Origin: Desulfovibrio desulfuricans DSM 642
GTDB lineage: Bacteria > Desulfobacterota > Desulfovibrionia > Desulfovibrionales > Desulfovibrionaceae
Direction of reading: 5' to 3'
Assembly (NCBI RefSeq): GCF_000420465.1
Contig: NZ_ATUZ01000014.1
Location: 186,001 to 250,000 of the forward strand
DNA length: 64,000 nucleotides
Positions 1 to 64,000 of this stretch are shown in pieces; the first letter of the stretch is position 1, and each line of letters starts with the position of its first letter. The notes under the pieces were generated by a model. It worked only from the letters and a program-made list of their open reading frames with translations, had not been told where the DNA came from and did no database searches. Made by a program: the position numbers and the translations under genes.

Positions 1-2
1 GT

Positions 3-1970
3 CTGCCGGGCTTCCCCATGGAAGACAAGGACTTTAACCGCGAGTTTTCGCAGGCCTCCAAGGCTGCCTCGGGCGATGTTGCCGCCACCGAAATTTCGGA
101 TATGGAACTGGCCGCCCGCTCAGAAGACTTTCTTGCCAAGCTCAAGGAAAAATACCCCCATCTTGCCAAAAAGATCGACAAAATCAGGGAATACATGGAT
201 GCCAGCCGCATTGTGGTTGCCAGCCACATGCACGCAGGCGACGGCAACTGCCATGTGAACATTCCCGTGAACTCCAACGATGCCCACATGCTTGAAGAAG
301 CGGAAGAAACCGCAGCCCGCATCATGGCCGAATGTCAGGAAATGGGCGGCGAGGTTTCGGGCGAGCACGGCATAGGCATCACCAAAATCGCCTTTTTCGG
401 CAAAGACAAGATGGACGCCCTGCGCGCTTTCAAGGAGCGCGTGGATCCCCGCGATGTGATGAATCCGGCCAAGCTGGTCTTTCGCGAACTGCCGGTGCGC
501 CCCTTTACCTTCTCGTTCAACCGCCTGATCCGCGATATTCGCGAAAGCGGCCTGCCCGACAAGGAAAAGCTCATCAGCCTGCTCACCTCCATTCAGGTTT
601 GCACACGTTGCGGCAAGTGCAAGCAGGTATGCTCCATGTGCTATCCCGAGCGCTCCATGCAGTACCACCCCCGCAACAAGAACATGGTGCTGGGCATGCT
701 GCTGGAGGCCGTGTACTACAGCCAGGTCAACAAGGGCCGCATCGAGGAAAGCCTGCACAAGGCCCTGCGCGATATTGTGGAGCACTGCACCGCCTGTGGC
801 CGCTGCATGGCCAACTGCCCGGTCAAGATTCCCTCGGGCGAGGTGGCCCTTACCCTGCGCGCCCTGCTGGAACACGAAGGCGCTGGCGGCCACCCCATCA
901 AGGGACATGCCCTTGAGTGGCTCTCGCGCGATATTCAGCACCGTGTGCCCAAGGCGGCCAAAATGGCCTCGCTCGGGCAGAAGATGCAGAACAAGTTCCT
1001 TGGTTTTGTGCCAGAAATATGGAAGCGCCGTCTGAAAAGCCCGCTCTTTTCTGGTCGCGGCCCCAAGATGGGCTACACAAATCTGTATGAAACCCTCAAA
1101 CTGCACAGGGGTTCCATTTTTGCGCCTGCCGAGCCAACGCCGGGCATGCCCTGCGTCTTGTACTTCCCCGGTTGCGGCGGCGCGCTGTTCTATGACCGCA
1201 TCGGCGTTTCGTCCATCATGCTTCTGCTCAAGGCCGGCTTTGCCGTAGCCGTGCCGCCCCGGCACATGTGCTGCGGCTTCCCCTTGCTGGCTGCGGGCAT
1301 GGATACGGCCTTTGAAGACAACATGGCCCAGAACCGGCAGTATCTGGCCTCCATGCTGCGCAATCTTGCCAAGCTGGGCTTTGACTGCAAGCATATGGTC
1401 ACAGCCTGCGGCTCGTGCCGTGACGGTCTTGAACGCCTGCACATGGAAACGCAGTTCCCGCAGTTGACCCTGCGCGATGTGGGGCAGCTTACCCTGCCCC
1501 TGCTGGACAAGGACAAGCTCAAGTCTCCCCTGCCGGAAGGCTCAACGGTTCTGTACCACGGCGCGTGCCACTGCGAATGGGCCGATGTGCACAAGATCAA
1601 GGGACAAAAGCAGATTATCAAGGCGCTGGGCGACTTCAGCGGTGCCAAGATTGCGCTCAACCCCGGCTGCTGCGGCGAGTCGGGCATGGGCGCCATGACC
1701 TCGCCCGACATCTACAACCTGCTGCGTTCGCGCAAACAGTTGCGCCTTGGCGAAGCCTTTGAACAGGGCAACGACGGCCCCGTGATTGTGGGTTGCCCCT
1801 CGTGCAAGATCGGTATTGGCCGCTGCCTCATCAACATGCGCGACAAACGCCCTGTCATGCACGTGGTAGAATGGCTGGCCGGGCAGGTGGATGGCGAAGA
1901 CCGCCGCCAGACCTTCCGCAAAAAAGTCAACGAAATGCGCGGCGAAGTGCGCGTTATTGACGTAAAATAA
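3..1970 (+). CDS. FAD/Fe-S oxidoreductase, D-lactate dehydrogenase/glycolate oxidase type (5' partial)
   Basis: The reading frame is open from the left edge, so the N-terminal FAD-binding (PCMH) half lies outside. What remains starts in the FAD-oxidase C-terminal domain (HAGDGNCHVN and GEHGIG motifs). Two ferredoxin-type clusters follow (CTRCGKCKQVC and CTACGRCMANC), then two CCG-type domains (HMCCGFP, GCCGESGMG). This is the fused GlcD/GlcF-like architecture of large D-lactate dehydrogenases that pass electrons from 2-hydroxy acids to the membrane. In Desulfovibrio such proteins support lactate oxidation. The exact substrate (D-lactate, glycolate or another hydroxy acid) cannot be read from the sequence. 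Confidence 0.85.
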   Translation: MPGFPMEDKDFNREFSQASKAASGDVAATEISDMELAARSEDFLAKLKEKYPHLAKKIDKIREYMDASRIVVASHMHAGDGNCHVNIPVNSNDAHMLEEAEETAARIMAECQEMGGEVSGEHGIGITKIAFFGKDKMDALRAFKERVDPRDVMNPAKLVFRELPVRPFTFSFNRLIRDIRESGLPDKEKLISLLTSIQVCTRCGKCKQVCSMCYPERSMQYHPRNKNMVLGMLLEAVYYSQVNKGRIEESLHKALRDIVEHCTACGRCMANCPVKIPSGEVALTLRALLEHEGAGGHPIKGHALEWLSRDIQHRVPKAAKMASLGQKMQNKFLGFVPEIWKRRLKSPLFSGRGPKMGYTNLYETLKLHRGSIFAPAEPTPGMPCVLYFPGCGGALFYDRIGVSSIMLLLKAGFAVAVPPRHMCCGFPLLAAGMDTAFEDNMAQNRQYLASMLRNLAKLGFDCKHMVTACGSCRDGLERLHMETQFPQLTLRDVGQLTLPLLDKDKLKSPLPEGSTVLYHGACHCEWADVHKIKGQKQIIKALGDFSGAKIALNPGCCGESGMGAMTSPDIYNLLRSRKQLRLGEAFEQGNDGPVIVGCPSCKIGIGRCLINMRDKRPVMHVVEWLAGQVDGEDRRQTFRKKVNEMRGEVRVIDVK

Positions 1971-2105
1971 CTGCCTTATCATCAGGCGGCTTGCACATGC
2001 AGACTCGGCCTCTTGCCTCTGGTGAGGCCAGCATACATTCCCAAAATACAGCGCGGGGGGTTCCGGTTACGGGGCCTCCCGCGCAAACACAAGGTCTGTC
2101 AGCAT

Positions 2106-4250
2106 ATGGCGCACCCTGCCGATTCCTGCCCCGCACACAGCGGTAAATCCCCGGCCCCTGAATTTAAGGCGGATACTTTTACCTTGCCTGCTCCCGGTTG
2201 GGGATGGTGGGTGGCGCTGGTGGTGGTGCTGCTGCCCTTTGCCTATGCCTTTGGCTTTCTGTTTCCGCGCGGGGATGACTTTGATGAAGTCACCAGAGCC
2301 ATGTTCCCCTTTGATCTGCCCGGCGGGCTGTATGAAATTGCCCGCGAATGGCTGACCTGGAGCGGACGCTACACCTACCACTTTCTGGCGGTTTTTCTTG
2401 GCAAGGCGGGCGAAATCCGCCCCCTTTACGGGCTTGTGTGCGCCGGCGTGGCGGCGCTGTTCGGCCTTGGCCTGTTCGGCCTTGCGCGGGTGGTAAGCGT
2501 CCGGCACGGCGGGGCCGCTTTTTGCGGGCTGCTGGGCGTGCTTGTGGTGCTTGCCGGTCATCAGAGCCTGCCCAACTTCTACCTGCTGACAGATGCGCTC
2601 ACCATGGGCCTTTTGCAAGCCACGACCCTTGTCTTTCTGTGGATGCTGTGCCGCCTGTGGGCCGCTCCGACAACCGAGGCCCGCAAGGCGCGGCGTCAGG
2701 CCATCATGGTGGGTGTACTGACTGTGGGAGTGTTTGAACATTCGGCGCTGGCGGCTTTGACGGCATGCACGGTTGCTGTGCTGCTGGCTCTTGCGGATCG
2801 CTTTGCAAGCAGAGAGACGGAACCCGATGGCACGCAAAACGCCCGCACCCGTCTGCGCCATTTAAGCGTTCTGTGGATATGGGTTTTCGGGGCTTTGCTG
2901 TTTTCCTTTCTTGCTCCGGGCAATCAGGTGCGCAGGGCTGCCCGCCATATCGGCACAGACATACAGCTGCGCCAGCTTGCCGCAGCTTTTGACGAATGGC
3001 GGCAGGTGGCCTTTTGGTTTTTTGACGGCCTGTGGCCGTGGGCTGTTCTGCTGCTGGTGCTTGTGTTGCGCGGCATGCGCGGGCAATGCTCCATCGTGGG
3101 CAAGGGGACTGCGCGTTCCGGCCTGCTAATGGCAGTTTTGGCCATAGCCGCGTATCTGGGGCTGTCAGCCCTGCTTACCGTGCTGCATGCCCTCAGCGAT
3201 GTGACCATCAGCTCCACTGGCAAACTGCCCGCAGGTCTGACCATTTTTTCAGCCTATGCCTGGGGCTTTGCCCTCTGGGGCTTGCTGAACGCGTTCCCTT
3301 CTGTGGAACGCGCCTTGGCGCGGCTGCCCCAACGGGCGCTCATGGCTGCGCTGCTTATTCCCCTGCTGGCTCTGCTTGCCAGCAGTTCCAACTGGCGCAA
3401 CACCATGACCAATGCCGCCAACGGCAGCATGCTCCACCTTGGGCTGCAATTGCAGGAACGCTACGACACGTTGCATGCCTTGGGTGATGCCGCCCAGCCA
3501 AAGGATGCGCCGCCGCGCTTCGGCCTGCTTGGCGAAATCTACCGCCCTGGCGCGCGCAAACGGGCCATTGACACGAACCTGCCCCTGCCTGTGGTGCAGC
3601 GCAGTATTCCGGCGATGGTCTTTCCTGTACAGATGGATGAGGCCTTGCCAGCGCAACCTGAAACATGGCCCAACCTCTGGGCAGCCTGGATGCTGGGCCT
3701 TGGCGGCGTATACAGCGCGCCGCCCGTGGCCTCCGCAGCCGTGGCGGCGCTGGAGGCACCTGCGGACATGGCCGCGCAAAAGCCCGTAACGCTGGGCTTG
3801 CCGCAGGCCTTGCAAGATGCGGGAATTGACGCGGCGTGGCTGGTGCGCGCCAATGGCGCGCCGTCAAACGTACCACCCACAGCGGCTACCACCACGTTCA
3901 GTGATCTGTGGCTGGTGCTTCACGGGCAGGATATTTCAAAGATTGAGCGCATTGCGGTTTTGCGGCTCAACAGAACGGACTGGCGCAGGCTTATGCCCAT
4001 ATTTCTGCAAGGGCTGGCGGCATCCCATATTCTGGATCTGCGGGTGCTTGCAGGCAGCGCTGCCGGAGGCTCCGCCTATCAGCAAATACTGACCGCATTG
4101 GCAGGCGAACAAATCCACTTCAAGGCTGAAGGCTGGAAAGTCGGCGAGTATCTGGCAGTGCCCGTGAGCCAGGCAGTCAATGCCCCGCTGGGCCTTTTTG
4201 TGAGCCTGAACAACGGCCCCATGCACCGGCTTGATTTGTCAAAACCCTGA
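2106..4250 (+). CDS. Large polytopic membrane protein, function unknown
   Basis: About 714 residues from the ATG at 2106; an in-frame ATG at 2013 would add a basic, non-conserved-looking leader. The first ~460 residues hold roughly ten hydrophobic segments, the first ending just before FPRGDDFDE. The rest is a soluble C-terminal domain of about 250 residues. An acidic motif in the first extracytoplasmic loop after TM1 and the many-TM-plus-soluble-tail layout resemble GT-C glycosyltransferase-like or DUF6056-like membrane proteins, but I do not recognise the family firmly. It stands alone between the oxidoreductase and a convergent minus-strand cluster. Confidence 0.7.
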   Translation: MAHPADSCPAHSGKSPAPEFKADTFTLPAPGWGWWVALVVVLLPFAYAFGFLFPRGDDFDEVTRAMFPFDLPGGLYEIAREWLTWSGRYTYHFLAVFLGKAGEIRPLYGLVCAGVAALFGLGLFGLARVVSVRHGGAAFCGLLGVLVVLAGHQSLPNFYLLTDALTMGLLQATTLVFLWMLCRLWAAPTTEARKARRQAIMVGVLTVGVFEHSALAALTACTVAVLLALADRFASRETEPDGTQNARTRLRHLSVLWIWVFGALLFSFLAPGNQVRRAARHIGTDIQLRQLAAAFDEWRQVAFWFFDGLWPWAVLLLVLVLRGMRGQCSIVGKGTARSGLLMAVLAIAAYLGLSALLTVLHALSDVTISSTGKLPAGLTIFSAYAWGFALWGLLNAFPSVERALARLPQRALMAALLIPLLALLASSSNWRNTMTNAANGSMLHLGLQLQERYDTLHALGDAAQPKDAPPRFGLLGEIYRPGARKRAIDTNLPLPVVQRSIPAMVFPVQMDEALPAQPETWPNLWAAWMLGLGGVYSAPPVASAAVAALEAPADMAAQKPVTLGLPQALQDAGIDAAWLVRANGAPSNVPPTAATTTFSDLWLVLHGQDISKIERIAVLRLNRTDWRRLMPIFLQGLAASHILDLRVLAGSAAGGSAYQQILTALAGEQIHFKAEGWKVGEYLAVPVSQAVNAPLGLFVSLNNGPMHRLDLSKP

Positions 4251-4553
4251 CCAGCCGAACGTTGCAAATGCGCGCAAGCGCAGGAGCCGATCAAGGCTGG
4301 TCTGACCAGCCTGAGCTGGTTGGCGAGTTTGGGCTGGCGTGGTTTGGCGGTCAGCTTGCGTCGGCTTGATCAGGCTATTTTGCCCAAGGCACGGCCCGCA
4401 GGCTGGCAGCTCCTTCTGGAGCGCGATGGATTCCGCTACGCCGCAATCCACCAGGGCATACGCGTCCAGCAGCAGACTCATGCCCGGCATGCGCTCACCC
4501 CTGCGGTTGTTGTACCTGAAGTGTTGTGCGTCTTTTTCCTGACTGGCAGCCAT
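4239..4553 (-). CDS. Possible truncated cysteine-cluster protein (decayed gene)
   Basis: A 104-residue frame downstream of the FMN reductase gene. The ATG at 4553 has a good AAGGA ribosome site; a GTG at 4616 is in frame but has none. The N-terminal half looks like real protein (GERMPGMSLLLDAYALVDCG, then ELPACGPCLGQ) and recalls the N-terminus of YkgJ-type cysteine-cluster proteins. The second half, rich in Gln/Thr/Arg and overlapping hairpin repeats at 4295-4311, does not look like that family. I infer a gene truncated after its first cysteines. It overlaps the end of the convergent plus-strand membrane gene by 12 bases. Confidence 0.35.
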   Translation of the reverse strand: MAASQEKDAQHFRYNNRRGERMPGMSLLLDAYALVDCGVAESIALQKELPACGPCLGQNSLIKPTQADRQTTPAQTRQPAQAGQTSLDRLLRLRAFATFGWSGF

Positions 4554-4636
4554 TTCCGTTTCCTTGCCAACGCGCAGCCCCGCAGAAAGCCACTGCCGAA
4601 GCAGCGGCCTGTCCACGGGGCTGGCAGATACGGGGG

Positions 4637-5179
4637 CTACTTCAGCCGCAGCGTCCAGTCGGTCATGGCCTGCATGAGGGCCGTTGCCTGACCCGCAAGG
4701 CCTTCATCCTGCACATCGCCGTTATCAGCAAAGGCAGGCGTGAAAGCGTTGGAAAAAAGCTCAGGCTTGTTCAGCACGTGCAGATTCAGATACACGCATA
4801 CCTGGCGCAGATGATACTGCGCCCGCGATGTGCCCATGCCGCCGCCAGCGCCCACGATGCAGGCGGTTTTGCCTGTAAGGGGCGCGAGGTCGGGTTCGCG
4901 CGAGAGCCAGTCCAGCGCGTTTTTCAGCGCGGGAGCAAGAGAATAGTTGTATTCTGGGCAGGCCAGAACCAGCCCGTCCGCTGCGCTCACCAGATCAATG
5001 AGGCGCTGCACCACAGCGGTTTTTTCAATATCCGCATTGTAAAACGGCAGAGCGGAAATATCTGCAATTTCAAGGCTTACATTCTGAGGAAGATGCGCTG
5101 CGCAGCACCGCAAAAGCCCGGTATTGCGCGAAGCCTTGCGCAGACTGCCCGATATGCCGACAAAGGTAAGGTTGCCCAT
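4637..5179 (-). CDS. NAD(P)H-dependent FMN reductase family flavoprotein
   Basis: A 180-residue flavodoxin-like protein. The N-terminal GISGSLRKASRNTG is the phosphate-binding loop of the NADPH-dependent FMN reductase family (ChrR, azoreductase and quinone reductase types). PEYNYSLAPALKNALDW is the second diagnostic motif, around residues 96-112. These enzymes hold FMN and reduce quinones, chromate, azo dyes or free flavin using NAD(P)H in the cytosol. The length is normal for the family. It is preceded by AAGGAGT and followed 83 bases later by the possible truncated gene at 4553. The physiological substrate is not predictable. Confidence 0.85.
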   Translation of the reverse strand: MGNLTFVGISGSLRKASRNTGLLRCCAAHLPQNVSLEIADISALPFYNADIEKTAVVQRLIDLVSAADGLVLACPEYNYSLAPALKNALDWLSREPDLAPLTGKTACIVGAGGGMGTSRAQYHLRQVCVYLNLHVLNKPELFSNAFTPAFADNGDVQDEGLAGQATALMQAMTDWTLRLK

Positions 5180-5280
5180 AACTACTCCTTAAGGGTTGCA
5201 TAGACACGAGTAGTTTACTGTGTTTTTAGGCAAAAGCCCATATGCCAGTGCCGCCGAAATCCCGCAGGGAGGGTCGTTTG

Positions 5281-5685
5281 TCAGGCTTTTGCCTTGTCCC
5301 TGGTTCTGCTCTCAAATTTATCTTTGTTCACAACCACGCGCTCGTGGGTGCCCTCGCCGATCAGCCCAGTTTCGTCATAGGCAGCCACCCTGAAACTCAG
5401 GCCTTTGCCATTTGGGGAAACTACGGTTACCTCTGCGGTAAAGCGCACCTTCATACCCTGCGGCGTCGCTGCCACATGGCTGACGCTGATGCCGGTTCCT
5501 ACGGTCGTCTGCCCTTCTTCCAGGTATGGCTGCACCACATCCACGGCGGTGCCTTCCATCCAGGCTACCATCATGGCCGTGGAAAACACGCTGACCTTGC
5601 CGCTGCCCACCGTGCTTGCCAGCATGGCCTCGGTAACAGTGGTTTCTGCCGTGCCGTTCATGCCGGGCGTAATAGTATTGCTCAT
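5281..5685 (-). CDS. Hot-dog fold thioesterase, fluoroacetyl-CoA thioesterase-like
   Basis: About 134 residues from the ATG at 5685, chosen because GAGG lies five bases upstream. The in-frame ATG at 5709 has no ribosome site. The sequence follows the FlK-type single hot-dog domain. A Ser/Thr in FSTAMMVAWMEGTA, the Glu of WMEG and the His of SVSHVAATP occupy the places of the FlK catalytic Thr, Glu and His. The family hydrolyses acyl-CoA thioesters. A true fluoroacetyl-CoA role is unlikely here; a general acyl-CoA or housekeeping thioesterase is more plausible. Confidence 0.75.
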   Translation of the reverse strand: MSNTITPGMNGTAETTVTEAMLASTVGSGKVSVFSTAMMVAWMEGTAVDVVQPYLEEGQTTVGTGISVSHVAATPQGMKVRFTAEVTVVSPNGKGLSFRVAAYDETGLIGEGTHERVVVNKDKFESRTRDKAKA

Positions 5686-6115
5686 GCCTGCCTCGCTGGC
5701 TTTTAACATTGTGCATGCCAGGCGCTCGCGGCAACTGCCATGCGTATTTTCATTCTTTGTGGATGATAGATGACTTGCTGCCCGCTTTCAACACGATTGC
5801 CCCACGCCCTGAATATGCCCATTGAGCATGATGCTGCCGCTTAAAAAAATCTCGACCCCCAAGCATAAGTCTGGCATCATTACCAAAACCTTGCACGTGA
5901 TCTTTTTTTACCGAGGGTACATTGCAGCGGCAACGCCCGGCCACAAGCCCCGCTGCAACACCTGCCGGCGTCCATCGGCCCACAAGGCTGCCTTAAGGAT
6001 CTCGTTTTCACGACAAAGCTGCCGCGCTCCAAGCGGCGCGGCTTTCTTGTTCTTTGCGCGCAATTCTTTGCGAGCAAGGCCTTTTCGTTCACCTTTTTGA
6101 TGAGGAGTCCGTTTT
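5686..6115. other. Intergenic region, 430 bp
   Basis: Gap between the thioesterase start and the TRAP operon. It presumably holds both promoters. Short open frames on both strands here have no ribosome site and no protein-like character. The only clear element is the hairpin at 6021-6042. Confidence 0.6.
6021..6048 (+). terminator. Terminator-like hairpin upstream of TRAP operon
   Basis: GCCGCGC (6021-6027) pairs with GCGCGGC (6036-6042) across an 8-base loop and is followed by TTTCTTGTTC. It sits about 70 bases before the dctP start, so it may be a leader attenuator or the end of an unseen short transcript. Confidence 0.45.
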
Positions 6116-7216
6116 ATGAAGGGCTTTTTGCGTTGGACATGGGGCGTTGTGTTCGTCTGCCTGCTGGCGGGCGGCGTGTTGACCGCATTGCCGCAACAGG
6201 CGGCTGCGGCGGCCTACAAGGCGGAATACAAACTCAGCGTGGTACCCGGCGCAACATCCGGGTGGGGCCTCACGGCAGCCCGCTTTGCGGAACTGGTGCA
6301 CGAGCGCACCAACGGGCGCATCAATATCAAGGTCTACCCCTCCAGCCAGTTGCTGGCAGGCAAGCAGACTTCCGAATTTCTCATGCTGCGCAATGGTGCC
6401 ATTGACTTTGCCCTGGCATCGCCGATCAACTGGTCGCCGCAGATCAAGGAACTGAACCTCACAGCCCTGCCATTTCTCATGGCTGTGCAGCCCGACCGCT
6501 ACAAAGCCATAGACGCCGTTACCTCCGGCAAGTCTGGTACAATGCTGATCGCCGCCGTTGAAAGCAAGGGCGTCAAAATCCTCGGATGGGGCGAAAACGG
6601 CTTCCGCGAAATGACCACAAGCAAAGGCCCCATCACCAAGTCTGAAGATATGCAGGGCCTGAAAATTCGCGTGGTGGGCAGCCCGATCTTTATTGATACG
6701 TTTCGTGCTCTGGGCGCGAACCCGGTCAACATGAACTGGGCCGAAGCCACCACGGGCTTTCAGCAGGGTGTTGTGGACGGGCAGGAAAATCCCACCAACG
6801 GCATCAACATCCCCCTGAAAATATGGGACTATCATAAATTCCTCTGTGATTGGCACTACGTCATCGACCCCCTGATGCTGGGCGTAAACCCCGGCGTGTG
6901 GAAGAGCTTTTCGCCTGAAGACCAGCAGATTCTGCTGGCCTGCGCCAAGGAGATGGAGCTGTACGGCAAGGCGCTCTCCCGCCTGGGCATGGATGACGGA
7001 CAATCCAAGGCCTACCTTGAAAAAATCGGCAAGCTCCCGGAAATTACCGATCCTTATGCCTGCCTTGAGCAGCATGGCATGACCGTGACACGCCTTAGCC
7101 CGGAGCAGACTGCCCAGTTCTTCAAGGCCACACAGGCCGTGCGCGATGAGTGGACTGCAAAGATCGGGGCCGATCTTGTCAAAGCGGCAGAGCAGGACAT
7201 GGCGGCTGCGAAATAG
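6116..7216 (+). CDS. TRAP transporter substrate-binding protein, DctP family
   Basis: A 366-residue periplasmic binding protein with a Sec signal peptide: basic MKGFLRW, a hydrophobic core, cleavage near QQAAAAA at about residue 30. The DctP fold is shown by SSQLLAGKQTSEFLMLRNGAI, LKIRVVGSPIFIDTFRALGA with the conserved Arg that binds a substrate carboxylate, and GVVDGQENP. It captures an organic acid anion for the QM permease encoded just downstream. GAGGAG lies upstream of the ATG. The substrate (C4-dicarboxylate, 2-oxo acid or another) cannot be decided. Confidence 0.9.
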   Translation: MKGFLRWTWGVVFVCLLAGGVLTALPQQAAAAAYKAEYKLSVVPGATSGWGLTAARFAELVHERTNGRINIKVYPSSQLLAGKQTSEFLMLRNGAIDFALASPINWSPQIKELNLTALPFLMAVQPDRYKAIDAVTSGKSGTMLIAAVESKGVKILGWGENGFREMTTSKGPITKSEDMQGLKIRVVGSPIFIDTFRALGANPVNMNWAEATTGFQQGVVDGQENPTNGINIPLKIWDYHKFLCDWHYVIDPLMLGVNPGVWKSFSPEDQQILLACAKEMELYGKALSRLGMDDGQSKAYLEKIGKLPEITDPYACLEQHGMTVTRLSPEQTAQFFKATQAVRDEWTAKIGADLVKAAEQDMAAAK

Positions 7217-7226
7217 CATAACAATA

Positions 7227-7266
7227 GCCCCCTTTTGCAGCCAGCGGCTCAGGAGGGGGCTTTTTT
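7227..7266 (+). terminator. Intercistronic terminator-like hairpin between dctP and dctQ
   Basis: GCCCCCT (7227-7233) pairs with AGGGGGC (7254-7260), with an inner AGCC/GGCT pairing, followed directly by six T residues. It lies between the binding-protein and small-permease genes. Partial termination would yield more binding protein than permease. Confidence 0.7.
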
Positions 7267-7271
7267 CAGGG

Positions 7272-7754
7272 ATGGGCAAGAACATGTGGAGTTTGCTGGA
7301 CAGACGGTTTGAGGACTACCTGGGATCGTTCATGCTGGCTGCTATGGCGGCCATTGCTTTTATCAACGTGGTAGTGCGCTACTGCACCTCTTTTTCTTTT
7401 GCCTGGACAGAAGAACTGACCATCAATTTTTTCGTCTGGATAACCATGCTGGGAACAGCCCGGGCATTCCGCGAAGGCGGACACCTGGGCATGACCGCCC
7501 TGTACAATGCACTGCCCTTGCGTTTTCGCCGCGCATGCTACTGGGGCTCCGTGCTGCTGGCGGTATGCTTTTTTGGCGCTCTGTTCTGGACAGGGCTCAC
7601 CGAAGTGCTGGACGAAATTGACCTTGAGGCTACTTCCGAAGCTTTGGGGATTCCGGTGTGGTGGTACACCATTGCCACGCCCGCGTTTTCCCTGCTGATC
7701 ATTTTCCGCATTGCGCAAAGGGCCGTTGAAGACCAGCGCGCCAACAACTTTTAG
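7272..7754 (+). CDS. TRAP transporter small permease, DctQ family
   Basis: About 160 residues with four predicted membrane helices (around 15-40, 52-70, 90-112 and 130-150), the normal DctQ layout. FAWTEELTINFFVWITMLG is the conserved second-helix region and FREGGHLGM the loop after it. It forms the membrane complex with the DctM protein that follows after an 11-base gap. The start may be the ATG at 7272 or the one at 7284; neither has an ideal ribosome site because the terminator hairpin lies immediately upstream. Confidence 0.85.
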   Translation: MGKNMWSLLDRRFEDYLGSFMLAAMAAIAFINVVVRYCTSFSFAWTEELTINFFVWITMLGTARAFREGGHLGMTALYNALPLRFRRACYWGSVLLAVCFFGALFWTGLTEVLDEIDLEATSEALGIPVWWYTIATPAFSLLIIFRIAQRAVEDQRANNF

Positions 7755-7765
7755 GAGGCGGGACT

Positions 7766-9061
7766 ATGGATTCCCTGTTACACGATCCCGCATTCTGGCT
7801 GCTGGCGCTTTTCATCATCCCCCTGTTGCTGCGGGTGCCCATTGCCCTGGCGCTGGGCTTTTCCGCCCTCGCTGTGGTGTGGAAGTGGGATATGGGACTT
7901 AACATGCTTTCCTACAATTTTTTTGCAGGAATAGCCAAGTTTCCCCTGCTGGCCATCCCCTTCTTTATTCTGGCGGGCTACATCATGGAGCGCGCAGGCA
8001 TTGCCGCCCGCATTGTGGCGCTTATGGAAGCGCTGGTCGGCTCCATGACAGGCGGGCTGGCAGTCGCAACGGTTGCGGTTGCCACCTTCTGGGGCGCTGT
8101 GAGCGGCTCCGGCCCTGCAACGGTTGCTGCGCTGGGTCTTATTCTTATTCCCGGCATGGCCAAGGCTGGCTACGATAAAGCCTTTGCCACCGCAACGGTT
8201 TCCGTTACCTCCGGGCTTGCCATCGTCATCCCGCCAAGCATTGCCTTTATCGTTTATGGCGGTGTTGCGGATGTTTCTGTGCCTGCGCTCTTTGCGGCTG
8301 GTTTTATCCCCGGCGTTGTGGTCGCCGTATTCATTATGGGCGCGGTGCTGCTCATATCCCGCAAGCACGGGTACAAGGGCAAGGAGCGGCAACAGCCTGT
8401 CAGCAAGGCTCTGCGCGAGGCCTTTTGGGGCATCATGACCCCGGTGGTTATTCTGGGCGGGATTTACGGCGGCGTGTTTACCCCCACCGAGGCCGCTGCG
8501 GTTGCCATCTTTTACGGCCTCTTTGTGGGCGTCTTTATTTACCGCACCATCAACAGCCTTTCGGTGATGGTTGAAATTCTCACTGAAACCGTCAAGGCCA
8601 CGGCCGTTGTCATGATTGTGGTTACCTGCGCAGGCCTGTACTCCTGGGTGGGATCAACCGTGGGGCTTGTAGAAAAATGTTCTGGCGTTCTGCTGGGCGT
8701 TTCGGAAAATCCCTGGATTGTCCTGTTCATGATCAACATCATCCTGCTGCTTGCGGGCATGTTGCTGGACGCCATTTCCATCTACTATGTTTTTCTGCCC
8801 TTCATGCTGCCCATTATGACGCATTTTCAGTGGGACCCTGTGTGGTTCGGCATCATGATGACCACCAACCTTGCCGTGGGGCAGGTTACGCCGCCTGTTG
8901 CGGTTAATCTGTACGTAGGGGCCAAGATCAGCGGCCTGACCATGGAGCAGATCAGCAAAGCGGCCCTGCCGCTCATTGGCGCTGCCCTGCTTGCTCTGGC
9001 TGTCATAACCGCATTCCCGGAACTCTCCACCTTTATGCCCAAGCTGCTGGGCCTGTATTGA
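7766..9061 (+). CDS. TRAP transporter large permease, DctM family
   Basis: A 431-residue, roughly 12-helix transport subunit. Conserved signatures include PLLAIPFFILAGYIME, VATFWGAVSGSGPATVAALG and the late GQVTPPVAVNLYVG. It couples Na+ entry to import of the substrate delivered by DctP. AGGAGG lies seven bases before the ATG. With 6116-7754 it forms a complete three-gene TRAP system; no adjacent catabolic or regulatory gene reveals the substrate. Confidence 0.92.
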   Translation: MDSLLHDPAFWLLALFIIPLLLRVPIALALGFSALAVVWKWDMGLNMLSYNFFAGIAKFPLLAIPFFILAGYIMERAGIAARIVALMEALVGSMTGGLAVATVAVATFWGAVSGSGPATVAALGLILIPGMAKAGYDKAFATATVSVTSGLAIVIPPSIAFIVYGGVADVSVPALFAAGFIPGVVVAVFIMGAVLLISRKHGYKGKERQQPVSKALREAFWGIMTPVVILGGIYGGVFTPTEAAAVAIFYGLFVGVFIYRTINSLSVMVEILTETVKATAVVMIVVTCAGLYSWVGSTVGLVEKCSGVLLGVSENPWIVLFMINIILLLAGMLLDAISIYYVFLPFMLPIMTHFQWDPVWFGIMMTTNLAVGQVTPPVAVNLYVGAKISGLTMEQISKAALPLIGAALLALAVITAFPELSTFMPKLLGLY

Positions 9062-9070
9062 TGACACACA

Positions 9071-9104
9071 GTGCCCGGCCCCGCCGTGATTTGGGGTCGG
9101 GCAC
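9071..9104 (+). terminator. Hairpin after TRAP operon
   Basis: GTGCCCGGCCCC (9071-9082) pairs with GGGGTCGGGCAC (9093-9104) with one G-U pair, ten bases after the dctM stop. There is no U-tract, so it may protect the mRNA 3' end rather than terminate by itself. Confidence 0.5.
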
Positions 9105-9230
9105 CAATGCAGAGCCAGACTTCAGCCCCCCCTAAGACCGGACAAGGCATTGCCAAGCCCCCCGCAGCACACGTTTATGGATACTGCGGTCACTCGCAGG
9201 GTGTGGCCCAAGACATCTGGAAAGCAGAAA

Positions 9231-9262
9231 ATGAAAAAGCCCTCGCAAAGAGGGCCGTTTCA
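9231..9262 (-). terminator. Rho-independent terminator of the 9317-9694 gene
   Basis: Read on the minus strand, GCCCTC, loop TTTGC and GAGGGC are followed by TTTTTCATTTT (arms at 9250-9255 and 9239-9244). It lies about 60 bases past the stop of the minus-strand gene. Confidence 0.75.
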
Positions 9263-9316
9263 TGTGGAGGTTGCTGCCGCCAACGCATACGCGGTGACTG
9301 CGGCTATATGGAAAAA

Positions 9317-9694
9317 TCAGGCATTGGCTGCCTTGAGCATCTCTTCAACCATGGAGAGCGAAGGGGTCGCGCCAGAATCAAGGCCGCACAGGCCACGCAC
9401 TGCCAGCATGAGCATGTCAAACTGGAGGGCCATTTCGGTCACGCCGTTATGGATCACGCACACATCGCCGCGCATGAACAGCTTGTAGGCGTGACGGCTG
9501 CGCTCCTGACCGCTGGAACGAACAATGTAATAGATCTGTTCATTGCTTTCGGTCACATACAGCTTTTGGCGGGTAAGTGTGCCAAGCGATTCGTCATACC
9601 AGGAACATTCCGAAAAAAGACGACCGCAAAAAGCAAAGTCGCAGCCGTTGTCCTGTTTCAGGCAAATGTCTTCCATGGTTTTCTGCACGTCCAT
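9317..9694 (-). CDS. Hypothetical protein, 125 aa
   Basis: Not recognised. A 125-residue soluble protein with GGAGGG six bases before the ATG and its own terminator, so it is very likely expressed as a single gene. It has several cysteines (residues around 11, 18, 23 and 30 in the first third) without a classical metal motif. A central amphipathic stretch (KLYVTESNEQIYYIVRSSG) looks like beta strands. No signal peptide or membrane segment. Confidence 0.7.
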   Translation of the reverse strand: MDVQKTMEDICLKQDNGCDFAFCGRLFSECSWYDESLGTLTRQKLYVTESNEQIYYIVRSSGQERSRHAYKLFMRGDVCVIHNGVTEMALQFDMLMLAVRGLCGLDSGATPSLSMVEEMLKAANA

Positions 9695-10043
9695 TCATTC
9701 CCTCCGCAGGCTCAGACCATCAAACAATGGCCACAAAAATCCCCAGTTAACGTTGGGGAAAACTAGCACTGCACCAGAAGCGTTGTCAATAAAGCGCAGC
9801 AAGCGAACAACAAAATCGCATGCACAAAGTGCAATTAAAATTTATAACACACCGATATATATGCTTAAAAAAGATATGTTTTCTTTTGCGGTTTACCCTA
9901 AAGAAAATGGAATACCGCGCTTGCCATGAATAAAACCGAGGGTAGAAGGCAAGGGCACTCACAGGTAGCTTTTCTGTCCGGAGCGCTCGTTGCTCTCAAC
10001 ACGCATTGCGGTTGCGGCTCTGGCGGGTCTTACCGTCGGCTGC
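9695..10043. other. Intergenic region, 349 bp
   Basis: It contains TCCCCA(gttaacg)TTGGGGA at 9740-9759, which read on the minus strand is a short hairpin followed by ATTTTTG. This is a possible terminator for the DUF721 gene or an operator for the 9317-9694 gene. The stretch around 9800-9930 is AT-rich with no gene that I can support. Confidence 0.5.
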
Positions 10044-10556
10044 TCAGCGTGTGCGCCGCCGCCGGATAAAGCGCGCATAGGCTCGCGCCACCGGCGATGC
10101 AGGATCCATTGCCTCCAGATATACGCCATCAGCGCGCAGAGGCTCTGGTGCTCGCAACCGGGGCGCTGGCTTATCCGCACTTGCTGTTTTCCGTGTTGCG
10201 GCCTTGTCCAGCCCGGTCTTGCCCATGAGCAGGCTGACCTTTATGGCGCTGAAAAAAGGCTGTTCCATAAAGGCATTGACCCTCTCCAGCATTTCGCCCG
10301 CCATAAGGTGCAGCTCCTGCGCCAGCATGGCATCCTCTGCCCCGATAAGCAGAACATCCCGATGATGCCCCATGGGCCGCGCCAAAGGCGTAAGATCAGG
10401 CCCCATGACCATGCCCCAGTTGAGCCAGAGCTGTTGTAACCGCGCTCGCGTTTCTCCCTGGCCGGGGGCCGCGCCGAGCCCCGCCATCACGGAGGTCATG
10501 ACCTCCATGGCGTGTACGGGCTGAGAGTCTTTCTGTCGTTTGCGGAATACGGCCAT
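10044..10556 (-). CDS. DUF721 (DciA-like) protein
   Basis: About 170 residues from the ATG at 10556, which has GGAAGGA directly upstream. A longer in-frame start at 10688 would run through the intergenic region. The middle (LQQLWLNWGMVMGPDLTPLA, then DVLLIGAEDAMLAQELHLM) matches DUF721, the domain of DciA, which recruits and loads the replicative helicase DnaB in bacteria lacking DnaC. The C-terminal 60 residues are basic and proline-rich. It is divergent from sahR. The DciA role is inferred from the family. Confidence 0.7.
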   Translation of the reverse strand: MAVFRKRQKDSQPVHAMEVMTSVMAGLGAAPGQGETRARLQQLWLNWGMVMGPDLTPLARPMGHHRDVLLIGAEDAMLAQELHLMAGEMLERVNAFMEQPFFSAIKVSLLMGKTGLDKAATRKTASADKPAPRLRAPEPLRADGVYLEAMDPASPVARAYARFIRRRRTR

Positions 10557-10661
10557 TATCCTTCCTCGAAAACAGGCGATGACCCTGATCCTGGCTGGGA
10601 TTCGGGTGTTGCTGGGCGCGGACTTCTGGCTATGCCTGTTTTGAACATATTGACTATATGC

Positions 10662-10694
10662 TGATATATTGATACTTACATCAATCAAATTTGA
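10662..10694 (+). promoter_or_regulatory. Putative SahR operator array
   Basis: Clustered dyads lie directly before sahR: ATTGAT(acttac)ATCAAT at 10668-10685 and the palindrome TCAAATTTGA at 10685-10694, preceded by TGATATATTGAT. An autoregulatory site for the ArsR-type protein is likely by position. I did not compare it with a known consensus. Confidence 0.5.
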
Positions 10695-10715
10695 TTTACT
10701 GAAACTGGACAGATA

Positions 10716-11639
10716 ATGGCACTTTTATTTTTCAAAGCGCTGTCGGACGAAACCCGCCTCCGGCTGGTTCACATTCTGCTGCATTACGAACTCTCGGTCA
10801 ACGAGCTGGTCAGTATCCTTGATATGGGGCAATCGCGTGTTTCGCGGCACCTCAAGATTCTTACCGAGGCCGGGCTGCTCACCTCGCGCCGTGATGGCCT
10901 GTGGGTTTTTTATGCCACGCCTCGCGCGGGCGAAGAGCTTGATTTTTTGCGCGCCATCACGCCCTTTGTCCACCCGGATGCCGCCATGCGGGCAGACCTC
11001 AATATGGCCGCCCAGATTCTTGAAGAACGCGCGCTCAAAACCCGCCAGTTCTTTAACGCCATTGCGGAAGACTGGGACGAGCTGAACCGCGAGGTTCTTG
11101 GCAGCTTTGATCTGGCCGAGGCAGTTTGCGATGCCATGCCTGACGGCTGCGGCACCGCAGTAGACCTCGGCTGCGGCACGGGCGCTGTGCTCACGCGTAT
11201 GCTGCCCAAGGCGCAAGGGGTCATTGGTGTGGACGGCTCGGCCCGCATGCTTGAGATCTGCCGCCGCCGCTTTACGCCGGAGGATCTGGCCGAGGGCCGC
11301 GTTTCACTGCGCATTGGCGAACTGAGCCACCTGCCGCTGCGCGACCACGAGGCGGATTTTGCCTGCATCAACCTTGTGCTGCACCACCTTTCAGATCCGG
11401 CTGAAGGCCTGCGCGAGATCCGGCGCATCATGGCGGTGGGCGGCAGGTTTTTTGTGGCCGATTTTCAACGCCATGCCGATGAAACCATGCGCTCCCGCTA
11501 CGGCGACCGCTGGCTTGGCTTTGACGAACAGCAGCTTGGCCTTGATCTGGCTGCGGCTGGCTTTGCGGTTTTGCACTGCAAGCACATGCAGGTGAACAGA
11601 AACATGACCATGCTTCTGCTCAGCGCCGAAGCCCGCTGA
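10716..11639 (+). CDS. sahR: ArsR-type regulator fused to SAM-dependent methyltransferase domain (SahR)
   Basis: A 307-residue protein in two parts. Residues 1-90 form an ArsR winged helix (FFKALSDETRLRLVHIL, then SRVSRHLKILTEAGLL). Residues ~105-300 form a class I methyltransferase-like fold (AVDLGCGTGAVL and LVLHHLSDP motifs). This architecture directly upstream of ahcY is that of SahR, the S-adenosylhomocysteine-responsive regulator of methionine-cycle genes described in Desulfovibrio and other Proteobacteria. The methyltransferase-like domain is thought to sense SAH. ahcY starts 71 bases downstream on the same strand, and dyad-rich DNA precedes the gene. Confidence 0.85.
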   Translation: MALLFFKALSDETRLRLVHILLHYELSVNELVSILDMGQSRVSRHLKILTEAGLLTSRRDGLWVFYATPRAGEELDFLRAITPFVHPDAAMRADLNMAAQILEERALKTRQFFNAIAEDWDELNREVLGSFDLAEAVCDAMPDGCGTAVDLGCGTGAVLTRMLPKAQGVIGVDGSARMLEICRRRFTPEDLAEGRVSLRIGELSHLPLRDHEADFACINLVLHHLSDPAEGLREIRRIMAVGGRFFVADFQRHADETMRSRYGDRWLGFDEQQLGLDLAAAGFAVLHCKHMQVNRNMTMLLLSAEAR

Positions 11640-11710
11640 CAACCTAGCCCAGCGGCTCATATTTCCCCAAATTTCACCGACAACAACAAAATTGCGGATA
11701 GGAGAAAACA

Positions 11711-13132
11711 ATGATTAAGCCTCTTGACCTGACCCTTGACTACAAAGTGGCCGACATATCTTTGGCTGACTTTGGCAAAAAAGAAATGCAGCTTTCCGAG
11801 CGCGAAACGCCCGGCCTCATGGAATGCATCAAAAAATACGGTCCCACCCAGCCCCTCAAGGGCCTCAAGGTCACCGGCTCCCTGCACATGACCATTCAGA
11901 CGGCCATGCTCATCAAGACCCTGCACGCCCTTGGCGCAGACATCCGCTGGGCTTCGTGCAACATCTTTTCCACCCAGGATCACGCCGCCGCCGCCATTGC
12001 GGAAAGCGGCATGGCCAAGGTCTTTGCCTGGAAGGGCGAAACCCTTGAAGACTACTGGTGGTGCACGGAAATGGCCCTCACCTGGCCTGACGGCAGCGGC
12101 CCCGATCTTATCGTGGACGACGGCGGCGACGCCACCCTGCTGATCCACAAGGGTTTTGAGGCGGAAAGCGACCCCTCCATCCTTGACCAGAAGACCGACA
12201 ACAAGGAATTTCAGTGCATTCTTGACCGCCTCAAGCTGCGCCTCAAGGAAGACCCGCAGCACTGGCACAAGGTTGCCGCCAAGGTAAAGGGCGTTTCGGA
12301 AGAAACCACCACCGGCGTTCACCGCCTCTACCAGCTCGAAGCCGCCGGAACCCTGCTGTTCCCGGCCATCAACGTCAACGACTCGGTCACAAAGTCCAAG
12401 TTCGACAACCTGTACGGCTGCCGCGAATCCCTGGCTGACGGCATCAAGCGCGCTACCGACATCATGGTGGCAGGCAAGGTGGTTGTGGTCGTGGGCTACG
12501 GCGATGTGGGCAAGGGCTGCGCCCAGTCCATGCGCGGCTTTGGCGCGCGCGTGCTGGTGACGGAAATCGACCCCATCTGCGCCCTTCAGGCCGCTATGGA
12601 AGGATTTGAAGTCACCACGGTTGAAAACGCCCTTCCTCAGGGCGATATCTATGTGACCTGCACCGGCAACTACCATGTCATCACCGGCGCCCACATGGAA
12701 GCCATGAAAGACGAGGCCATTGTGTGCAACATCGGCCACTTCGACAGCGAAATCGAAATGTCCTACCTGGAAAACACCCCCGGCATAACCTGCCTGAACA
12801 TCAAGCCGCAGGTGGACAAGTGGACGCTCAAGTCCGGCCGCAGCATCATTGTGCTGGCCGAGGGCCGTCTGGTTAACCTTGGCTGCGCCACCGGACACGC
12901 CAGCTTTGTCATGTCCAACAGCTTCACCAACCAGACCCTTGCCCAGCTCAAGCTTGCCTCCGAGCCGCTGGAAAACAAGGTTTACACCCTGCCCAAGGAA
13001 CTGGACGAAGAAGTGGCCCGCCTGCACCTTGCCCGCCTTGGCGTCAAGCTTACCACGCTTACCTCCGAGCAGGCCGAGTATATCGGCGTGAAGGTTGAAG
13101 GGCCGTACAAGCCTAGCCACTACCGCTACTAA
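11711..13132 (+). CDS. ahcY: Adenosylhomocysteinase
   Basis: A 473-residue NAD-dependent enzyme that splits S-adenosylhomocysteine into homocysteine and adenosine, clearing the inhibitory product of methylation. Recognised by the substrate domain ([30 protein letters not shown]), the NAD-binding [20 protein letters not shown] and the C-terminal [13 protein letters not shown]. The length and the KPxHYRY tail are full-size. GGAGAAAACA precedes the ATG. It probably shares control with sahR upstream and ends at a strong terminator. Confidence 0.97.
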
Positions 13133-13152
13133 TCAGTTCAGCGGATATTACT

Positions 13153-13184
13153 AAAAAGCCGGAGCATTGCTCCGGCTTTTTTTG
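13153..13184 (+). terminator. Rho-independent terminator of ahcY
   Basis: AAGCCGGAGC and GCTCCGGCTT arms around a very short loop, followed by a run of T. It lies about 20 bases after the ahcY stop. Confidence 0.9.
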
Positions 13185-13216
13185 TTGCACTGCCCTGAAA
13201 AAAGGGGAGGATATTA

Positions 13217-13477
13217 TCATAACGCATCCCTTTTTTTCAGGTTTTCAACCTCATTCATAACTAGTTGAATAAATACATCAGGCCTTATTTCAAGCGCCTC
13301 ACTTAAAAAAAACAAAACATTCAATGTCACATTCCATTTGCCATTTTCCAATCCGGTAATGTAAGCCCTTTCTATCATCGCAAGCTCAGACAACTTGCGC
13401 TTGCTCATGCCAAGAGCTTCACGCTTTTCCTTCAGAATATTCGCAACTGCTTCATTTAAATAAGGATATTTTTCCAT
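13217..13477 (-). CDS. Small XRE-family helix-turn-helix protein
   Basis: An 86-residue protein made almost entirely of one Cro/C1-type HTH: LKEKREALGMSKRKLSELA, then RAYITGLENGKWNVTLNVL, around residues 14-60. Such short stand-alone XRE proteins act as repressors in mobile elements, restriction-modification loci or toxin-antitoxin pairs. No partner gene is visible. Codon use is AT-rich, unlike the GC-rich neighbours, and no clear ribosome site precedes the ATG. A TATAGTAAT box just upstream suggests a promoter very close to the start, perhaps giving a leaderless message. Confidence 0.75.
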   Translation of the reverse strand: MEKYPYLNEAVANILKEKREALGMSKRKLSELAMIERAYITGLENGKWNVTLNVLFFLSEALEIRPDVFIQLVMNEVENLKKRDAL

Positions 13478-14026
13478 TCTATTACTATAACGGAATTTTC
13501 TTGACTAGATATGGGAGTATATTACCATCTATATCAGGTGGAAGCAGCCCTGTTGTTTCGTGCTTTGGGGTCAAATAATACAACAACATTATTTTTTTAT
13601 TGCACTTTAATATTATTTTCATAACCGAATAAAATAGGGATTAAATTATTATCTGCCTATTCATTTACTTTAATGATACATAACTATTTCTCATAATAGT
13701 TATTTTATTTTGTAAATAATGTTGTTATAAAAAAAAATTTTACTTTGTTATTTTATATAAAAATAGTAATTACGATCTTTTTATTATTATAATATTTTAT
13801 AATTCTTTTTTATGATTTAATATAATATCATTTTTTCATTTTTATATATTTAGGTATTTTTATACTTAATCAATATACACCTATGCAAAAAGAATATGAA
13901 GTCGATCATACTAAAACGGTAGCAGAAATTTCTATACAAAACCAATTCTGCACTCCATTTTATTAAAATTTTAACAAAAGATTGAGCAAACAGCCTAAAC
14001 AGATCTTATCACAGTGGAGAAGCATC
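13478..14026. other. AT-rich intergenic region, 549 bp
   Basis: A very AT-rich stretch, extreme compared with the rest of the window, with no supportable gene. It includes TATGG(gagtatatta)CCAT-like dyads near 13508-13536 next to the XRE gene, long A/T runs at 13640-13860, and presumably the promoter of the chemoreceptor at 14027. Confidence 0.8.
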
Positions 14027-15769
14027 ATGAAGTTGAGTGTCAAGTTATCCCTAATGGCAGGTTTTTTAATGGCTCTGACAATTGCCCTTGGGCTTTTCAG
14101 CCTTGTGCAGATGTCAAAAATCAATGACGGCTCAACAGACATCAATCAAAACTGGCTTCCGTCCACACGGTACGCCTTGAATCTCAATATAGACATGGCT
14201 GGCTTTCGGCTGGCACAGGTACAGCTTGCCAACAGTCCTGAAGCGCAGGACAGGGCGCACTACCAGACGCGCATGGACATTTATTTAAAGAGCATTGAGA
14301 CGAATAAATCCAAGTATGTGCCCCTCATTGCTTCGTCTGAAGAAAGAAAGGTTTATGAGGCATTTCTGCGCGAATGGGAGAAATATCTGGATACTTCCAA
14401 ACAAATTGTTCGTCTTGCAGATCAAGGACAAATAGATGAAGCGCGAAGCCTCACCCGGGGTGAAACACGCGCTGTTTTTGAAAAGTGCAACAACAGCCTA
14501 ACTGAACTTGTCCGCATAAATACGGAAGGCAGCCTGGCCGCCAGCAAAGGCTGCGATGACTTGTACGCCTCGGCCAAGCTTCTGGTTATCTGCCTGCTGG
14601 TGGCCTCTATTCTGGCAGGAACCGCCACTGCGGTTGTCATCCTGCGCGGCACCCACAAGCAGCTGGGCAAAGACCCCGGCGAACTGAACACTATTGCCCT
14701 GCGGGTTGTGGACGGCGACTACAACATTGACGATGGCAGCCCCAAGGCTGGCGTGTACGAATCCATTGTAGCCATGGTGGCGGCCCTCAAGAGCCACATT
14801 GACCACGCCAAGGAAGAATCCAGCAAGGCTCAGGAAGCGGCAGAACAGGCCCGCAAGGCCCAGATTGTGGCAGAAGAAGCCACTGCGCGGGCAGAAACGG
14901 CCCGTAAGGAAGGTCTGCTTGACGCCGCCACCCAGCTTGAAGGCGTGGTCAACGTCATCGCATCAGCCTCTGAAGAACTTTCCGCCCAGATCGAGCAATC
15001 TTCGCACGGCGCTGAGCAGCAGGCCCACCGCATTGCGGACACCGCCACCGCAGTGGAAGAAATGAATGCTACGGTCATTGAAGTTGCCAAGAACGCCGGA
15101 GCCGGTGCAAACCTGTCCGCATCCACACAGAGCAAGGCCAAGGAAGGCGATGATGTAACCACAAAGTGTCGGCGAGCCATGGACGAGGTTCAGGCCGAAA
15201 CAATAGGGCTCAAAACCAACATGGACACTCTTTCTGTCCACGCACAGGCCATCAACGAAATTATGACTGTTATCTCGGACATCGCCGACCAGACAAACCT
15301 GCTGGCCCTGAACGCGGCAATTGAAGCTGCGCGCGCTGGTGAGGCGGGCCGTGGCTTTGCCGTTGTGGCAGACGAAGTGCGCAAACTGGCAGAAAAGACC
15401 ATGTCTTCCACCCAGGATGTGGGCAAGGCCATTCAGGCCATTCAGGAAAGTTCCAAAGAAGGTGTGCGCCGCATGGACCAGGCGGTTGGCAAGGTAAACC
15501 TTGCTGCCGATCTTGCCGAAAAATGCGGTGCCGCGCTTGCGGAAATTCTCAGCCTTGCGGAGCAGACAGCTGATCAGGTGCGCAGTATCGCCACCGCCAG
15601 CGAAGAGCAGTCCGCTTCTTCTGAAGAAATCGCGCGCTCCGTGGAACACGTCAACACCATCGCATCTGAGACATCGCAGGCAATGGGCGAAGCCAGCAAG
15701 GCTGTTTCCGAGCTGGCGGCACAGGCCCAGAACCTGTCCCGCATCATAACCCACCTCAAGAATTCCTAG
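14027..15769 (+). CDS. Methyl-accepting chemotaxis protein
   Basis: About 580 residues from the ATG at 14027, which follows GGAGAAGC. The layout is TM1 (~5-27), a periplasmic helical-bundle sensor (~28-185, 4HB type), TM2 (~188-212), a HAMP-like linker ([19 protein letters not shown]), then a long cytoplasmic coiled coil. The signalling hairpin tip [20 protein letters not shown] is intact. It transmits ligand state to CheA/CheW. There is no C-terminal CheR-tethering pentapeptide. It lies just beyond the AT-rich patch. The ligand is unknown; no cache or PAS domain is seen. Confidence 0.92.
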
Positions 15770-15792
15770 TTCTGACTGCATGCCAGTCACAG

Positions 15793-15823
15793 GGCGGCCT
15801 TGCGTAGCAGGGCCGCCTTTTTT
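15793..15823 (+). terminator. Terminator of chemoreceptor gene
   Basis: GGCGGCC (15793-15799) pairs with GGCCGCC (15811-15817), followed by six T. It lies about 25 bases after the stop. Confidence 0.9.
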
Positions 15824-15892
15824 GGGCCGTGTTTGAGGGGGATTCTCCACAACTCCTTCAATGCCCCGCGAGCGCCGCAAAGCTCACCCCCC

Positions 15893-16630
15893 TCACCAAG
15901 AAGAAATACGCACTCCTGCTCTGGCGGCAGTGGCGACAACGTGCTCTTCCATGGCCAAACGCGCCCCATGCGAGTTCCGCGACCGGAGATGTTCCAGCAG
16001 TACCGCATGTTCACGCATGGTGTCCACCAGCCCTTCCTGATTGGAAAAAGGCAACCGCTGGCTTTCAGAAAACAGATCAAAAAACGGGCGCATGGCCTCA
16101 ATGAAAAAAGGATTGTTTGCCGCTTCAATCATCTGGGTATGAAAGGCGAAATCCAGTTGGGCAAAAAGCTGCACGTCACCGCGCACGCTGGCCTGCTTCA
16201 TGTCGTCCAGCATGGCTGCCATGTCGTCAAGCTGGGCCTGCGTAGCGTTCAGGGCCACAAGGGCGGCAATGGCCGGTTCTATGGCGTGCCTGAACTGAAA
16301 AATCTGCGTTTCTTTGCCCGTAATAAATGACCGGTCAAACCGCGTGACAGGTGCCGCAGGCAGGCTCTCCTGTGCGCGTGTCACAAGGAATACGCCCTTG
16401 CCGGGCTGAATGGTCACCTTGCCCATGGTCTCCAGAATAACCAGAGCCTCGCGTACCGTGGGCCGGCTGACCCCCAGGGTTTCTGCAAGCGCGCGTTGTG
16501 GGGGCAATTTATGCCCTTCTTGCCAGTTATTATCTAAAATCATTGACAAAATTCTTTCAGCGGCTTCTTCTGAGCTAGATTTCCACAATTTTGTAATTTT
16601 ATCTAAATTTTCCTGTAATTTAGCACACAT
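15893..16630 (-). CDS. GntR/FadR-family transcriptional regulator
   Basis: About 245 residues. The ATG at 16630 has GGTGG six bases upstream; an upstream in-frame TTG is less likely. Residues ~25-80 are the GntR winged helix (LPPQRALAETLGVSRPTVRE, then GKGVFLV). The rest is an all-helical FCD effector domain (FRHAIEPAIAALVALNATQ, FHTQMIEAANN). It is divergent from the ABC transporter/ureide operon, with a TGGTnnnACCA-type site between, so it is almost certainly the local regulator. The effector is probably a ureide or another small carboxylate handled by the operon. Confidence 0.88.
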   Translation of the reverse strand: MCAKLQENLDKITKLWKSSSEEAAERILSMILDNNWQEGHKLPPQRALAETLGVSRPTVREALVILETMGKVTIQPGKGVFLVTRAQESLPAAPVTRFDRSFITGKETQIFQFRHAIEPAIAALVALNATQAQLDDMAAMLDDMKQASVRGDVQLFAQLDFAFHTQMIEAANNPFFIEAMRPFFDLFSESQRLPFSNQEGLVDTMREHAVLLEHLRSRNSHGARLAMEEHVVATAARAGVRISSW

Positions 16631-16710
16631 AGTTTCCACCAATTTGTAGAAGTAACATTTCTCGTCAACCTATGTTGACAAATTTGTAGGAAACGAGCAA
16701 TCATTTTTTA

Positions 16711-16723
16711 CTGGTCTTACCAG
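16711..16723 (+). promoter_or_regulatory. Putative GntR/FadR-type operator
   Basis: CTGGTCTTACCAG is a dyad of the TGGTnnnACCA form used by several FadR-subfamily regulators. It lies between the divergent regulator (start 16630) and transporter operon (start 16782). Two direct copies of AATTTGTAG at 16641 and 16681 lie nearby. Confidence 0.6.
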
Positions 16724-16781
16724 AATTTGACCAAAATGTTGATAGTTCGGGTTTACTCAAACACTTTCTTCGGGGGACGTC

Positions 16782-17585
16782 ATGCAATTTTTTTTCAGCC
16801 GCCTTGGTTTCATACTGGCCGTCTTGCTGCTGACCGCAGCTTTGCCGCAATCCCTTTACGCCCAAAAAACTGATAACACGCTTGAAACAATAAAAAAATC
16901 AGGCGTTATCTCCATTGCTGTTCCGCAGGACTTCCCCCCCTTTGGTTCTGTGGGCGCAGATATGCAGCCTGTGGGTTACGACATTGATACTGCCCGGCTT
17001 ATTGCAAAAAGCCTGGGCGTCAAGGTGAAGCTTGTGCCAGTTACCAGCACAAACCGCATTCCCTACCTTACCACTGGCAAGGTTGATCTGGTCATCTCCT
17101 CGCTGGGCAAAAACGCCGAACGCGAAAAAGCCATCGACTTTTCAGTTCCCTACGCGCCTTTCTTTAACGGCGTATTTGGCCCCGCCGATCTCAAGGTCGC
17201 CACGGCAGAAGATCTGACGGGCAAGACAATTGCGGTGACCCGTGGCGCGGTTGAGGACATGGAACTGACCAAGATTGCGCCCGCATCAACAGAAATCCGC
17301 CGTTTTGAGGACAACAGTTCAACCATCGCCGCATATCTTTCCGGCCAGGTGCAGATGGTTGCCACAGGCAACGTTGTGGCGGCTTCCATCAACGGGCAGA
17401 ACCCGGCCAAACATCTGGGAGTCAAATTCCTCATCAAGAACTCGCCCTGTTACATCGGGCTGAACAAAAACGAGCCGGAACTGCAAAAGGCTGTGGACGA
17501 CATCATCATCCAGGCAAAGAAGGACGGGCAGCTTGAAGCCATTGCGCGAACATGGCTGCACACCTCCCTGCCGCAGGATTTTTAA
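16782..17585 (+). CDS. Polar amino-acid type ABC transporter substrate-binding protein
   Basis: A 267-residue family 3 periplasmic binding protein with a signal peptide cleaved near SLYAQ (about residue 28). LVISSLGKNAEREKAIDFS is the family signature and GYDIDTARLIAKSLG the first-lobe motif. It delivers ligand to the two permeases and ATPase that follow. This transporter class takes amino-acid-like zwitterions and small carboxylates. Because the operon continues with ureide-degrading enzymes, I infer a ureide such as allantoate as ligand. GGGGGA lies before the ATG. Confidence 0.88.
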   Translation: MQFFFSRLGFILAVLLLTAALPQSLYAQKTDNTLETIKKSGVISIAVPQDFPPFGSVGADMQPVGYDIDTARLIAKSLGVKVKLVPVTSTNRIPYLTTGKVDLVISSLGKNAEREKAIDFSVPYAPFFNGVFGPADLKVATAEDLTGKTIAVTRGAVEDMELTKIAPASTEIRRFEDNSSTIAAYLSGQVQMVATGNVVAASINGQNPAKHLGVKFLIKNSPCYIGLNKNEPELQKAVDDIIIQAKKDGQLEAIARTWLHTSLPQDF

Positions 17586-17781
17586 AGATTTTCTGGTGGC
17601 TTGCCAAAAAGGACAGCGAGGAGCACCGTGCTTGCCAGCTCTTTACCGGTAAGACCACAAGGTTATAACGGCAAGATCCGGATGCGGCAACCTCGCAAAG
17701 CTGCAAAATAGCGACTTTGCCGCAGCAACCAGGACGTATGGGGCGGTCGCCATAGAGCGACCTCCAGTTAGGGGAACAGCC
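17586..17781 (+). other. Structured intercistronic region before permease genes
   Basis: 196 bases with no gene but several strong dyads: TGCGGCAA (17683-17690) with TTGCCGCA (17717-17724), and GGTCGC (17745-17750) with GCGACC (17757-17762). It separates the binding protein from the permeases and may set their relative expression by mRNA processing or attenuation. Confidence 0.5.
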
Positions 17782-18450
17782 ATGGCCTATCAGTTTACCT
17801 TCGAGCCCATTGCGGCAAACTGGCCATTGCTGGTTCAGGGGGCAGCGCTGACGCTGGCCCTCACGGCGGTCAGCGCCACGGTGGGCCTTGCCGTGGGCAT
17901 TTTGGGAGCGGTTTCGCGCGAGTGGCGGTTGCCCTTTTTGCACCCGTTTTTTACCGCCTATGTGGAATGCGTCCGCAACACGCCCTTTATTGTGCAATTG
18001 TACTTCATATACTTCGGCCTGCCCGCCCTTGGGGTACGGCTGAACGGATGGGAAGCCTCCGTGCTGGCAATGGTCGTCAACCTTGGCGCATATTCGACCG
18101 AGATCATCCGTGCTGGTGTGGCGGCTGTGCCCAGAGGCCTGATTGAAGCCGCAGACTCCCTGGCCATGAGCCGCTGGCAGTGCCTGCGCCACGTGATTCT
18201 GCGCCCGGCGCTCAAGACAGTGTGGCCCGCCCTGTGCAGCCAGATTGTCATTGTCATGCTGGGGTCTTCGGTATGCTCGCAGATCGCCGCCGAGGAACTG
18301 ACCTTTGAGGCAAACCTGATCCAGAGCCGTACGTTCCGTGCCTTTGAGGTCTACCTCGCCAGCACGCTCATGTACCTTGCTCTGGCCATCGCCGTGCGCA
18401 AGAGCCTGCATGCCTTTGGCAAACACTGCATCCGCAGGGGGCGCGCATGA
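17782..18450 (+). CDS. ABC transporter permease, His/Glu/Gln/Arg/opine family
   Basis: A 222-residue membrane permease with about five helices. The EAA loop that contacts the ATPase reads EAADSLAMSRWQCLRHVILRP, an intact form of the EAA---G pattern with Ser in place of the usual Gly. The N-terminal NWPLLVQGAALTLALTAVSA and ECVRNTPFIVQLYFIYFGLP are typical of polar amino-acid transporters. It overlaps the next permease by four bases (ATGA), so the two are translationally coupled and form a heterodimeric channel. Confidence 0.92.
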   Translation: MAYQFTFEPIAANWPLLVQGAALTLALTAVSATVGLAVGILGAVSREWRLPFLHPFFTAYVECVRNTPFIVQLYFIYFGLPALGVRLNGWEASVLAMVVNLGAYSTEIIRAGVAAVPRGLIEAADSLAMSRWQCLRHVILRPALKTVWPALCSQIVIVMLGSSVCSQIAAEELTFEANLIQSRTFRAFEVYLASTLMYLALAIAVRKSLHAFGKHCIRRGRA

Positions 18451-19103
18451 TCAGCTTCTCTATCTGGGACATGGTGCGCCATCTGCTGACGGGCGCGGGC
18501 TGGACAATCGTTTTATCCGTCATCGCTTTCGCTCTTGGCGGATTCATGGGCCTTATTGTGCTGTTTGTACGCATTTCGCCCAAGGCACAGCTGCGCGCCC
18601 TAGCCGTGACGTACATTGAGTTTTTTCAGGATACGCCGCTGCTTATGCAGTTTTTTCTCATCTTTTTCGGGCTGGCCCTGTTTGGCGTGGATATTTCGCC
18701 CCTGGCCGCCGCAACGCTGGGCCTTACGTTCTTTACCAGCGCGTACCTTGCTGAAATCTGGCGCGGATGCGTTGAGGCGCTGCCCAAGGGTCAGTGGGAG
18801 GCATCGGCGTGCCTTGCCATGAACCGTTACGAGCAGCTGCGTCACGTCATTCTGCCCCAGGCCTTGCGCATAGCCATCCCCCCGACTGTGGGCTTTTCAG
18901 TACAGGTCGTCAAAGGAACAGCCGTGGCCTCGATCATCGGCCTTGTGGAAATAACCAAAACCGGGACCATGATTGCCAACGCAACCTTCAGGCCGCTGCT
19001 GGTCTACGGCCTTGTGGCTGCGGGTTATTTTCTCATGTGCTATCCGCTTTCGGCCTTTGCCCGCTGCATCGAAAGGAGGCTCCATGTCGCTGGTCGTCGT
19101 TGA
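18447..19103 (+). CDS. ABC transporter permease, His/Glu/Gln/Arg/opine family
   Basis: The second permease, 218 residues, with the same fold. EFFQDTPLLMQFFLIFFGLA is the conserved TM region and EASACLAMNRYEQLRHVILPQ the ATPase-coupling loop. Its start overlaps the previous stop, and its last 20 bases overlap the ATPase gene. Two different permease subunits plus a single ATPase is the usual layout of polar amino-acid importers. Confidence 0.92.
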   Translation: MISFSIWDMVRHLLTGAGWTIVLSVIAFALGGFMGLIVLFVRISPKAQLRALAVTYIEFFQDTPLLMQFFLIFFGLALFGVDISPLAAATLGLTFFTSAYLAEIWRGCVEALPKGQWEASACLAMNRYEQLRHVILPQALRIAIPPTVGFSVQVVKGTAVASIIGLVEITKTGTMIANATFRPLLVYGLVAAGYFLMCYPLSAFARCIERRLHVAGRR

Positions 19104-19812
19104 TGAACTGCACAAGCAGTTCGGTGAAACCAAGGTGCTGCGTGGGGTCAACCTCACGGTGGAAGAAGGCGACGTTGTGGCCGTCATTGGCCGCAGCGGA
19201 TCTGGCAAGAGCACGTTTCTGCGCATTCTCAACGGGTTGGAATCCTTTGATGCGGGTTTTGTGAAGATTGACGGCGACCGCGTCCGGGGGCTGGAAAACG
19301 ATTTGCGCCCCCTGCGGCTCAAGGTGGGCATGGTCTTTCAGCAGTTCAACCTCTTTCCCCACCTTACGGCGGGGGAAAACGTCATGCTGGCCCCGCGCAT
19401 TGTCAAAAAAGAGCCCGAGGCCGAAGTGCGGGAGCTTGCCGCAGAAATGCTCGCCCGGGTGGGCCTTGCCGACAAATTCAACGCCTTTCCCGATCAGTTG
19501 TCTGGCGGGCAGCAGCAGCGGGTGGCCATTGCCCGTGCGCTTGCCATGCGCCCCAAGATGTTGCTGTGCGATGAAATAACCTCCGCTCTTGATCCCGAGC
19601 TGGTGGGCGAGGTGCTTGAGGTCGTGCGCAAGCTTGCGGCGGAAGGCATGACCCTGATCATGGTCACTCACGAAATGCGCTTTGCGCGCGAAGTAGGCAA
19701 CAAACTGGTGTTCATGCACCAGGGCAAGGTTCACGAGGCCGGGGCCCCCAAGGCGCTTTTTGCCAAGCCCGGCACTCCGGAACTGGCTTCGTTCATCCAG
19801 ACGGTAAACTGA
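19084..19812 (+). CDS. Polar amino-acid type ABC transporter ATP-binding protein
   Basis: About 242 residues from the ATG at 19084, which has AAGGAGG upstream. It has Walker A GRSGSGKST (around residue 40), a Q-loop in VFQQFNLFPHL, signature LSGGQQQRVAIARALA, Walker B LLCDEITSALDP and the switch His in VTHEMRFA. It is a GlnQ/HisP-type ATPase that powers import with the permeases at 17782-19103. All catalytic motifs are intact. Confidence 0.95.
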   Translation: MSLVVVDELHKQFGETKVLRGVNLTVEEGDVVAVIGRSGSGKSTFLRILNGLESFDAGFVKIDGDRVRGLENDLRPLRLKVGMVFQQFNLFPHLTAGENVMLAPRIVKKEPEAEVRELAAEMLARVGLADKFNAFPDQLSGGQQQRVAIARALAMRPKMLLCDEITSALDPELVGEVLEVVRKLAAEGMTLIMVTHEMRFAREVGNKLVFMHQGKVHEAGAPKALFAKPGTPELASFIQTVN

Positions 19813-19932
19813 GCATTATGGGCAATTTATCAAAAATTGCTCCGGCATCCGCCCATGCGAACGCCCGTTGCGGAGACCGGCGCGCTGTGCCCGGCCTGGG
19901 CAAACAAAACTAAATCTGCTCAAGGAGGAAAC

Positions 19933-20703
19933 ATGGCTTATCCAGAGGGTTTGCTGAAAACACGGGCGGTCATCCGGCCCGGCGAATATGCGGTCATTCC
20001 GCCGGAGGGTCGGGTGCGTAACGTCATACCCGGCATTGAGGACTGCAACATGTCCATCATTGCCTCCCCCAAACTGGGCGCGAGTTTTGTGCAGTATGTG
20101 GGCACCGCCCTGCCCGGCGGGGGCACCGTTGCCCCCTTTGCGCAGGAGCCGGGCGTGGAGGCCTTTTTATATGTCATGGATGGCTCTGGCGCGCTGACCG
20201 CAGCCACCTGCGAGCAGAAGCACGCTCTGGCCCCCGGCGGCTACGTGTTTGCCCCTGCGGGAAAAGGCCTTGAATTTACCAACACCACCAATGCCCCGGT
20301 GCGCTTCCTGCTCTACAAACAGCGCTACATTGCCCTGCCCGGCCACGAGGTCGAAGCCGTATTCGGCAATACCGCAACAATGGAAGAGCGTATCTACGAA
20401 GACATGACCAACGTGTTTATCCGCGATCTGCTGCCCACCCATCTGGGCTTTGACATGAACATGCACACCCTCAGCTTTGACCCCGCAGGCTGCCATCCAT
20501 TTGTGGAAACCCATGTGCAGGAGCACGGGGCCTACCTGCTGGAAGGCGAAGGCATCTATCTGCTGGGGGCCGAGTGGATTCAGGTGCAGAAGGAAGACTT
20601 CATTTTCTTTGGCCCCTACACCCCGCAGGCCGTGTACGCCACGGGCCGGGGAAGGCTCACGTACATTTACTCCAAAGACTGCAACCGCGATGTGGCCCTC
20701 TAG
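19933..20703 (+). CDS. allE: (S)-ureidoglycine aminohydrolase
   Basis: A 256-residue bicupin protein; the ATG at 19933 follows AAGGAGGAAAC. It matches the AllE/YlbA family, which converts (S)-ureidoglycine to (S)-ureidoglycolate plus ammonia in allantoin breakdown. The second cupin carries E192, H194, H198 and Q232. Their spacing (0, +2, +6, +40) is that of the Mn ligands E235, H237, H241 and Q275 of the Arabidopsis enzyme. So the metal site is complete. It lies between the ABC transporter and the KARI-like gene, with ureide hydrolysis completed by the gene at 21818. Confidence 0.85.
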   Translation: MAYPEGLLKTRAVIRPGEYAVIPPEGRVRNVIPGIEDCNMSIIASPKLGASFVQYVGTALPGGGTVAPFAQEPGVEAFLYVMDGSGALTAATCEQKHALAPGGYVFAPAGKGLEFTNTTNAPVRFLLYKQRYIALPGHEVEAVFGNTATMEERIYEDMTNVFIRDLLPTHLGFDMNMHTLSFDPAGCHPFVETHVQEHGAYLLEGEGIYLLGAEWIQVQKEDFIFFGPYTPQAVYATGRGRLTYIYSKDCNRDVAL

Positions 20704-20731
20704 CCTCCCGCTTTTTCAACAAGGATATACC

Positions 20732-21724
20732 ATGTCACAGTTTGGCGAAATTTACCGGGACGAAGACGTTGATATTTCCGTGCTGCACGGCAAGACCATT
20801 GCCATCATCGGCTACGGCAGCCAGGGCAAGGCTCAGGGCAAAAGCCTGCGCGACAGCGGCATCAACGTGATTGTGGGCGTTGGCGACAGAACCGTGCACA
20901 ATAGCTGGAAGGACGCCGAGGCCGACGGATTTGCCGTGTACAACATAGAGGAAGCCGTCAAACAAGCGGATATCGTTCATATTCTGCTGCAAGACCCGGC
21001 CCAGCCCGCCGTGTACTATTCTTCCATCCACGCCCACCTGCGCCCCGGCCAGACCCTCAGCTTTGCGCACGGTTTTGCCATCCTCTACGGCACCATCAAA
21101 CCGCCCAAGGACGTGGATGTCATCCTGTTTGTGCCCAACGGCCCCGGCCCGGTGGTGCGCCGCAAGTTCAAGGAAGGTTCGGGCATCTACGGCGCGGTGG
21201 CCGTTGATCAGGACGTCAGCGGCCATGCCGCCGCCACTGCTCTTGCCATTGCCAAGGGCGTGGGCAGCACCCGCGTGGGCACCATCAAGCTCTCGTTCCA
21301 GCACGAAACCGAGGGCGACAATTTTGAAGAACAGGTGCTCTACGGCGGGGCCATCCAGCTCATGCGCTCCATCTACAAGGTCATGACCGATAACGGCTAT
21401 CCGGCTTCCTTCGCCTATGCCAAGGCCGTGCGCTCCATCCGCTCCATCATTGACGATATTGATGAAGTGGGCGTGGAAGAATACCTCACGCGGCGGGCCA
21501 GCCGCACCTGTGAATTTGCCGTGCGCACATCCGGCCCGCGCGTCATCAACGAAGACGCCATCCAGCAGATTTTTGAAGAAACGGGAAAAGGCATCTTTGC
21601 CCGTAACTGGCTGAATGAATTCAATCTGGGCATGCCCACTCTCAACCGCATGCGCCGCACCTGGGCCGATTCGGACATGGAGCGCACAGGCAAGCTGTTC
21701 CGCGACAAATTCGGCATGTCATAG
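20732..21724 (+). CDS. Ketol-acid reductoisomerase homologue with altered active site
   Basis: 330 residues aligning end to end with class I IlvC. It has Rossmann GYGSQG (27-32), FAHGF with H113, D196 and E200 of the first metal pair in EGDNFEEQ, and S257 in ASRTCEF. Other residues essential in true KARI are changed: the catalytic Lys of PKGPGH is N136 (PNGPGP), and the two glutamates supplied by the partner subunit (FECLHELK) are K231 and S235 (AKAVRSIR). The usual two-Mg isomerase chemistry is therefore unlikely. In an operon with allE and an allantoate-type hydrolase I infer an NAD(P)-dependent enzyme acting on a ureide product, perhaps ureidoglycolate. AAGGA precedes the ATG. Confidence 0.8.
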   Translation: MSQFGEIYRDEDVDISVLHGKTIAIIGYGSQGKAQGKSLRDSGINVIVGVGDRTVHNSWKDAEADGFAVYNIEEAVKQADIVHILLQDPAQPAVYYSSIHAHLRPGQTLSFAHGFAILYGTIKPPKDVDVILFVPNGPGPVVRRKFKEGSGIYGAVAVDQDVSGHAAATALAIAKGVGSTRVGTIKLSFQHETEGDNFEEQVLYGGAIQLMRSIYKVMTDNGYPASFAYAKAVRSIRSIIDDIDEVGVEEYLTRRASRTCEFAVRTSGPRVINEDAIQQIFEETGKGIFARNWLNEFNLGMPTLNRMRRTWADSDMERTGKLFRDKFGMS

Positions 21725-21755
21725 GCTTTTTCCGCCGCTGGCGGGATGTGCCTGC

Positions 21756-21780
21756 GGGCACGGGCTGTCAGCCCGTGCCC
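21756..21780 (+). repeat. Intercistronic perfect inverted repeat
   Basis: GGGCACGGGCT (21756-21766), loop GTC, AGCCCGTGCCC (21770-21780), between the KARI-like gene and the hydrolase. There is no U-tract, so an mRNA-stabilising or processing hairpin is more likely than a terminator. Confidence 0.7.
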
Positions 21781-21817
21781 CCGCCGAATGAATAGAGCCA
21801 GAACCAAGGGAGAAGGC

Positions 21818-23053
21818 ATGAAATCTGTGCGTGTAGACAAAGCGCGGCTGCAAAACCGCATGGAAGCAATATCTGCATTCGGGGCATCTGCGGGCGGCGG
21901 CGTCACCCGGCTGGCCCTGTCCGATGCGGACAAAGACGCCCGGCAGCAACTCAGCGCATGGCTGAAGGAGCTGGGCTGTGAAATCCATGTGGACGGCATG
22001 GGCAACATCTTTGCCGTGCTGCCGGGCAAGGACAGAAGCCTGCCCCCGGTGATGACAGGTTCTCACGGCGATTCCCAGCCGCTCGGCGGACGTTTTGACG
22101 GCATGCTGGGCGTTGTGGCTGGCGTGGAAGTTGTGAACACCCTGCGCGATGCGGGCGTGACCCTGCTGCGCGATCTGGTGGTGGCCGACTGGACCAATGA
22201 GGAAGGTTCCCGCTTCACCCCCGGCTGCTCCGGCTCCGGAGTATGGGCTGGCAAGCTGGCGCAACAAGATATGTACGCCCTCAAAGACCAGCAAGGCCTT
22301 ACCCTTGGCGGGGAGCTCACACGCATCGGCTTCCGGGGCGATTCCAGTTATTTCCCCCGCCCTGTGCATGCGGCCTTTGAACTGCACATAGAACAGGGGC
22401 CTGTGCTGGAAGAGAAAAGCATCCCCATCGGCATACCACAGGGCATTGTGTGCCTGCGCTGGTACAATGTGCGCGTGCAGGGCGTGCCCAACCATGCCGG
22501 GCCAACGCCCATGACCAGCAGGCACGATGCCATATACGCCTTTTCGCTCATGGCGGCGCGCATCTTTGAGATCGCCCGCAGTTCCGGCCAGGTGGTTGCC
22601 ACTGTAGGCGAAGTGCATGCTTCGCCTAACTCGCGCAACGTCATTGCCGGGGATGTGCAGTTCACCATCGACGTCCGCGGCTGGGACGAATCCGCCACAG
22701 ATAATGTGTGCCTACGCATCGAGGCCGCGCTGGCCGAAGCTGCGCAACTGGCGGGGTGTGAGGTAACGCCCGAGCGCATCTGGCAGGTTTCGCGCGTGCC
22801 CTTTGACCAGCGCCTGCGCGGAATGGTGCGCGAGGCCGCGACCAACCTTGGCCTGCCCTGCCTGGACATGGTCTCCGGAGCATCGCACGACATGATCTAT
22901 ATTGCCCAGGTTGCGCCGGGAGCCATGATATTTGTGCCCAGTATGGGCGGACGCAGCCATGCCGAGGTAGAAAACACCTCGTGGGAAGACTGCGCGGCAG
23001 GCGCTGACGTGCTGCTGCACTGTCTGATGCGCGCGGGCAACGAACATGGTTAG
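21818..23053 (+). CDS. Zn-dependent amidohydrolase, allantoate amidohydrolase/N-carbamoylase family (M20)
   Basis: 411 residues from the ATG at 21818 (GGGAGAAGGC upstream). This M20 di-metal hydrolase of the AllC/ureidoglycolate hydrolase/N-carbamoyl-amino-acid hydrolase group has metal ligands H83 (GSHGDS), D94 (GRFDG), E128/E129 (NEEG), H190 (ELHIEQGP) and H381 (RSHAEVE). The lid domain carries NHAGPTPMTSRHDA. With AllE beside it, allantoate to ureidoglycine conversion is the natural reading. Ureidoglycolate hydrolysis or another carbamoyl substrate cannot be excluded. It is the last gene of the operon. Confidence 0.85.
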   Translation: MKSVRVDKARLQNRMEAISAFGASAGGGVTRLALSDADKDARQQLSAWLKELGCEIHVDGMGNIFAVLPGKDRSLPPVMTGSHGDSQPLGGRFDGMLGVVAGVEVVNTLRDAGVTLLRDLVVADWTNEEGSRFTPGCSGSGVWAGKLAQQDMYALKDQQGLTLGGELTRIGFRGDSSYFPRPVHAAFELHIEQGPVLEEKSIPIGIPQGIVCLRWYNVRVQGVPNHAGPTPMTSRHDAIYAFSLMAARIFEIARSSGQVVATVGEVHASPNSRNVIAGDVQFTIDVRGWDESATDNVCLRIEAALAEAAQLAGCEVTPERIWQVSRVPFDQRLRGMVREAATNLGLPCLDMVSGASHDMIYIAQVAPGAMIFVPSMGGRSHAEVENTSWEDCAAGADVLLHCLMRAGNEHG

Positions 23054-23086
23054 AACATTTTACGAATGAAATGAGTTAACTGCTCT

Positions 23087-23112
23087 GCAAGGATTTTCCT
23101 GAAAATTCTTGC
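23087..23112 (+). terminator. Hairpin at the end of the ureide operon
   Basis: GCAAGGATTTTC and GAAAATTCTTGC (23087-23098 and 23101-23112) form a nearly perfect stem with a two-base centre, 34 bases after the stop. No long U-tract follows. Confidence 0.45.
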
Positions 23113-23308
23113 CTCGAAATTTTACGGGGGGGCCATCTCCTCCCCCGCGCCCTCCATCCTCATTTCTGCCGCAATCTATCCAGGGATCTTTCTGCCGGGT
23201 GGAATCCGCCCTCACCTGCCTCAAGAGGCGCATTGCCCAGCAAGGCTTTGCCGTGTATGCTTGCCCCTCGCCGAACAGCTTCGGCAGGAACCCGCGTAAA
23301 GGACTACA

Positions 23309-23779
23309 ATGCAGAAAGTGACCATTCATACTGACGGCTCATGTCTGGGCAATCCCGGCCCCGGCGGCTGGGCCGCCGTACTCAAACTTGACGATCAGGA
23401 CTACCGCAAGGAATTTGCCGGAGGCTACAAGCTGACCACCAACAACCGCATGGAAATCCTGGCGGTTGTGGAAGCCCTGAGCCAGTTGCAAAACCCCTGC
23501 GAAGTCGAGCTCTACTCCGACTCAAAATACGTATGCGACAGCATTGAAAAGCGTTGGGTCTGGGGCTGGCAGAAAAAGGGCTGGATCAAGAGCGACAAAA
23601 AGCCCGCCCTCAATGTGGATCTGTGGAAGCGCCTGCTGCCCCTGCTTTCCACCCACAAGGTGCGCATGCGCTGGCTGAAAGGCCATGCCGGGCACCCTGA
23701 GAACGAACGTTGCGACGTTCTGGCCCGCGCAGAAGCTGGCCGCAGGGATCTGCCCCCCGACACGGGCTATAATCCCTAG
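23309..23779 (+). CDS. rnhA: Ribonuclease HI
   Basis: A 156-residue enzyme that cuts the RNA strand of RNA-DNA hybrids. The catalytic carboxylates are visible: Asp in HTDGSCLGNPGPGGWA, Glu in TNNRMEILAV, Asp in LYSDSKYV and the late Asp in GHPENERCDVLA, together with the His of KGHAGH. Length and the basic handle region (RWVWGWQKKGWIKSDKKP) match Escherichia coli RNase HI. AAAGGA precedes the ATG at 23309. Confidence 0.97.
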   Translation: MQKVTIHTDGSCLGNPGPGGWAAVLKLDDQDYRKEFAGGYKLTTNNRMEILAVVEALSQLQNPCEVELYSDSKYVCDSIEKRWVWGWQKKGWIKSDKKPALNVDLWKRLLPLLSTHKVRMRWLKGHAGHPENERCDVLARAEAGRRDLPPDTGYNP

Positions 23780-23881
23780 CCACGGCGAATCCTAGTTTTA
23801 CCCTTGCGGGCATTCCCGCAGGGGCGCGCAAATCCTTGACTGTTCCTCATTTCAGCTTCCGGCAGCGCCAAGCCAACCAGC

Positions 23882-24862
23882 ATGACAGCAACCTCCCCAG
23901 ATACCGCACTCACACTCGCAAGCCTCTGGCATTCCCTGGGCTGGCCCTTGCTGCGTCTGCTGCTGGGGCTGGCGGTGGGCCTGCTTGTGGCAAACCTTCT
24001 GGAGGCCCTGCGCTGGACGCGCCATCTTGCCCGGCTTGCCGCGCCCCTGGCCCAGACCGCCCATCTGCGCGAAGTTGCGGGTGCGAGTTTTTCGCTGGCC
24101 TTTGTGTCCCCCGCCGCTGCCAACGGCCTCCTCTCTGACAGCCATAATCTGGGCGAGCTTTCGAGCAACGAGCTTATGCTGGCAAACCTGTTCAACAGCC
24201 TGCCAGCCTACCTAGTGCACACGCCCACCATTTTTCTGCTCACCTGGCCGGTACTGGGCACTCCTGCCCTGGTGTACGTGGGGCTTACATTTATCGCCGC
24301 CGCAGGACGCACGGGCTTTACCGTTGTGCTTTCACGCTGGCTGCTGCCGCCGCCACCGCCGGGCTGTATTGCCTGTCAGAACATCAAGCAGGCGGGCACA
24401 TCGTGGCGCGAGGCCCTGAACAAGGCCTGGCGGCGCTTTTTGCGGCGTCTTCCCAAGCTGGTGTACTTCACGGCGCCCATTTACGTGCTTATGTTCTGCA
24501 TGCAGCGCTACGGCTATTTTGCGCTGGCAGAGGCATGGCTCGCCGATCACATGGGCTGGCTCTCGTTTTTGAAGCCGCAGGCCATGGGCATCATTGTGCT
24601 GCACCTGGCGGCGGAGCTTGGCGCGGCCCTTGGCGCTGCGGGCAGCGTGCTGCAAACTGGCGGGCTTTCGCCGCGCGATGTGGTGCTGGCCCTCATGGTG
24701 GGCAATATCCTTTCCACACCCATGCGGGCCATACGGCACCAGCTGCCATCCTATGCGGGCTTTTTCCGCCCGGCGCTGGCCATGCGGCTTATCCTCGCCA
24801 ATCAGGGGCTGCGGGCCGCCAGTATGACCGTTGTGACCCTCGCTTACTACTTCTGCACATAA
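23882..24862 (+). CDS. Nucleoside-recognition (Gate) domain-like membrane protein
   Basis: A 326-residue polytopic protein with about eight hydrophobic segments. The pattern of two Gate-like halves (AGASFSLAFVSPAAANGLLSD and ELGAALGAAGSVLQTGGLSP) resembles nucleoside-recognition domain permeases found in many anaerobes. A cysteine pair (CIACQN) lies in the central cytoplasmic loop. The transported molecule is not known for this group. It starts a close run with the C_GCAxxG_C_C and MoaD/ThiS-like genes (9-base gaps), suggesting a shared transcript. Confidence 0.6.
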   Translation: MTATSPDTALTLASLWHSLGWPLLRLLLGLAVGLLVANLLEALRWTRHLARLAAPLAQTAHLREVAGASFSLAFVSPAAANGLLSDSHNLGELSSNELMLANLFNSLPAYLVHTPTIFLLTWPVLGTPALVYVGLTFIAAAGRTGFTVVLSRWLLPPPPPGCIACQNIKQAGTSWREALNKAWRRFLRRLPKLVYFTAPIYVLMFCMQRYGYFALAEAWLADHMGWLSFLKPQAMGIIVLHLAAELGAALGAAGSVLQTGGLSPRDVVLALMVGNILSTPMRAIRHQLPSYAGFFRPALAMRLILANQGLRAASMTVVTLAYYFCT

Positions 24863-24871
24863 GGACAAAGC

Positions 24872-25312
24872 ATGAGCACCCCTCCTGAACTTGAAGAAGT
24901 GCAAGAAGACTTCAACATGGGCATTATCTGCGCGCAGCAGGTGCTGGCCCACTTTGCAGACAGGCTTGGCCTGACGGAAGCAATAGCCCTGCGCATTGCC
25001 TCGGCCTTCGGCTCAGGCATGGGCAAGGCCGAGGTATGCGGCTGCGTTTCCGGCTCGCTCATGGTCATAGGCATGATGTACGGCCCGAGCGGCCCATGCC
25101 CGCGCCCGCAAAAGGACGCCTTTTACGCCCGGCGCGACGCCTTTACCGAAGCTTTTGCCAAGGCTCACGGCAGCTTGCAGTGCTGCGGCGTTCTGGGGCA
25201 TGACATTACCACGCCCGAGGGCATGGCAGCTGTCAAACAGAACAATCTTTTCATCAAAACCTGTGCGCCGCTGGTTTGCCACACCTGCGCGCTGCTCGAA
25301 GAATACCTCTAG
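24872..25312 (+). CDS. C_GCAxxG_C_C family redox-type protein
   Basis: A 146-residue cysteine-rich protein. The family is defined by spaced cysteines and a GCAxxG-like motif, here CAQQVL near the start, SGMGKAEVCGCVSGSLMVIG, LQCCGVLGHDI and a C-terminal CAPLVCHTCALL. Such proteins are common in anaerobes and are presumed to bind a metal cluster or act in redox chemistry; the biochemical role is not established. It lies between the Gate-like membrane gene and the ubiquitin-like sulfur-carrier-type gene. Confidence 0.8.
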   Translation: MSTPPELEEVQEDFNMGIICAQQVLAHFADRLGLTEAIALRIASAFGSGMGKAEVCGCVSGSLMVIGMMYGPSGPCPRPQKDAFYARRDAFTEAFAKAHGSLQCCGVLGHDITTPEGMAAVKQNNLFIKTCAPLVCHTCALLEEYL

Positions 25313-25321
25313 GAGTATTGC

Positions 25322-25621
25322 ATGACTGACACCGCCACCCCGGCTAACGATACCCAGGCAACCGAGGCCGCAGCAGCCCCCGCCGTGCACGTTCAGGTGG
25401 TCAAGCCGGAACACACGGGCGCGCGCGTGACCGTACTGGTGCAGCCGGAAGAAAAATACCTTTCCATGCCCCGGCCCAAGACTTCGCGCCAGCTGCTTGC
25501 AGCCCTTGGCCTTGCCGAGGAAACAGCCCTTGTGGCCCGCAACGGTCAGCTGCTTACGCCTGACCGCCACATCTGGCCTGACGACGATCTGCTGGTGCGC
25601 AAGGTAGCCTCTTCGGGCTAG
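25322..25621 (+). CDS. MoaD/ThiS-like beta-grasp protein
   Basis: A 99-residue protein with an Ala/Thr-rich N-terminus (~1-25) followed by a ubiquitin-like beta-grasp domain: SMPRPKTSRQLLAALGL, then VARNGQLLTPDRHIWPDDDL. Sulfur carriers end in Gly-Gly, which is adenylated and thiocarboxylated. Here the chain ends in SSG with a single terminal glycine, so ordinary thiocarboxylate activation is uncertain. No E1-like ThiF/MoeB or thiouridylase gene is adjacent. GAGT before the ATG is a weak ribosome site. Confidence 0.65.
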   Translation: MTDTATPANDTQATEAAAAPAVHVQVVKPEHTGARVTVLVQPEEKYLSMPRPKTSRQLLAALGLAEETALVARNGQLLTPDRHIWPDDDLLVRKVASSG

Positions 25622-25664
25622 GCCCGACCTTGCCGCGCCAAGAGGAAAATGGTACCCGCAACAT

Positions 25665-26339
25665 ATGCTGAACCTAGACCTTTCCCAGGTGCTGAGCACC
25701 CTGGCAGTAGCCGCTGTCCCCGCTCTTCTGGGCATCATTCTGCATGAAGTGGCCCACGGATGGGTGGCCTACCGCTGCGGCGACCCCACCGCCAAATACA
25801 TGGGGCGGCTGACCCTGAATCCCCTGCCGCACATTGACCCCATGGGGCTGCTGGCCTTTGTGCTCACCAGCCTTTCCGGAAGCTTTGTTTTTGGCTGGGC
25901 CAAGCCTGTTCCGTTCAATCCCCGCTACTTCCGCAATCCCGCAAAAGACATGATGCTGGTGGCTCTTGCCGGGCCGCTCACAAACTTTCTGCTGGCAGGG
26001 CTTTTTGGCCTTTTGCTGTGGGCGGTGCTGCATATTTTTCCGCCGCAGCAATGGATGGACAGCACAAGTTACGTCTTTGCGCTCAAGACCATACAGACGG
26101 GCGTAATCATTAATTTCGGGTTGGGCTGGCTCAATCTGATGCCCATTCCTCCGTTGGACGGCAGCAAGGTTGTAGCCTATTTTCTGCCCCCAAACGCCGC
26201 ATATCGTTACCTGAGTGTGGAGCGTTACGGATTTGTCATTCTTTTGTTGTTGCTGTTCACCGGGGCGCTTGGGCTTGTGCTTGGCCCGCTGGTCAGCGGC
26301 AGCGCCCTTGGCCTGCTGTCGCTGCTGGGTATCATTTAG
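25665..26339 (+). CDS. Membrane metalloprotease, site-2 protease (M50) family
   Basis: A 224-residue intramembrane protease of the short M50B type with about five or six helices. The Zn-binding HEVAHGW lies in the first conserved helix (around residue 26), and the distal ligand motif NLMPIPPLDGSK around residues 157-168. LTLNPLPHIDPMGLL is also characteristic. The substrate is unknown; the bacterial relatives cleave anti-sigma factors or short membrane peptides. No PDZ domain is present. Confidence 0.9.
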   Translation: MLNLDLSQVLSTLAVAAVPALLGIILHEVAHGWVAYRCGDPTAKYMGRLTLNPLPHIDPMGLLAFVLTSLSGSFVFGWAKPVPFNPRYFRNPAKDMMLVALAGPLTNFLLAGLFGLLLWAVLHIFPPQQWMDSTSYVFALKTIQTGVIINFGLGWLNLMPIPPLDGSKVVAYFLPPNAAYRYLSVERYGFVILLLLLFTGALGLVLGPLVSGSALGLLSLLGII

Positions 26340-26419
26340 ACCACCTTGCCTTTGAGAATGCATTTTTTTAGGGATGGCCGTACCCGCTGGCAAACGCGCC
26401 GCGCACAACGAGGCTTGCA

Positions 26420-26857
26420 GTGAAATTCGTTGCCGTTGATTACGGTCTGGCCCGCACGGGCCTTGCCGCATCCGACCCTGAGGGCCGGCTGGCCTTTCCG
26501 CTGGCTACCTTGCGGCTTGAGGATTTTACCGACCGCAAGGCCTTTCTGGCCGCCCTTGCCGAGCGCATTGCCGAAGCCGGGGCAGAAGCGGTGGTGGTAG
26601 GTTTGCCCCTGACCCTTGATGGGGAAGAAACCATGACCACGCGCCAGATACGCAACGTAACCGAGCGCCTCAAGCGCCGGGTGCCGCTGCCTTTTTTCTT
26701 TATGATTGAGGCGCTGAGTTCCGAGGAAGCCTGGGCCGACCTGCGCGAGGCCGGTCTGAAAATGCGCAAACGCAAGGCAGTGCTTGACCAGCAGGCCGCT
26801 GTGCGCATTCTTTCTTCCTTTCTTTCGCTTGCGCCCCAAGACCGGAGACCCGCATGA
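26420..26857 (+). CDS. ruvX: RuvX/YqgF family RNase H-fold nuclease
   Basis: A 145-residue RNase H-fold protein of the RuvX (YqgF) family, implicated in 16S rRNA 5' end processing and proposed as a Holliday junction resolvase. Motifs are VDYGLARTGLAASD at the N-terminus, VVVGLPLTLDGEE centrally, and a C-terminal DQQAAVRIL with the last acidic residue. The stop overlaps the mltG start by four bases (ATGA), a pairing often seen in bacterial genomes. Confidence 0.85.
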   Translation: MKFVAVDYGLARTGLAASDPEGRLAFPLATLRLEDFTDRKAFLAALAERIAEAGAEAVVVGLPLTLDGEETMTTRQIRNVTERLKRRVPLPFFFMIEALSSEEAWADLREAGLKMRKRKAVLDQQAAVRILSSFLSLAPQDRRPA

Positions 26858-27924
26858 AAACATTGTTGCGCGCGCTGGGCCTGCTGCTTTTGCTGGCCCT
26901 CGCAGGCGGAGGATGGGTGGCTTACGAGGCTCACACCTTCCTCACCACCGCACCGGAAACCCCAGGCCGCGATGTTTTTTTTGACGTTCCAGCCGGGGCG
27001 CGTCTGGCGCAGGTAAGCGCAGGGCTGGTCAAGCAGGGGGTTGTGACCGACGCCCGCAAGCTTGACCTGCTGGCCCGCTATAAAAAATGGGAAAACCGCC
27101 TCCAGGCTGGCAGATTCGCCCTCAATACGGGCTGGCTGCCGGAAAAGGTGCTGGACGAGCTGGTCAACGGACACCCCGTGCTGTACCGCGTCACTGTGCC
27201 GGAAGGCCTCACATGGTGGCAGACGGGCAAGGTGCTGGAGGAAGCCGGACTTGTGGTTTTTGACGACTTTCGCAAGGTCGTGACCGACCCGGACTTTTTG
27301 CGTCATTACGGCATTCCTTTTGCTACGGCTGAGGGCTTTTTGATGCCGGATACGTATCTGCTCAAAAAGAATGACGTTGTCGATCTGGCACAGGCCAAGG
27401 CCGTTGCCGGACGCATGGTGGACAACTTCTGGCGCAAGACCGCCAGCGTGTGGCCCGACGGCAAAAAACCGGGGCCGAGCCAGACAGAACAGCTCAAAAC
27501 ATGGGTTATCCTTGCTTCCATTGTGGAAAAGGAAACAGGCATTGACGCAGAGCGCGCCCGCGTGGCCGGGGTCTACCAGAACCGCATTAACAAGGGCATG
27601 CTGCTCCAGGCCGACCCCACAGTGATTTACGGCCTTGGACCCAACTTTGACGGCAACCTGCGCCGCCGCGATCTGGACGATCCCAATAACCTATACAACA
27701 CTTATCAGCGCCCCGGCCTGACGCCAGGCCCCATCTGCTCGTTCGGCGCAGCGGCCCTTGCCGCAGCTGTCCGCCCCGAGGCGCACAACTATCTGTACTT
27801 TGTGGCGAAATTCGATGGTGGCGAGCATGTTTTTTCCACCAACCTCAATGACCACAACAAGGCCGTGCGGCAGTATCTGCAAAACCGCCGCAATGCCAAG
27901 CCCGCCGCGCCCGACGCGCGCTAA
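26854..27924 (+). CDS. mltG: Endolytic peptidoglycan transglycosylase MltG
   Basis: A 356-residue inner-membrane enzyme that cuts nascent glycan strands and helps set strand length. One N-terminal membrane helix (residues ~5-25) is followed by a LysM-like region and the YceG catalytic domain. The catalytic Glu lies in ASIVEKETG; MLLQADPTVIYGLG and the GLTPGPICSFG loop are diagnostic. Translation is coupled to ruvX through an ATGA overlap. Confidence 0.93.
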   Translation: MKTLLRALGLLLLLALAGGGWVAYEAHTFLTTAPETPGRDVFFDVPAGARLAQVSAGLVKQGVVTDARKLDLLARYKKWENRLQAGRFALNTGWLPEKVLDELVNGHPVLYRVTVPEGLTWWQTGKVLEEAGLVVFDDFRKVVTDPDFLRHYGIPFATAEGFLMPDTYLLKKNDVVDLAQAKAVAGRMVDNFWRKTASVWPDGKKPGPSQTEQLKTWVILASIVEKETGIDAERARVAGVYQNRINKGMLLQADPTVIYGLGPNFDGNLRRRDLDDPNNLYNTYQRPGLTPGPICSFGAAALAAAVRPEAHNYLYFVAKFDGGEHVFSTNLNDHNKAVRQYLQNRRNAKPAAPDAR

Positions 27925-27934
27925 GGAGGCCCCT

Positions 27935-28171
27935 GTGAAGTACCTCATCGTTGAAGACTTTTCTGGTCAGGAAGTGCCTTTCATCTTTCCGCGCCGTGTA
28001 GACCACAGCGACATGCGCGAACAGCTGCCTTACAGCCGCGTTGTTTCCGCCGGTTTTGTGGAACTGGGGCCAGAGGGTTTTGCCTGCTCCGGCGGTAACC
28101 CCGAGCTGCAACTCAAAGCCCGGCCAGAGGCAGACGCGGCCATCATTGCCGAGGCCCTGCGACAACGCTGA
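27935..28171 (+). CDS. Small conserved-looking hypothetical protein (GTG start)
   Basis: Not recognised. A 78-residue protein whose GTG at 27935 has a perfect AAGGAGG six bases upstream, ten bases after mltG. The sequence (VKYLIVEDFSGQEVPFIFPR, then GFACSGGNPELQLKARPEAD) is soluble and compact, with no membrane segment. It ends 50 bases before cbiA. The strong ribosome site and packing make it a real gene. A structural or regulatory role cannot be assigned. Confidence 0.75.
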   Translation: MKYLIVEDFSGQEVPFIFPRRVDHSDMREQLPYSRVVSAGFVELGPEGFACSGGNPELQLKARPEADAAIIAEALRQR

Positions 28172-28220
28172 CAGTATCTGCCGCAAGGCAATCCCTGCCG
28201 ACACCCTACGGAGCGTAAGC

Positions 28221-29873
28221 ATGCCCAAGCCGCAGCCGAGCATACCCGGCCTTGTCATAGGCGGCACGGGCAGTAATGCGGGCAAAACGACCTTTACCCT
28301 CTCCTTGCTCTGCGCCCTGCACGCTCGCGGGCTCTTGGCCCGCGCGGCCAAGACCGGGCCGGACTATATTGATGCTGCCTTTCATGCGGCGCTGACAGGC
28401 CAGCCCGCAGCCAATCTGGACACATGGATGTGCCGGGAAGCCGCGCCGTCCCCTGCTGAACAACCCCTGCCCGCAGGGCGCATCCCCAAAGGGTTGGGCC
28501 GCGTTTTTGAACGCATGTCCGCAAGTTGTTCCCAGCATGGGGACGCGGACGACGCAAAGGCCGGAACAAATTCTTCCGCCAAGCCAGACCTGCTGGTGGT
28601 GGAAGGGGCCATGGGCCTCTTTGACGGAGGACACCGTGGAGCGGGCAGCACTGCGCATCTGGCCTCCCTGCTGGGTCTGCCCGTACTGCTGGTACTCAAC
28701 GCAGGCGGTATGGGGCAGTCCATTGCCGCGCTGGCAGAGGGCTTCCTGCATCACCGTCCCGCATGGGCAGGCGGTCTGCCTGTCCGTTTTCTTGGCATGG
28801 TGTGCACCCATGTGGGCAGCGCCCGCCACGCCGACCTGCTGCGCCAGTCATTGACGCCCTTGGCAAAGAGCGCTGGCGTGCCCCTCTTGGGCCTGCTGCC
28901 CCGTCAGGGCCCGCCGGAACTTCCCTCCCGCCATCTGGGGCTAGTGGAAGCGCGCGAGGCCCTGCCTGCGGTGGACAGGCAAGCGCTGACCCAATGGGTT
29001 GAGCAGCACTGCGACCTGAACCGCATGCTCAAACTGGCGGGAGTGCAGACGTCACAAAGGGCAGTCGATGCAGACAAGTCCGGGGCGTCAATGCCGGAAG
29101 TTGCACGGCAAGCGCGATTATCCGAGGCACATGAACCGCCGTCAGACAAATTTTTTCCCCTTTCAGACGCACAAACGCAGCGCCCACCTCGCCCCCACCG
29201 CAAACGCAGGCCTGTTGTGGGCCTGGCATGGGACGAGGCTTTCAGCTTTTGTTATGCGGATCTGCCTGCCGTGCTGCACGAGTTTGGGGCGCACGTTGTC
29301 GCTTTTTCTCCCCTGCGGGATGCCGCGCCGCCAGCCGAATGTTCTGGCCTGTACTTTCCCGGCGGCTACCCGGAACTGCATGCCCCCCGGCTCGCGGCCA
29401 ACACGGCCATGCGCGCAGCCCTGCACGGGCTGGCTGCACAGGGCATGCCCATGTACGGCGAGTGCGGGGGCTATATCTATCTCATGCAGTCCGTGCAGAT
29501 GGCAGGGCAAGGCCACGCCATGAGCGGCCTCTTGCCGCGCAACTGCGCACTTGGCGCAAGCAAGGCTGCTCTAGGCTATCGGGCCGCACAGGCCGCGCAT
29601 GGCTGGCCCGCGCTCAACCAGCTTGCCCCCCGGCCCATGTGGGTGCGCGGACACGAATTTCACTATGCGCAGGAAGAAGAAACACCCCTGCCCACCCCAT
29701 GCCGTCCCCTGTGGAAGCTCTATGACAGCCAGGGCCGTTTTTTGCGGGATGAAGGCTGCCGCCTCGGATCTGTCGCCGGATCATGGCTGCACTGCTATCC
29801 CGAAGGCTCCCGCCGCTTCTGGCGCGGATGGCTGCGCACCTGCGCCGCCTACTTTTCAGACACACGCCCCTGA
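28221..29873 (+). CDS. cbiA: Cobyrinate a,c-diamide synthase
   Basis: 550 residues from the ATG at 28221. It amidates the a and c side chains of cobyrinate using glutamine and ATP in cobalamin synthesis. N-terminal dethiobiotin-synthetase-like ATPase: GGTGSNAGKTTF (P-loop, residues ~14-24) and KTGPDYIDAAFH. C-terminal class I glutaminase: MYGECGGYIYLM with the nucleophilic Cys and VRGHEFHY. It is longer than usual because of a variable basic/proline-rich linker (around residues 285-330) and an insertion near residues 75-125. cbiC follows after seven bases. Confidence 0.92.
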   Translation: MPKPQPSIPGLVIGGTGSNAGKTTFTLSLLCALHARGLLARAAKTGPDYIDAAFHAALTGQPAANLDTWMCREAAPSPAEQPLPAGRIPKGLGRVFERMSASCSQHGDADDAKAGTNSSAKPDLLVVEGAMGLFDGGHRGAGSTAHLASLLGLPVLLVLNAGGMGQSIAALAEGFLHHRPAWAGGLPVRFLGMVCTHVGSARHADLLRQSLTPLAKSAGVPLLGLLPRQGPPELPSRHLGLVEAREALPAVDRQALTQWVEQHCDLNRMLKLAGVQTSQRAVDADKSGASMPEVARQARLSEAHEPPSDKFFPLSDAQTQRPPRPHRKRRPVVGLAWDEAFSFCYADLPAVLHEFGAHVVAFSPLRDAAPPAECSGLYFPGGYPELHAPRLAANTAMRAALHGLAAQGMPMYGECGGYIYLMQSVQMAGQGHAMSGLLPRNCALGASKAALGYRAAQAAHGWPALNQLAPRPMWVRGHEFHYAQEEETPLPTPCRPLWKLYDSQGRFLRDEGCRLGSVAGSWLHCYPEGSRRFWRGWLRTCAAYFSDTRP

Positions 29874-29880
29874 GGATTTT

Positions 29881-30573
29881 ATGGTTCACAACCCCACAGA
29901 TAAAATCAGTGTTGATCTTGACCCGGCCTGCACCCCAGCCGAAATCGAAAGCCGCTCTTTCGCCATCATAGATGCGGAAATTCCTGAACCGCGAACCTTT
30001 GATGGCCCGCTCTGGCAAGTGGCTCGCCGCTGTGTCCACACCCTTGGCGATACGGATATCGTGAACGACCTGCGGCTGAATGCCCAGAGCCTTGAAGCTG
30101 GCGTGAGCGCCCTGCTCGCGGGCTGCACCGTGTATACCGACACCCGCATGGCTGCCGCTGGCCTGCCCATGCGCCGCCTTGAACCGCTAGGGGTAACGGT
30201 GACGCCTCTCATGGCACTGCCCGGCCTTGCGGAGCTTGCCGCCAGCCGGGGCACCACACGCTCCCGCGCCGGGCTTGAGAGCATTGCGCAGAATATGGGC
30301 GGCAACATTGTGGTCATCGGCAATGCGCCCACGGCCCTGCTGGGGCTTCTGGACGTGCTTGCGCAGGGCGCGCAGCCGCCTGCCCTTATAGTGGGCATGC
30401 CTGTGGGTTTTGTGAACGCGGCGCAGTCAAAGGAACTTCTGCGACAAAGCCCCTGGCCCCACTTTACCTTGCTGGGCCGTAAGGGCGGCTCCGCTGTGGC
30501 GGCGGCCTGCATCAACGCACTGGCGGACATGGCCCTTGCGCGGCGCGGCCTCACGCAGGTTGCGGCTCTTTAG
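29881..30573 (+). CDS. cbiC: Cobalt-precorrin-8 methylmutase
   Basis: About 230 residues from the ATG at 29881 (GAGGATTTT upstream). It moves the C11 methyl to C12, forming (cobalt-)hydrogenobyrinate/cobyrinate, the substrate of the CbiA encoded just before it. Recognised by TLGDTDIVNDLRL, GCTVYTDTRMAAAG, GNAPTALLGLLD and the late MPVGFVNAAQSKELL. Two cobalamin genes alone sit here; the rest of the pathway must be elsewhere. Transcription ends at the 17-bp-stem terminator. Confidence 0.93.
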   Translation: MVHNPTDKISVDLDPACTPAEIESRSFAIIDAEIPEPRTFDGPLWQVARRCVHTLGDTDIVNDLRLNAQSLEAGVSALLAGCTVYTDTRMAAAGLPMRRLEPLGVTVTPLMALPGLAELAASRGTTRSRAGLESIAQNMGGNIVVIGNAPTALLGLLDVLAQGAQPPALIVGMPVGFVNAAQSKELLRQSPWPHFTLLGRKGGSAVAAACINALADMALARRGLTQVAAL

Positions 30574-30633
30574 ATAAAGCACCTGGTAGCGGCTCTTGTC
30601 AGCAATAGCCTGAATACTGTCTGGTTATTGAAA

Positions 30634-30683
30634 ATGGGCATTCCCTGAACATGAACACGTTCAGGGAATGCCCATCAGTTTTT
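30634..30683 (+). terminator. Strong terminator after cbiC
   Basis: A perfect 17-bp stem: arm 1 at 30634-30650, loop ATGAACAC, arm 2 at 30659-30675, then CAGTTTTT. Confidence 0.9.
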
Positions 30684-30773
30684 GGCGGCTAAACGCTGGG
30701 GAATCAATCACACGGGCACATGCTGCCGTCTTTGAAGGTTTGAACTTGGGCAATTCTTGCTATTTTTTTCATA

Positions 30774-30798
30774 GCTCGCTATTTATTCCATAGCGCGC
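30774..30798 (+). promoter_or_regulatory. Putative operator upstream of tautomerase gene
   Basis: GCTCGCTAT (30774-30782) and ATAGCGCGC (30790-30798) form an imperfect inverted repeat about 80 bases before the tautomerase start. It is a candidate site for the adjacent HxlR regulator. Confidence 0.35.
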
Positions 30799-30878
30799 GC
30801 AAGAACACTCACCCTCGCTTGCAGCTTCGCAAAATACGTGGAGCGCAAGCCAAAAGATCAAACGACAAGGAGCAAACC

Positions 30879-31076
30879 ATGCCCGTCATCACCATAGCCC
30901 TGCACAGCACAACGGAAGAAGTGAAGAAGAACCTGATTGAAGGCCTGACCGCAGCCGCAGTGGCGGCAACGTCCGTTCCGCAGGAAAAGTTCGTGGTATT
31001 TGTTGAGGAATACGCAACCGATGCCATCGGTCTGGGAGGCCGGACGCTCAAGGCCATCAAGGCTGCGCAGCAATAG
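30879..31076 (+). CDS. 4-oxalocrotonate tautomerase-like small protein
   Basis: A 65-residue protein beginning MPVITIALHS. After Met removal, Pro1 is the catalytic base of the tautomerase superfamily. The 4-OT beta-alpha-beta pattern and length are normal. AAGGAG lies before the ATG at 30879. Members isomerise 2-hydroxymuconate or related enols; with no aromatic catabolic genes here the substrate is open. The HxlR regulator gene converges on it 35 bases away. Confidence 0.8.
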   Translation: MPVITIALHSTTEEVKKNLIEGLTAAAVAATSVPQEKFVVFVEEYATDAIGLGGRTLKAIKAAQQ

Positions 31077-31111
31077 TCGCGGCCCGATTATGCAGGAATC
31101 CCCGGAGGAGG

Positions 31112-31486
31112 CTACGCGAGCCTTTTGCTGAGCAGTTCGCTCCAGCGTTCGGCTTCCTCCGGGGCCACTTCCATAGCCCAGGTGATGGCCCAGGCTCCAA
31201 ATGGCTCCAGCAGGAGGCTCAACTCCACACCCATGTCTGTCAGGGCATAACCGTCATTGGTGGTGCACACGAGTTTTGCCTCGCGCAGTTCTTTCAAACG
31301 GCTGTTGAGTACCGCCGGGGATATGGATTCGCAGGCCTCCTGCAAGGCCCGGAATGTGGCTGGCCCCTTGCGCAGTTGCCAGATAACTCCCATGGCCCAC
31401 CGTTTGCCCAGCAGGTCAAACAGCGCCATGAGCGGCACGCCGCTGCGGGAACCTCGAACAGGTTTACCTGGTATGGGTATGCTCAT
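31112..31486 (-). CDS. HxlR-family transcriptional regulator
   Basis: About 124 residues from the ATG at 31486, which has CGGAAG upstream; an in-frame ATG at 31531 is less likely. The HxlR/MarR-like winged helix shows MALFDLLGKRWAMGVIWQL, ALQEACESISPAVLNSRL and YALTDMGVEL. These regulators respond to redox or small electrophiles and often act on a neighbouring gene, here most plausibly the tautomerase. No conserved N-terminal redox cysteine remains with the chosen start. Confidence 0.85.
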   Translation of the reverse strand: MSIPIPGKPVRGSRSGVPLMALFDLLGKRWAMGVIWQLRKGPATFRALQEACESISPAVLNSRLKELREAKLVCTTNDGYALTDMGVELSLLLEPFGAWAITWAMEVAPEEAERWSELLSKRLA

Positions 31487-31531
31487 GCTTCCGCCGCATT
31501 CGTGCTGAACAATATGGTGCCATATCAGCAA

Positions 31532-32533
31532 TTAACCTTGTCTGCGGGGCTTTTCAGCCTCATCGGCTGCGGAGGCATCCGCGGGCTTTGACGCATCAGC
31601 GGGGCTGGCTGCGCTGTCCGCAGATGTCGTGTCAGCCTCATCTTCAGACGGATTTGCCGTGTCGGGGCTGATAATTTCCGCATCGGTCACATCGTCATCA
31701 TGCCCTGCTGATCCATTCCCGTTAGCTGCGCCATCACCCGATGCAGCTTCGGCGTCAAGGGCCGGGGGCAAGGCCTGCGCCTCCACCACATGACCGCCAA
31801 GAGCCAGACGCTGCACCTCATTTTGCGGCAAGGGTATGCAGCCCTTGTCCACCAGCACGATGCCCGTGCGTTCCAGCACTTCGCGCCGGTACTCATATTC
31901 CTGCTGCATGCGGTGATGCCGGTACACAAACCAGCGGTGCACCAGATAGCACACGGCAATAAGGGCAGCCAGACTGCCCGCAATCCAGGGGATATATTCG
32001 GTCAGCGCGCCGCCAAGGCGCATCAGGGCAGAGAAAGCCCCGTCCACAAAAAACAGTCCCGCACCCAGCAGCATGATGCCCAGCAGCAAAACCACCGTGG
32101 GCGCATTACGGATTATGGCATAAAAACGGCGCAACCGTTCGGGAACCTGTTCATCGTCAGCAGCCTGCCCTGCACCCTGCCCGCCCTGTATGTTGTCCTC
32201 GCGCCCCAGATAGCGCGAAACCCAGGTACCGGAGAGGTGCACAATGAGCATCAGCCCCACAGGGGCCAGCACCGCGGCCACGGCCCAGCCAAACCAGGGA
32301 AAGCGCGCCAGCGGCGGGCCGCCGGGAACATCCGGCGCGGCATGCATGACGCCGTAAAAAAAAGAAATGCCGCCAACAATCATCTCTACAAAAAAGATGG
32401 CGACCATAAGGTATATAAGCGCATCCTTGTACGGGCCAGCGTACCAGGCGGCGCGATCCTGACGGCGGCTTTTATCCGCAGAAGATGCGGACTTGCCTTG
32501 CGCTTCGGATCCTTTATTCTCTGCTTTCTGCAT
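31532..32533 (-). CDS. Membrane protein with acidic disordered C-terminus
   Basis: 333 residues, function not recognised. The N-terminal cytosolic lysine/serine-rich segment (~1-35) is followed by four hydrophobic helices (~37-60, 80-103, 143-165 and 180-200), then a cytosolic domain with QQEYEYRREVLERTGIVLVD. The last ~85 residues are Ala/Ser/Asp/Glu-rich and likely disordered. GAGG precedes the ATG. It is divergent from the epimerase gene by 147 bases. The family may be Desulfovibrio-restricted. Confidence 0.75.
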   Translation of the reverse strand: MQKAENKGSEAQGKSASSADKSRRQDRAAWYAGPYKDALIYLMVAIFFVEMIVGGISFFYGVMHAAPDVPGGPPLARFPWFGWAVAAVLAPVGLMLIVHLSGTWVSRYLGREDNIQGGQGAGQAADDEQVPERLRRFYAIIRNAPTVVLLLGIMLLGAGLFFVDGAFSALMRLGGALTEYIPWIAGSLAALIAVCYLVHRWFVYRHHRMQQEYEYRREVLERTGIVLVDKGCIPLPQNEVQRLALGGHVVEAQALPPALDAEAASGDGAANGNGSAGHDDDVTDAEIISPDTANPSEDEADTTSADSAASPADASKPADASAADEAEKPRRQG

Positions 32534-32680
32534 TCGTTACCTCGGTTCCCAAAACATACGATGCGGCGCTTTTTCCCGCAAGCCCCCATACCCCGAAACA
32601 AGGATTTCGTCGTGGCGCGGCGCTCTTGCCCAGAACGCGCATCTGGCTTACTTTGCCTGCATGCACACTGGGAGGTTCTC

Positions 32681-33697
32681 ATGCATGTTCTGGTAACAGG
32701 CGCAGCGGGCTTTATTGGATACCATCTTTCCCAACGGCTTCTGGCCGATGGGCACAGCGTGGTGGGCGTTGATAATTGCAACGACTATTACGATGTGCAA
32801 CTAAAAAAAGACCGTCTGGGCCAACTTGCCGCCATGCCGGAGGCGCAGCGCTTCCGCTTTGAACTTCTGGACATGGCCGATGGCCCGGCAATGGCCGCCC
32901 TGTTTGCCCGCGAAGGATTTACCCATGTTGTCAACCTTGCGGCTCAGGCTGGCGTGCGCTACAGCCTCCAGAACCCGGAATCGTACCTCAATGCCAACCT
33001 GCTGGGCTTTGGGCATATTCTTGAAGGTTGCCGCCAGAACAAGGTGGGACATCTGCTTTTTGCCTCGTCTTCTTCAGTGTATGGCATGAACACGGCACGG
33101 CCCTACAGTGTGCACCATAATGTGGACCACCCGGTCAGCCTGTACGCCGCCACCAAGAAAAGCAACGAACTGATGGCCCATTCCTACAGCCACCTGTTCC
33201 GCATCCCCTGCACGGGATTGCGCTTCTTTACGGTATACGGCCCCTGGGGCAGACCGGACATGGCCCTGCACCTGTTCACCACCGCCATTGTGCGCGGCGA
33301 ACCCATCAAGGTGTTCAACGAAGGGCGCATGCGCCGCGATTTTACCTATATCGACGACATCATCGAAGGCGTGGTGCGTCTGCTGCCGCTGGCCCCGCAG
33401 CCCGACCCGGACTTTGACCCCGCAAATCCCAACCCCGCCAGCAGCTCCGCACCCTGGCGCATCTACAACATAGGCAACAACAATACGGTGGAACTCAACG
33501 ATTTCATCAGCACCCTTGAAGACGCCCTTGACATGAAGGCCCGCAAGGAACTTCTGCCCATGCAGCCGGGCGATGTTGAATCCACCTGGGCCAATATTGA
33601 CGACCTCACCGCCGCCACCGGCTTTGCCCCTTCCACGCCCCTCAGCGAGGGTATAGCCCGCTTTGTGGCCTGGTACAAAGAGTATTATAAAATATGA
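32681..33697 (+). CDS. NAD-dependent nucleotide-sugar epimerase, UDP-glucuronate 4-epimerase type
   Basis: A 338-residue extended SDR enzyme; the ATG at 32681 has GGGAGG upstream. NAD-binding TGAAGFIGYHL, SSSSVYG, catalytic YAATKKSNE and GRMRRDFTYIDDIIEG are all present. The sequence follows the CapI/GAE subgroup that interconverts UDP-glucuronate and UDP-galacturonate for surface polysaccharide. No other glycan genes adjoin it. The last four bases overlap the U32 gene (ATGA). Confidence 0.88.
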   Translation: MHVLVTGAAGFIGYHLSQRLLADGHSVVGVDNCNDYYDVQLKKDRLGQLAAMPEAQRFRFELLDMADGPAMAALFAREGFTHVVNLAAQAGVRYSLQNPESYLNANLLGFGHILEGCRQNKVGHLLFASSSSVYGMNTARPYSVHHNVDHPVSLYAATKKSNELMAHSYSHLFRIPCTGLRFFTVYGPWGRPDMALHLFTTAIVRGEPIKVFNEGRMRRDFTYIDDIIEGVVRLLPLAPQPDPDFDPANPNPASSSAPWRIYNIGNNNTVELNDFISTLEDALDMKARKELLPMQPGDVESTWANIDDLTAATGFAPSTPLSEGIARFVAWYKEYYKI

Positions 33698-35922
33698 ACG
33701 ACACTTTCTCCACTTCTGCGGATCATCTGAACATATCCGCCCCCACGCCCGCCCGGCCCGAAATTCTGGCTCCGGCGGGCGACGCGCCTTCATTCCTGGC
33801 CGCCCTTGCCGCCGGGGCAGACGCCATCTATCTGGGCCTCAAACATTTTTCTGCCCGCATGCAGGCAGAAAACTTTGGCCTGACGGAACTTTCGCGCCTG
33901 ACAGACCTTGCCCATGCGGAAAACGCCCGCGTTTACGTGGCCATGAATACCCTGGTCAAGCCCAACGAGCCAGCTCAGGCCTATCGGCTGGCGGCGCGCC
34001 TTGCCCGTCAGGTCAGGCCCGACGGGCTGATCGTGCAGGATCTGGCTATGCTGGATCTGGCGCGCCAGGCTGGTTTTGAGGGCGGGCTTTATCTTTCCAC
34101 CCTTGCCAACCTCACCCATCCTGAAAGCCTTTTGCAGGCCAAAAGACTCGGCGCCAACCGTGTTATCCTGCCGCGTGAGCTTTCCATAGATGAAATCCGC
34201 ACCATGGGCGAGGCCTGCCCCGAAGGCCTTGACCTTGAATGTTTTGTGCACGGCGCGCTGTGCTACTGCGTTTCGGGCCGTTGCTACTGGTCGAGCTACA
34301 TGGGCGGCAAAAGCGGCCTGCGGGGCCGCTGCGTGCAGCCCTGCCGCCGCGTGTACCGTCAGGGCGGCCCCGCTGCCATTGCTCTTGTGCGCAATGCGGA
34401 ACGCGAGGAACAGGACCGCATGCGCCAGGAACAGTCGCGCATGGACATTGCCCGCAAAAACCGCACCGGGCGTGATGGGCGTGGCAAGGCCGACGACCGG
34501 CGCAACGAATCTTTTGACGCGCCCCGCCGCCCAAGCTCACGCGGGCAGATACGCGGCAAGGAACACAACGGACGCTGGTTCTCCTGCCTCGATCTTTCGC
34601 TGGACGTGCTGGCAAAAACCCTGCTGAACATCCCCCACCTTGTGTCGTGGAAGATCGAAGGTCGCAAAAAAGGCCCGCATTACGTGTATCACGTGGTTAC
34701 GGCCTACCGCATGCTGCGCGACAACCCCGGCGATGCCCAGGCCCGCAAGGCTGCGGAAGAAATCTTGCAAATGTCGCTGGGCCGGCCCTCCACGCGCGCG
34801 CGCTTTTTGCCGCAGAAGGACCACACCATCCCCACCACGCCGGACGGTCAGACCAGTTCCGGCCTGCTGGCGGGCAAGATTCGCATTGAACCTGAAGGCG
34901 GCGTGACGCTCAAGCCCTTCTTTGAACTGCTGCCGCAGGATTACCTGCGAGTGGGTGTTGAAGACGAGCGCTGGCATGCCACTTTGCCCGTAACCCGGCG
35001 TATTCCCAAGGGCGGCAGCCTTACCATGCGCCTGCCCAAGCACAAGACGCCCAAGGCTGGCACGCCTGTCTTTCTTATTGACCGGCGCGAACCAGAACTC
35101 ATGCGCATCATCAAAAGCTGGCAGGCGCGCCTTGAGGCCATGCCCGCCCGCCCCAGCAAGGCTGTGGAAAGCGACCCCCGCCTGCCCAAGCCCATCAAGG
35201 CAAAAACCCGGCCCGACATGTACGTGCGCTCAAGCGTGCCCCATGGCAAGGAGACCCGCACTGGCCGCAGCCAGTTGCAGGCCCTCTGGCTTTCGGCGCG
35301 CAGCGCCGAGCTTTCACGCACTGTTACCCCGCGCATGTGCTGGTGGCTGCCGCCGGTTATCTGGCCTGATGAAGAAGAAACCATCCGTCGCTCCATCGGG
35401 CGGCTGTGGCGTGACGGCGCGCGACATTTTGTGTGCAACGCTCCGTGGCAACGCGGATTGTTCCCCGAACAGCTTGACGAAAACGCCGACCTGCTGGCCG
35501 GGCCTTTCTGCAACGCGGCCAATGCCTCTGCCCTTGGCATACTTGCCAGTATGGGATTTTCGGGCGCTTTTGTAAGCCCTGAACTGGCGCAGGAGGATAT
35601 GCTGGCCCTGCCCGCGCAAAGCCCTCTGCCCCTTGGCGTGGTGCTTTCCGGTTACTGGCCCGTTGGCATCAGCCGTTTCGGTCTTTTGGGCGTCAAACCC
35701 AATGAGCCATTCCTCAGCCCCATGGGCGAACCCTTCTGGGCGCGGCAATATGGCGGCAACATCTGGATTTATCCTGGCTGGCCGCTTGATATCACCGCCA
35801 AAAGGCAGGAACTGCTCTCGGCGGGATACGGTTTCTTTGCGCACATGCAGGAAAATCCGCCTGCCTCCGTGCCCGAAATGCGGCGCAAAAGCCTGTTCAA
35901 CTGGGAAGGGGATTTGCTGTAA
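33694..35922 (+). CDS. Peptidase U32 family protein, RlhA-like
   Basis: 742 residues. The U32 domain begins PEILAPAGDAPSFLAALAAG. It contains the conserved cysteine cluster (ECFVHGALCYCVSGRC, then GRCVQPCRRVY) around residues 185-220, which in U32 proteins binds an Fe-S cluster. Family members TrhP/RlhA hydroxylate tRNA or 23S rRNA; older names call them collagenases. An unusual charged insert (~230-295, Arg/Asp-rich) follows the cysteines. The C-terminal half is a DUF3656-like extension. Coupled to the epimerase by ATGA, though with no obvious shared function. Confidence 0.88.
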   Translation: MNDTFSTSADHLNISAPTPARPEILAPAGDAPSFLAALAAGADAIYLGLKHFSARMQAENFGLTELSRLTDLAHAENARVYVAMNTLVKPNEPAQAYRLAARLARQVRPDGLIVQDLAMLDLARQAGFEGGLYLSTLANLTHPESLLQAKRLGANRVILPRELSIDEIRTMGEACPEGLDLECFVHGALCYCVSGRCYWSSYMGGKSGLRGRCVQPCRRVYRQGGPAAIALVRNAEREEQDRMRQEQSRMDIARKNRTGRDGRGKADDRRNESFDAPRRPSSRGQIRGKEHNGRWFSCLDLSLDVLAKTLLNIPHLVSWKIEGRKKGPHYVYHVVTAYRMLRDNPGDAQARKAAEEILQMSLGRPSTRARFLPQKDHTIPTTPDGQTSSGLLAGKIRIEPEGGVTLKPFFELLPQDYLRVGVEDERWHATLPVTRRIPKGGSLTMRLPKHKTPKAGTPVFLIDRREPELMRIIKSWQARLEAMPARPSKAVESDPRLPKPIKAKTRPDMYVRSSVPHGKETRTGRSQLQALWLSARSAELSRTVTPRMCWWLPPVIWPDEEETIRRSIGRLWRDGARHFVCNAPWQRGLFPEQLDENADLLAGPFCNAANASALGILASMGFSGAFVSPELAQEDMLALPAQSPLPLGVVLSGYWPVGISRFGLLGVKPNEPFLSPMGEPFWARQYGGNIWIYPGWPLDITAKRQELLSAGYGFFAHMQENPPASVPEMRRKSLFNWEGDLL

Positions 35923-35985
35923 GGGGCATGCCGCCCCAAACCCCGGGCGGCTGACCGCATTCACAGCATCCTGACACATACTTGC

Positions 35986-36026
35986 GGGCCGCCGACAGAA
36001 TATGGTTTCTGACGGCGGTCCTTTTT
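35986..36026 (+). terminator. Terminator after the U32 gene
   Basis: GGGCCGCCGACAGAA (35986-36000) pairs with TTCTGACGGCGGTCC (36007-36021) with minor mismatches, followed by five T. It lies just before the methyltransferase start. Confidence 0.8.
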
Positions 36027-36044
36027 CCGGCGCAGGAAGCCCCA

Positions 36045-36899
36045 ATGCACACGGATGAACCTTTTTACAACGCCCGACAGCTTTTTCCACGCGGGCTTGA
36101 GCAGCCGGAAGGCAGCCTGCGCTTTGGCGCAGACGCCCTCCTGCTGGCTGCCTTTGCCGCACGGCATGTGGAAAACCTGAACGCGTCACGCCAGGCGCAT
36201 CTGACTGCGGCAGAATTGGGCTGCGGCTGCGGAGCCGCCCTGCTGGGGCTGGCCTTGCGTTGCGCTGGCATTACCGGGCTGGGGCTGGACAGGGAAGGGC
36301 CGCTCGTGCAGGCCGCCACAGCCAATGCCGCGCGCCTTGGCTTGACAGACAGGCTGCGCTTTGTCGAAGCTGATCTGGCCGACAGAAAGCTCTTGCCAGA
36401 ACAGGCAGGCGCAACAGGTGGCAGCCATGCCGGAAAGTTTGATCTGGTTCTGGCAAATCCGCCCTATGGAGTAGCCGGGAGGCCCTCGCCCCGCCATATG
36501 CGCGAACGGGCGCTGCGTGGCGCACAGGGCGAGGAAAGCCGGGAATACGTGCTCCAGCTATTCTGCCGCGCTACGGCAGCCCTGCTGCGGCATCAGGGCT
36601 GTTTTTGCTGCATTTATGACGCACAGGCCTTGCCGCTGTTGTGCACGGCCTTGAACGATGCGGGCCTTGGGCTGCGCCTCCTGCTGCCCGTGAGGGCGCA
36701 CAGGACAAAACCCGCATTGCGGATTCTCGCTCTGGCCCGTAAGAATGCCGCGCACGAAACCCTGATTGAAGCGCCGCTGACGCTGCACACCGGGCCATCC
36801 ATCAATGTCAGCCGTGGAACCAGCAGCGTCATGGGTGGCGGCACGGGCGGGCCTCGGTGGTCTGCACAGGCCTTGCGCTTCTGCCCCTGGCTGGCCTGA
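36045..36899 (+). CDS. TrmN6-like N6-adenine methyltransferase
   Basis: About 284 residues from the ATG at 36045 (AGGAAG upstream). It has SAM-binding AAELGCGCGAALLGLAL and the catalytic NPPY of LVLANPPYG, used by N6-adenine methyltransferases. The N-terminal QPEGSLRFGADALLLAAF matches tRNA1(Val) A37 methyltransferases (TrmN6/YfiC). A tRNA target is therefore likely. The C-terminal tail after residue ~240 is Ser/Gly-rich and not conserved-looking. Confidence 0.82.
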   Translation: MHTDEPFYNARQLFPRGLEQPEGSLRFGADALLLAAFAARHVENLNASRQAHLTAAELGCGCGAALLGLALRCAGITGLGLDREGPLVQAATANAARLGLTDRLRFVEADLADRKLLPEQAGATGGSHAGKFDLVLANPPYGVAGRPSPRHMRERALRGAQGEESREYVLQLFCRATAALLRHQGCFCCIYDAQALPLLCTALNDAGLGLRLLLPVRAHRTKPALRILALARKNAAHETLIEAPLTLHTGPSINVSRGTSSVMGGGTGGPRWSAQALRFCPWLA

Positions 36900-36953
36900 C
36901 GCATGCTTTGCCGTAATCAATCCCGCACAGATTCCATCCCCACAGGGTGAATT

Positions 36954-39900
36954 ATGAATTTTATAGCTGATCTGCACATCCATTCCCGTTTCTCGCGCGC
37001 CACAAGCAAGGCCCTCAATCCCCGCCATCTGGCGGCCTGGGCGCGCTGCAAAGGCATCAACGTACTGGGCACCGGGGATTTTACGCACCCCCAGTGGCGG
37101 GCGGAACTGGCGGAACAGCTCGTGCTGGACGAGCACACGGGCCTCTACAGGCTGGCGGTTGAGCCGGAAACGCTTGAGTTCATGGATGCCAAGGCTGGCC
37201 CGGGCATGCAGGAATCCACCGCTCCGCTGTTTTTGCTGCAAACGGAAATCAGCTCGATCTACAAACGCGGCGGCAAGGTGCGCAAGGTGCACAACCTTGT
37301 GTTTGTGCCCACCCTTGAGGATGCGGAGCGCCTTTCGTTGCGGCTGGCGCAGATCGGCAACCTCAATGCCGATGGCCGCCCCATTCTGGGGCTGGACTCG
37401 CGCGACCTGCTTGAAATCATGCTGGAATGCGCGCCCGGATCGGTGATGATTCCCGCCCATGTGTGGACGCCATGGTTTGCGCTTTTCGGCTCCAAATCAG
37501 GCTTTGACAGGCTTGAAGACTGCTACGGCGATCTTTCGGAGCACATTTTTGCGCTGGAAACGGGCCTTTCGTCTGACCCAGCCATGAACCGCCTGATCAG
37601 CAGGCTTGACGGCTACGCCCTTGTGTCCAATTCAGACGCGCATTCCGGAGCCAACCTTGGGCGCGAGGCCAATCTGTTTGCGGGCCGCCCCAGCTATGCG
37701 GGCATGTTTGCGGCTTTGCGCGCCTCTGCCCGGCGGGAAGACCAGTGCAATCTGGACTGCCGCTTTCTCGGCACCATGGAATTCTATCCTGATGAAGGTA
37801 AATACCACCTTGACGGGCACCGCGCCTGCAACGTGGTGCTGGAGCCTAAAGAATCGCTGGCTCTAGGCAACATCTGCCCGGTCTGCGGCAAGCCGCTCAC
37901 GGTCGGCGTATTGCACCGGGTGCTGGAACTGGCAGACAGGGAAACCCCGCCGGAACTCCCGCGCGAACCGGAAGTGCGCCCGCTGATTCCGCTGGCCGAA
38001 GTCGTGGGCGAAATCCTTGGCGTTGGCCCGGCATCGCGCCGGGTGCAGGAGCGTTACAGCAGTCTCCTGCGCGAGCTGGGGCCGGAGCTGGATATCCTTT
38101 GCCGTCTGCCGGAAGCAGACATTCGCGCCCACTGGGAGCCGCTGGGCGAAGCAGTGGCCCGCATGAGGCGCGGTCAGGTCTACCGCAAAGGCGGCTATGA
38201 CGGCGAATACGGCACCGTGCGCGTTTTCTCCCCTGAGGAAGTGGCCGATGCGCGCGGCACCCTGCCGGGCGTAAAGGCTCCTGCCAAACGAGGGCGCAAA
38301 AAGGCTGAACCACTTGAATCTGCAACTGCCGCACAGCCCGCATCCGTGCGCGTGCGTCGGGCCAGCCTCCCCCTTGCGGGTGATACCAACGCAGAAGCCA
38401 CAAGCAATTTTTCCGCGGTAAAATCCGCAGCTAAAACTGACATGCCTGCGCAGGCCTTTGCCTATTCTGACGAGCAGCAGACGGCGCTTGCAGCGGGCCC
38501 AGCGCCCGTGCTGGTGCTTGCTGGCCCCGGCGCGGGCAAAACCCGCGTTCTGGTGGGCCGCCTGCAATGGCTTGCGGAACAGGGCGCGGACATGCGCAGG
38601 GTGCTGGCTGTCACCTTTACGCGGCGCGCGGCGGATGAACTGCGGGAAAGACTGTCCAAGGCCTTTGATGGTGGCGCGCAAACGGCGCTGCCGCAATGCG
38701 ACACCCTGCACGGCATGGCCTGGGCGGCCCTGCGCGCTGCCAGCGCGGACAATCCCCCGCTGTTGCTTGGCGAGGATGCCGCGCTCAATTTGTTCCGTCT
38801 GGCAAATCCGGAACTGGAAAAGCGCGACGTGCGCAAACTGTGGGATGCCCTTGCTCTGGCGCGTGAGGGTGGCGTTCTTGCGCAGGAGCCTGCTCAAAGC
38901 CCTCTGGCCCGAGCTGCTGCCAACTACGTTGCGCGCAAAAATATGGGGCAGCGCTATGCGGACTACGCCGACCTTCTGGACTGGTGGCTGGAGCACGCCC
39001 GCACCCTGCCCGAAAATGAGCGTCCACAGCATGTGCTGGTAGATGAAGTGCAGGATCTTTCCGCTGTGCAGCTTGCCATTGTTCGCGCCTTGCTGCCTGC
39101 GGATGGGCATGGATTTTTCGGCATTGGCGACCCGGATCAGGCCATTTATGGATTCCGTGGCGTTACGGGCCAAAGCGAGGCCAGTCTGCGCGCCTGCTGG
39201 CCGGGGCTGAACGTCTTCCGCCTTGGGCAGAGCTTCCGTTCCAGCCAGAGCGTACTGGATATGGCCCGCAGCCTCCTGCTCCACAAGGGGCAGTGCGGCC
39301 CATTGCTGGCCGCGCAATCCCTCACGGCTGAACTGCGGCTCTTTTCCGCTCCCGATGAGCGCACCGAGGCCCGCTGGGTAGCAGAGCGGGTTCGACATCT
39401 GCTGGGTGCAACGGCCCACACCTTGCTGGATCACAGCAAGGGGGACGACCTGCACGGCCTGGCCGGAGCACTGGCACCGGGCGACATTGCGGTTCTTGTG
39501 CGCCTGAAAGCGCAAATTCCCCCCCTGCGTGCGGCCCTTGAACAGGCGGGGATACCATGCGCCGCGCCCTCACAGGATGGATTCTGGCAAGACGCCGCCT
39601 GCGCGCACCTGTTGAGCCTGCTAGGCGCTCATTGCGGTTTTGCGCATGTATCTACCGAGGATCGGGGTCAACAGGATACCTTGCCGCAAAACTGGACATC
39701 GGCAGAGAGCCTGCCTGCTCCGGAGCGTATGCTCCCCTGGCTTGCCAAACAGCCATGGGCAGGGGAAGTCTTTACCGGCAGCCGCCCTTGGCGCGAACTG
39801 TGCCGCCTGTGGAACCAGAGCGGGCACTGGGCGGGCTTTTTTGAGCAGCTGGCATGGCTCCAGGAGGCCGAGCTTGTACGCGCCAAGGCCGAGAGTGTGC

Positions 39901-40253
39901 AGATTCTGACCTTGCACGCATCAAAGGGGCTTGAATTTCAGGCTGTTTTTCTGCCGGGGCTTGAAGACGGTCTTTTGCCTTTGCGGCGTGAACTTTTGTT
40001 CCCTGCTGCGGATGCCGCGACCAGCAGCACCCAAAGAGAGGCCGACGAGGCCGAGGAGCGCCGTTTGCTGTACGTGGGGCTTACGCGTGCTGCGCGGGCG
40101 CTTTTTCTCAGCCATTGCGCACAACGCTCTCTTTATGGGCGCACCCTGCATTTGCAGCCCTCGCCCTTCATGAGCCAGATATGCGAATTTTGCCGACACA
40201 GCACCCTTGCAACACGCACCCGTAAGGAACAGAAACAGATCAGCCTGCTCTGA
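36954..40253 (+). CDS. PHP phosphoesterase-UvrD helicase fusion
   Basis: 1099 residues in two enzymes. Residues ~1-330 are a PHP domain of the TIGR00375 type: DLHIHSRFS metal site, TGDFTHP, SNSDAHSGANLG, and a zinc-like CPVCGKPL at ~306. Residues ~500-1090 are a superfamily 1A helicase: Walker A GPGAGKTRVLV (~522), VTFTRRAADELRERL, VDEVQDLS (Walker B), GDPDQAIYGFRG, TLHASKGLEFQAVFLPGLED and YVGLTRAARALF. An Ala-rich linker of ~70 residues joins them. This suggests nucleic-acid unwinding tethered to phosphoester hydrolysis for DNA repair. All listed motifs look intact. Confidence 0.92.
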   Translation: MNFIADLHIHSRFSRATSKALNPRHLAAWARCKGINVLGTGDFTHPQWRAELAEQLVLDEHTGLYRLAVEPETLEFMDAKAGPGMQESTAPLFLLQTEISSIYKRGGKVRKVHNLVFVPTLEDAERLSLRLAQIGNLNADGRPILGLDSRDLLEIMLECAPGSVMIPAHVWTPWFALFGSKSGFDRLEDCYGDLSEHIFALETGLSSDPAMNRLISRLDGYALVSNSDAHSGANLGREANLFAGRPSYAGMFAALRASARREDQCNLDCRFLGTMEFYPDEGKYHLDGHRACNVVLEPKESLALGNICPVCGKPLTVGVLHRVLELADRETPPELPREPEVRPLIPLAEVVGEILGVGPASRRVQERYSSLLRELGPELDILCRLPEADIRAHWEPLGEAVARMRRGQVYRKGGYDGEYGTVRVFSPEEVADARGTLPGVKAPAKRGRKKAEPLESATAAQPASVRVRRASLPLAGDTNAEATSNFSAVKSAAKTDMPAQAFAYSDEQQTALAAGPAPVLVLAGPGAGKTRVLVGRLQWLAEQGADMRRVLAVTFTRRAADELRERLSKAFDGGAQTALPQCDTLHGMAWAALRAASADNPPLLLGEDAALNLFRLANPELEKRDVRKLWDALALAREGGVLAQEPAQSPLARAAANYVARKNMGQRYADYADLLDWWLEHARTLPENERPQHVLVDEVQDLSAVQLAIVRALLPADGHGFFGIGDPDQAIYGFRGVTGQSEASLRACWPGLNVFRLGQSFRSSQSVLDMARSLLLHKGQCGPLLAAQSLTAELRLFSAPDERTEARWVAERVRHLLGATAHTLLDHSKGDDLHGLAGALAPGDIAVLVRLKAQIPPLRAALEQAGIPCAAPSQDGFWQDAACAHLLSLLGAHCGFAHVSTEDRGQQDTLPQNWTSAESLPAPERMLPWLAKQPWAGEVFTGSRPWRELCRLWNQSGHWAGFFEQLAWLQEAELVRAKAESVQILTLHASKGLEFQAVFLPGLEDGLLPLRRELLFPAADAATSSTQREADEAEERRLLYVGLTRAARALFLSHCAQRSLYGRTLHLQPSPFMSQICEFCRHSTLATRTRKEQKQISLL

Positions 40254-40297
40254 TTTCCTCCCCCGATCTACGCCACCGATGGCAGGATGAAGGGCAC

Positions 40298-40321
40298 AAA
40301 AAAAAAGCGCCAGTTGCGCTT
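40298..40321 (-). terminator. Rho-independent terminator (minus strand)
   Basis: Read on the minus strand: AAGCGC, loop AACTG, GCGCTT, then nine T. It ends either the nrfR operon or a separate small RNA encoded at 40322-40523. Confidence 0.85.
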
Positions 40322-40523
40322 GTGCTTTTGCGGAATTGATTTCGGCCTGTGGCTCGATAGGCGATCAAGCAGGCTTGTAGGTTGGGCATAGGAGCATTGC
40401 ACCACCCTTGCCCCTATATCTAGCGGCCTGGAAACAAGGGCGCAACAGGCTGTCCGGCCTGACAAACGCCACACCCGGCAAAACTGCTCAAGAGTGCGCC
40501 ACAATGTGACGCAGAAAAGCCGC
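40322..40523 (-). ncRNA. Candidate structured RNA or long structured 3' UTR
   Basis: 202 bases without a supportable gene, ending in a strong minus-strand terminator. Read on the minus strand, the transcript can form ATAGGGGCA/TGCTCCTAT (one G-U), a competing stem TTGC-GCCCTTG/CAAGGG-GCAA, and an outer TGTGGC/GCCACA closing pair. I do not recognise it as SRP RNA, tmRNA or RNase P RNA; a 6S-like RNA is possible but not demonstrated. Confidence 0.35.
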
Positions 40524-40793
40524 TTATTCTTCCAGCCAGGAGTCGTCTTCAAGCACCTTGTAACCGCGCACGATGAGGTACACCACGCCGTCCGCTTCTT
40601 CCATGATGCCTGATACTTCCACGGGCACGCTGACCTCGTCATCCAGGTCAACCCCGGCGCCGCGCGGCACAATGCGGTATTCCACATCATCCTGCACAAC
40701 AGCGACACGGGCCTGGCGCGCATCCACAGAGCGCGGCACTGCCGCGACATAACCTCTGACAGTAATGGGACTCTTGTTCATAAGCTCTAACAT
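40524..40793 (-). CDS. Small hypothetical protein downstream of nrfR
   Basis: Not recognised. 89 residues from the ATG at 40793, or 85 from an in-frame ATG at 40781. Alternating hydrophobic strands (TVRGYVAAVPRSVDARQARV, EVSVPVEVSGIMEE, VVYLIVRGYKVLED) suggest a small beta-barrel, perhaps OB-like. It starts six bases after the response-regulator stop, so it is probably co-transcribed and coupled with nrfR. Acidic C-terminus, no membrane segment. Confidence 0.7.
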   Translation of the reverse strand: MLELMNKSPITVRGYVAAVPRSVDARQARVAVVQDDVEYRIVPRGAGVDLDDEVSVPVEVSGIMEEADGVVYLIVRGYKVLEDDSWLEE

Positions 40794-40799
40794 TGCCTT

Positions 40800-42350
40800 T
40801 CAATGCCGGTTTTTCTCGCCTATAGCTCCTTTTATTTTCTGACGCAAGCATCCCTGGCTCTTTGCCGCGTTTTTTTGACGCGCTTCGGCTCCGCACGCCT
40901 GAAGACCTTGTTGCAGGCCGTTTTTTTTCATCAGCTCATACCAGTGACCACGTGAAATACCTGCCACTTCCGAGGCTTTTCGCACGTCTTCCGCGCACAT
41001 GTCCCAAACCTGCCGCACGTAGGCTTTTTCAGCCTGCGATTTCCATTCACGCAGGCTCGGCGGTTTTTGCCCCAGCGCGTCATTTACTAAAAACCCGTTT
41101 TCCTGGGCAGTTATCCCCGCGCCGTCACTGCCGTGCAACCCACCATTCTCTTTGACCGGCGGCACGGTTCCCTGCCCCATGCGACGCCGCACGGAGTCCA
41201 CGCGCATACGCGTGGGAAGATGCGCAGGCAGGATCAGGTCGCTTTTGCCAGCCGTGAGGCATGCCCGCTCAAGACAATGGATCAGTTCGCGCACATTGCC
41301 GGGCCAGGCATACTCCAGCAGCACATCCAGCGCCTCGTTGGAAAGGGTTTTTTCCGGCTGGTCGTTGCCCAGGCAAAAGCGCGCAATGGCCTGCCGTGCC
41401 AGCGCGGGGATTTCGTCAAGCCGCTCGCGCAACGGCGGAATCACAATGGTGAGGCCTTGCAGCCTGTAGAGCAGATCTGCCCGGAAGCTGTTTTCCTTGG
41501 CCATGTGCTCCAGATTTTTATTGGTGGCGGCCACCAGCCTGAAATCGCTGCTGACCTCGCGCACCTCGCCCACAGGGCGAAAACGCCGCTGTTCCAGGGC
41601 TCGCAAAAAAACCCCCTGCATGGGCTGAGGCAGGTCACCCACTTCATCCAGAAACAGCGTCCCTTTGTCTGCCGCAAGCAGCAACCCTTCGCGCGCCCTG
41701 TCCGCACCTGTGAACGCGCCGCGGCTGTGGCCGAACAAATGGCTTTCCACCAGGGTTTCTGGCAGCGAGGCGCAGTCAACCGTTATAAACGGCCTGGCTG
41801 CCCTTGCACTGTTGCGAAAGAGCGCCCGGGCAAAGAGTTCCTTGCCTACCCCGGTTTCACCCAGCAAAAGCACGTTTACTTCGCTTTTTGCAGCCTGCGC
41901 CAACAGCTTGAGGGCGCGGCTCATGCCGGGGCCACTGCCAAGGATATGCCCGCTGTCCACAACCAGAGCTTCTGATACTGGGGTACGGTTTTGCCTGAAT
42001 TGCAGAATTTGCCGCAAACACTGCTCAATATCGCGCATCTGCAAGGGTTTGGTGAGGAATTCCCACGCCCCGGAGCGCAAGGCGGCCTCGGCATTGTCGC
42101 CGTCGCCGTTACCGGTGATGACAACCACATCCGGCGCACCGGGCAGGTGTGCAAAGTCGGCCTGATATTCAAGCCCGTTACCGTCCGGCAGCCATACGTC
42201 CAGCAAAACTACATCCACAGGCTCGCTGACCATGCGCAGCGCCTCCTGAATGGAAGCGGCCAGCAGGGTTTCGTGCCCCATACGGTTGCAGACCACCTGC
42301 ACCATTGTGCGCATCAGTCCTTCATCGTCCACCACAAGCACTTTGGCCAT
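40800..42350 (-). CDS. nrfR: Sigma-54-dependent response regulator of nitrite reduction
   Basis: 516 residues from the ATG at 42350. Receiver domain (~1-120): VDDEG, phosphoacceptor D51 in LLDVWLPDG, Lys in FLTKPL. AAA+ domain (~150-380): GETGVGKELFAR Walker A, the sigma-54-contacting GAFTGA loop and GTLFLDEVGDLP Walker B. C-terminal Fis-type helix-turn-helix (ASEVAGISRGHWYELMKKNG). Beside nrfHA and a sensor kinase, it corresponds to the NrfR regulator that activates nrfHA under nitrite in Desulfovibrio vulgaris. The -24/-12 promoter of nrfH fits this. Confidence 0.88.
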   Translation of the reverse strand: MAKVLVVDDEGLMRTMVQVVCNRMGHETLLAASIQEALRMVSEPVDVVLLDVWLPDGNGLEYQADFAHLPGAPDVVVITGNGDGDNAEAALRSGAWEFLTKPLQMRDIEQCLRQILQFRQNRTPVSEALVVDSGHILGSGPGMSRALKLLAQAAKSEVNVLLLGETGVGKELFARALFRNSARAARPFITVDCASLPETLVESHLFGHSRGAFTGADRAREGLLLAADKGTLFLDEVGDLPQPMQGVFLRALEQRRFRPVGEVREVSSDFRLVAATNKNLEHMAKENSFRADLLYRLQGLTIVIPPLRERLDEIPALARQAIARFCLGNDQPEKTLSNEALDVLLEYAWPGNVRELIHCLERACLTAGKSDLILPAHLPTRMRVDSVRRRMGQGTVPPVKENGGLHGSDGAGITAQENGFLVNDALGQKPPSLREWKSQAEKAYVRQVWDMCAEDVRKASEVAGISRGHWYELMKKNGLQQGLQACGAEARQKNAAKSQGCLRQKIKGAIGEKNRH

Positions 42351-42447
42351 CAGCTTGTTCCCCTTGTGATCACGCTTCCGCCGATTTTTTGTCTGCACGC
42401 CTTGCCGCGTCTGTCGGACAATACCTTTTGTGCTGGTATTCTGCACC

Positions 42448-44802
42448 TCAGACGGTCTTCTCCTGCTCCACGGTTGCGGCGAGCACCTGCGCTGCTTCCT
42501 GCATTGCGGTGCGCAATTTTTGCGCTTCTTCCGAAATACGTTCTGATTGCGCGTCTTCTGTTGCTGTTGCAACCGCCCGCAGATGGTCAAGCCTCATGAC
42601 GCCTGCCGAATTTTTGCAGGCATGGGCTGTGCGCCGCAGCTGCTCAAAATCACCCGTTGCAATGGCGGCATCCAGGGTTTGCAGACGCTCGTGAAGTTCA
42701 TGTTCCAATACGTTGGCAAGGCTTTTCAGCACGTCTTCATCGCCATCCAGCGCTTCAAGTGCTGCATTGCGGTTCCAGACAACATTTTTGCATTGTATGT
42801 CAGCAGATTGATGCTCAGTCACGGCGGTTTCTGGCCTGTTCGCAATTGCGGTTTTTACCTGCGCAACAGTTTTTGGCCTGCCGGAGCAATCTGCCGACTT
42901 TGCTGTCACCAGTTTTTCCAGTTCATGGCGCAACTGTTCAAAGCTCAAGGGCTTTAGAAAAACGCCGTCAGCGCCAAGCTCCTCGCATTTGCGCAAAAAC
43001 GAATCGCTTGTTGTCGCTGTGTAGACAACGGAGAGGGTTTCTGCCGGGGACAATGTATCGCCATTCCGCAAAGCCCGCAGCACATCCAACCCACCAATGC
43101 CGGGCAACCGGCTGTCGAGCACAAGCAAGTCCCACAGCCCTTGCCTGGGATCACGCAGCAGTTCCAGTGCCTTTTCGCCGGTTTCAACCGCTACTGGTTC
43201 TGCCCCCATGCTCCGCAACATATGCTGCATGGCGTAGGCAATGGACGCGGTATCCTCCGCCACCAACACTTTTTTGCATACCCGCAAGGGCTTTGCGCAA
43301 CACGGTTGCCCTGACTTGGACGCATCTGACGTGCCCGCATTCTCCCGGGGGTTGGCTTGTAAGGGTTGCGAACACTGCGAAAGCAACACGTAAAGCGTAA
43401 AACAGGCCCCCTGCCCTGTACGGGAAGCCAGATCCACATCCCCGCCCATGAGCCGTGCAAGGGTGCGGGCGATGTTCAGCCCGAGGCCGGTTCCCGGTGT
43501 GCGGGCGGTATCGCGCCCCCGCTGAAAACTCTCAAACACCCTGGCCTGATCTTCCTGCGACATGCCGGGGCCAGTATCAGTGACAGAAATTGCCAGCTTC
43601 AGATGTTCACTGGTACATTCAAGGGCCGTGGCATAAACGCGAACAGAACCAGCCTCGGTAAATTTGACGGCATTACTGACAATGTTGCCCAGGGCCTGCC
43701 GCAAGCGAAAGCTGTCGCCCACCGTACATCGCGGTAGCTTTTCGTCCAGGCCGAGGGTCAGGGAAATCCCCTTGCTGTCGGCAATGGGCCTGTACAAGTT
43801 CACACAGCTTGCGAGGCTCTCCCGCAGATCAAAGGGCGCGGCTTCAAGCGTAGGGGTTCCCTGCTCCAGCGCTGCGTGGTCGGTTATGTCGCCCACCATT
43901 TCCCGCAGGGCCTCTGCGGCTTGTGCAAGATAGCCCAAGGCCTTTTTGCGTTCCTTTTCAGGCAGGTCAGTGCGCTGCGCCAGTTCGCTCATTCCTACAA
44001 TGGCTGTCAGCGGTGTGCGCATGTCGTGGCTGAGGTGCCCCATAAACGAGCTTTTCATGCGGCTTGCTTCCTCCGCCAGCCAGCGCCGATGCGTGAGGTT
44101 GAAGGTCAGGCCGCCAATGGCGAGCACGCCCGTGACTGCAAGCAGCCCGTACAGCAAGCGCATGTTGTAGCGCTGCCTTTCCAGCCCTTTGTGGAATGAG
44201 CTTGCGTCCTGGCTCACGCTGATGCCGCCGAGCACTTCTCCCACTTTTTTGTTTGTATGGCACCGCAAACAGCTTTGCTGGGCCATAAGCACACTCAACA
44301 GGCGCAGGCTTTGACCATTGCCTGGTTGTGGAGCCGTAAACACTTCGGGGGTTTCTTCCGCACAGCGGGCAAGCGCTGATTTTTCCCACACATCCGCCAT
44401 GTTTTCAGGCCGCAGGGGCGCACTGCTTATTACGCTGATGGTCACCCCTTCGCGCGAGCTGCGCTCCGCCAGCTGGCGGCTCATGTATGCCGGGTTAACC
44501 AGCACCAGGGTGCGCCCATCCTGTGTGGTTACTGTGCGTTCCGATTCTGGCAACCAGGGGTTTGGCTGACCGTTGTCACTTTTTTCAACATATACGCCGC
44601 CGTGCGCGGCATTCCAGTTTCTTGCGTCCATTAATTGCTGCGCCATGGTTGAAAGTCGTGTATGCTCCAACTCAAGGCTATGCTCAGCATTGACCTGCAC
44701 TGCCTGGCTGTAAAGAAAGCCAGTAAGACCAAGCCAGGCAAGGCTGGCAACAAGTACCAGCCACGGCATCTTTTTCGACTTTACAAATGATTCGCGCAGC
44801 AT
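42448..44802 (-). CDS. Hybrid sensor histidine kinase with periplasmic heme-type sensor
   Basis: About 784 residues; the ATG at 44802 has GGAAGGG upstream (a GTG two codons earlier is possible). TM1 (~10-32). The periplasmic DUF3365/Tll0287-like domain (~33-205) contains CLRCH near residue 178, a c-type heme attachment motif. TM2 (~216-236). Kinase core with H-box LSHDMRTPL (H~259), N-box NIVSNAVKF and G-boxes DTGPGMS and GTGLGLN. Then a receiver (VLVAEDTAS, LLVLDSRLPGIGG) and a C-terminal HPt domain (AHACKNSAGVM). It would sense nitrite, NO or redox state and pass phosphate to NrfR. Confidence 0.88.
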   Translation of the reverse strand: MLRESFVKSKKMPWLVLVASLAWLGLTGFLYSQAVQVNAEHSLELEHTRLSTMAQQLMDARNWNAAHGGVYVEKSDNGQPNPWLPESERTVTTQDGRTLVLVNPAYMSRQLAERSSREGVTISVISSAPLRPENMADVWEKSALARCAEETPEVFTAPQPGNGQSLRLLSVLMAQQSCLRCHTNKKVGEVLGGISVSQDASSFHKGLERQRYNMRLLYGLLAVTGVLAIGGLTFNLTHRRWLAEEASRMKSSFMGHLSHDMRTPLTAIVGMSELAQRTDLPEKERKKALGYLAQAAEALREMVGDITDHAALEQGTPTLEAAPFDLRESLASCVNLYRPIADSKGISLTLGLDEKLPRCTVGDSFRLRQALGNIVSNAVKFTEAGSVRVYATALECTSEHLKLAISVTDTGPGMSQEDQARVFESFQRGRDTARTPGTGLGLNIARTLARLMGGDVDLASRTGQGACFTLYVLLSQCSQPLQANPRENAGTSDASKSGQPCCAKPLRVCKKVLVAEDTASIAYAMQHMLRSMGAEPVAVETGEKALELLRDPRQGLWDLLVLDSRLPGIGGLDVLRALRNGDTLSPAETLSVVYTATTSDSFLRKCEELGADGVFLKPLSFEQLRHELEKLVTAKSADCSGRPKTVAQVKTAIANRPETAVTEHQSADIQCKNVVWNRNAALEALDGDEDVLKSLANVLEHELHERLQTLDAAIATGDFEQLRRTAHACKNSAGVMRLDHLRAVATATEDAQSERISEEAQKLRTAMQEAAQVLAATVEQEKTV

Positions 44803-44950
44803 GCTCACCCTTCCGGTGGTGTTGTCATTTATTTCTGAATCTGTCTTTTTTTTCTGAATTTTTCTGTGACCGAAATCACTCTTTTTCTTTTGACTTCATG
44901 CAATTATCTTATTTATCTACTAATTATTTTTTTATTTTATTTACTGGTTT

Positions 44951-44965
44951 TGGTACGTTTCTTGT
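44951..44965 (+). promoter_or_regulatory. Sigma-54 (-24/-12) promoter of nrfHA
   Basis: TGGTACG (44951-44957), four bases, TTGT (44962-44965) matches TGGCACG-N4-TTGC at all but two positions with exact spacing, about 60 bases before nrfH. Repeats of TTCTGAAT upstream (44832-44865) may be NrfR sites. Confidence 0.7.
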
Positions 44966-44979
44966 TTTCATAACCAGGA

Positions 44980-44998
44980 TGCCGCCATGGGGGCGGCA
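44980..44998 (+). promoter_or_regulatory. Leader hairpin of nrfH
   Basis: TGCCGCC (44980-44986) and GGCGGCA (44992-44998) form a hairpin in the presumed 5' leader, 26 bases before the ATG. It may affect stability or translation. Confidence 0.45.
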
Positions 44999-45024
44999 CA
45001 CAAGGAGCGAGTTAAGGAGGCTCT

Positions 45025-45492
45025 ATGGGAACACCCCGCAATGGACCATGGCTTAAGGTGCTGTTGGGCGGCGTTGCGGCGGGAATGGTGCTTTTGGGTG
45101 TGCTTGCGTACGCCATGACGACAACTGACCAGCGACCTTTTTGCGCCAGTTGTCACATAATGCAGGAAGCAGCCGTGACCCAGAAAATGGGATCACACGC
45201 CAAACTTTCCTGCAATGAGTGCCATGCCCCGCATAATCTGCTGGCCAAGCTGCCGTTCAAGGCCCAGGAAGGCCTGCGCGACGTTATCGGCAATGTTTCA
45301 GGCCACGACATTCCGCGTCCTTTGAGTGTTCGCACCAAGGATGTTGTCAATGCCAACTGCATGGCCTGCCATAGTCAGACCAATGTCAATGTGGCCAGCA
45401 TGGACGCCAAACCCTACTGCGTGGATTGCCACAAGGGTGTGGCCCACATGCGCATGATGCCTATAAGCACAAGGACGGTAGCCAATGACTAA
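45025..45492 (+). CDS. nrfH: Cytochrome c nitrite reductase small subunit NrfH
   Basis: A 155-residue NapC/NirT-family membrane quinol dehydrogenase. One N-terminal helix (~8-32) anchors it and four c-heme motifs follow: CASCH, CNECH, CMACH and CVDCH, the standard NrfH count. It takes electrons from menaquinol and feeds NrfA in the periplasm. AAGGAGG lies seven bases before the ATG. The stop overlaps the nrfA start by eight bases, so the two are coupled. Confidence 0.95.
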   Translation: MGTPRNGPWLKVLLGGVAAGMVLLGVLAYAMTTTDQRPFCASCHIMQEAAVTQKMGSHAKLSCNECHAPHNLLAKLPFKAQEGLRDVIGNVSGHDIPRPLSVRTKDVVNANCMACHSQTNVNVASMDAKPYCVDCHKGVAHMRMMPISTRTVAND

Positions 45493-47067
45493 GAGCAACA
45501 TACACAAGGCCCTGGGAGTGGTGGCCCTGCTTGGCATAGCTTTGCTCGCGGGCTGTCAGGATGTTTCCACTGACCTTAAGCCCCCGAAGTACAAAACTTC
45601 CATACCTGAAAGTGAAACCCGTATTTCTGCTTTCCAGAAAGATTTTCCGCAGCAGTACGCCTCGTACATGAAGAACAACGAATCCTCGGTCATGACCGAA
45701 TACAAGGGTTCCATCCCCTATCACAAGAACGACAACGTCAATCCCCTGCCCAAGGGCTTCAAGCATGCGCAGCCCTATCTCAAGAATCTGTGGCTGGGTT
45801 ATCCCTTCATGTACGAATACAATGAAGCGCGCGGCCACACGTACGCCATTGAAGATTTTCTCAATATTGACCGTATCAACCGCTTTGCCGCCGACGGCAA
45901 GGGCGGCCTGCCCGCCACCTGCTGGAACTGCAAAACCCCCAAGATGATGGAATGGGTCAAGCAGTACGGCGATGCCTTCTGGTCAAAAGACGTCAATGAA
46001 TTCCGCAGTAAAGACAAGATCAACGAAATGGATGAAACCATTGGTTGCGCCAACTGCCACGATCCTGTGACCATGGAACTGCGCCCTTACTCCGAGCCGC
46101 TCAAAGACTGGTTGAAGCGTAGCGGGCAAGACTGGGCCAAGCTTTCGCGCAACCAGAAGCGCAGCCTTGTATGCGCGCAGTGCCATGTGGAATACTATTT
46201 CACCCACAAGGACAACGGCCCCGCCGCCAAGCCCGTGTTCCCCTGGGACAACGGCTTTAACCCCGAAGACATGTACCAGTACTACAAAGGGCACGGCCCC
46301 AAGGGCGCCGATGGCAAGCCCGGGCCTTTTGTTGACTGGACGCACGCGGCCTCCAAGGTCGGCATGATCAAGATGCAGCATCCTGACTATGAAATGTTCC
46401 AGGACGGCCCCCATGGCGCTGCCGGAGTTGCCTGCGCCGACTGCCACATGCCCTACATGCGTGAAGGCGGCAAAAAGGTTTCCAGTCACTGGATGACCTC
46501 ACCCCTCAAGGATCCGGAACTGCGCGCCTGCCGTCAGTGCCACGCCGACAAAACCGCTGACTACCTGCGCGGCCGCGTGGAATACACCCAGAAGAAGGCC
46601 TTTGAACAGCTGCTGAAAGCGCAGGAAATCTCGGTTAAGGCGCATGAAGCTGTTCGTCTTGCCAATGCCTACGAAGGCAAGCGCGCAGCCGATTACGACG
46701 CCCTGATGACCGAAGCGCGCGAAATGGTGCGCAAGGGCAGTTGTTCTGGGATTACGTTTCTGCGGAAAACAGCGTTGGTTTCCACAACCCCGCCAAGACG
46801 CTTGATACGCTCATGACCTCTATGGAATGCAGCCAGAAGGCCGTTGATCTTGCCACCAAGGCTACGGATTTTGGCATTGCTGAAGCGCTTTCCAAGGATA
46901 TCAAGGAAACTGTGCCGCCCATTCTGGAAATGAGCCGCAAGCTCCAGCAGGACCCCGAATTCCTCAAGAAGAACCCCTGGACCAAGCTGCTGCCCACCTT
47001 GCCAAAGGCTGATCAGGTTTGGGACAATCAGACAAGGATCACTTCTGAGGCAAAGCCTGCCCAGTAG
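45485..47067 (+). pseudogene. nrfA: Cytochrome c nitrite reductase NrfA, interrupted by a frameshift
   Basis: The pentaheme enzyme reduces nitrite to ammonium. The first frame (to 46738) has a lipoprotein signal (LLAGCQ) and all five hemes: the lysine-ligated catalytic CWNCK, then CANCH, CAQCH (with the active-site Tyr in VEYYF), CADCH and CRQCH. After MVRKG (residue 418) the frame shifts. The correct continuation, FWDYVSAENSVGFHN to SEAKPAQ, lies in another frame from 46741. Restoring one base between 46738 and 46739 gives ...KGQLFWDYV and a normal ~527-residue protein. As written, translation ends at 46816 without the C-terminal helices that form the dimer. Real mutation or sequence error is undecided. 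Confidence 0.88.
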
Positions 47068-47120
47068 CCCGTAGTTGCATGCAGGCCAGGCGATTACGCG
47101 GCACTGCATAACTTTCAAAA

Positions 47121-47154
47121 CAGCAAGGCCCCTCTTCAGGGGCCTTGCTGTTTT
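47121..47154 (+). terminator. Terminator of nrfHA
   Basis: CAGCAAGGCCCCT (47121-47133), loop CTTC, AGGGGCCTTGCTG (47138-47150), then TTTT. A perfect 13-bp stem flanked by A and T runs, so it could work both ways. Confidence 0.92.
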
Positions 47155-47337
47155 GATCTCTCAAAGTATGAATACTGTTGTTATTACGGTTTGTTATCCC
47201 ATTATTATTTTTTTGTCTGCCAAAAATAATCCTCGTAGCTTGCCAATCAGGCACACAAATTGCTTAATCCTGTGCAGCACATATGTGTTATATTTTTGAC
47301 TTTTGCAAAATTATTTGCAAACACAGTAGGTTGCAGC

Positions 47338-47841
47338 ATGGAAGCAGCAATACACTCAAACACTTGGCGAAGATGGCGCAATTTTGCGTTGCTCTTGGCA
47401 TGCGCCGTACTTCTGACAGGCTGCGGAGCTTTCAGATCCGCGCCCGATAGCGGCCCAGCACCAGAATCCGCGCGCAAGGTTGTTAAAACGGCCTATACGC
47501 AAATGGGCAAAAAATACAGACCTGGCGGAGCCTCACCGCAAAAGGGCTTTGACTGCTCCGGTTTGATCTGGTGGGCATATAATCAGAACGGCGTAAAAGT
47601 GCCGCGCATAACAACTGATCAGGCTCACACAGGGCAGCAGGTTCCGCTTTCATCTGCCCGGCAGGGAGACATCCTTGTTTTTCGCACCAGCTCCGGCCCA
47701 AGGGGGCTGCACACTGGCATATATGCTGGCGGCAATTCCTTTATCCACAGCCCCAGACGCGGCGAAAATGTGAGGGTTGAGAGCCTTGACGTACCATACT
47801 GGCGCAACAAACTTATCGCGGTAAGGCGGGTTGTGCACTGA
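47338..47841 (+). CDS. NlpC/P60-family cell-wall hydrolase, lipoprotein
   Basis: About 167 residues from the ATG at 47338. The N-terminal signal ends in a lipobox (VLLTGCG, Cys ~27), so it is anchored to a membrane. The NlpC/P60 domain (~45-165) has the catalytic Cys in FDCSGLIWWAY, the His in GLHTGIYAGG and a third polar residue, His, in FIHSPRRG. It probably cuts gamma-D-Glu-diaminopimelate bonds in peptidoglycan peptides. It is a stand-alone gene ended by the hairpin at 47887. Confidence 0.88.
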   Translation: MEAAIHSNTWRRWRNFALLLACAVLLTGCGAFRSAPDSGPAPESARKVVKTAYTQMGKKYRPGGASPQKGFDCSGLIWWAYNQNGVKVPRITTDQAHTGQQVPLSSARQGDILVFRTSSGPRGLHTGIYAGGNSFIHSPRRGENVRVESLDVPYWRNKLIAVRRVVH

Positions 47842-47886
47842 TCAGCAGCAGCGCCACCGCGTAATCACGCAATTGTTTATTTTATT

Positions 47887-47922
47887 GGCGGTAACGGCTC
47901 AGTCTGTACCGCCTTTTCTGTT
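47887..47922 (+). terminator. Terminator after NlpC/P60 gene
   Basis: GGCGGTA (47887-47893) pairs with TACCGCC (47907-47913), followed by TTTTCTGTTT. Confidence 0.75.
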
Positions 47923-48088
47923 TGCTGACTTGCTATTAAATTTTGTTTGGAGTATTTCAAAAAGAATTACATCGGAATCACCTTGTTGCTGATTTCCGTT
48001 TCTGCCCACTCCTTTTATCCGATTCAAATAGCCGGGTAGCCCACTTCGCAGCTCGTTTGAGGCGTCCTTGCCCGGCGCGGGAGGAGAC

Positions 48089-48673
48089 ATGGCTCGCAAG
48101 GCTGTAGTTGCTGAAAGCCTGTTGAGTATTGCGGATATTTCGCGCCATTTTTCCTTGCCAGAATCCACCACCCGCTATTACTGCAAACGGTTTGCCCATT
48201 TTATTCCCAGTGTTGGCGACGGCCGCAGACGCCGCTATCGCCGTGAAACGCTGGAAGTAATTGCTGCCGTGCTTGAGCAGATGCAAAAATCCCGCACGGC
48301 AGCAGCGGTTGAAGATGCGCTTAACGCGCGCTTTCCGCGAAATGCCGTTGCTGTTACAGATGCTGATTCTTCCACAGCCATTGCTGAAGTTCCTTCGAGC
48401 AATGACTTTTTCCCTTCCGCTGCACTTCAGATTCTGGAGCGCCAGACAAACGCCATTGAGGGCATTGCCCATTTGCTGCAACTTGTTGTACAGCGCCTCC
48501 CTGCCCCCGGCGGCAGCAATACGCCAGAGGTTGGACAGTTGCGCCAGGAGGTTGCAAACTTGCGTGTTTTGCTTGATTCGTCCGAAAAAACGCAACAAGC
48601 CGACCTTGATCAGTTGCGCTCATGGATGACCAAGGTTATCCGCAATCGCGGTGGTTCAGGACAGTCAGAATAA
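48089..48673 (+). CDS. MerR-type helix-turn-helix protein
   Basis: About 194 residues; the ATG at 48089 follows GGGAGGAGAC. The N-terminal winged helix (SIADISRHFSLPESTTRYYC, then GRRRRYRRETL) is MerR-like, residues ~12-70. The C-terminal part has a predicted coiled coil (LRQEVANLRVLLDSSEKTQQ) around residues 155-180, for dimerisation. No metal-binding cysteine cluster of the classical MerR type is present. The target and effector are unknown. It resembles the small MerR-like regulators common in Desulfovibrio. Confidence 0.75.
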   Translation: MARKAVVAESLLSIADISRHFSLPESTTRYYCKRFAHFIPSVGDGRRRRYRRETLEVIAAVLEQMQKSRTAAAVEDALNARFPRNAVAVTDADSSTAIAEVPSSNDFFPSAALQILERQTNAIEGIAHLLQLVVQRLPAPGGSNTPEVGQLRQEVANLRVLLDSSEKTQQADLDQLRSWMTKVIRNRGGSGQSE

Positions 48674-48690
48674 TTTTGCCACAGCAAGCA

Positions 48691-48718
48691 GAAAGGCCGC
48701 GCAATTGCGCGGCCTTTC
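48691..48718. terminator. Palindromic terminator between MerR and GNAT genes
   Basis: GAAAGGCCGCGC-AATT-GCGCGGCCTTTC is a perfect 28-base palindrome between convergent genes. It can serve both strands. Confidence 0.75.
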
Positions 48719-48861
48719 TCATGTTCATTTTTACGTTTCCGAAACACATAGAAATCAGGAGCTGGTTGCACTTTTGCCGCACCGTAACGCGACTGATTTA
48801 CATGCCGCTCCGCCTGTCTATTCTGCGGATATACTCCGCCAGAACATCACGTTGAGGCGTG

Positions 48862-49326
48862 TCACTCACTACCGAGCTTGCTGATTTTTTCCAGCCAGAC
48901 CAGTTCAACCCCGCTTGCGGTTTGGGCCTTTTTGTACGGAACAAAACCGAATTTTTCATATAACCGCAAGTTGCGTTCACTTTTTGCGCTGGTGAAGAGT
49001 TCATACCGGGCGGCTTTTATTGCGGACAAAATTGCCGTCATCAGTGCAGAGCCGTATCCCCTGCCCTGCCATTGCGGCAATACGGCAAGGCGACCAATGT
49101 GGGCTGTACCTTCTGTAAGGTGCGCCCTGACCGTTCCTGCCAGCGTCTGCCCATCCAGTGCCTTGAGTACTACGCAAGTGCGCCATTCCGCCACCAGTTC
49201 TTCAAGCGTTTGCGTGAGTGGCGGGATATTCCAATTTTCTACCAGCCTCGCTTCGCTTTCAAATGCGGCCCTTTGCAGGGCCAGAATTTGCGGCAAGTCG
49301 GATTTTGTAGCTGGCAGAATTGTCAT
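48862..49326 (-). CDS. GNAT-family N-acetyltransferase
   Basis: A 154-residue acetyltransferase. The acetyl-CoA pyrophosphate loop is RLAVLPQWQGRGYGSALM (residues ~79-96), preceded by the beta4 strand and followed by LRLYEKFGFVPY. The N-terminal MTILPATKSDLPQILALQRAAF is typical. The acceptor substrate (amine, amino acid or antibiotic) cannot be predicted. It starts three bases after the stop of the upstream DsbA-like gene, so the two may be co-transcribed. Confidence 0.88.
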   Translation of the reverse strand: MTILPATKSDLPQILALQRAAFESEARLVENWNIPPLTQTLEELVAEWRTCVVLKALDGQTLAGTVRAHLTEGTAHIGRLAVLPQWQGRGYGSALMTAILSAIKAARYELFTSAKSERNLRLYEKFGFVPYKKAQTASGVELVWLEKISKLGSE

Positions 49327-49329
49327 GCG

Positions 49330-50136
49330 CTACTTGCTGTTTTTCAGCGCCATATCAATAGCGCTCTTAAAGAGATCAAGCGGCAGTGCTCCGCGAACCA
49401 CAAGGTTGTTTACAAGAAAATACGGAGTCCCTTCAATGCCGAGCTTTTGGGCATCCATCTGGTCTTCGGCAATGATGTCTGTAACCTTTTTGCTGTGTAC
49501 ATCCTTGGCAAGGCGCTTCATGTCCACGCCAAGGCCTTCGGCAGTCTTTTTCAAAAAGGTTTCACCCTCGGCAATGAGCTTGTCCCTGTCTGCAAACAGG
49601 GCCTTGTAGAACTGCCAGGCCTTTTCCTCACTCTGCTGGGATATGGCTACAAAATATGCTGAGGCAATGTTGGCCGGGCCTTTGTCGTCCAAAGGCATAT
49701 TTTTGAAAACAAGGCTCACGTCCTTGCCGTACTCCTGCAAAATGACATCCACAGTTTTGGAGGCCTGCTGGCAAAAGTGGCAGGTAAAATCAGAAAAGGC
49801 CACAATGCGCACCTTGGCCTTGGGTGATCCCATGACCGGGCGGCCCTCTGTTTTAACCGTTTTTGTCACTTTCATATCCTGCGCCCACTGGGCCTCAAGG
49901 CTGTGCTGACGGCGCAGATTTGACCCCTGCTGAGCGATATCGAGCACAGATTCGCTTTGCCTGCGCAGCACATCCATGACCAGTTCTGGCCGCTCCCGGA
50001 ACAGTTTTTCAAGCAGCTTCGGCAGGTTTTCTTCCGTGACTTCCACAGCATTTGCAACGGCGCTCATACCGGGCACAATCCCAGCAGCCATGCTTGAGGC
50101 CAATATAAAGGCCGCCATCAATTTTTTACTAACCAT
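49330..50136 (-). CDS. DsbA-family periplasmic thiol-disulfide protein
   Basis: 268 residues with a Sec signal peptide cleaved near SAVANA (about residue 30). A helical N-terminal extension (~32-105) precedes a DsbA-like thioredoxin domain with active site CHFC in FSDFTCHFCQQ, and a cis-Pro loop in IEGTPYFLVNN. The extension is typical of the BdbD/Com1-like group rather than classical DsbA. It would oxidise or isomerise disulfides of exported proteins, perhaps including multiheme cytochromes. The GNAT gene follows immediately. Confidence 0.88.
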   Translation of the reverse strand: MVSKKLMAAFILASSMAAGIVPGMSAVANAVEVTEENLPKLLEKLFRERPELVMDVLRRQSESVLDIAQQGSNLRRQHSLEAQWAQDMKVTKTVKTEGRPVMGSPKAKVRIVAFSDFTCHFCQQASKTVDVILQEYGKDVSLVFKNMPLDDKGPANIASAYFVAISQQSEEKAWQFYKALFADRDKLIAEGETFLKKTAEGLGVDMKRLAKDVHSKKVTDIIAEDQMDAQKLGIEGTPYFLVNNLVVRGALPLDLFKSAIDMALKNSK

Positions 50137-50164
50137 ACACTATCCTTATTTTCTGCGCTCTCGC

Positions 50165-50554
50165 TTAGCCCTGCTCCGCCTCGAGGCGAATCTGGGTAGC
50201 GGCATCTTCAATTTTAAAGAGCAGTTCATCAATGTCAACAGGCTTCATCAGGTAGCCAAATGCCCCCTCGCTCATGGCCTGAACAGCGAGCTGCATATCC
50301 GCATGGCCAGAAAGCAAAATAACCTGAGTTTTAGGCCACCGGGAATGGATAATCTGCAAGGCGGACATGCCATCCATAACCGGCATTTTTACATCCATAA
50401 TTACAATGCCAAAGGGGAACTGCTCCATGGCATCCACAGCCAGTTGCCCGTTAGCAGCGGATTGGCACTCATACCCTCGGCGGCCAAGGCGCTTGGAGAG
50501 TATTCGCGTTACATCTGATTCGTCATCAACCAACAGCACTTTTGCTAGTTCCAT
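50165..50554 (-). CDS. Single-domain response regulator
   Basis: 129 residues from the ATG at 50554, with GGAGAAAGT upstream. It is only a receiver domain: acidic pocket VDDESD, phosphoacceptor D54 in VIMDVKMPVMDG, Ser/Thr in LLSGHAD and Lys in YLMKPVD. There is no output domain, so it probably works by protein-protein contact, like CheY or a phosphorelay shuttle. No kinase is adjacent. It lies divergent from parA across the parS region. Confidence 0.88.
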   Translation of the reverse strand: MELAKVLLVDDESDVTRILSKRLGRRGYECQSAANGQLAVDAMEQFPFGIVIMDVKMPVMDGMSALQIIHSRWPKTQVILLSGHADMQLAVQAMSEGAFGYLMKPVDIDELLFKIEDAATQIRLEAEQG

Positions 50555-51646
<1,092 letters not shown>

Positions 51647-51654
51647 GGGCAAGC

Positions 51655-52059
51655 TTATTCCTTAGGGGTGGTGTGCTCTACCGCAACGTGCTTGTGAAAA
51701 TGCTTCTGCCGGATTGTGGTTCCGCATGCACGGCAATGAAAAACAAGCAGGCCGCCAATATTCGCGTTAGTCAGTATAAACGGACTTTCGGGATCATTGC
51801 GCCAATCCTCGGTGCTGGCGGCACAGTGGGGGCAGGTAACTGAAGGGCTGTAGGGATATTTGAAATCCCAAAACTTCATGAGTTCTTCAAAACTTTCCAG
51901 CGGGCCGGCTGCCTGTTCGAGTTCTTGGGGCTTTGCATCGGCTGCCAAAATGCTGCGAACCTTGGGCTCCATTTTTTCCCAGAGGGGCCAGGGAATAATC
52001 ACAGAAGAAATATTGCCCTTGATATCGGTGATATACTGAAGCTGCGGGTTATCCTGCAT
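51655..52059 (-). CDS. Zinc-ribbon-like hypothetical protein between parA and parB
   Basis: About 134 residues from the ATG at 52059 (AAGGACTCG upstream), on the strand opposite parA and parB. The C-terminal half has CPHC (residue ~83) and CRAC (~114) forming a likely zinc ribbon. After it comes a His-rich tail (RQKHFHKHVAVEH). The N-terminal part (SSVIIPWPLWEKMEPKVRSI) recalls short antitoxin-like or substrate-docking segments but is not assigned. It ends nine bases from the parA stop, convergent. Confidence 0.7.
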   Translation of the reverse strand: MQDNPQLQYITDIKGNISSVIIPWPLWEKMEPKVRSILAADAKPQELEQAAGPLESFEELMKFWDFKYPYSPSVTCPHCAASTEDWRNDPESPFILTNANIGGLLVFHCRACGTTIRQKHFHKHVAVEHTTPKE

Positions 52060-52452
52060 AACGAGTCCTTGAAGTAAAAAGCGGGGCCAAACCAAAGTCG
52101 AACTTTGGAACAAAAAGATACGCCTCGCACAAGGGCAAAATACCGCCCATTGCGCAACAAAACCAGCCAGGCAGATTTCTGCCAGAAAACAATAGCGCAT
52201 AAGGTGCCGCGCCCCAAGGGCAAATGTCAAGGATACTGCAACGAAGTGCGGGTGTTTTGCGCAATAAGCTTGCGCCCCTTAAAAAGACCCTGCAACGTGC
52301 AGCAAAAGTTTGGCACATACAAATTTTGAATGAAGGCAATCACACAAGCGGTTTGTTGAAACGGCAATCCGCAATGGCAACGGGCTTGCACCACTGGGGT
52401 CCGGAACAATGGTTGTATTGCCGCAACCACAGCTTATGCTGGAGGAATAAAA
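52060..52452. other. Intergenic region, 393 bp, before parB
   Basis: Between the zinc-ribbon gene and parB. It must hold divergent promoters for both. I see no gene, no full parS copy and no strong hairpin. Confidence 0.6.
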
Positions 52453-53397
52453 ATGAGCAGCAGCAAGGGATTGGGCAGAGGGCTTGACGCACTGTTTGGC
52501 GGAACCGCGCCAAAGCAGGAACCGCAAGGGCAGGAGAGCTCTGTTAACCTGATGCCGATTACGGCCTTGCACCCCAACCCAAATCAGCCGCGCAGGCACT
52601 TTGATGATGCCGCATTGCGGGAACTGGCCGATTCCATCAAATCGCAGGGGATTATTCAGCCGCTGCTGGTACGCCCGCTGGGCGGGGAAAATACCTATCA
52701 GATTGTTGCGGGCGAGCGCCGCTGGCGGGCGGCGCAACTGGCGGGACTCAAAGAAGTGCCCGTGTATGTACGCCAGTTGAGCGATAAAGAGGTCATGGCC
52801 GCTGCTCTTATTGAAAACTTGCAGCGCGAAGACCTCAACCCCATTGAAGAAGCCGAAGCCCTCCAGGCCTTGCGGGATGCCCTTGAGCTAACGCAGGAGG
52901 AACTGGCAAGTCGACTTGGCAAAAGCCGCCCAGCAATCGCCAACGCATTGCGCTTACTGCAACTGAGCGCAACTGCACGGGCCGACATTCAGGCCGGATT
53001 GCTCAGCGCGGGGCACGCGCGCTGCCTGCTGGGCATTGATGCGCCTATTGCTTCCGAAGCGTTGCGCCAGCGCATCCTGAGCCACAAGCTGACCGTGCGC
53101 GAAGCAGAAGACGCAGCCGCCTTCTGGCGTGGGCACAACGCCCTGCCCTGGGAACAAGAAGACACAACTCCGCAACCTCGCGCCAAAGCCCCCAGAAAGA
53201 AAAGCCCGCAATTCAAGACGCTGCAAATGAATCTTTGCTCCAGCATTGGCTGCAAAACGCAGGTAAGCGGCGATGAAAACAGCGGCCGCATTGCGTTTGC
53301 ATACGGCAGCCGGGAAGAACTTGAACAGCTGTTGCAGAAACTGGGAGTGGCCCTGCCGGAGGCAGAAGAAGAATCTACAGAAAATCCCGCTAAGTAA
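52453..53397 (+). CDS. parB: Chromosome partitioning protein ParB
   Basis: 314 residues; GGAGG lies before the ATG. The N-terminal GLGRGLDALFGG is the ParA-interacting start typical of chromosomal ParB. ParB/Srx CTP-binding motifs follow: NPNQPRRHFDD, GERRWRAAQLAGL and ENLQREDLNPIEEAEA. The HTH (QEELASRLGKSRPAIANALR) binds parS. The dimerisation tail is reached through a basic linker (RAKAPRKKSPQFKTLQ). It loads at parS, probably including the site at 50699, and spreads by CTP-dependent clamping. Confidence 0.95.
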   Translation: MSSSKGLGRGLDALFGGTAPKQEPQGQESSVNLMPITALHPNPNQPRRHFDDAALRELADSIKSQGIIQPLLVRPLGGENTYQIVAGERRWRAAQLAGLKEVPVYVRQLSDKEVMAAALIENLQREDLNPIEEAEALQALRDALELTQEELASRLGKSRPAIANALRLLQLSATARADIQAGLLSAGHARCLLGIDAPIASEALRQRILSHKLTVREAEDAAAFWRGHNALPWEQEDTTPQPRAKAPRKKSPQFKTLQMNLCSSIGCKTQVSGDENSGRIAFAYGSREELEQLLQKLGVALPEAEEESTENPAK

Positions 53398-53493
53398 ACA
53401 GCGGGAAAATATGCAAGCAGAACAGATACCATGCCAATCCAAAGATAAGCGCAACCGGAGCATTCCGCATTGCGTTTATCTTTTTTGAAGAGG

Positions 53494-54891
53494 TCAAACC
53501 TTACACAACAGCGTGCCATACATGCCCTCAAGCCAAGGGTGGTCATGTGGTGTCTGCCACTGCCTGAGTACCTGCAAGCCGTCTGATTCGCGCACAAGAC
53601 GCTCAATCTGCTTTTCATTCTCATTGGGCCGCAGTGTACAGGTAATATAGGCCATCTGGCATCCCGACCGCATCACTGATGCTAAACTCGCTAAAATGGA
53701 TTGCTGCAAGCCCTCATGGTCAGTGGCCTCATGTGGGGCCCTACGGCGGATATCAGGCCTGCGGGCAAGCACGCCAAGCCCGGAACAAGGCGCATCCACA
53801 AGCAGATGCCCATCCCAACGTTTGAGAGGCGGCTTGACTGCATCGGCAAGAGCTACTGATGGGCAAGACAAGACAAGCCGCTCGCACTGGCCCGGCAGGG
53901 CCGAAAGACGCTGCATACTGCGGTCTGTGGCAAAAGGAACAGCAATCCCCCGTTCAAGCAGGGCAACTGTCTTGCCGCCAAAACCAGCGCAAACATCCCA
54001 AACGGGTTTGTCCCAACCATAGAGGCCAAGCTCTTCAAGAACAAGCTGCGAACCTGCGGATTGATACGAAAGCGCACCTTCACGTTGCAAGTCGTGCAAG
54101 GACTGACCACAAACAGCAGACGGCTGCGCACCCGGCGCAAAAGCAACACCCCACTGCCCCACCGCTACGCCACCACTGGCAAGCAAAGCCTCACGCAATA
54201 CCACGGAAGAAGAATGTTGCGCGTTGACGCGAACCGCACTCCATGGGCGGGCAAAAGACCTGCGGGCAAGCTGCAAGGCGGCATCACGTCCGTAGTGCTT
54301 GTACCAGTGCCCCATGATCCACAAAGGCAATGAATAGAAAAGCCCCATGTGCTCCGCGCATCCGGTCTCCGCCCCCTTGGGCAAATAAAAATCCTCATGC
54401 ATGGGGGCGTCTGCAAGGCGCTGTACTGAACGCAAGGCCCCGTTGGCTACACGGGCCAGCCCTTGACCGTACAAGGCTTGTGCAGTCTCTACAGCGCTAA
54501 AAACAGCGGCATGATCCGGCACCTTATTCTGAAATAGCAGGCCGTATACCGCAAGGCCCAGCACATGCAGCAAAGGGCGCGGCAAGGATTGCGGACGCGG
54601 CAACACTCTGGACAAAATAAACGCAATGCGCAGTTCCGTTCGCAAGTATCCGTATACAAGCTCTGTGCACAGATTGCGCTCAACCGGGACAAGGCCTAAA
54701 GATTCTGCGCTGCAAGCCACTGATGAAGCACAGGAAAATGCCGTTGCAAGCGCCTGCTGGGCTGTCATGCCGGAATCAACCAACAATAAAGCCCACAGCG
54801 CGGAATGCCGGGCCGTGGGTGAAAGCTTGCGAATCTTGCCGGGCAAGGGCGCAACAGCAGAGCCAGATTGGGCAAAACGAATTTTAGTCAT
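53494..54891 (-). CDS. 16S rRNA m5C967 methyltransferase RsmB-like
   Basis: About 465 residues from the ATG at 54891. A NusB-like RNA-binding domain (~15-155) is followed by a Rossmann methyltransferase. The SAM motif is VWDVCAGFGGKTVAL, the catalytic pair are Cys in DAPCSGLGVLARRPD and Cys in YITCTLRPNENE. It adds a methyl to C5 of a cytosine in rRNA, by family C967 of 16S. It lies one base after the DUF116 gene stop, with overlapping translation signals. Confidence 0.85.
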   Translation of the reverse strand: MTKIRFAQSGSAVAPLPGKIRKLSPTARHSALWALLLVDSGMTAQQALATAFSCASSVACSAESLGLVPVERNLCTELVYGYLRTELRIAFILSRVLPRPQSLPRPLLHVLGLAVYGLLFQNKVPDHAAVFSAVETAQALYGQGLARVANGALRSVQRLADAPMHEDFYLPKGAETGCAEHMGLFYSLPLWIMGHWYKHYGRDAALQLARRSFARPWSAVRVNAQHSSSVVLREALLASGGVAVGQWGVAFAPGAQPSAVCGQSLHDLQREGALSYQSAGSQLVLEELGLYGWDKPVWDVCAGFGGKTVALLERGIAVPFATDRSMQRLSALPGQCERLVLSCPSVALADAVKPPLKRWDGHLLVDAPCSGLGVLARRPDIRRRAPHEATDHEGLQQSILASLASVMRSGCQMAYITCTLRPNENEKQIERLVRESDGLQVLRQWQTPHDHPWLEGMYGTLLCKV

Positions 54892-54892
54892 G

Positions 54893-55711
54893 TTATGCCC
54901 TGTCCTGATGCAAGGGTTGAGAAAGGCCAAGAAAAATCCGCACGGCGTCTTCCAGCGCCTTCATGGGCACAAGCGTATCAACGCACGGCCCATGCGGCCT
55001 CTGGTTAAGAACGCCAAAGACAGGCAAAGGATAACTGTCCTGAATGCCGGATGTAAGGTCACGTTCGCAGGCAACCGCAATAATGCAGCGCGGGCGCGTT
55101 TGCACCACAATACGGCGGGCAATGGTGCCGCCAGTGGCAATGGCAAGCCGCACACCATATTTGTCCCTCAATGCAAGCAACTCACCAACCGGGCATTTGC
55201 CGCAACGCTGGCAATTATCCGGATTGTGTACAAGCCTTTGCGGGCACAAGGCCTGCTGAACGCAATGCGGTAAAAGCAGCAAAAGCTCCTGCGGCTGCGC
55301 CGTACAGCCACTGGCAAGCACCAGCTCGTTGTTCACCTTGATAAAGCTGCGCCGCACTCTTCCTCTGTCAATACCAACTGCTTTTGCAAGCAATTCCATA
55401 AGTGGAAAAAACAGACGAATGGTGACATGCCGTACACTGTCCACACCAGGCAAAGTTTTACCCGTATAAATATGAAATATAAGAATAATGCAAAGCCATA
55501 ACAAGGCAATGATAACAACAAAACCAAAACCCATACTCAGCGTAGGCAGCCAGTGTTGCGTAGAAAAAAAACCAATCCACGGCAAAATAAGAAAAAATGC
55601 AACCCCGAGGCACAGCAGAAGGCACGAGGCCAGCATGAGCCCGATAAAAACGCGTTTTCGCGCACCACCATACTGCTCTGGGGGCAAAGAAAAGGGCGAC
55701 TTACGAAACAT
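54893..55711 (-). CDS. DUF116 membrane protein
   Basis: 272 residues. Two N-terminal helices (~22-48 and 57-82) anchor a cytosolic DUF116 domain rich in cysteines (ASGCTAQ, LLPHCVQQALC, NPDNCQRCGKCPVG, AVACERDL) that suggests an Fe-S cluster or other metal centre. DUF116 occurs widely in anaerobes and its function is not established. Here it precedes rsmB with one base between, an arrangement that keeps a formyltransferase/deformylase run just upstream as neighbour. Confidence 0.82.
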   Translation of the reverse strand: MFRKSPFSLPPEQYGGARKRVFIGLMLASCLLLCLGVAFFLILPWIGFFSTQHWLPTLSMGFGFVVIIALLWLCIILIFHIYTGKTLPGVDSVRHVTIRLFFPLMELLAKAVGIDRGRVRRSFIKVNNELVLASGCTAQPQELLLLLPHCVQQALCPQRLVHNPDNCQRCGKCPVGELLALRDKYGVRLAIATGGTIARRIVVQTRPRCIIAVACERDLTSGIQDSYPLPVFGVLNQRPHGPCVDTLVPMKALEDAVRIFLGLSQPLHQDRA

Positions 55712-55817
55712 GTGACCTCGGCTTGATGAGTCAGAAGCAAAAAACAGTCTTGAGCCTCAAAATCGCACAAAACTGCCCTTATGAAAAGCGCAAGCTCGCA
55801 ACGCGATGAGTAGGTCA

Positions 55818-55853
55818 AAAAAAGAAAAAACGAGGCTCAAAAGAGCCTCATCA
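55818..55853 (-). terminator. Terminator of the gyrA-fmt gene run
   Basis: Read on the minus strand: GAGGCTC, loop TTTT, GAGCCTC, then GTTTTTTC and more T. It lies about 30 bases past the fmt stop. Confidence 0.88.
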
Positions 55854-55879
55854 AAAATACCCATTGCGGAAAAAAAACA

Positions 55880-56893
55880 TTACTCCCCTGGTTCAGGAGC
55901 TCTAGCCAGACCGCAAACACCCTTCGGCAACCCGCGCAGCACTCCGTTGAGCAGATCGCGCGCGGACATTTCTTTTTTGCCCTGAGGCTTGACCGTAGAC
56001 AGCACATACCAGCAATCCGCGCAGGCAATGCTCAAACCGTCAGCATCGATCCTCAATGTGCCGGGGGCCTGTCCTTGTGCAGATTGCCCCACCCTGCCCG
56101 GTGCAAGAATGAGCGAAAGGGGGTCGCGTTGATTGTCATCGGAGTCCACAGTTTCCAGCACAGTACGCGCACCAGGCCACGGGGTAACACCCCGCACCCG
56201 CGCATGTACCTGCACGGCAGGAAGCGACCAGTCAATAAAACCGTCTTCCTTGGAAATTTTAGGAGCGTGGGTGGCGAGGGCATCGTCCTGCTCCACTGCA
56301 TGGGCCTTGCCGTCAAGGATATCGTCAAAAACGCGCACAAGCAGTTCTGCGCCAATGCCGGCAAGGGCATCATGCAGGGAACCTGCCGTATGCTCACCGA
56401 TGGGCAGGCCATCGGTGGCGAAAACCGGCCCCGCATCCAGCTTGCGTACAATGCGCATGATGGAAATGCCAGCACGAGCGCCAGGATGCCAGCCTTCCAT
56501 CACTGCCCGCTGAATAGGGGCAGCACCACGCAGGCCAGGCAAAAGCGAAGCATGAACGTTGATGGTATCAAGCGTGGGCATGGCAAGGACAGCATCCGGT
56601 AAAATCAGGCCATAGGCCGCCACAGCCAGCAGATCAGGATTGAAAGCCGCCAGCTCCGCCTGAGCCTCGGCACCTTTCAGGCTGGCGGGCTGCATGACAG
56701 GCAGACCAAGCTGCAGGGCGAGCTTTTTTACAGGAGATTCAGCAAGTTTGTGGCCGCGCCCTGCCGGTCTGTCCGGCTGGGTGTATACCGCCACTATTTC
56801 GCCACGAGGCCAGGCCGCCAGCCTTTTCAGGCTGGCGGCGGCAAACTCGGGCGTTCCCATAAAGACTATACGGCACTTTTTCGTTTGAGCCAT
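55880..56893 (-). CDS. fmt: Methionyl-tRNA formyltransferase
   Basis: A 337-residue enzyme that formylates initiator Met-tRNA using 10-formyl-tetrahydrofolate. The N-terminal RIVFMGTPEFAAASLKRL, catalytic region INVHASLLPGLRGAAPIQRA (Asn-His, Ser-Leu-Leu-Pro) and the later Asp in GISIMRIVRKLDAGPVF are conserved. The C-terminal OB-type domain (RVRGVTPWPGA) is complete. The gene overlaps the def 3' end by 28 bases; def and fmt act on opposite ends of the same formyl cycle. Confidence 0.96.
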   Translation of the reverse strand: MAQTKKCRIVFMGTPEFAAASLKRLAAWPRGEIVAVYTQPDRPAGRGHKLAESPVKKLALQLGLPVMQPASLKGAEAQAELAAFNPDLLAVAAYGLILPDAVLAMPTLDTINVHASLLPGLRGAAPIQRAVMEGWHPGARAGISIMRIVRKLDAGPVFATDGLPIGEHTAGSLHDALAGIGAELLVRVFDDILDGKAHAVEQDDALATHAPKISKEDGFIDWSLPAVQVHARVRGVTPWPGARTVLETVDSDDNQRDPLSLILAPGRVGQSAQGQAPGTLRIDADGLSIACADCWYVLSTVKPQGKKEMSARDLLNGVLRGLPKGVCGLARAPEPGE

Positions 56894-57384
56894 TTTTTCA
56901 CCTTGCTGTCGTACAGGGTGCGGCGCAGGCGGCTGATCCTGTCGATAAACAGTATGCCGTCCAGATGGTCATATTCGTGCTGGATAATGATGGCCGGGAA
57001 TTCGTCCAGATATTCATCAATGATATTGCCGTCCAGATCCGATGCATGCAGATGCACGTTGCTCATGCGCTTGACGTCGGCCCTGTAGTTCATGGGAACA
57101 GAAAGGCAGCCCTCCTGTTCGCTCAGAACTTCCTCGCCGGAGAGGGTCAACACAGGGTTAATCAGTACCCTGGGCTGCTTTTCCTCATCCTTCATGGCCG
57201 GATCCATCACAAGCATACGGATATTGCGCCCAACCTGCGGCGCAGCAAGGCCAACACCAGGAGCAGCGTACATGGTTTCAAGCATGTCGGCAGCAAGCTG
57301 GCGAATGTCGTCCGTCACCTCGGCAACAGGTTCGCAAACCACTTTGAGCCTGGGGTCAGGATAGGTGACAATATCAAGAATCAT
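56866..57384 (-). CDS. def: Peptide deformylase
   Basis: A 172-residue metalloenzyme that removes the formyl group from nascent peptides. The three motifs are intact: GVGLAAPQVG, EGCLSVP (metal Cys) and QHEYDHLDGILFIDR (HExxH). Starts 15 bases after aspS and overlaps fmt, so the three are likely one transcript. Confidence 0.97.
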   Translation of the reverse strand: MILDIVTYPDPRLKVVCEPVAEVTDDIRQLAADMLETMYAAPGVGLAAPQVGRNIRMLVMDPAMKDEEKQPRVLINPVLTLSGEEVLSEQEGCLSVPMNYRADVKRMSNVHLHASDLDGNIIDEYLDEFPAIIIQHEYDHLDGILFIDRISRLRRTLYDSKVKKWLKRKSAV

Positions 57385-57399
57385 GCAGACGTCCGCCTC

Positions 57400-59274
57400 C
57401 TACACTTTGTCGGCTGTAGCGCCGTCCTTTTTCTGCTCTGCGCCGGGCACTTCACGCAAGCGCAGGCCAAGATCCCGCAACTGACGCGAAGACACCGGGG
57501 AAGGCGCGTTGGTCATGAGGCAGGTTGCCTTCTGCGTCTTGGGGAAGGCAATGACATCACGGATGCTGGACGAACCGGAAAGCAGCATGACCAGACGGTC
57601 AAGGCCAAAAGCCAAACCGCCATGCGGCGGCGCACCAAGATCAAGCGCCTGAATAAGGAAGCCGAACTGCTCTTCGGCCTGCTCGGGCGTAAAGCCAAGG
57701 GCCTCAAACATACGGCGCTGCACTTCACCGGAGTGGATGCGGATGGAACCGCCACCCACTTCGCAGCCATTGAGCACCATATCATAGGCGCGGGCGCGGG
57801 CCTTGGCCGGGTCAGTAACCATCAGTTCCATATGGCCGGGCGCAGGCGAGGTGAAGGGATGGTGGCAGGCCACATAACGCTTGGCTTCCTCGTCGTATTC
57901 GTACAGCGGAAAGTCCGTAACCCACAGAAAATTGAAGCTGTTTTCAGGAATCAGCTTCAATTGGTTGGCAAGATGCACACGCAGGTTGCCAAGGGCGGCG
58001 TTGACCATGGAAGCCTCGCCCGCCTGGAAAAAGACAATGTCGCCAACCTGGAGATCAAGCGCTTCTGCAATGCCCTTGCGCTCTTCGTCCGAAAGGAACT
58101 TGGCGATGGGCGACTGCCACTCGTCGGCCTTGATCTTGATCCAGGCCAGACCCTGAGCGCCATAAATCTTGACGAATTCGGTAAAGGCATCAATTTCCTT
58201 GCGGGTCATGGATTCACCGCCGGGAACTTTCATGCCCTTGACCAGCTGCGCAGTGGCAAAAAGCTTGAAGCCGGAGCCACGCACAATATCCGTAATATCC
58301 ACAAGCTCAAGGCCAAAACGGGTGTCGGGCTTGTCCACGCCATAACGGGCCATGGCTTCGTCCCAGGGCATGCGGGGGAAAGGAAGAGCCAGATCCTTGC
58401 CCATCACGTCCTTGAACACGCGGGCCATGAGGCCTTCGGCGATGCCCATGACCTGTTCTTCATCGGCAAAACTCATTTCAAGGTCAACCTGGGTAAACTC
58501 GGGCTGACGGTCAGCGCGCAGGTCTTCGTCGCGGAAGCAGCGCACGATCTGGAAGTAACGCTCCATACCGGCAACCATCAGCAGCTGCTTGAACAGCTGG
58601 GGAGACTGCGGCAAGGCGTAAAATTCACCGTTGTTCAAACGGCTGGGCACCAGAAAGTCACGCGCACCTTCAGGGGTGGACTTGGTAAGCACCGGGGTTT
58701 CCACTTCCGTAAAGCCGTTGTCGTCCAGAAAACAGCGGGCGGCCTGCGAAACTTTGTGGCGCAAACGCAGATTGGCCTGCATGCGCGGACGGCGCAGATC
58801 AAGATAACGCCAGGTAAGGCGCAGGTTCTCACCAGCATCGCTACGGTCTTCAATGGCGAAAGGCGGCGTCTTGGAAGTATTGAGCAGCTTCCACTCATAG
58901 GCCACAATTTCAATCTGGCCAGTGACCATATTGGCGTTGACCATGCCTTCGGGGCGCGGACGCACCTTGCCCTTGACCGCAAGCACATATTCCGAACGCA
59001 GAATATGCGCGTTTTCGTGCGCAGAAGGAGCGATATCCGGGCTGAAAACAACCTGCGTGAGGCCGTCACGGTCGCGCAGGTCGACAAAAATCAGGCCGCC
59101 GTGGTCGCGGCGGTACTGCACCCAACCCATCAGGCAAACATCTTCACCATCATTGGTAATGGTCAACTGACCGCAGGAATGGCTGCGCTGCCAGTCACCA
59201 AGCTCAGTGACAAATTTCTGGTGTTCGCGCTGCACATCCTGCTGCGCGTCCTGCGTCTGCATCTGTTCAGTCAT
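57400..59274 (-). CDS. aspS: Aspartyl-tRNA synthetase
   Basis: About 624 residues from the ATG at 59274; that start overlaps the hisS stop by eight bases. N-terminal OB anticodon-binding domain ([20 protein letters not shown]), class II motif 2 ([20 protein letters not shown]), bacterial GAD insert (~290-420) and motif 3 ([13 protein letters not shown]). The bacterial-size enzyme charges tRNA-Asp and, in organisms using the amidotransferase route, also tRNA-Asn. Confidence 0.96.
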
Positions 59275-60523
59275 TGTTGGTTCCCGTTTGCAAAAATTGG
59301 AGTACGCCTGACTGCGGCACAGAGCACTGCTCGCCGCTTTCAAGATTTTTAACGACCACTGTGCCCTGAGCGGCTTCATCAGGGCCAATAATCAGACAAT
59401 GCCCAGCGCCGGACTTTCCAGCCTGACGCATAAGGCTTTTAAAGCCGCCTTCACTGAAATTCATCTCGCCAGTCAGTCCGGCGTAACGCAACTTCTGGGC
59501 AAGCTGCCAGCCCTGAGCGCGGCTCAGCGCGTCCATGGCAACCAGATAAAAATCGGTTGCCTGGCCACTGCCCTCACCCATCATGAGGGCAAGGCGTTCC
59601 ATGCCGCAGGCAAAGCCAACCCCCGGTACATCCGGCCCGCCAAGACTTTTCACAAGGCCGTCATACCTGCCGCCGCCGGCCACAGCTGCCTGCGCGCCAA
59701 TACTGCCGCTTACCACCTCAAAAGTAGTGCGGCAATAGTAGTCAAGACCGCGCACAAGCCTGTGATCAAGCTCAAAGGCAAGCCCCTGACCTTGCAGCAG
59801 TTCCAGCACCGTATCAAAGTGGGCGCGGCATTCAGGGCAATTATAATCAATAAGTTTTGGGGCATTATCCGTAATGGCGCGGCAGCCGGGCTGCTTGCAG
59901 TCAAGTACGCGCAAGGGGTTGGTCTCCACCCTGCGGGCGCAGTCCGGACAAAGGGCGTCCTTATCAACTCCGGCAAGGTATTCGAGCAAGGCCGCCTTGA
60001 ACTTGGGGCGGCATTCCGAACAGCCAAGGGAATTTATCTTGAGCGTCAGGTCCGTGAGGCCAAGGTCTGATAAAAAGCGCAGCAGCATGCTGACCAGTTC
60101 TGCATCAGCCATGGGGCTATGACTGCCAAGGCACTCGCAGTTGATCTGGTGAAACTGGCGCATGCGGCCCTTTTGCGGGCGTTCATAACGGAACATGGGG
60201 CCGGTGGTGAACAGGCGGCTCACAGGCTCGCGGTTGGTCAGCCCGCTCTCGATATAGGCGCGCATAACGCCAGCCGTGGCTTCAGGCCGCAGGGTAAGCG
60301 AACGGCCCTTGCGGTCAGGAAAGGTATACATTTCCTTTTGCACCACATCGGTTTCCTCACCGATGGAACGGCAAAAAAGCTCGGTAAACTCCAGCAGCGG
60401 CGTGCGCAGCTCCACAAAACCGTAGCGCCCAAAAACCTGGCGCGCGGTATTTTCAATGCGTGTGAACTGGTCGCTGTCCGGCGGAAACATATCCGCAAAA
60501 CCCTTGATACGTGCGATACTCAT
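59267..60523 (-). CDS. hisS: Histidyl-tRNA synthetase
   Basis: A 418-residue class II synthetase. Motif 1 lies near [14 protein letters not shown], motif 2 at [20 protein letters not shown], the histidine-specific loop at [15 protein letters not shown] and motif 3 at [14 protein letters not shown] cysteine pair set ([27 protein letters not shown]) in the insertion domain could bind zinc. GAGGAAGCC precedes the ATG. Confidence 0.96.
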
Positions 60524-60580
60524 GGCTTCCTCATAAAAAACTGGCTGCCTTGACGTGCAAGACGGCGCGAAAGAAATGGT

Positions 60581-61984
60581 CTACCTGCTGGCGCAAGGGG
60601 ATTCAAGGCTGAATTTTCCGACGCAATCGTCACAGGGCACAGGATATTCGCCAGTAAAGCAGGCCATGCAGTAATGCTGCGGCTTGCTCACGGAGCCGAG
60701 CAGCCCTGCTATGCTGAGATAATGCAGCGAATCAACATCCAGCTTGCGGGTTATTTCTGCCAGGCTGTGCTGGGCTGCAATAAGCTCCCCGCGCGAAGAA
60801 AAATCTATGCCGTAAAAGCAGGGAAACTTGACCGGCGGGCTGGAAATACGGATGTGAACCTCTTTGGCGCCCAGCTCGCGGAGCTTTTTGACGCGCGTCA
60901 TCATGGTGGTGCCGCGCACAATGCTGTCGTCAATAATGCAGATGCGCTTGCCCTCAATCATTTCGCGCACAGGGTTGATCTTAACCCGCACGCCAAAGCT
61001 GCGCATGCTCTGCGAAGGCTGGATAAATGTACGCCCCACATAGTGGTTGCGGATCATGGCATGTTCATAGGGCAGGCCGGAGCGCTGGGCAAAACCAAGG
61101 GCGGGATAAATGCCCGAATCCGGGAAGGGCATCACATAATCCACTTCCGGCGCAGATTCGTCAGCCAGATTCCAGCCCATCTTTTTGCGGCACAAATAGA
61201 CCTGCTCGTCAAAAATATAGGAGTCGGGCCGGGCAAAATAGACCAGCTCAAAAATACACTGGCGGGGCTTTTCGGGCAGCGGCCCCATCAGATGGTCGCT
61301 GCGCACGCTGTTTCCGTCAACAATGATCATTTCGCCCGGCTTCACAGAGCGTTCAAAGTCGGCCTCAAGCAGATCAAAGGCGCACGTTTCAGAGGCGAAC
61401 ACGGGGCTGCCGTTCATGCGGCCAAAAGCAAGAGGATGGAAGCCGTGGGGATCACGCACCGCCACCATAACGCCGTCTACCATAACCAGCAGGCAGTACG
61501 CGCCGCGAACACGGGCACAGGTTTCCTTGACTGCGCCAGGCAGGTCATTGTGCCTGAGCGCGCGCACCAGCAGATGCATGAACACTTCCGTGTCATTGCT
61601 GGTGGAAAATATGGCACCTTCGTTCTCAAGATCTTCGCGCAGCTGCGCGGCATTGACCAGATTGCCGTTGTGCGCAAGCGCCACATCCCGTCCCTTAAAA
61701 TGGGCAAGGAAGGGCTGGGCATTGCTGCTGGAGGAACGCCCGGTGGTGGAATAGCGCACATGGCCTATGGCTGTTCTGCCGGTCAGAGCCTTGAGGTGCC
61801 CCTCTGAAAAAACATCGGGCACAAGGCCCATACCCTTGTGTTCGTGTACGCCGTCGGTGTCAAAGGTAACTATGCCCGCGCTTTCCTGTCCGCGATGCTG
61901 CTGTGCATACAAACCGAAATAAGCCAGACGAGCCGCTTCCTCGTGGTCATAAATGCCGAATACGCCGCATTCGTGCTTGATCAT
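60581..61984 (-). CDS. purF: Amidophosphoribosyltransferase
   Basis: A 467-residue enzyme of the first purine step, making phosphoribosylamine from PRPP and glutamine. A five-residue propeptide (MIKHE) precedes the nucleophile in CGVFGIYDHEE. The PRPP loop is ICIIDDSIVRGTTM. The C-terminal HYCMACFTGEYPVPCDDC matches the Fe-S-containing, oxygen-labile type known from Bacillus subtilis, fitting an anaerobe. It starts five bases after the TPR lipoprotein stop. Confidence 0.96.
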   Translation of the reverse strand: MIKHECGVFGIYDHEEAARLAYFGLYAQQHRGQESAGIVTFDTDGVHEHKGMGLVPDVFSEGHLKALTGRTAIGHVRYSTTGRSSSSNAQPFLAHFKGRDVALAHNGNLVNAAQLREDLENEGAIFSTSNDTEVFMHLLVRALRHNDLPGAVKETCARVRGAYCLLVMVDGVMVAVRDPHGFHPLAFGRMNGSPVFASETCAFDLLEADFERSVKPGEMIIVDGNSVRSDHLMGPLPEKPRQCIFELVYFARPDSYIFDEQVYLCRKKMGWNLADESAPEVDYVMPFPDSGIYPALGFAQRSGLPYEHAMIRNHYVGRTFIQPSQSMRSFGVRVKINPVREMIEGKRICIIDDSIVRGTTMMTRVKKLRELGAKEVHIRISSPPVKFPCFYGIDFSSRGELIAAQHSLAEITRKLDVDSLHYLSIAGLLGSVSKPQHYCMACFTGEYPVPCDDCVGKFSLESPCASR

Positions 61985-61989
61985 AGGCC

Positions 61990-62802
61990 TTACTTCTTCA
62001 GTTTTTTGCGCAGATGCGCAATGCGATTATCAATGACCGACGGATTGGGATAATCGTCGCGGGCCAGTTCAAAGTTTTTCAGGGCTTCTTTTCCCTTACC
62101 GAGCTGTTCAAGGGCATCAGCCAGCAAATAGCCCGCCAGACCACGCAGAATCTTGTCCGGATCGCTGTCCAGTATCTGTTGACAAAGGTCAGCCACATCC
62201 TGCCAGCGTTCCCTTGCCATATTCTGGTCGGCAAGGTCGTACATGCACATTATTTTGTCATGATCCGCCATGGGCAGAGCAAGACACTGCTGCAAGGTAT
62301 CTTCGCCTGCGTCAAACCGGCGCAGGTTGAACTGCATGGCCGCCAGCCTGCGGTAACCATCCACAGTCTGCTCCGCCGACAGGCCTGCAAGACCTATATA
62401 AGCATTCCAGGCGTCCGCGGCACGGCCATAACGCCGCAAACCCTCGTTTACCTCGCCCATACGCCGCAAAATAACAGCGCTTCTGGCGTCATTATCTGCA
62501 AATTCCGCCAGCATGGTTTCAAGGCATTCAAGGGTGGCGCGAGGTTCCTGCCCGGCGGCATTGAGCACAACCAGCAACTGCTGCCACGCTTCCCAACGCA
62601 GATCAGCATCCCGTGCCTCACGCAGATAACGCTCAAGCAGCCTTTCGGCAAGGGACCAGTCACGCAAAGAAACTGCGGTGCGGGCTGCGGAAAGGTCATC
62701 GCCCACCATGCTCTGGTCTTTGCAAGCGCACAAAAAGCCAGCAAAAACCAGGCACAGACACAGGGTCAAACCCTTGCCGCAAACCCGCCGCAATATTTTC
62801 AT
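61990..62802 (-). CDS. TPR-type lipoprotein
   Basis: A 270-residue probable lipoprotein: signal sequence with lipobox FLCAC (Cys ~27), then about six tetratricopeptide-like helical pairs (for example SLRDWSLAERLLERYLREA, LAGYLLADALEQLGKGKEAL). TPRs mediate protein contacts, so a scaffold role at the cell envelope is likely. The last repeat and basic tail (AHLRKKLKK) resemble BamD/CpoB-like tails, but the family is not assigned. It lies between gyrA and purF with gaps under ten bases. Confidence 0.78.
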   Translation of the reverse strand: MKILRRVCGKGLTLCLCLVFAGFLCACKDQSMVGDDLSAARTAVSLRDWSLAERLLERYLREARDADLRWEAWQQLLVVLNAAGQEPRATLECLETMLAEFADNDARSAVILRRMGEVNEGLRRYGRAADAWNAYIGLAGLSAEQTVDGYRRLAAMQFNLRRFDAGEDTLQQCLALPMADHDKIMCMYDLADQNMARERWQDVADLCQQILDSDPDKILRGLAGYLLADALEQLGKGKEALKNFELARDDYPNPSVIDNRIAHLRKKLKK

Positions 62803-62811
62803 CAGCTGTGG

Positions 62812-64000
62812 TTATTCTTCGCCGTCATCGTCTGCACTGTCGTCAGCAAGCCCTTCGGGCTCGGCAACAACAGGCGCGGAAACGACATCAGTCAGATCGC
62901 CATCGTCCATTTCGGCGCTGGCGTCCCTGCCGGTCTGCCCGCCTTCGTCCACTCGGTCAAAGCCCACCACATGACCGCCTTCATCAAGACGCACGAGCAT
63001 AACGCCCATGGTGGCACGGCCCTTGCTGCGCACATCGTCCACGCCAATGCGCACAATCTTGTTGGAAGAGGTCAGCAGGATAAGACCATCGTTGTCGCGC
63101 ACAGGCATGGCGCCGATCACAGGCCCGGTCTTGGCCGTCACCTTGAAGTTGATGATACCCTTGCCGCCGCGCGATTGCAGGCGGTAGAGATCAACGCTGG
63201 TGCGCTTGCCGTAACCATTGGCGGAAATGGACATGATCTCGGTGGTCTGGTCTATATCCTTGACGATAACCGCCGCCACCACAAAGTCCTGTCTGCGCAG
63301 GGCAATGCCCTTGACGCCCGTGGCCACGCGGCCCATGGGACGCACATCGTTGCAGGCAAAGCGGATGGAGAAACCGTCCGCCGTAGCCAGAACAATATGG
63401 TTATTGTCGCGGATGGGGCGCACCACCACAAGTTCATCATCCTCACGCAGGCCCACGGCCATGAGGCCTGTCTTGCGGCACTTGGCGTACAACGAGGCGG
63501 AGGAACGCTTGATCATGCCCCTCTTGGTGATGAACATGAAAAACTTGTCTTCAGCAAATTCGCGCAGGGCAAGAACTGTCGTAACCCACTCGTTTTCTTC
63601 AAGCGGCAACAGGTTGTTGATATGCACGCCCTTGGCCGTGCGGCTGCCCTCCGGCACCTGATGCACCTTGAGCTGGTGCATGCGCCCCTTGTTGGTAAAG
63701 AGGCACAGATACTGGTGATTGGTGGTGGACAAAAATTCCTGCACGTAGTCGTCATCCGAGGTGTGCAGGGCCGCAATGCCCTTGCCGCCGCGTTTCTGCT
63801 GCTGATAATTCTCAAGCCCGGTACGCTTCATGTAGCCACGGCGCGACAGCGTAATGACCACTTCTTCGTCAGGGATGAGATCTTCAATATCAATGTCGGT
63901 CAGGGCTTCACGCAGCACTTCCGTACGGCGGGGCGTGGCGAAATTATCGCGGATTTCGGCGATCTCGCGCTTGAGTTCGCTGCGCAGCACTTCGGCATTT
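62812..64000 (-). CDS. gyrA: DNA gyrase subunit A (partial, C-terminal part)
   Basis: The frame runs off the right edge, so the active-site tyrosine domain is outside. Visible are the end of the coiled-coil region (EVLRSELKREIAEIRDNF) and the whole C-terminal six-bladed beta-pinwheel. The GyrA box appears as QQKRGGKG in blade 1. The pinwheel wraps DNA to give negative supercoiling. The last ~45 residues are acidic (ending in a run of Asp/Glu), like the regulatory tail of other GyrA proteins. It is followed by the TPR gene after nine bases. Confidence 0.95.
   Translation of the reverse strand, partial: NAEVLRSELKREIAEIRDNFATPRRTEVLREALTDIDIEDLIPDEEVVITLSRRGYMKRTGLENYQQQKRGGKGIAALHTSDDDYVQEFLSTTNHQYLCLFTNKGRMHQLKVHQVPEGSRTAKGVHINNLLPLEENEWVTTVLALREFAEDKFFMFITKRGMIKRSSASLYAKCRKTGLMAVGLREDDELVVVRPIRDNNHIVLATADGFSIRFACNDVRPMGRVATGVKGIALRRQDFVVAAVIVKDIDQTTEIMSISANGYGKRTSVDLYRLQSRGGKGIINFKVTAKTGPVIGAMPVRDNDGLILLTSSNKIVRIGVDDVRSKGRATMGVMLVRLDEGGHVVGFDRVDEGGQTGRDASAEMDDGDLTDVVSAPVVAEPEGLADDSADDDGEE

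Follow-up and report, generated by a model that had tools for sequence, protein, structure and literature searches.

What reaction does a homolog of ketol-acid reductoisomerase (KARI, IlvC) catalyze when it is encoded among ureide genes and its catalytic lysine and metal-binding glutamates are replaced? The question is raised by a locus of Desulfovibrio desulfuricans DSM 642 in a stretch of 64,000 nt (GCF_000420465.1, contig NZ_ATUZ01000014.1, positions 186,001-250,000), which was analyzed as a whole and is termed the window; the genome has the identifier G000. The ORF in question starts with ATG at 20732, its stop codon ends at 21724 and it encodes 330 AA. A preliminary description had named the product a full-length KARI homolog, and ORF, start, stop and length were confirmed, as was the presence of both KARI_N and KARI_C. 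We propose, with a probability of about 0.7, that the product of this KARI-like gene is a (S)-ureidoglycolate dehydrogenase dependent on NAD(P)+, which derives from KARI and is a non-orthologous replacement of AllD. The reaction would be a known one, probably catalyzed by a known family's member that has been repurposed. No account of a KARI homolog in ureide breakdown was found among the papers listed in searches of the open-license PMC literature, which is a weak absence since other papers fall outside of it.

The gene is part of an apparent operon (Table 1). After a GntR/FCD regulator on the minus strand, the plus strand encodes an ABC transporter of the polar amino-acid type, then AllE, the KARI-like protein and an amidohydrolase of the AllC type. 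The stop codon of AllE ends 28 bases upstream of the KARI-like gene and the AllC-type gene is directly downstream. Both neighbors, already recognized in the preliminary description, score above the cut-offs of their family models. No allantoinase match was obtained within the 64 kb window. The divergent GntR regulator and the importer recur in locus L004, and importer homologs are also present in L007, in both cases upstream of the KARI-like gene; the importer of the window may therefore transport a ureide instead of an amino acid.

Table 1. Coordinates of the genes discussed; positions without a locus identifier refer to the window.
Feature	Position	Strand	Evidence
GntR/FCD-family regulator, divergent from operon	15893..16642	-	PF00392 and PF07729
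ABC transporter substrate-binding protein, family 3; likely ureide or amino-acid importer	16782..17585	+	PF00497
ABC transporter permease	17782..18450	+	PF00528
ABC transporter permease	18447..19103	+	PF00528
ABC transporter ATPase	19084..19812 (open frame from 18973; likely start 19084)	+	PF00005
AllE, (S)-ureidoglycine aminohydrolase	19837..20703 (likely start 19933)	+	TIGR03214, 334.4 bits (cut-off 200)
KARI-like protein, proposed (S)-ureidoglycolate dehydrogenase	20732..21724	+	N136, N197, K231, S235 signature
AllC-type amidohydrolase (M20), allantoate-type	21746..23053 (likely start 21818)	+	NF006769, 464.7 bits (cut-off 452)
ATCase-related transcarbamylase	L006:10003-11025
ATCase-related transcarbamylase	L008:1789-2799
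ATCase-related transcarbamylase	L018:1264-2262
ATCase-related transcarbamylase	L021:7777-8766
ATCase-related transcarbamylase	L030:3402-4397
ATCase-related transcarbamylase	L036:3442-4437
ATCase-related transcarbamylase, also in L132, L145 and L146

The window protein matches the Pfam profiles KARI_N (2e-61) and KARI_C (1e-23), both over the full domain length. All six Pfam profiles that it matches belong to KARI and Rossmann families and none is Ldh_2, and TIGR03175 (AllD) is not among its seven NCBIfam matches. With 293.9 bits it exceeds the cut-off of TIGR00465 (ilvC, 226.15), and it remains below those of NF004017 (328.8 bits, cut-off 336) and NF009940 (260.7 bits, cut-off 406). An AlphaFold model (mean pLDDT 91.2, pTM 0.86) matches KARIs over the whole length; the best hit in the ranking, which covers only chains already found by Foldseek, is 4xdy (Z 39.6, rmsd 1.8, 324 residues). 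In the structure comparison, most class I KARIs are 35-41% identical to the window protein, the Sulfolobus KARI 29% and structures of BurG, an NAD+-dependent cyclopropanol synthase of the KARI family, 29-30%. Identity to 45 canonical KARIs is 37-44%. The protein resembles class I KARI in its whole-length fold, the Rossmann motif and the residues H113, D196, E200 and S257, but differs in the replaced catalytic Lys and metal-binding Glu and in its position among ureide genes.

Relatives were collected in a scan of GTDB genomes, which gave 182 sequences, of which the best 80 were kept. Among these 80, identity to the window protein shows a sharp gap, with 36 loci at 58-97% and the rest at ≤ 44%. 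The replacements N136, K231 and S235, noted beforehand for the window protein alone, occur together in 37/37 members of the resulting clade (window plus 36 relatives) versus 0/45 canonical KARIs. Position 136 corresponds to the catalytic Lys of the PKxPG motif, and positions 231 and 235 to the Glu residues of the partner subunit which bind the second Mg2+ in canonical KARI. N197, E199, A230 and R237 are also common to all 37 members; at 136, 231, 235, 197, 199, 230 and 237 the 45 canonical KARIs have K, E, E, L (43/45), G, F and K, respectively. Besides the catalytic Lys and the two metal-binding Glu, the clade has replacements at about ten more fixed positions. The nucleotide-binding residues G27, G29, Q31 and G32 are kept in 37/37 members, as are H113, D196, E200 and S257. 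A His-to-Pro change after PKGPG had been listed with the other replacements; Pro140 is present in the window protein, but it was rejected as a signature residue, since position 140 is variable in the clade (P, H, A, K, R) and in canonical KARIs (H, A, P, F, T, V, R, N) alike. The cofactor (beta2) loop is variable within the clade (position 58 is Asp in 9/37 and Ser in 27/37 members), so that we write NAD(P) for the cofactor.

In an IQ-TREE tree of 82 proteins, which was calculated without BurG, all 37 sequences with the N/K/S signature form one group with a support of 100/100; a long-branch warning of the program names this clade and four Victivallis sequences. According to the record titles, the members belong to seven phyla (Thermodesulfobacteriota, Synergistota, Bacillota, Chloroflexota, Spirochaetota, Planctomycetota and Verrucomicrobiota), and most records are metagenome bins. 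The dN/dS values of the window gene versus four close relatives are 0.035-0.048. Given that the three changes are fixed in 37/37 clade members and absent from 45/45 canonical KARIs, and given these dN/dS values, the signature is not due to chance. A pseudogene or decaying IlvC duplicate was excluded by dN/dS and the fixed signature.

The gene neighborhoods of the 37 KARI-like loci were searched with tblastn; the family names used for the counts rest on representatives. AllE was found in 34/37 loci, AllC in 27/37 and allantoinase in 25/37 (in L014 only as a partial match of 207 bases). Further families were HIU hydrolase (18/37), OHCU decarboxylase (16/37), uricase (14/37), M20 hydrolase (10/37), transcarbamylase and xanthine dehydrogenase (9/37 each), adenine deaminase and carbamate kinase (6/37 each) and a putative permease-like family (5/37). 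In 27/37 loci, AllE is encoded on the same strand and ends no more than 270 bases before the KARI-like gene; it is located directly downstream of that gene in L007, and is overlapped by a long open frame in L039, where it was detected by tblastn. In two loci without AllE (L028 and L038) the contigs end 609 and 183 bases upstream, and in the genome of L009 a different contig (L161) carries AllE beside the transcarbamylase. The expected association with allE and allC holds on these counts. Some loci, for instance L025, L027 and L033, comprise adenine deaminase, AllE, the KARI-like gene, AllC, OHCU decarboxylase, uricase, HIU hydrolase and allantoinase; in such gene sets leading from purine to ureidoglycolate, the KARI-like gene is the sole candidate seen for the next step.

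The same queries were applied to 44 canonical KARI loci, and neither AllE nor AllC (0/44 each) nor any other of the purine families was found, except an M20 hydrolase once (L046). Chance proximity of the KARI-like gene to AllE was rejected on these figures (34/37 versus 0/44). Queries taken from canonical loci for acetolactate synthase (small subunit IlvN, large subunit IlvB), for the dihydroxy-acid dehydratase IlvD and for citramalate synthase matched in 34/44 canonical loci versus 1/37 KARI-like loci, so that the clade, like the window gene, stands outside ilv operons. The lone match, in L019, was obtained with an acetolactate-synthase query, is weak (23-26% identity, at most 83 bits) and is nearly 8 kb away. 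This match and the M20 match of L046 are the only crossings seen between the ureide and ilv contexts.

Two groups of loci contain additional genes downstream. L018, L030, L036, L010, L021 and L014 have varying sets of a second transcarbamylase that differs from the first, an oxidase of the DAO type, subunits of ETF, a FixC-like protein, a protein of the Asp/Glu/hydantoin racemase family and a cytosine-deaminase-like amidohydrolase, which perhaps form a linked hydantoin- or creatinine-type pathway. In the Pirellulaceae loci L020, L034, L035 and L038, the next sought family downstream is an ArgE/DapE/YgeY-like M20 hydrolase at a distance of about 20 to 1150 bases, possibly an oxalurate hydrolase.

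A separate KARI is present in 35/37 clade genomes (all except G021 and G035) with 32-43% identity. In the genome of the window it is located on another contig (L002), is 41% identical and has the canonical K/E/E at 136, 231 and 235. K/E/E was found in 31/35 second KARIs and N/K/S in none. The other four (G004, G011, G026 and G028) are distant, with 33-35% identity to the best query, and their columns 231 and 235 are not safely aligned. The distant homolog of G011 (L194, about 35% to the best query) has Arg at the position of the catalytic Lys (LAPRMAG) and is unlike both the KARI-like clade and IlvC.

As described in PMC3793230, ureidoglycolate is either oxidized by AllD, hydrolyzed by ureidoglycolate amidohydrolase or cleaved by AllA. 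AllD was found over its cut-off (496.2 bits) in 0/37 clade genomes and AllA (ureidoglycolate lyase) likewise in 0/37, with positive controls for both (E. coli for AllD). As far as AllD and AllA were sought genome-wide, the KARI-like gene thus stands at the ureidoglycolate step without another known enzyme. Ldh_2-type proteins below the AllD cut-off exist in 21/37 clade genomes (best 308 bits; a single one with 166 bits in the genome of the window), and one of them could be a divergent AllD in some clade genome. The sought purine genes were absent from the short flanks of ten Ldh_2 loci that were fetched (2.7-4.0 kb per locus).

AllE was over its cut-off in 9/392 Planctomycetota, 3/395 genomes of the window's own phylum and 8/392 Spirochaetota, i.e. 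in 20/1179 surveyed genomes, each set including its chosen center genome. These 20 genomes and G383 were used to examine the exchange between AllD and the KARI-like gene. AllE of G383 (L145:6463-7228) is split between two reading frames, possibly by a sequencing error, and therefore scores below the cut-off in automatic searches. Five of the 21 genomes have the KARI-like gene (G000, G744, G818, G018 and G032, three of them known beforehand), and of the other 16, G296 gave no KARI match while all KARIs of the remaining 15 are of the K/E/E type (an extra KARI fragment in G286 has Lys136 and ends before 196). Same-genus genomes without AllE (G503, G592 and G780, three of nine listed) have the ordinary KARI only. 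AllD exceeded its cut-off in 5/16 AllE genomes without the KARI-like gene (G286, G296, G305, G366 and G383, all planctomycetes), and in all five it is located at most 3 kb from AllE. AllD over the cut-off and the KARI-like gene never co-occur (0/39 KARI-like genomes tested for both); the two genes exchange for one another next to AllE, with five genomes on the AllD-positive side of the comparison. A canonical AllD in relatives, which might have spoken against the proposal, is found in the genomes tested only where the KARI-like gene is absent.

AllA was over its cut-off in 4/55 genomes, namely G286 and G305, which also have AllD, G936 and G220. Of the 16 AllE genomes without the KARI-like gene, 9 remain, and in six of these (G234, G278, G392, G973, G981 and G997) AllE is flanked on either side by an AllC-type gene. 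These flanking genes were seen at L133, L134, L135, L139, L140 and L141, in AllE-positive spirochaetes and planctomycetes without AllD or the KARI-like gene, and one of them may be a ureidoglycolate amidohydrolase. For G876, G926 and G1017, no clear candidate for the ureidoglycolate step was found in the stretch read around AllE.

In the AllD loci L132, L145 and L146, a transcarbamylase was found that shares 53-55% identity with the one of L008, and L132 and L146 also contain carbamate kinase; the other two AllD loci, L130 and L131, show neither. The order in L132 and L146 is AllE, transcarbamylase, AllD, allantoinase (AllB), carbamate kinase, and in L021 it is AllE, transcarbamylase, KARI-like gene, second transcarbamylase, carbamate kinase. 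In the transcarbamylase tree (27 rows; the incomplete rows L157, L147 and L024 were dropped), the three AllD-linked proteins nest with nine from KARI-like genomes in a group of 12 (99/100). Nine further carbamoyltransferases from KARI-like genomes fall outside this group, and support for the exact sister of the three AllD-linked proteins is weak (80/42). In the vicinity of AllE, these ATCase-related transcarbamylases accompany either AllD or the KARI-like gene. Most simply, they would be oxamate transcarbamylases, and AllD and the KARI-like enzyme would give the same product, oxalurate. The oxamate transcarbamylase of E. coli is AllFGH, which is described as unlike ATCase (PMC11326118), and the ATCase-type family is a candidate for a second type, unrelated to AllFGH. 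A possible consumer of oxalurate was found in 11/37 clade genomes (transcarbamylase with at least 43% identity in 9/37, AllG in 5/37, both in three). The other 26/37 genomes, that of the window included, have neither an AllD-operon-type transcarbamylase nor AllG, which counts against the dehydrogenase reading; in one of these 26, G021, the second transcarbamylase type adjoins the KARI-like gene.

The proposed route would follow the step order of the anaerobic allantoin pathway of E. coli (AllB, AllC, AllE, AllD, AllFGH, AllK) up to oxalurate, but with a KARI relative in place of AllD and, in some genomes, probably an ATCase-type transcarbamylase in place of AllFGH. AllC would convert allantoate to ureidoglycine and AllE would convert ureidoglycine to (S)-ureidoglycolate, from whose C2 the KARI-like enzyme would take a hydride to yield oxalurate. 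In some anaerobes, the ATCase-type transcarbamylase together with carbamate kinase would then produce oxamate and ATP. The dehydrogenase interpretation is well supported by context; substrate, direction and mechanism are what we infer. D196 and E200 would hold one Mg2+, which would bind the substrate. The helix that once bore the ligands of the second metal would now be cationic (E231K, H/N234R, E235S, K237R), so that Lys and Arg may stand in for the second Mg2+ and methyl migration would be lost while hydride transfer at C2 is kept; the part given to Lys231 is suggested by the sequence.

The stereochemistry appears compatible with this substrate. The product of KARI is (2R)-dihydroxyisovalerate, and by our own CIP reasoning the same arrangement with N for C3 matches (S)-ureidoglycolate. 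Oxalurate is N-carbamoyl-oxamate, an N-substituted oxamate. AllD, for which (S)-ureidoglycolate is given as substrate, His116 is proposed as base and NAD+ is preferred (PMC3527362), belongs to the L-sulfolactate dehydrogenase-like family; it shares with the KARI-like protein the proposed reaction, the proximity to AllE and, for some operons, the accompanying transcarbamylase and carbamate kinase, but its sequence family is unrelated. A precedent is BurG, also a repurposed KARI relative in genomes with a separate ilvC (PMC9359912), but one that binds two Mg2+, is redox-neutral overall and belongs to secondary metabolism. According to the same source, BurG with NADH reduced the KARI inhibitor N-hydroxy-N-isopropyloxamate (IpOHA), likewise an N-substituted oxamate, to a hemiaminal in the crystal and also oxidized a 2-hydroxy-acid surrogate. 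The step from ureidoglycolate to oxalurate is this carbinolamine/oxamate change of BurG run oxidatively.

The many uricase loci without an oxalurate-consuming gene among the families sought would also fit a reductase of a neighboring 2-oxo acid, such as glyoxylate from decaying ureidoglycolate, hydroxypyruvate or tartronate semialdehyde. Reduction of hydroxypyruvate by BurG (PMC9359912), a dual ketopantoate/KARI activity (PMC4353338) and spontaneous decay of ureidoglycolate to glyoxylate and urea (PMC3793230) are all described. We nevertheless consider this function unlikely, as it would leave ureidoglycolate without an enzyme, AllD (at cut-off) and AllA being absent, and would leave unexplained the nearby transcarbamylase and carbamate kinase, which AllD operons share. 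The latter two enzymes would need oxalurate, not urea, and similar operons hold AllD, an oxidase; this makes it quite improbable that the KARI-like protein is a non-redox ureidoglycolate enzyme, e.g. a lyase forming glyoxylate and urea, in which the nucleotide is structural or only transiently used, even though the absence of AllA from 37/37 genomes leaves the lyase slot open, too, and BurG runs its redox-neutral reaction with bound NAD+ (PMC9359912).

There is a small chance that the substrate is a different ureide or 2-hydroxy acid, which these operons produce or import, and that the adjacency to AllE is incidental. An ABC importer is part of the operon in the window, where no allantoinase was matched, and in Chloroflexota the loci contain additional oxidases, a protein of the racemase family and a second transcarbamylase, but the link to AllE persists in 34/37 loci across seven phyla with otherwise different neighbors, and AllE is over its cut-off in only 20/1179 surveyed genomes. 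A diverged yet functional IlvC for branched-chain amino acids, to which the TIGR00465 score and the closest folds would point, is hardly credible, as 37/37 members lack the catalytic Lys and both metal-binding Glu, 37 loci gave one weak and distant ilv-type match (34/44 in canonical ones) and 35/37 genomes have a second KARI.

Returning to the (S)-ureidoglycolate dehydrogenase, its widest form would be that a KARI without the second metal site, with Lys/Arg for Mg2+, serves a second oxalurate route of purine breakdown in seven phyla and is paired in some anaerobes with an ATCase-family oxamate transcarbamylase unrelated to AllFGH; we give this combination slightly less than an even chance. If true, an enzyme of central amino-acid biosynthesis became a dehydrogenase of purine catabolism, a catalytic metal ion was replaced by lysine/arginine and one reaction was invented twice. 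The curated family model TIGR00465 would then score a ureidoglycolate dehydrogenase as ilvC. The oxamates, a class of KARI inhibitors, resemble the presumed product oxalurate. The finding would also point to an ATCase-type oxamate transcarbamylase, and it would fill the missing last step in otherwise complete urate/allantoin gene sets of planctomycetes, verrucomicrobia, spirochaetes and others.
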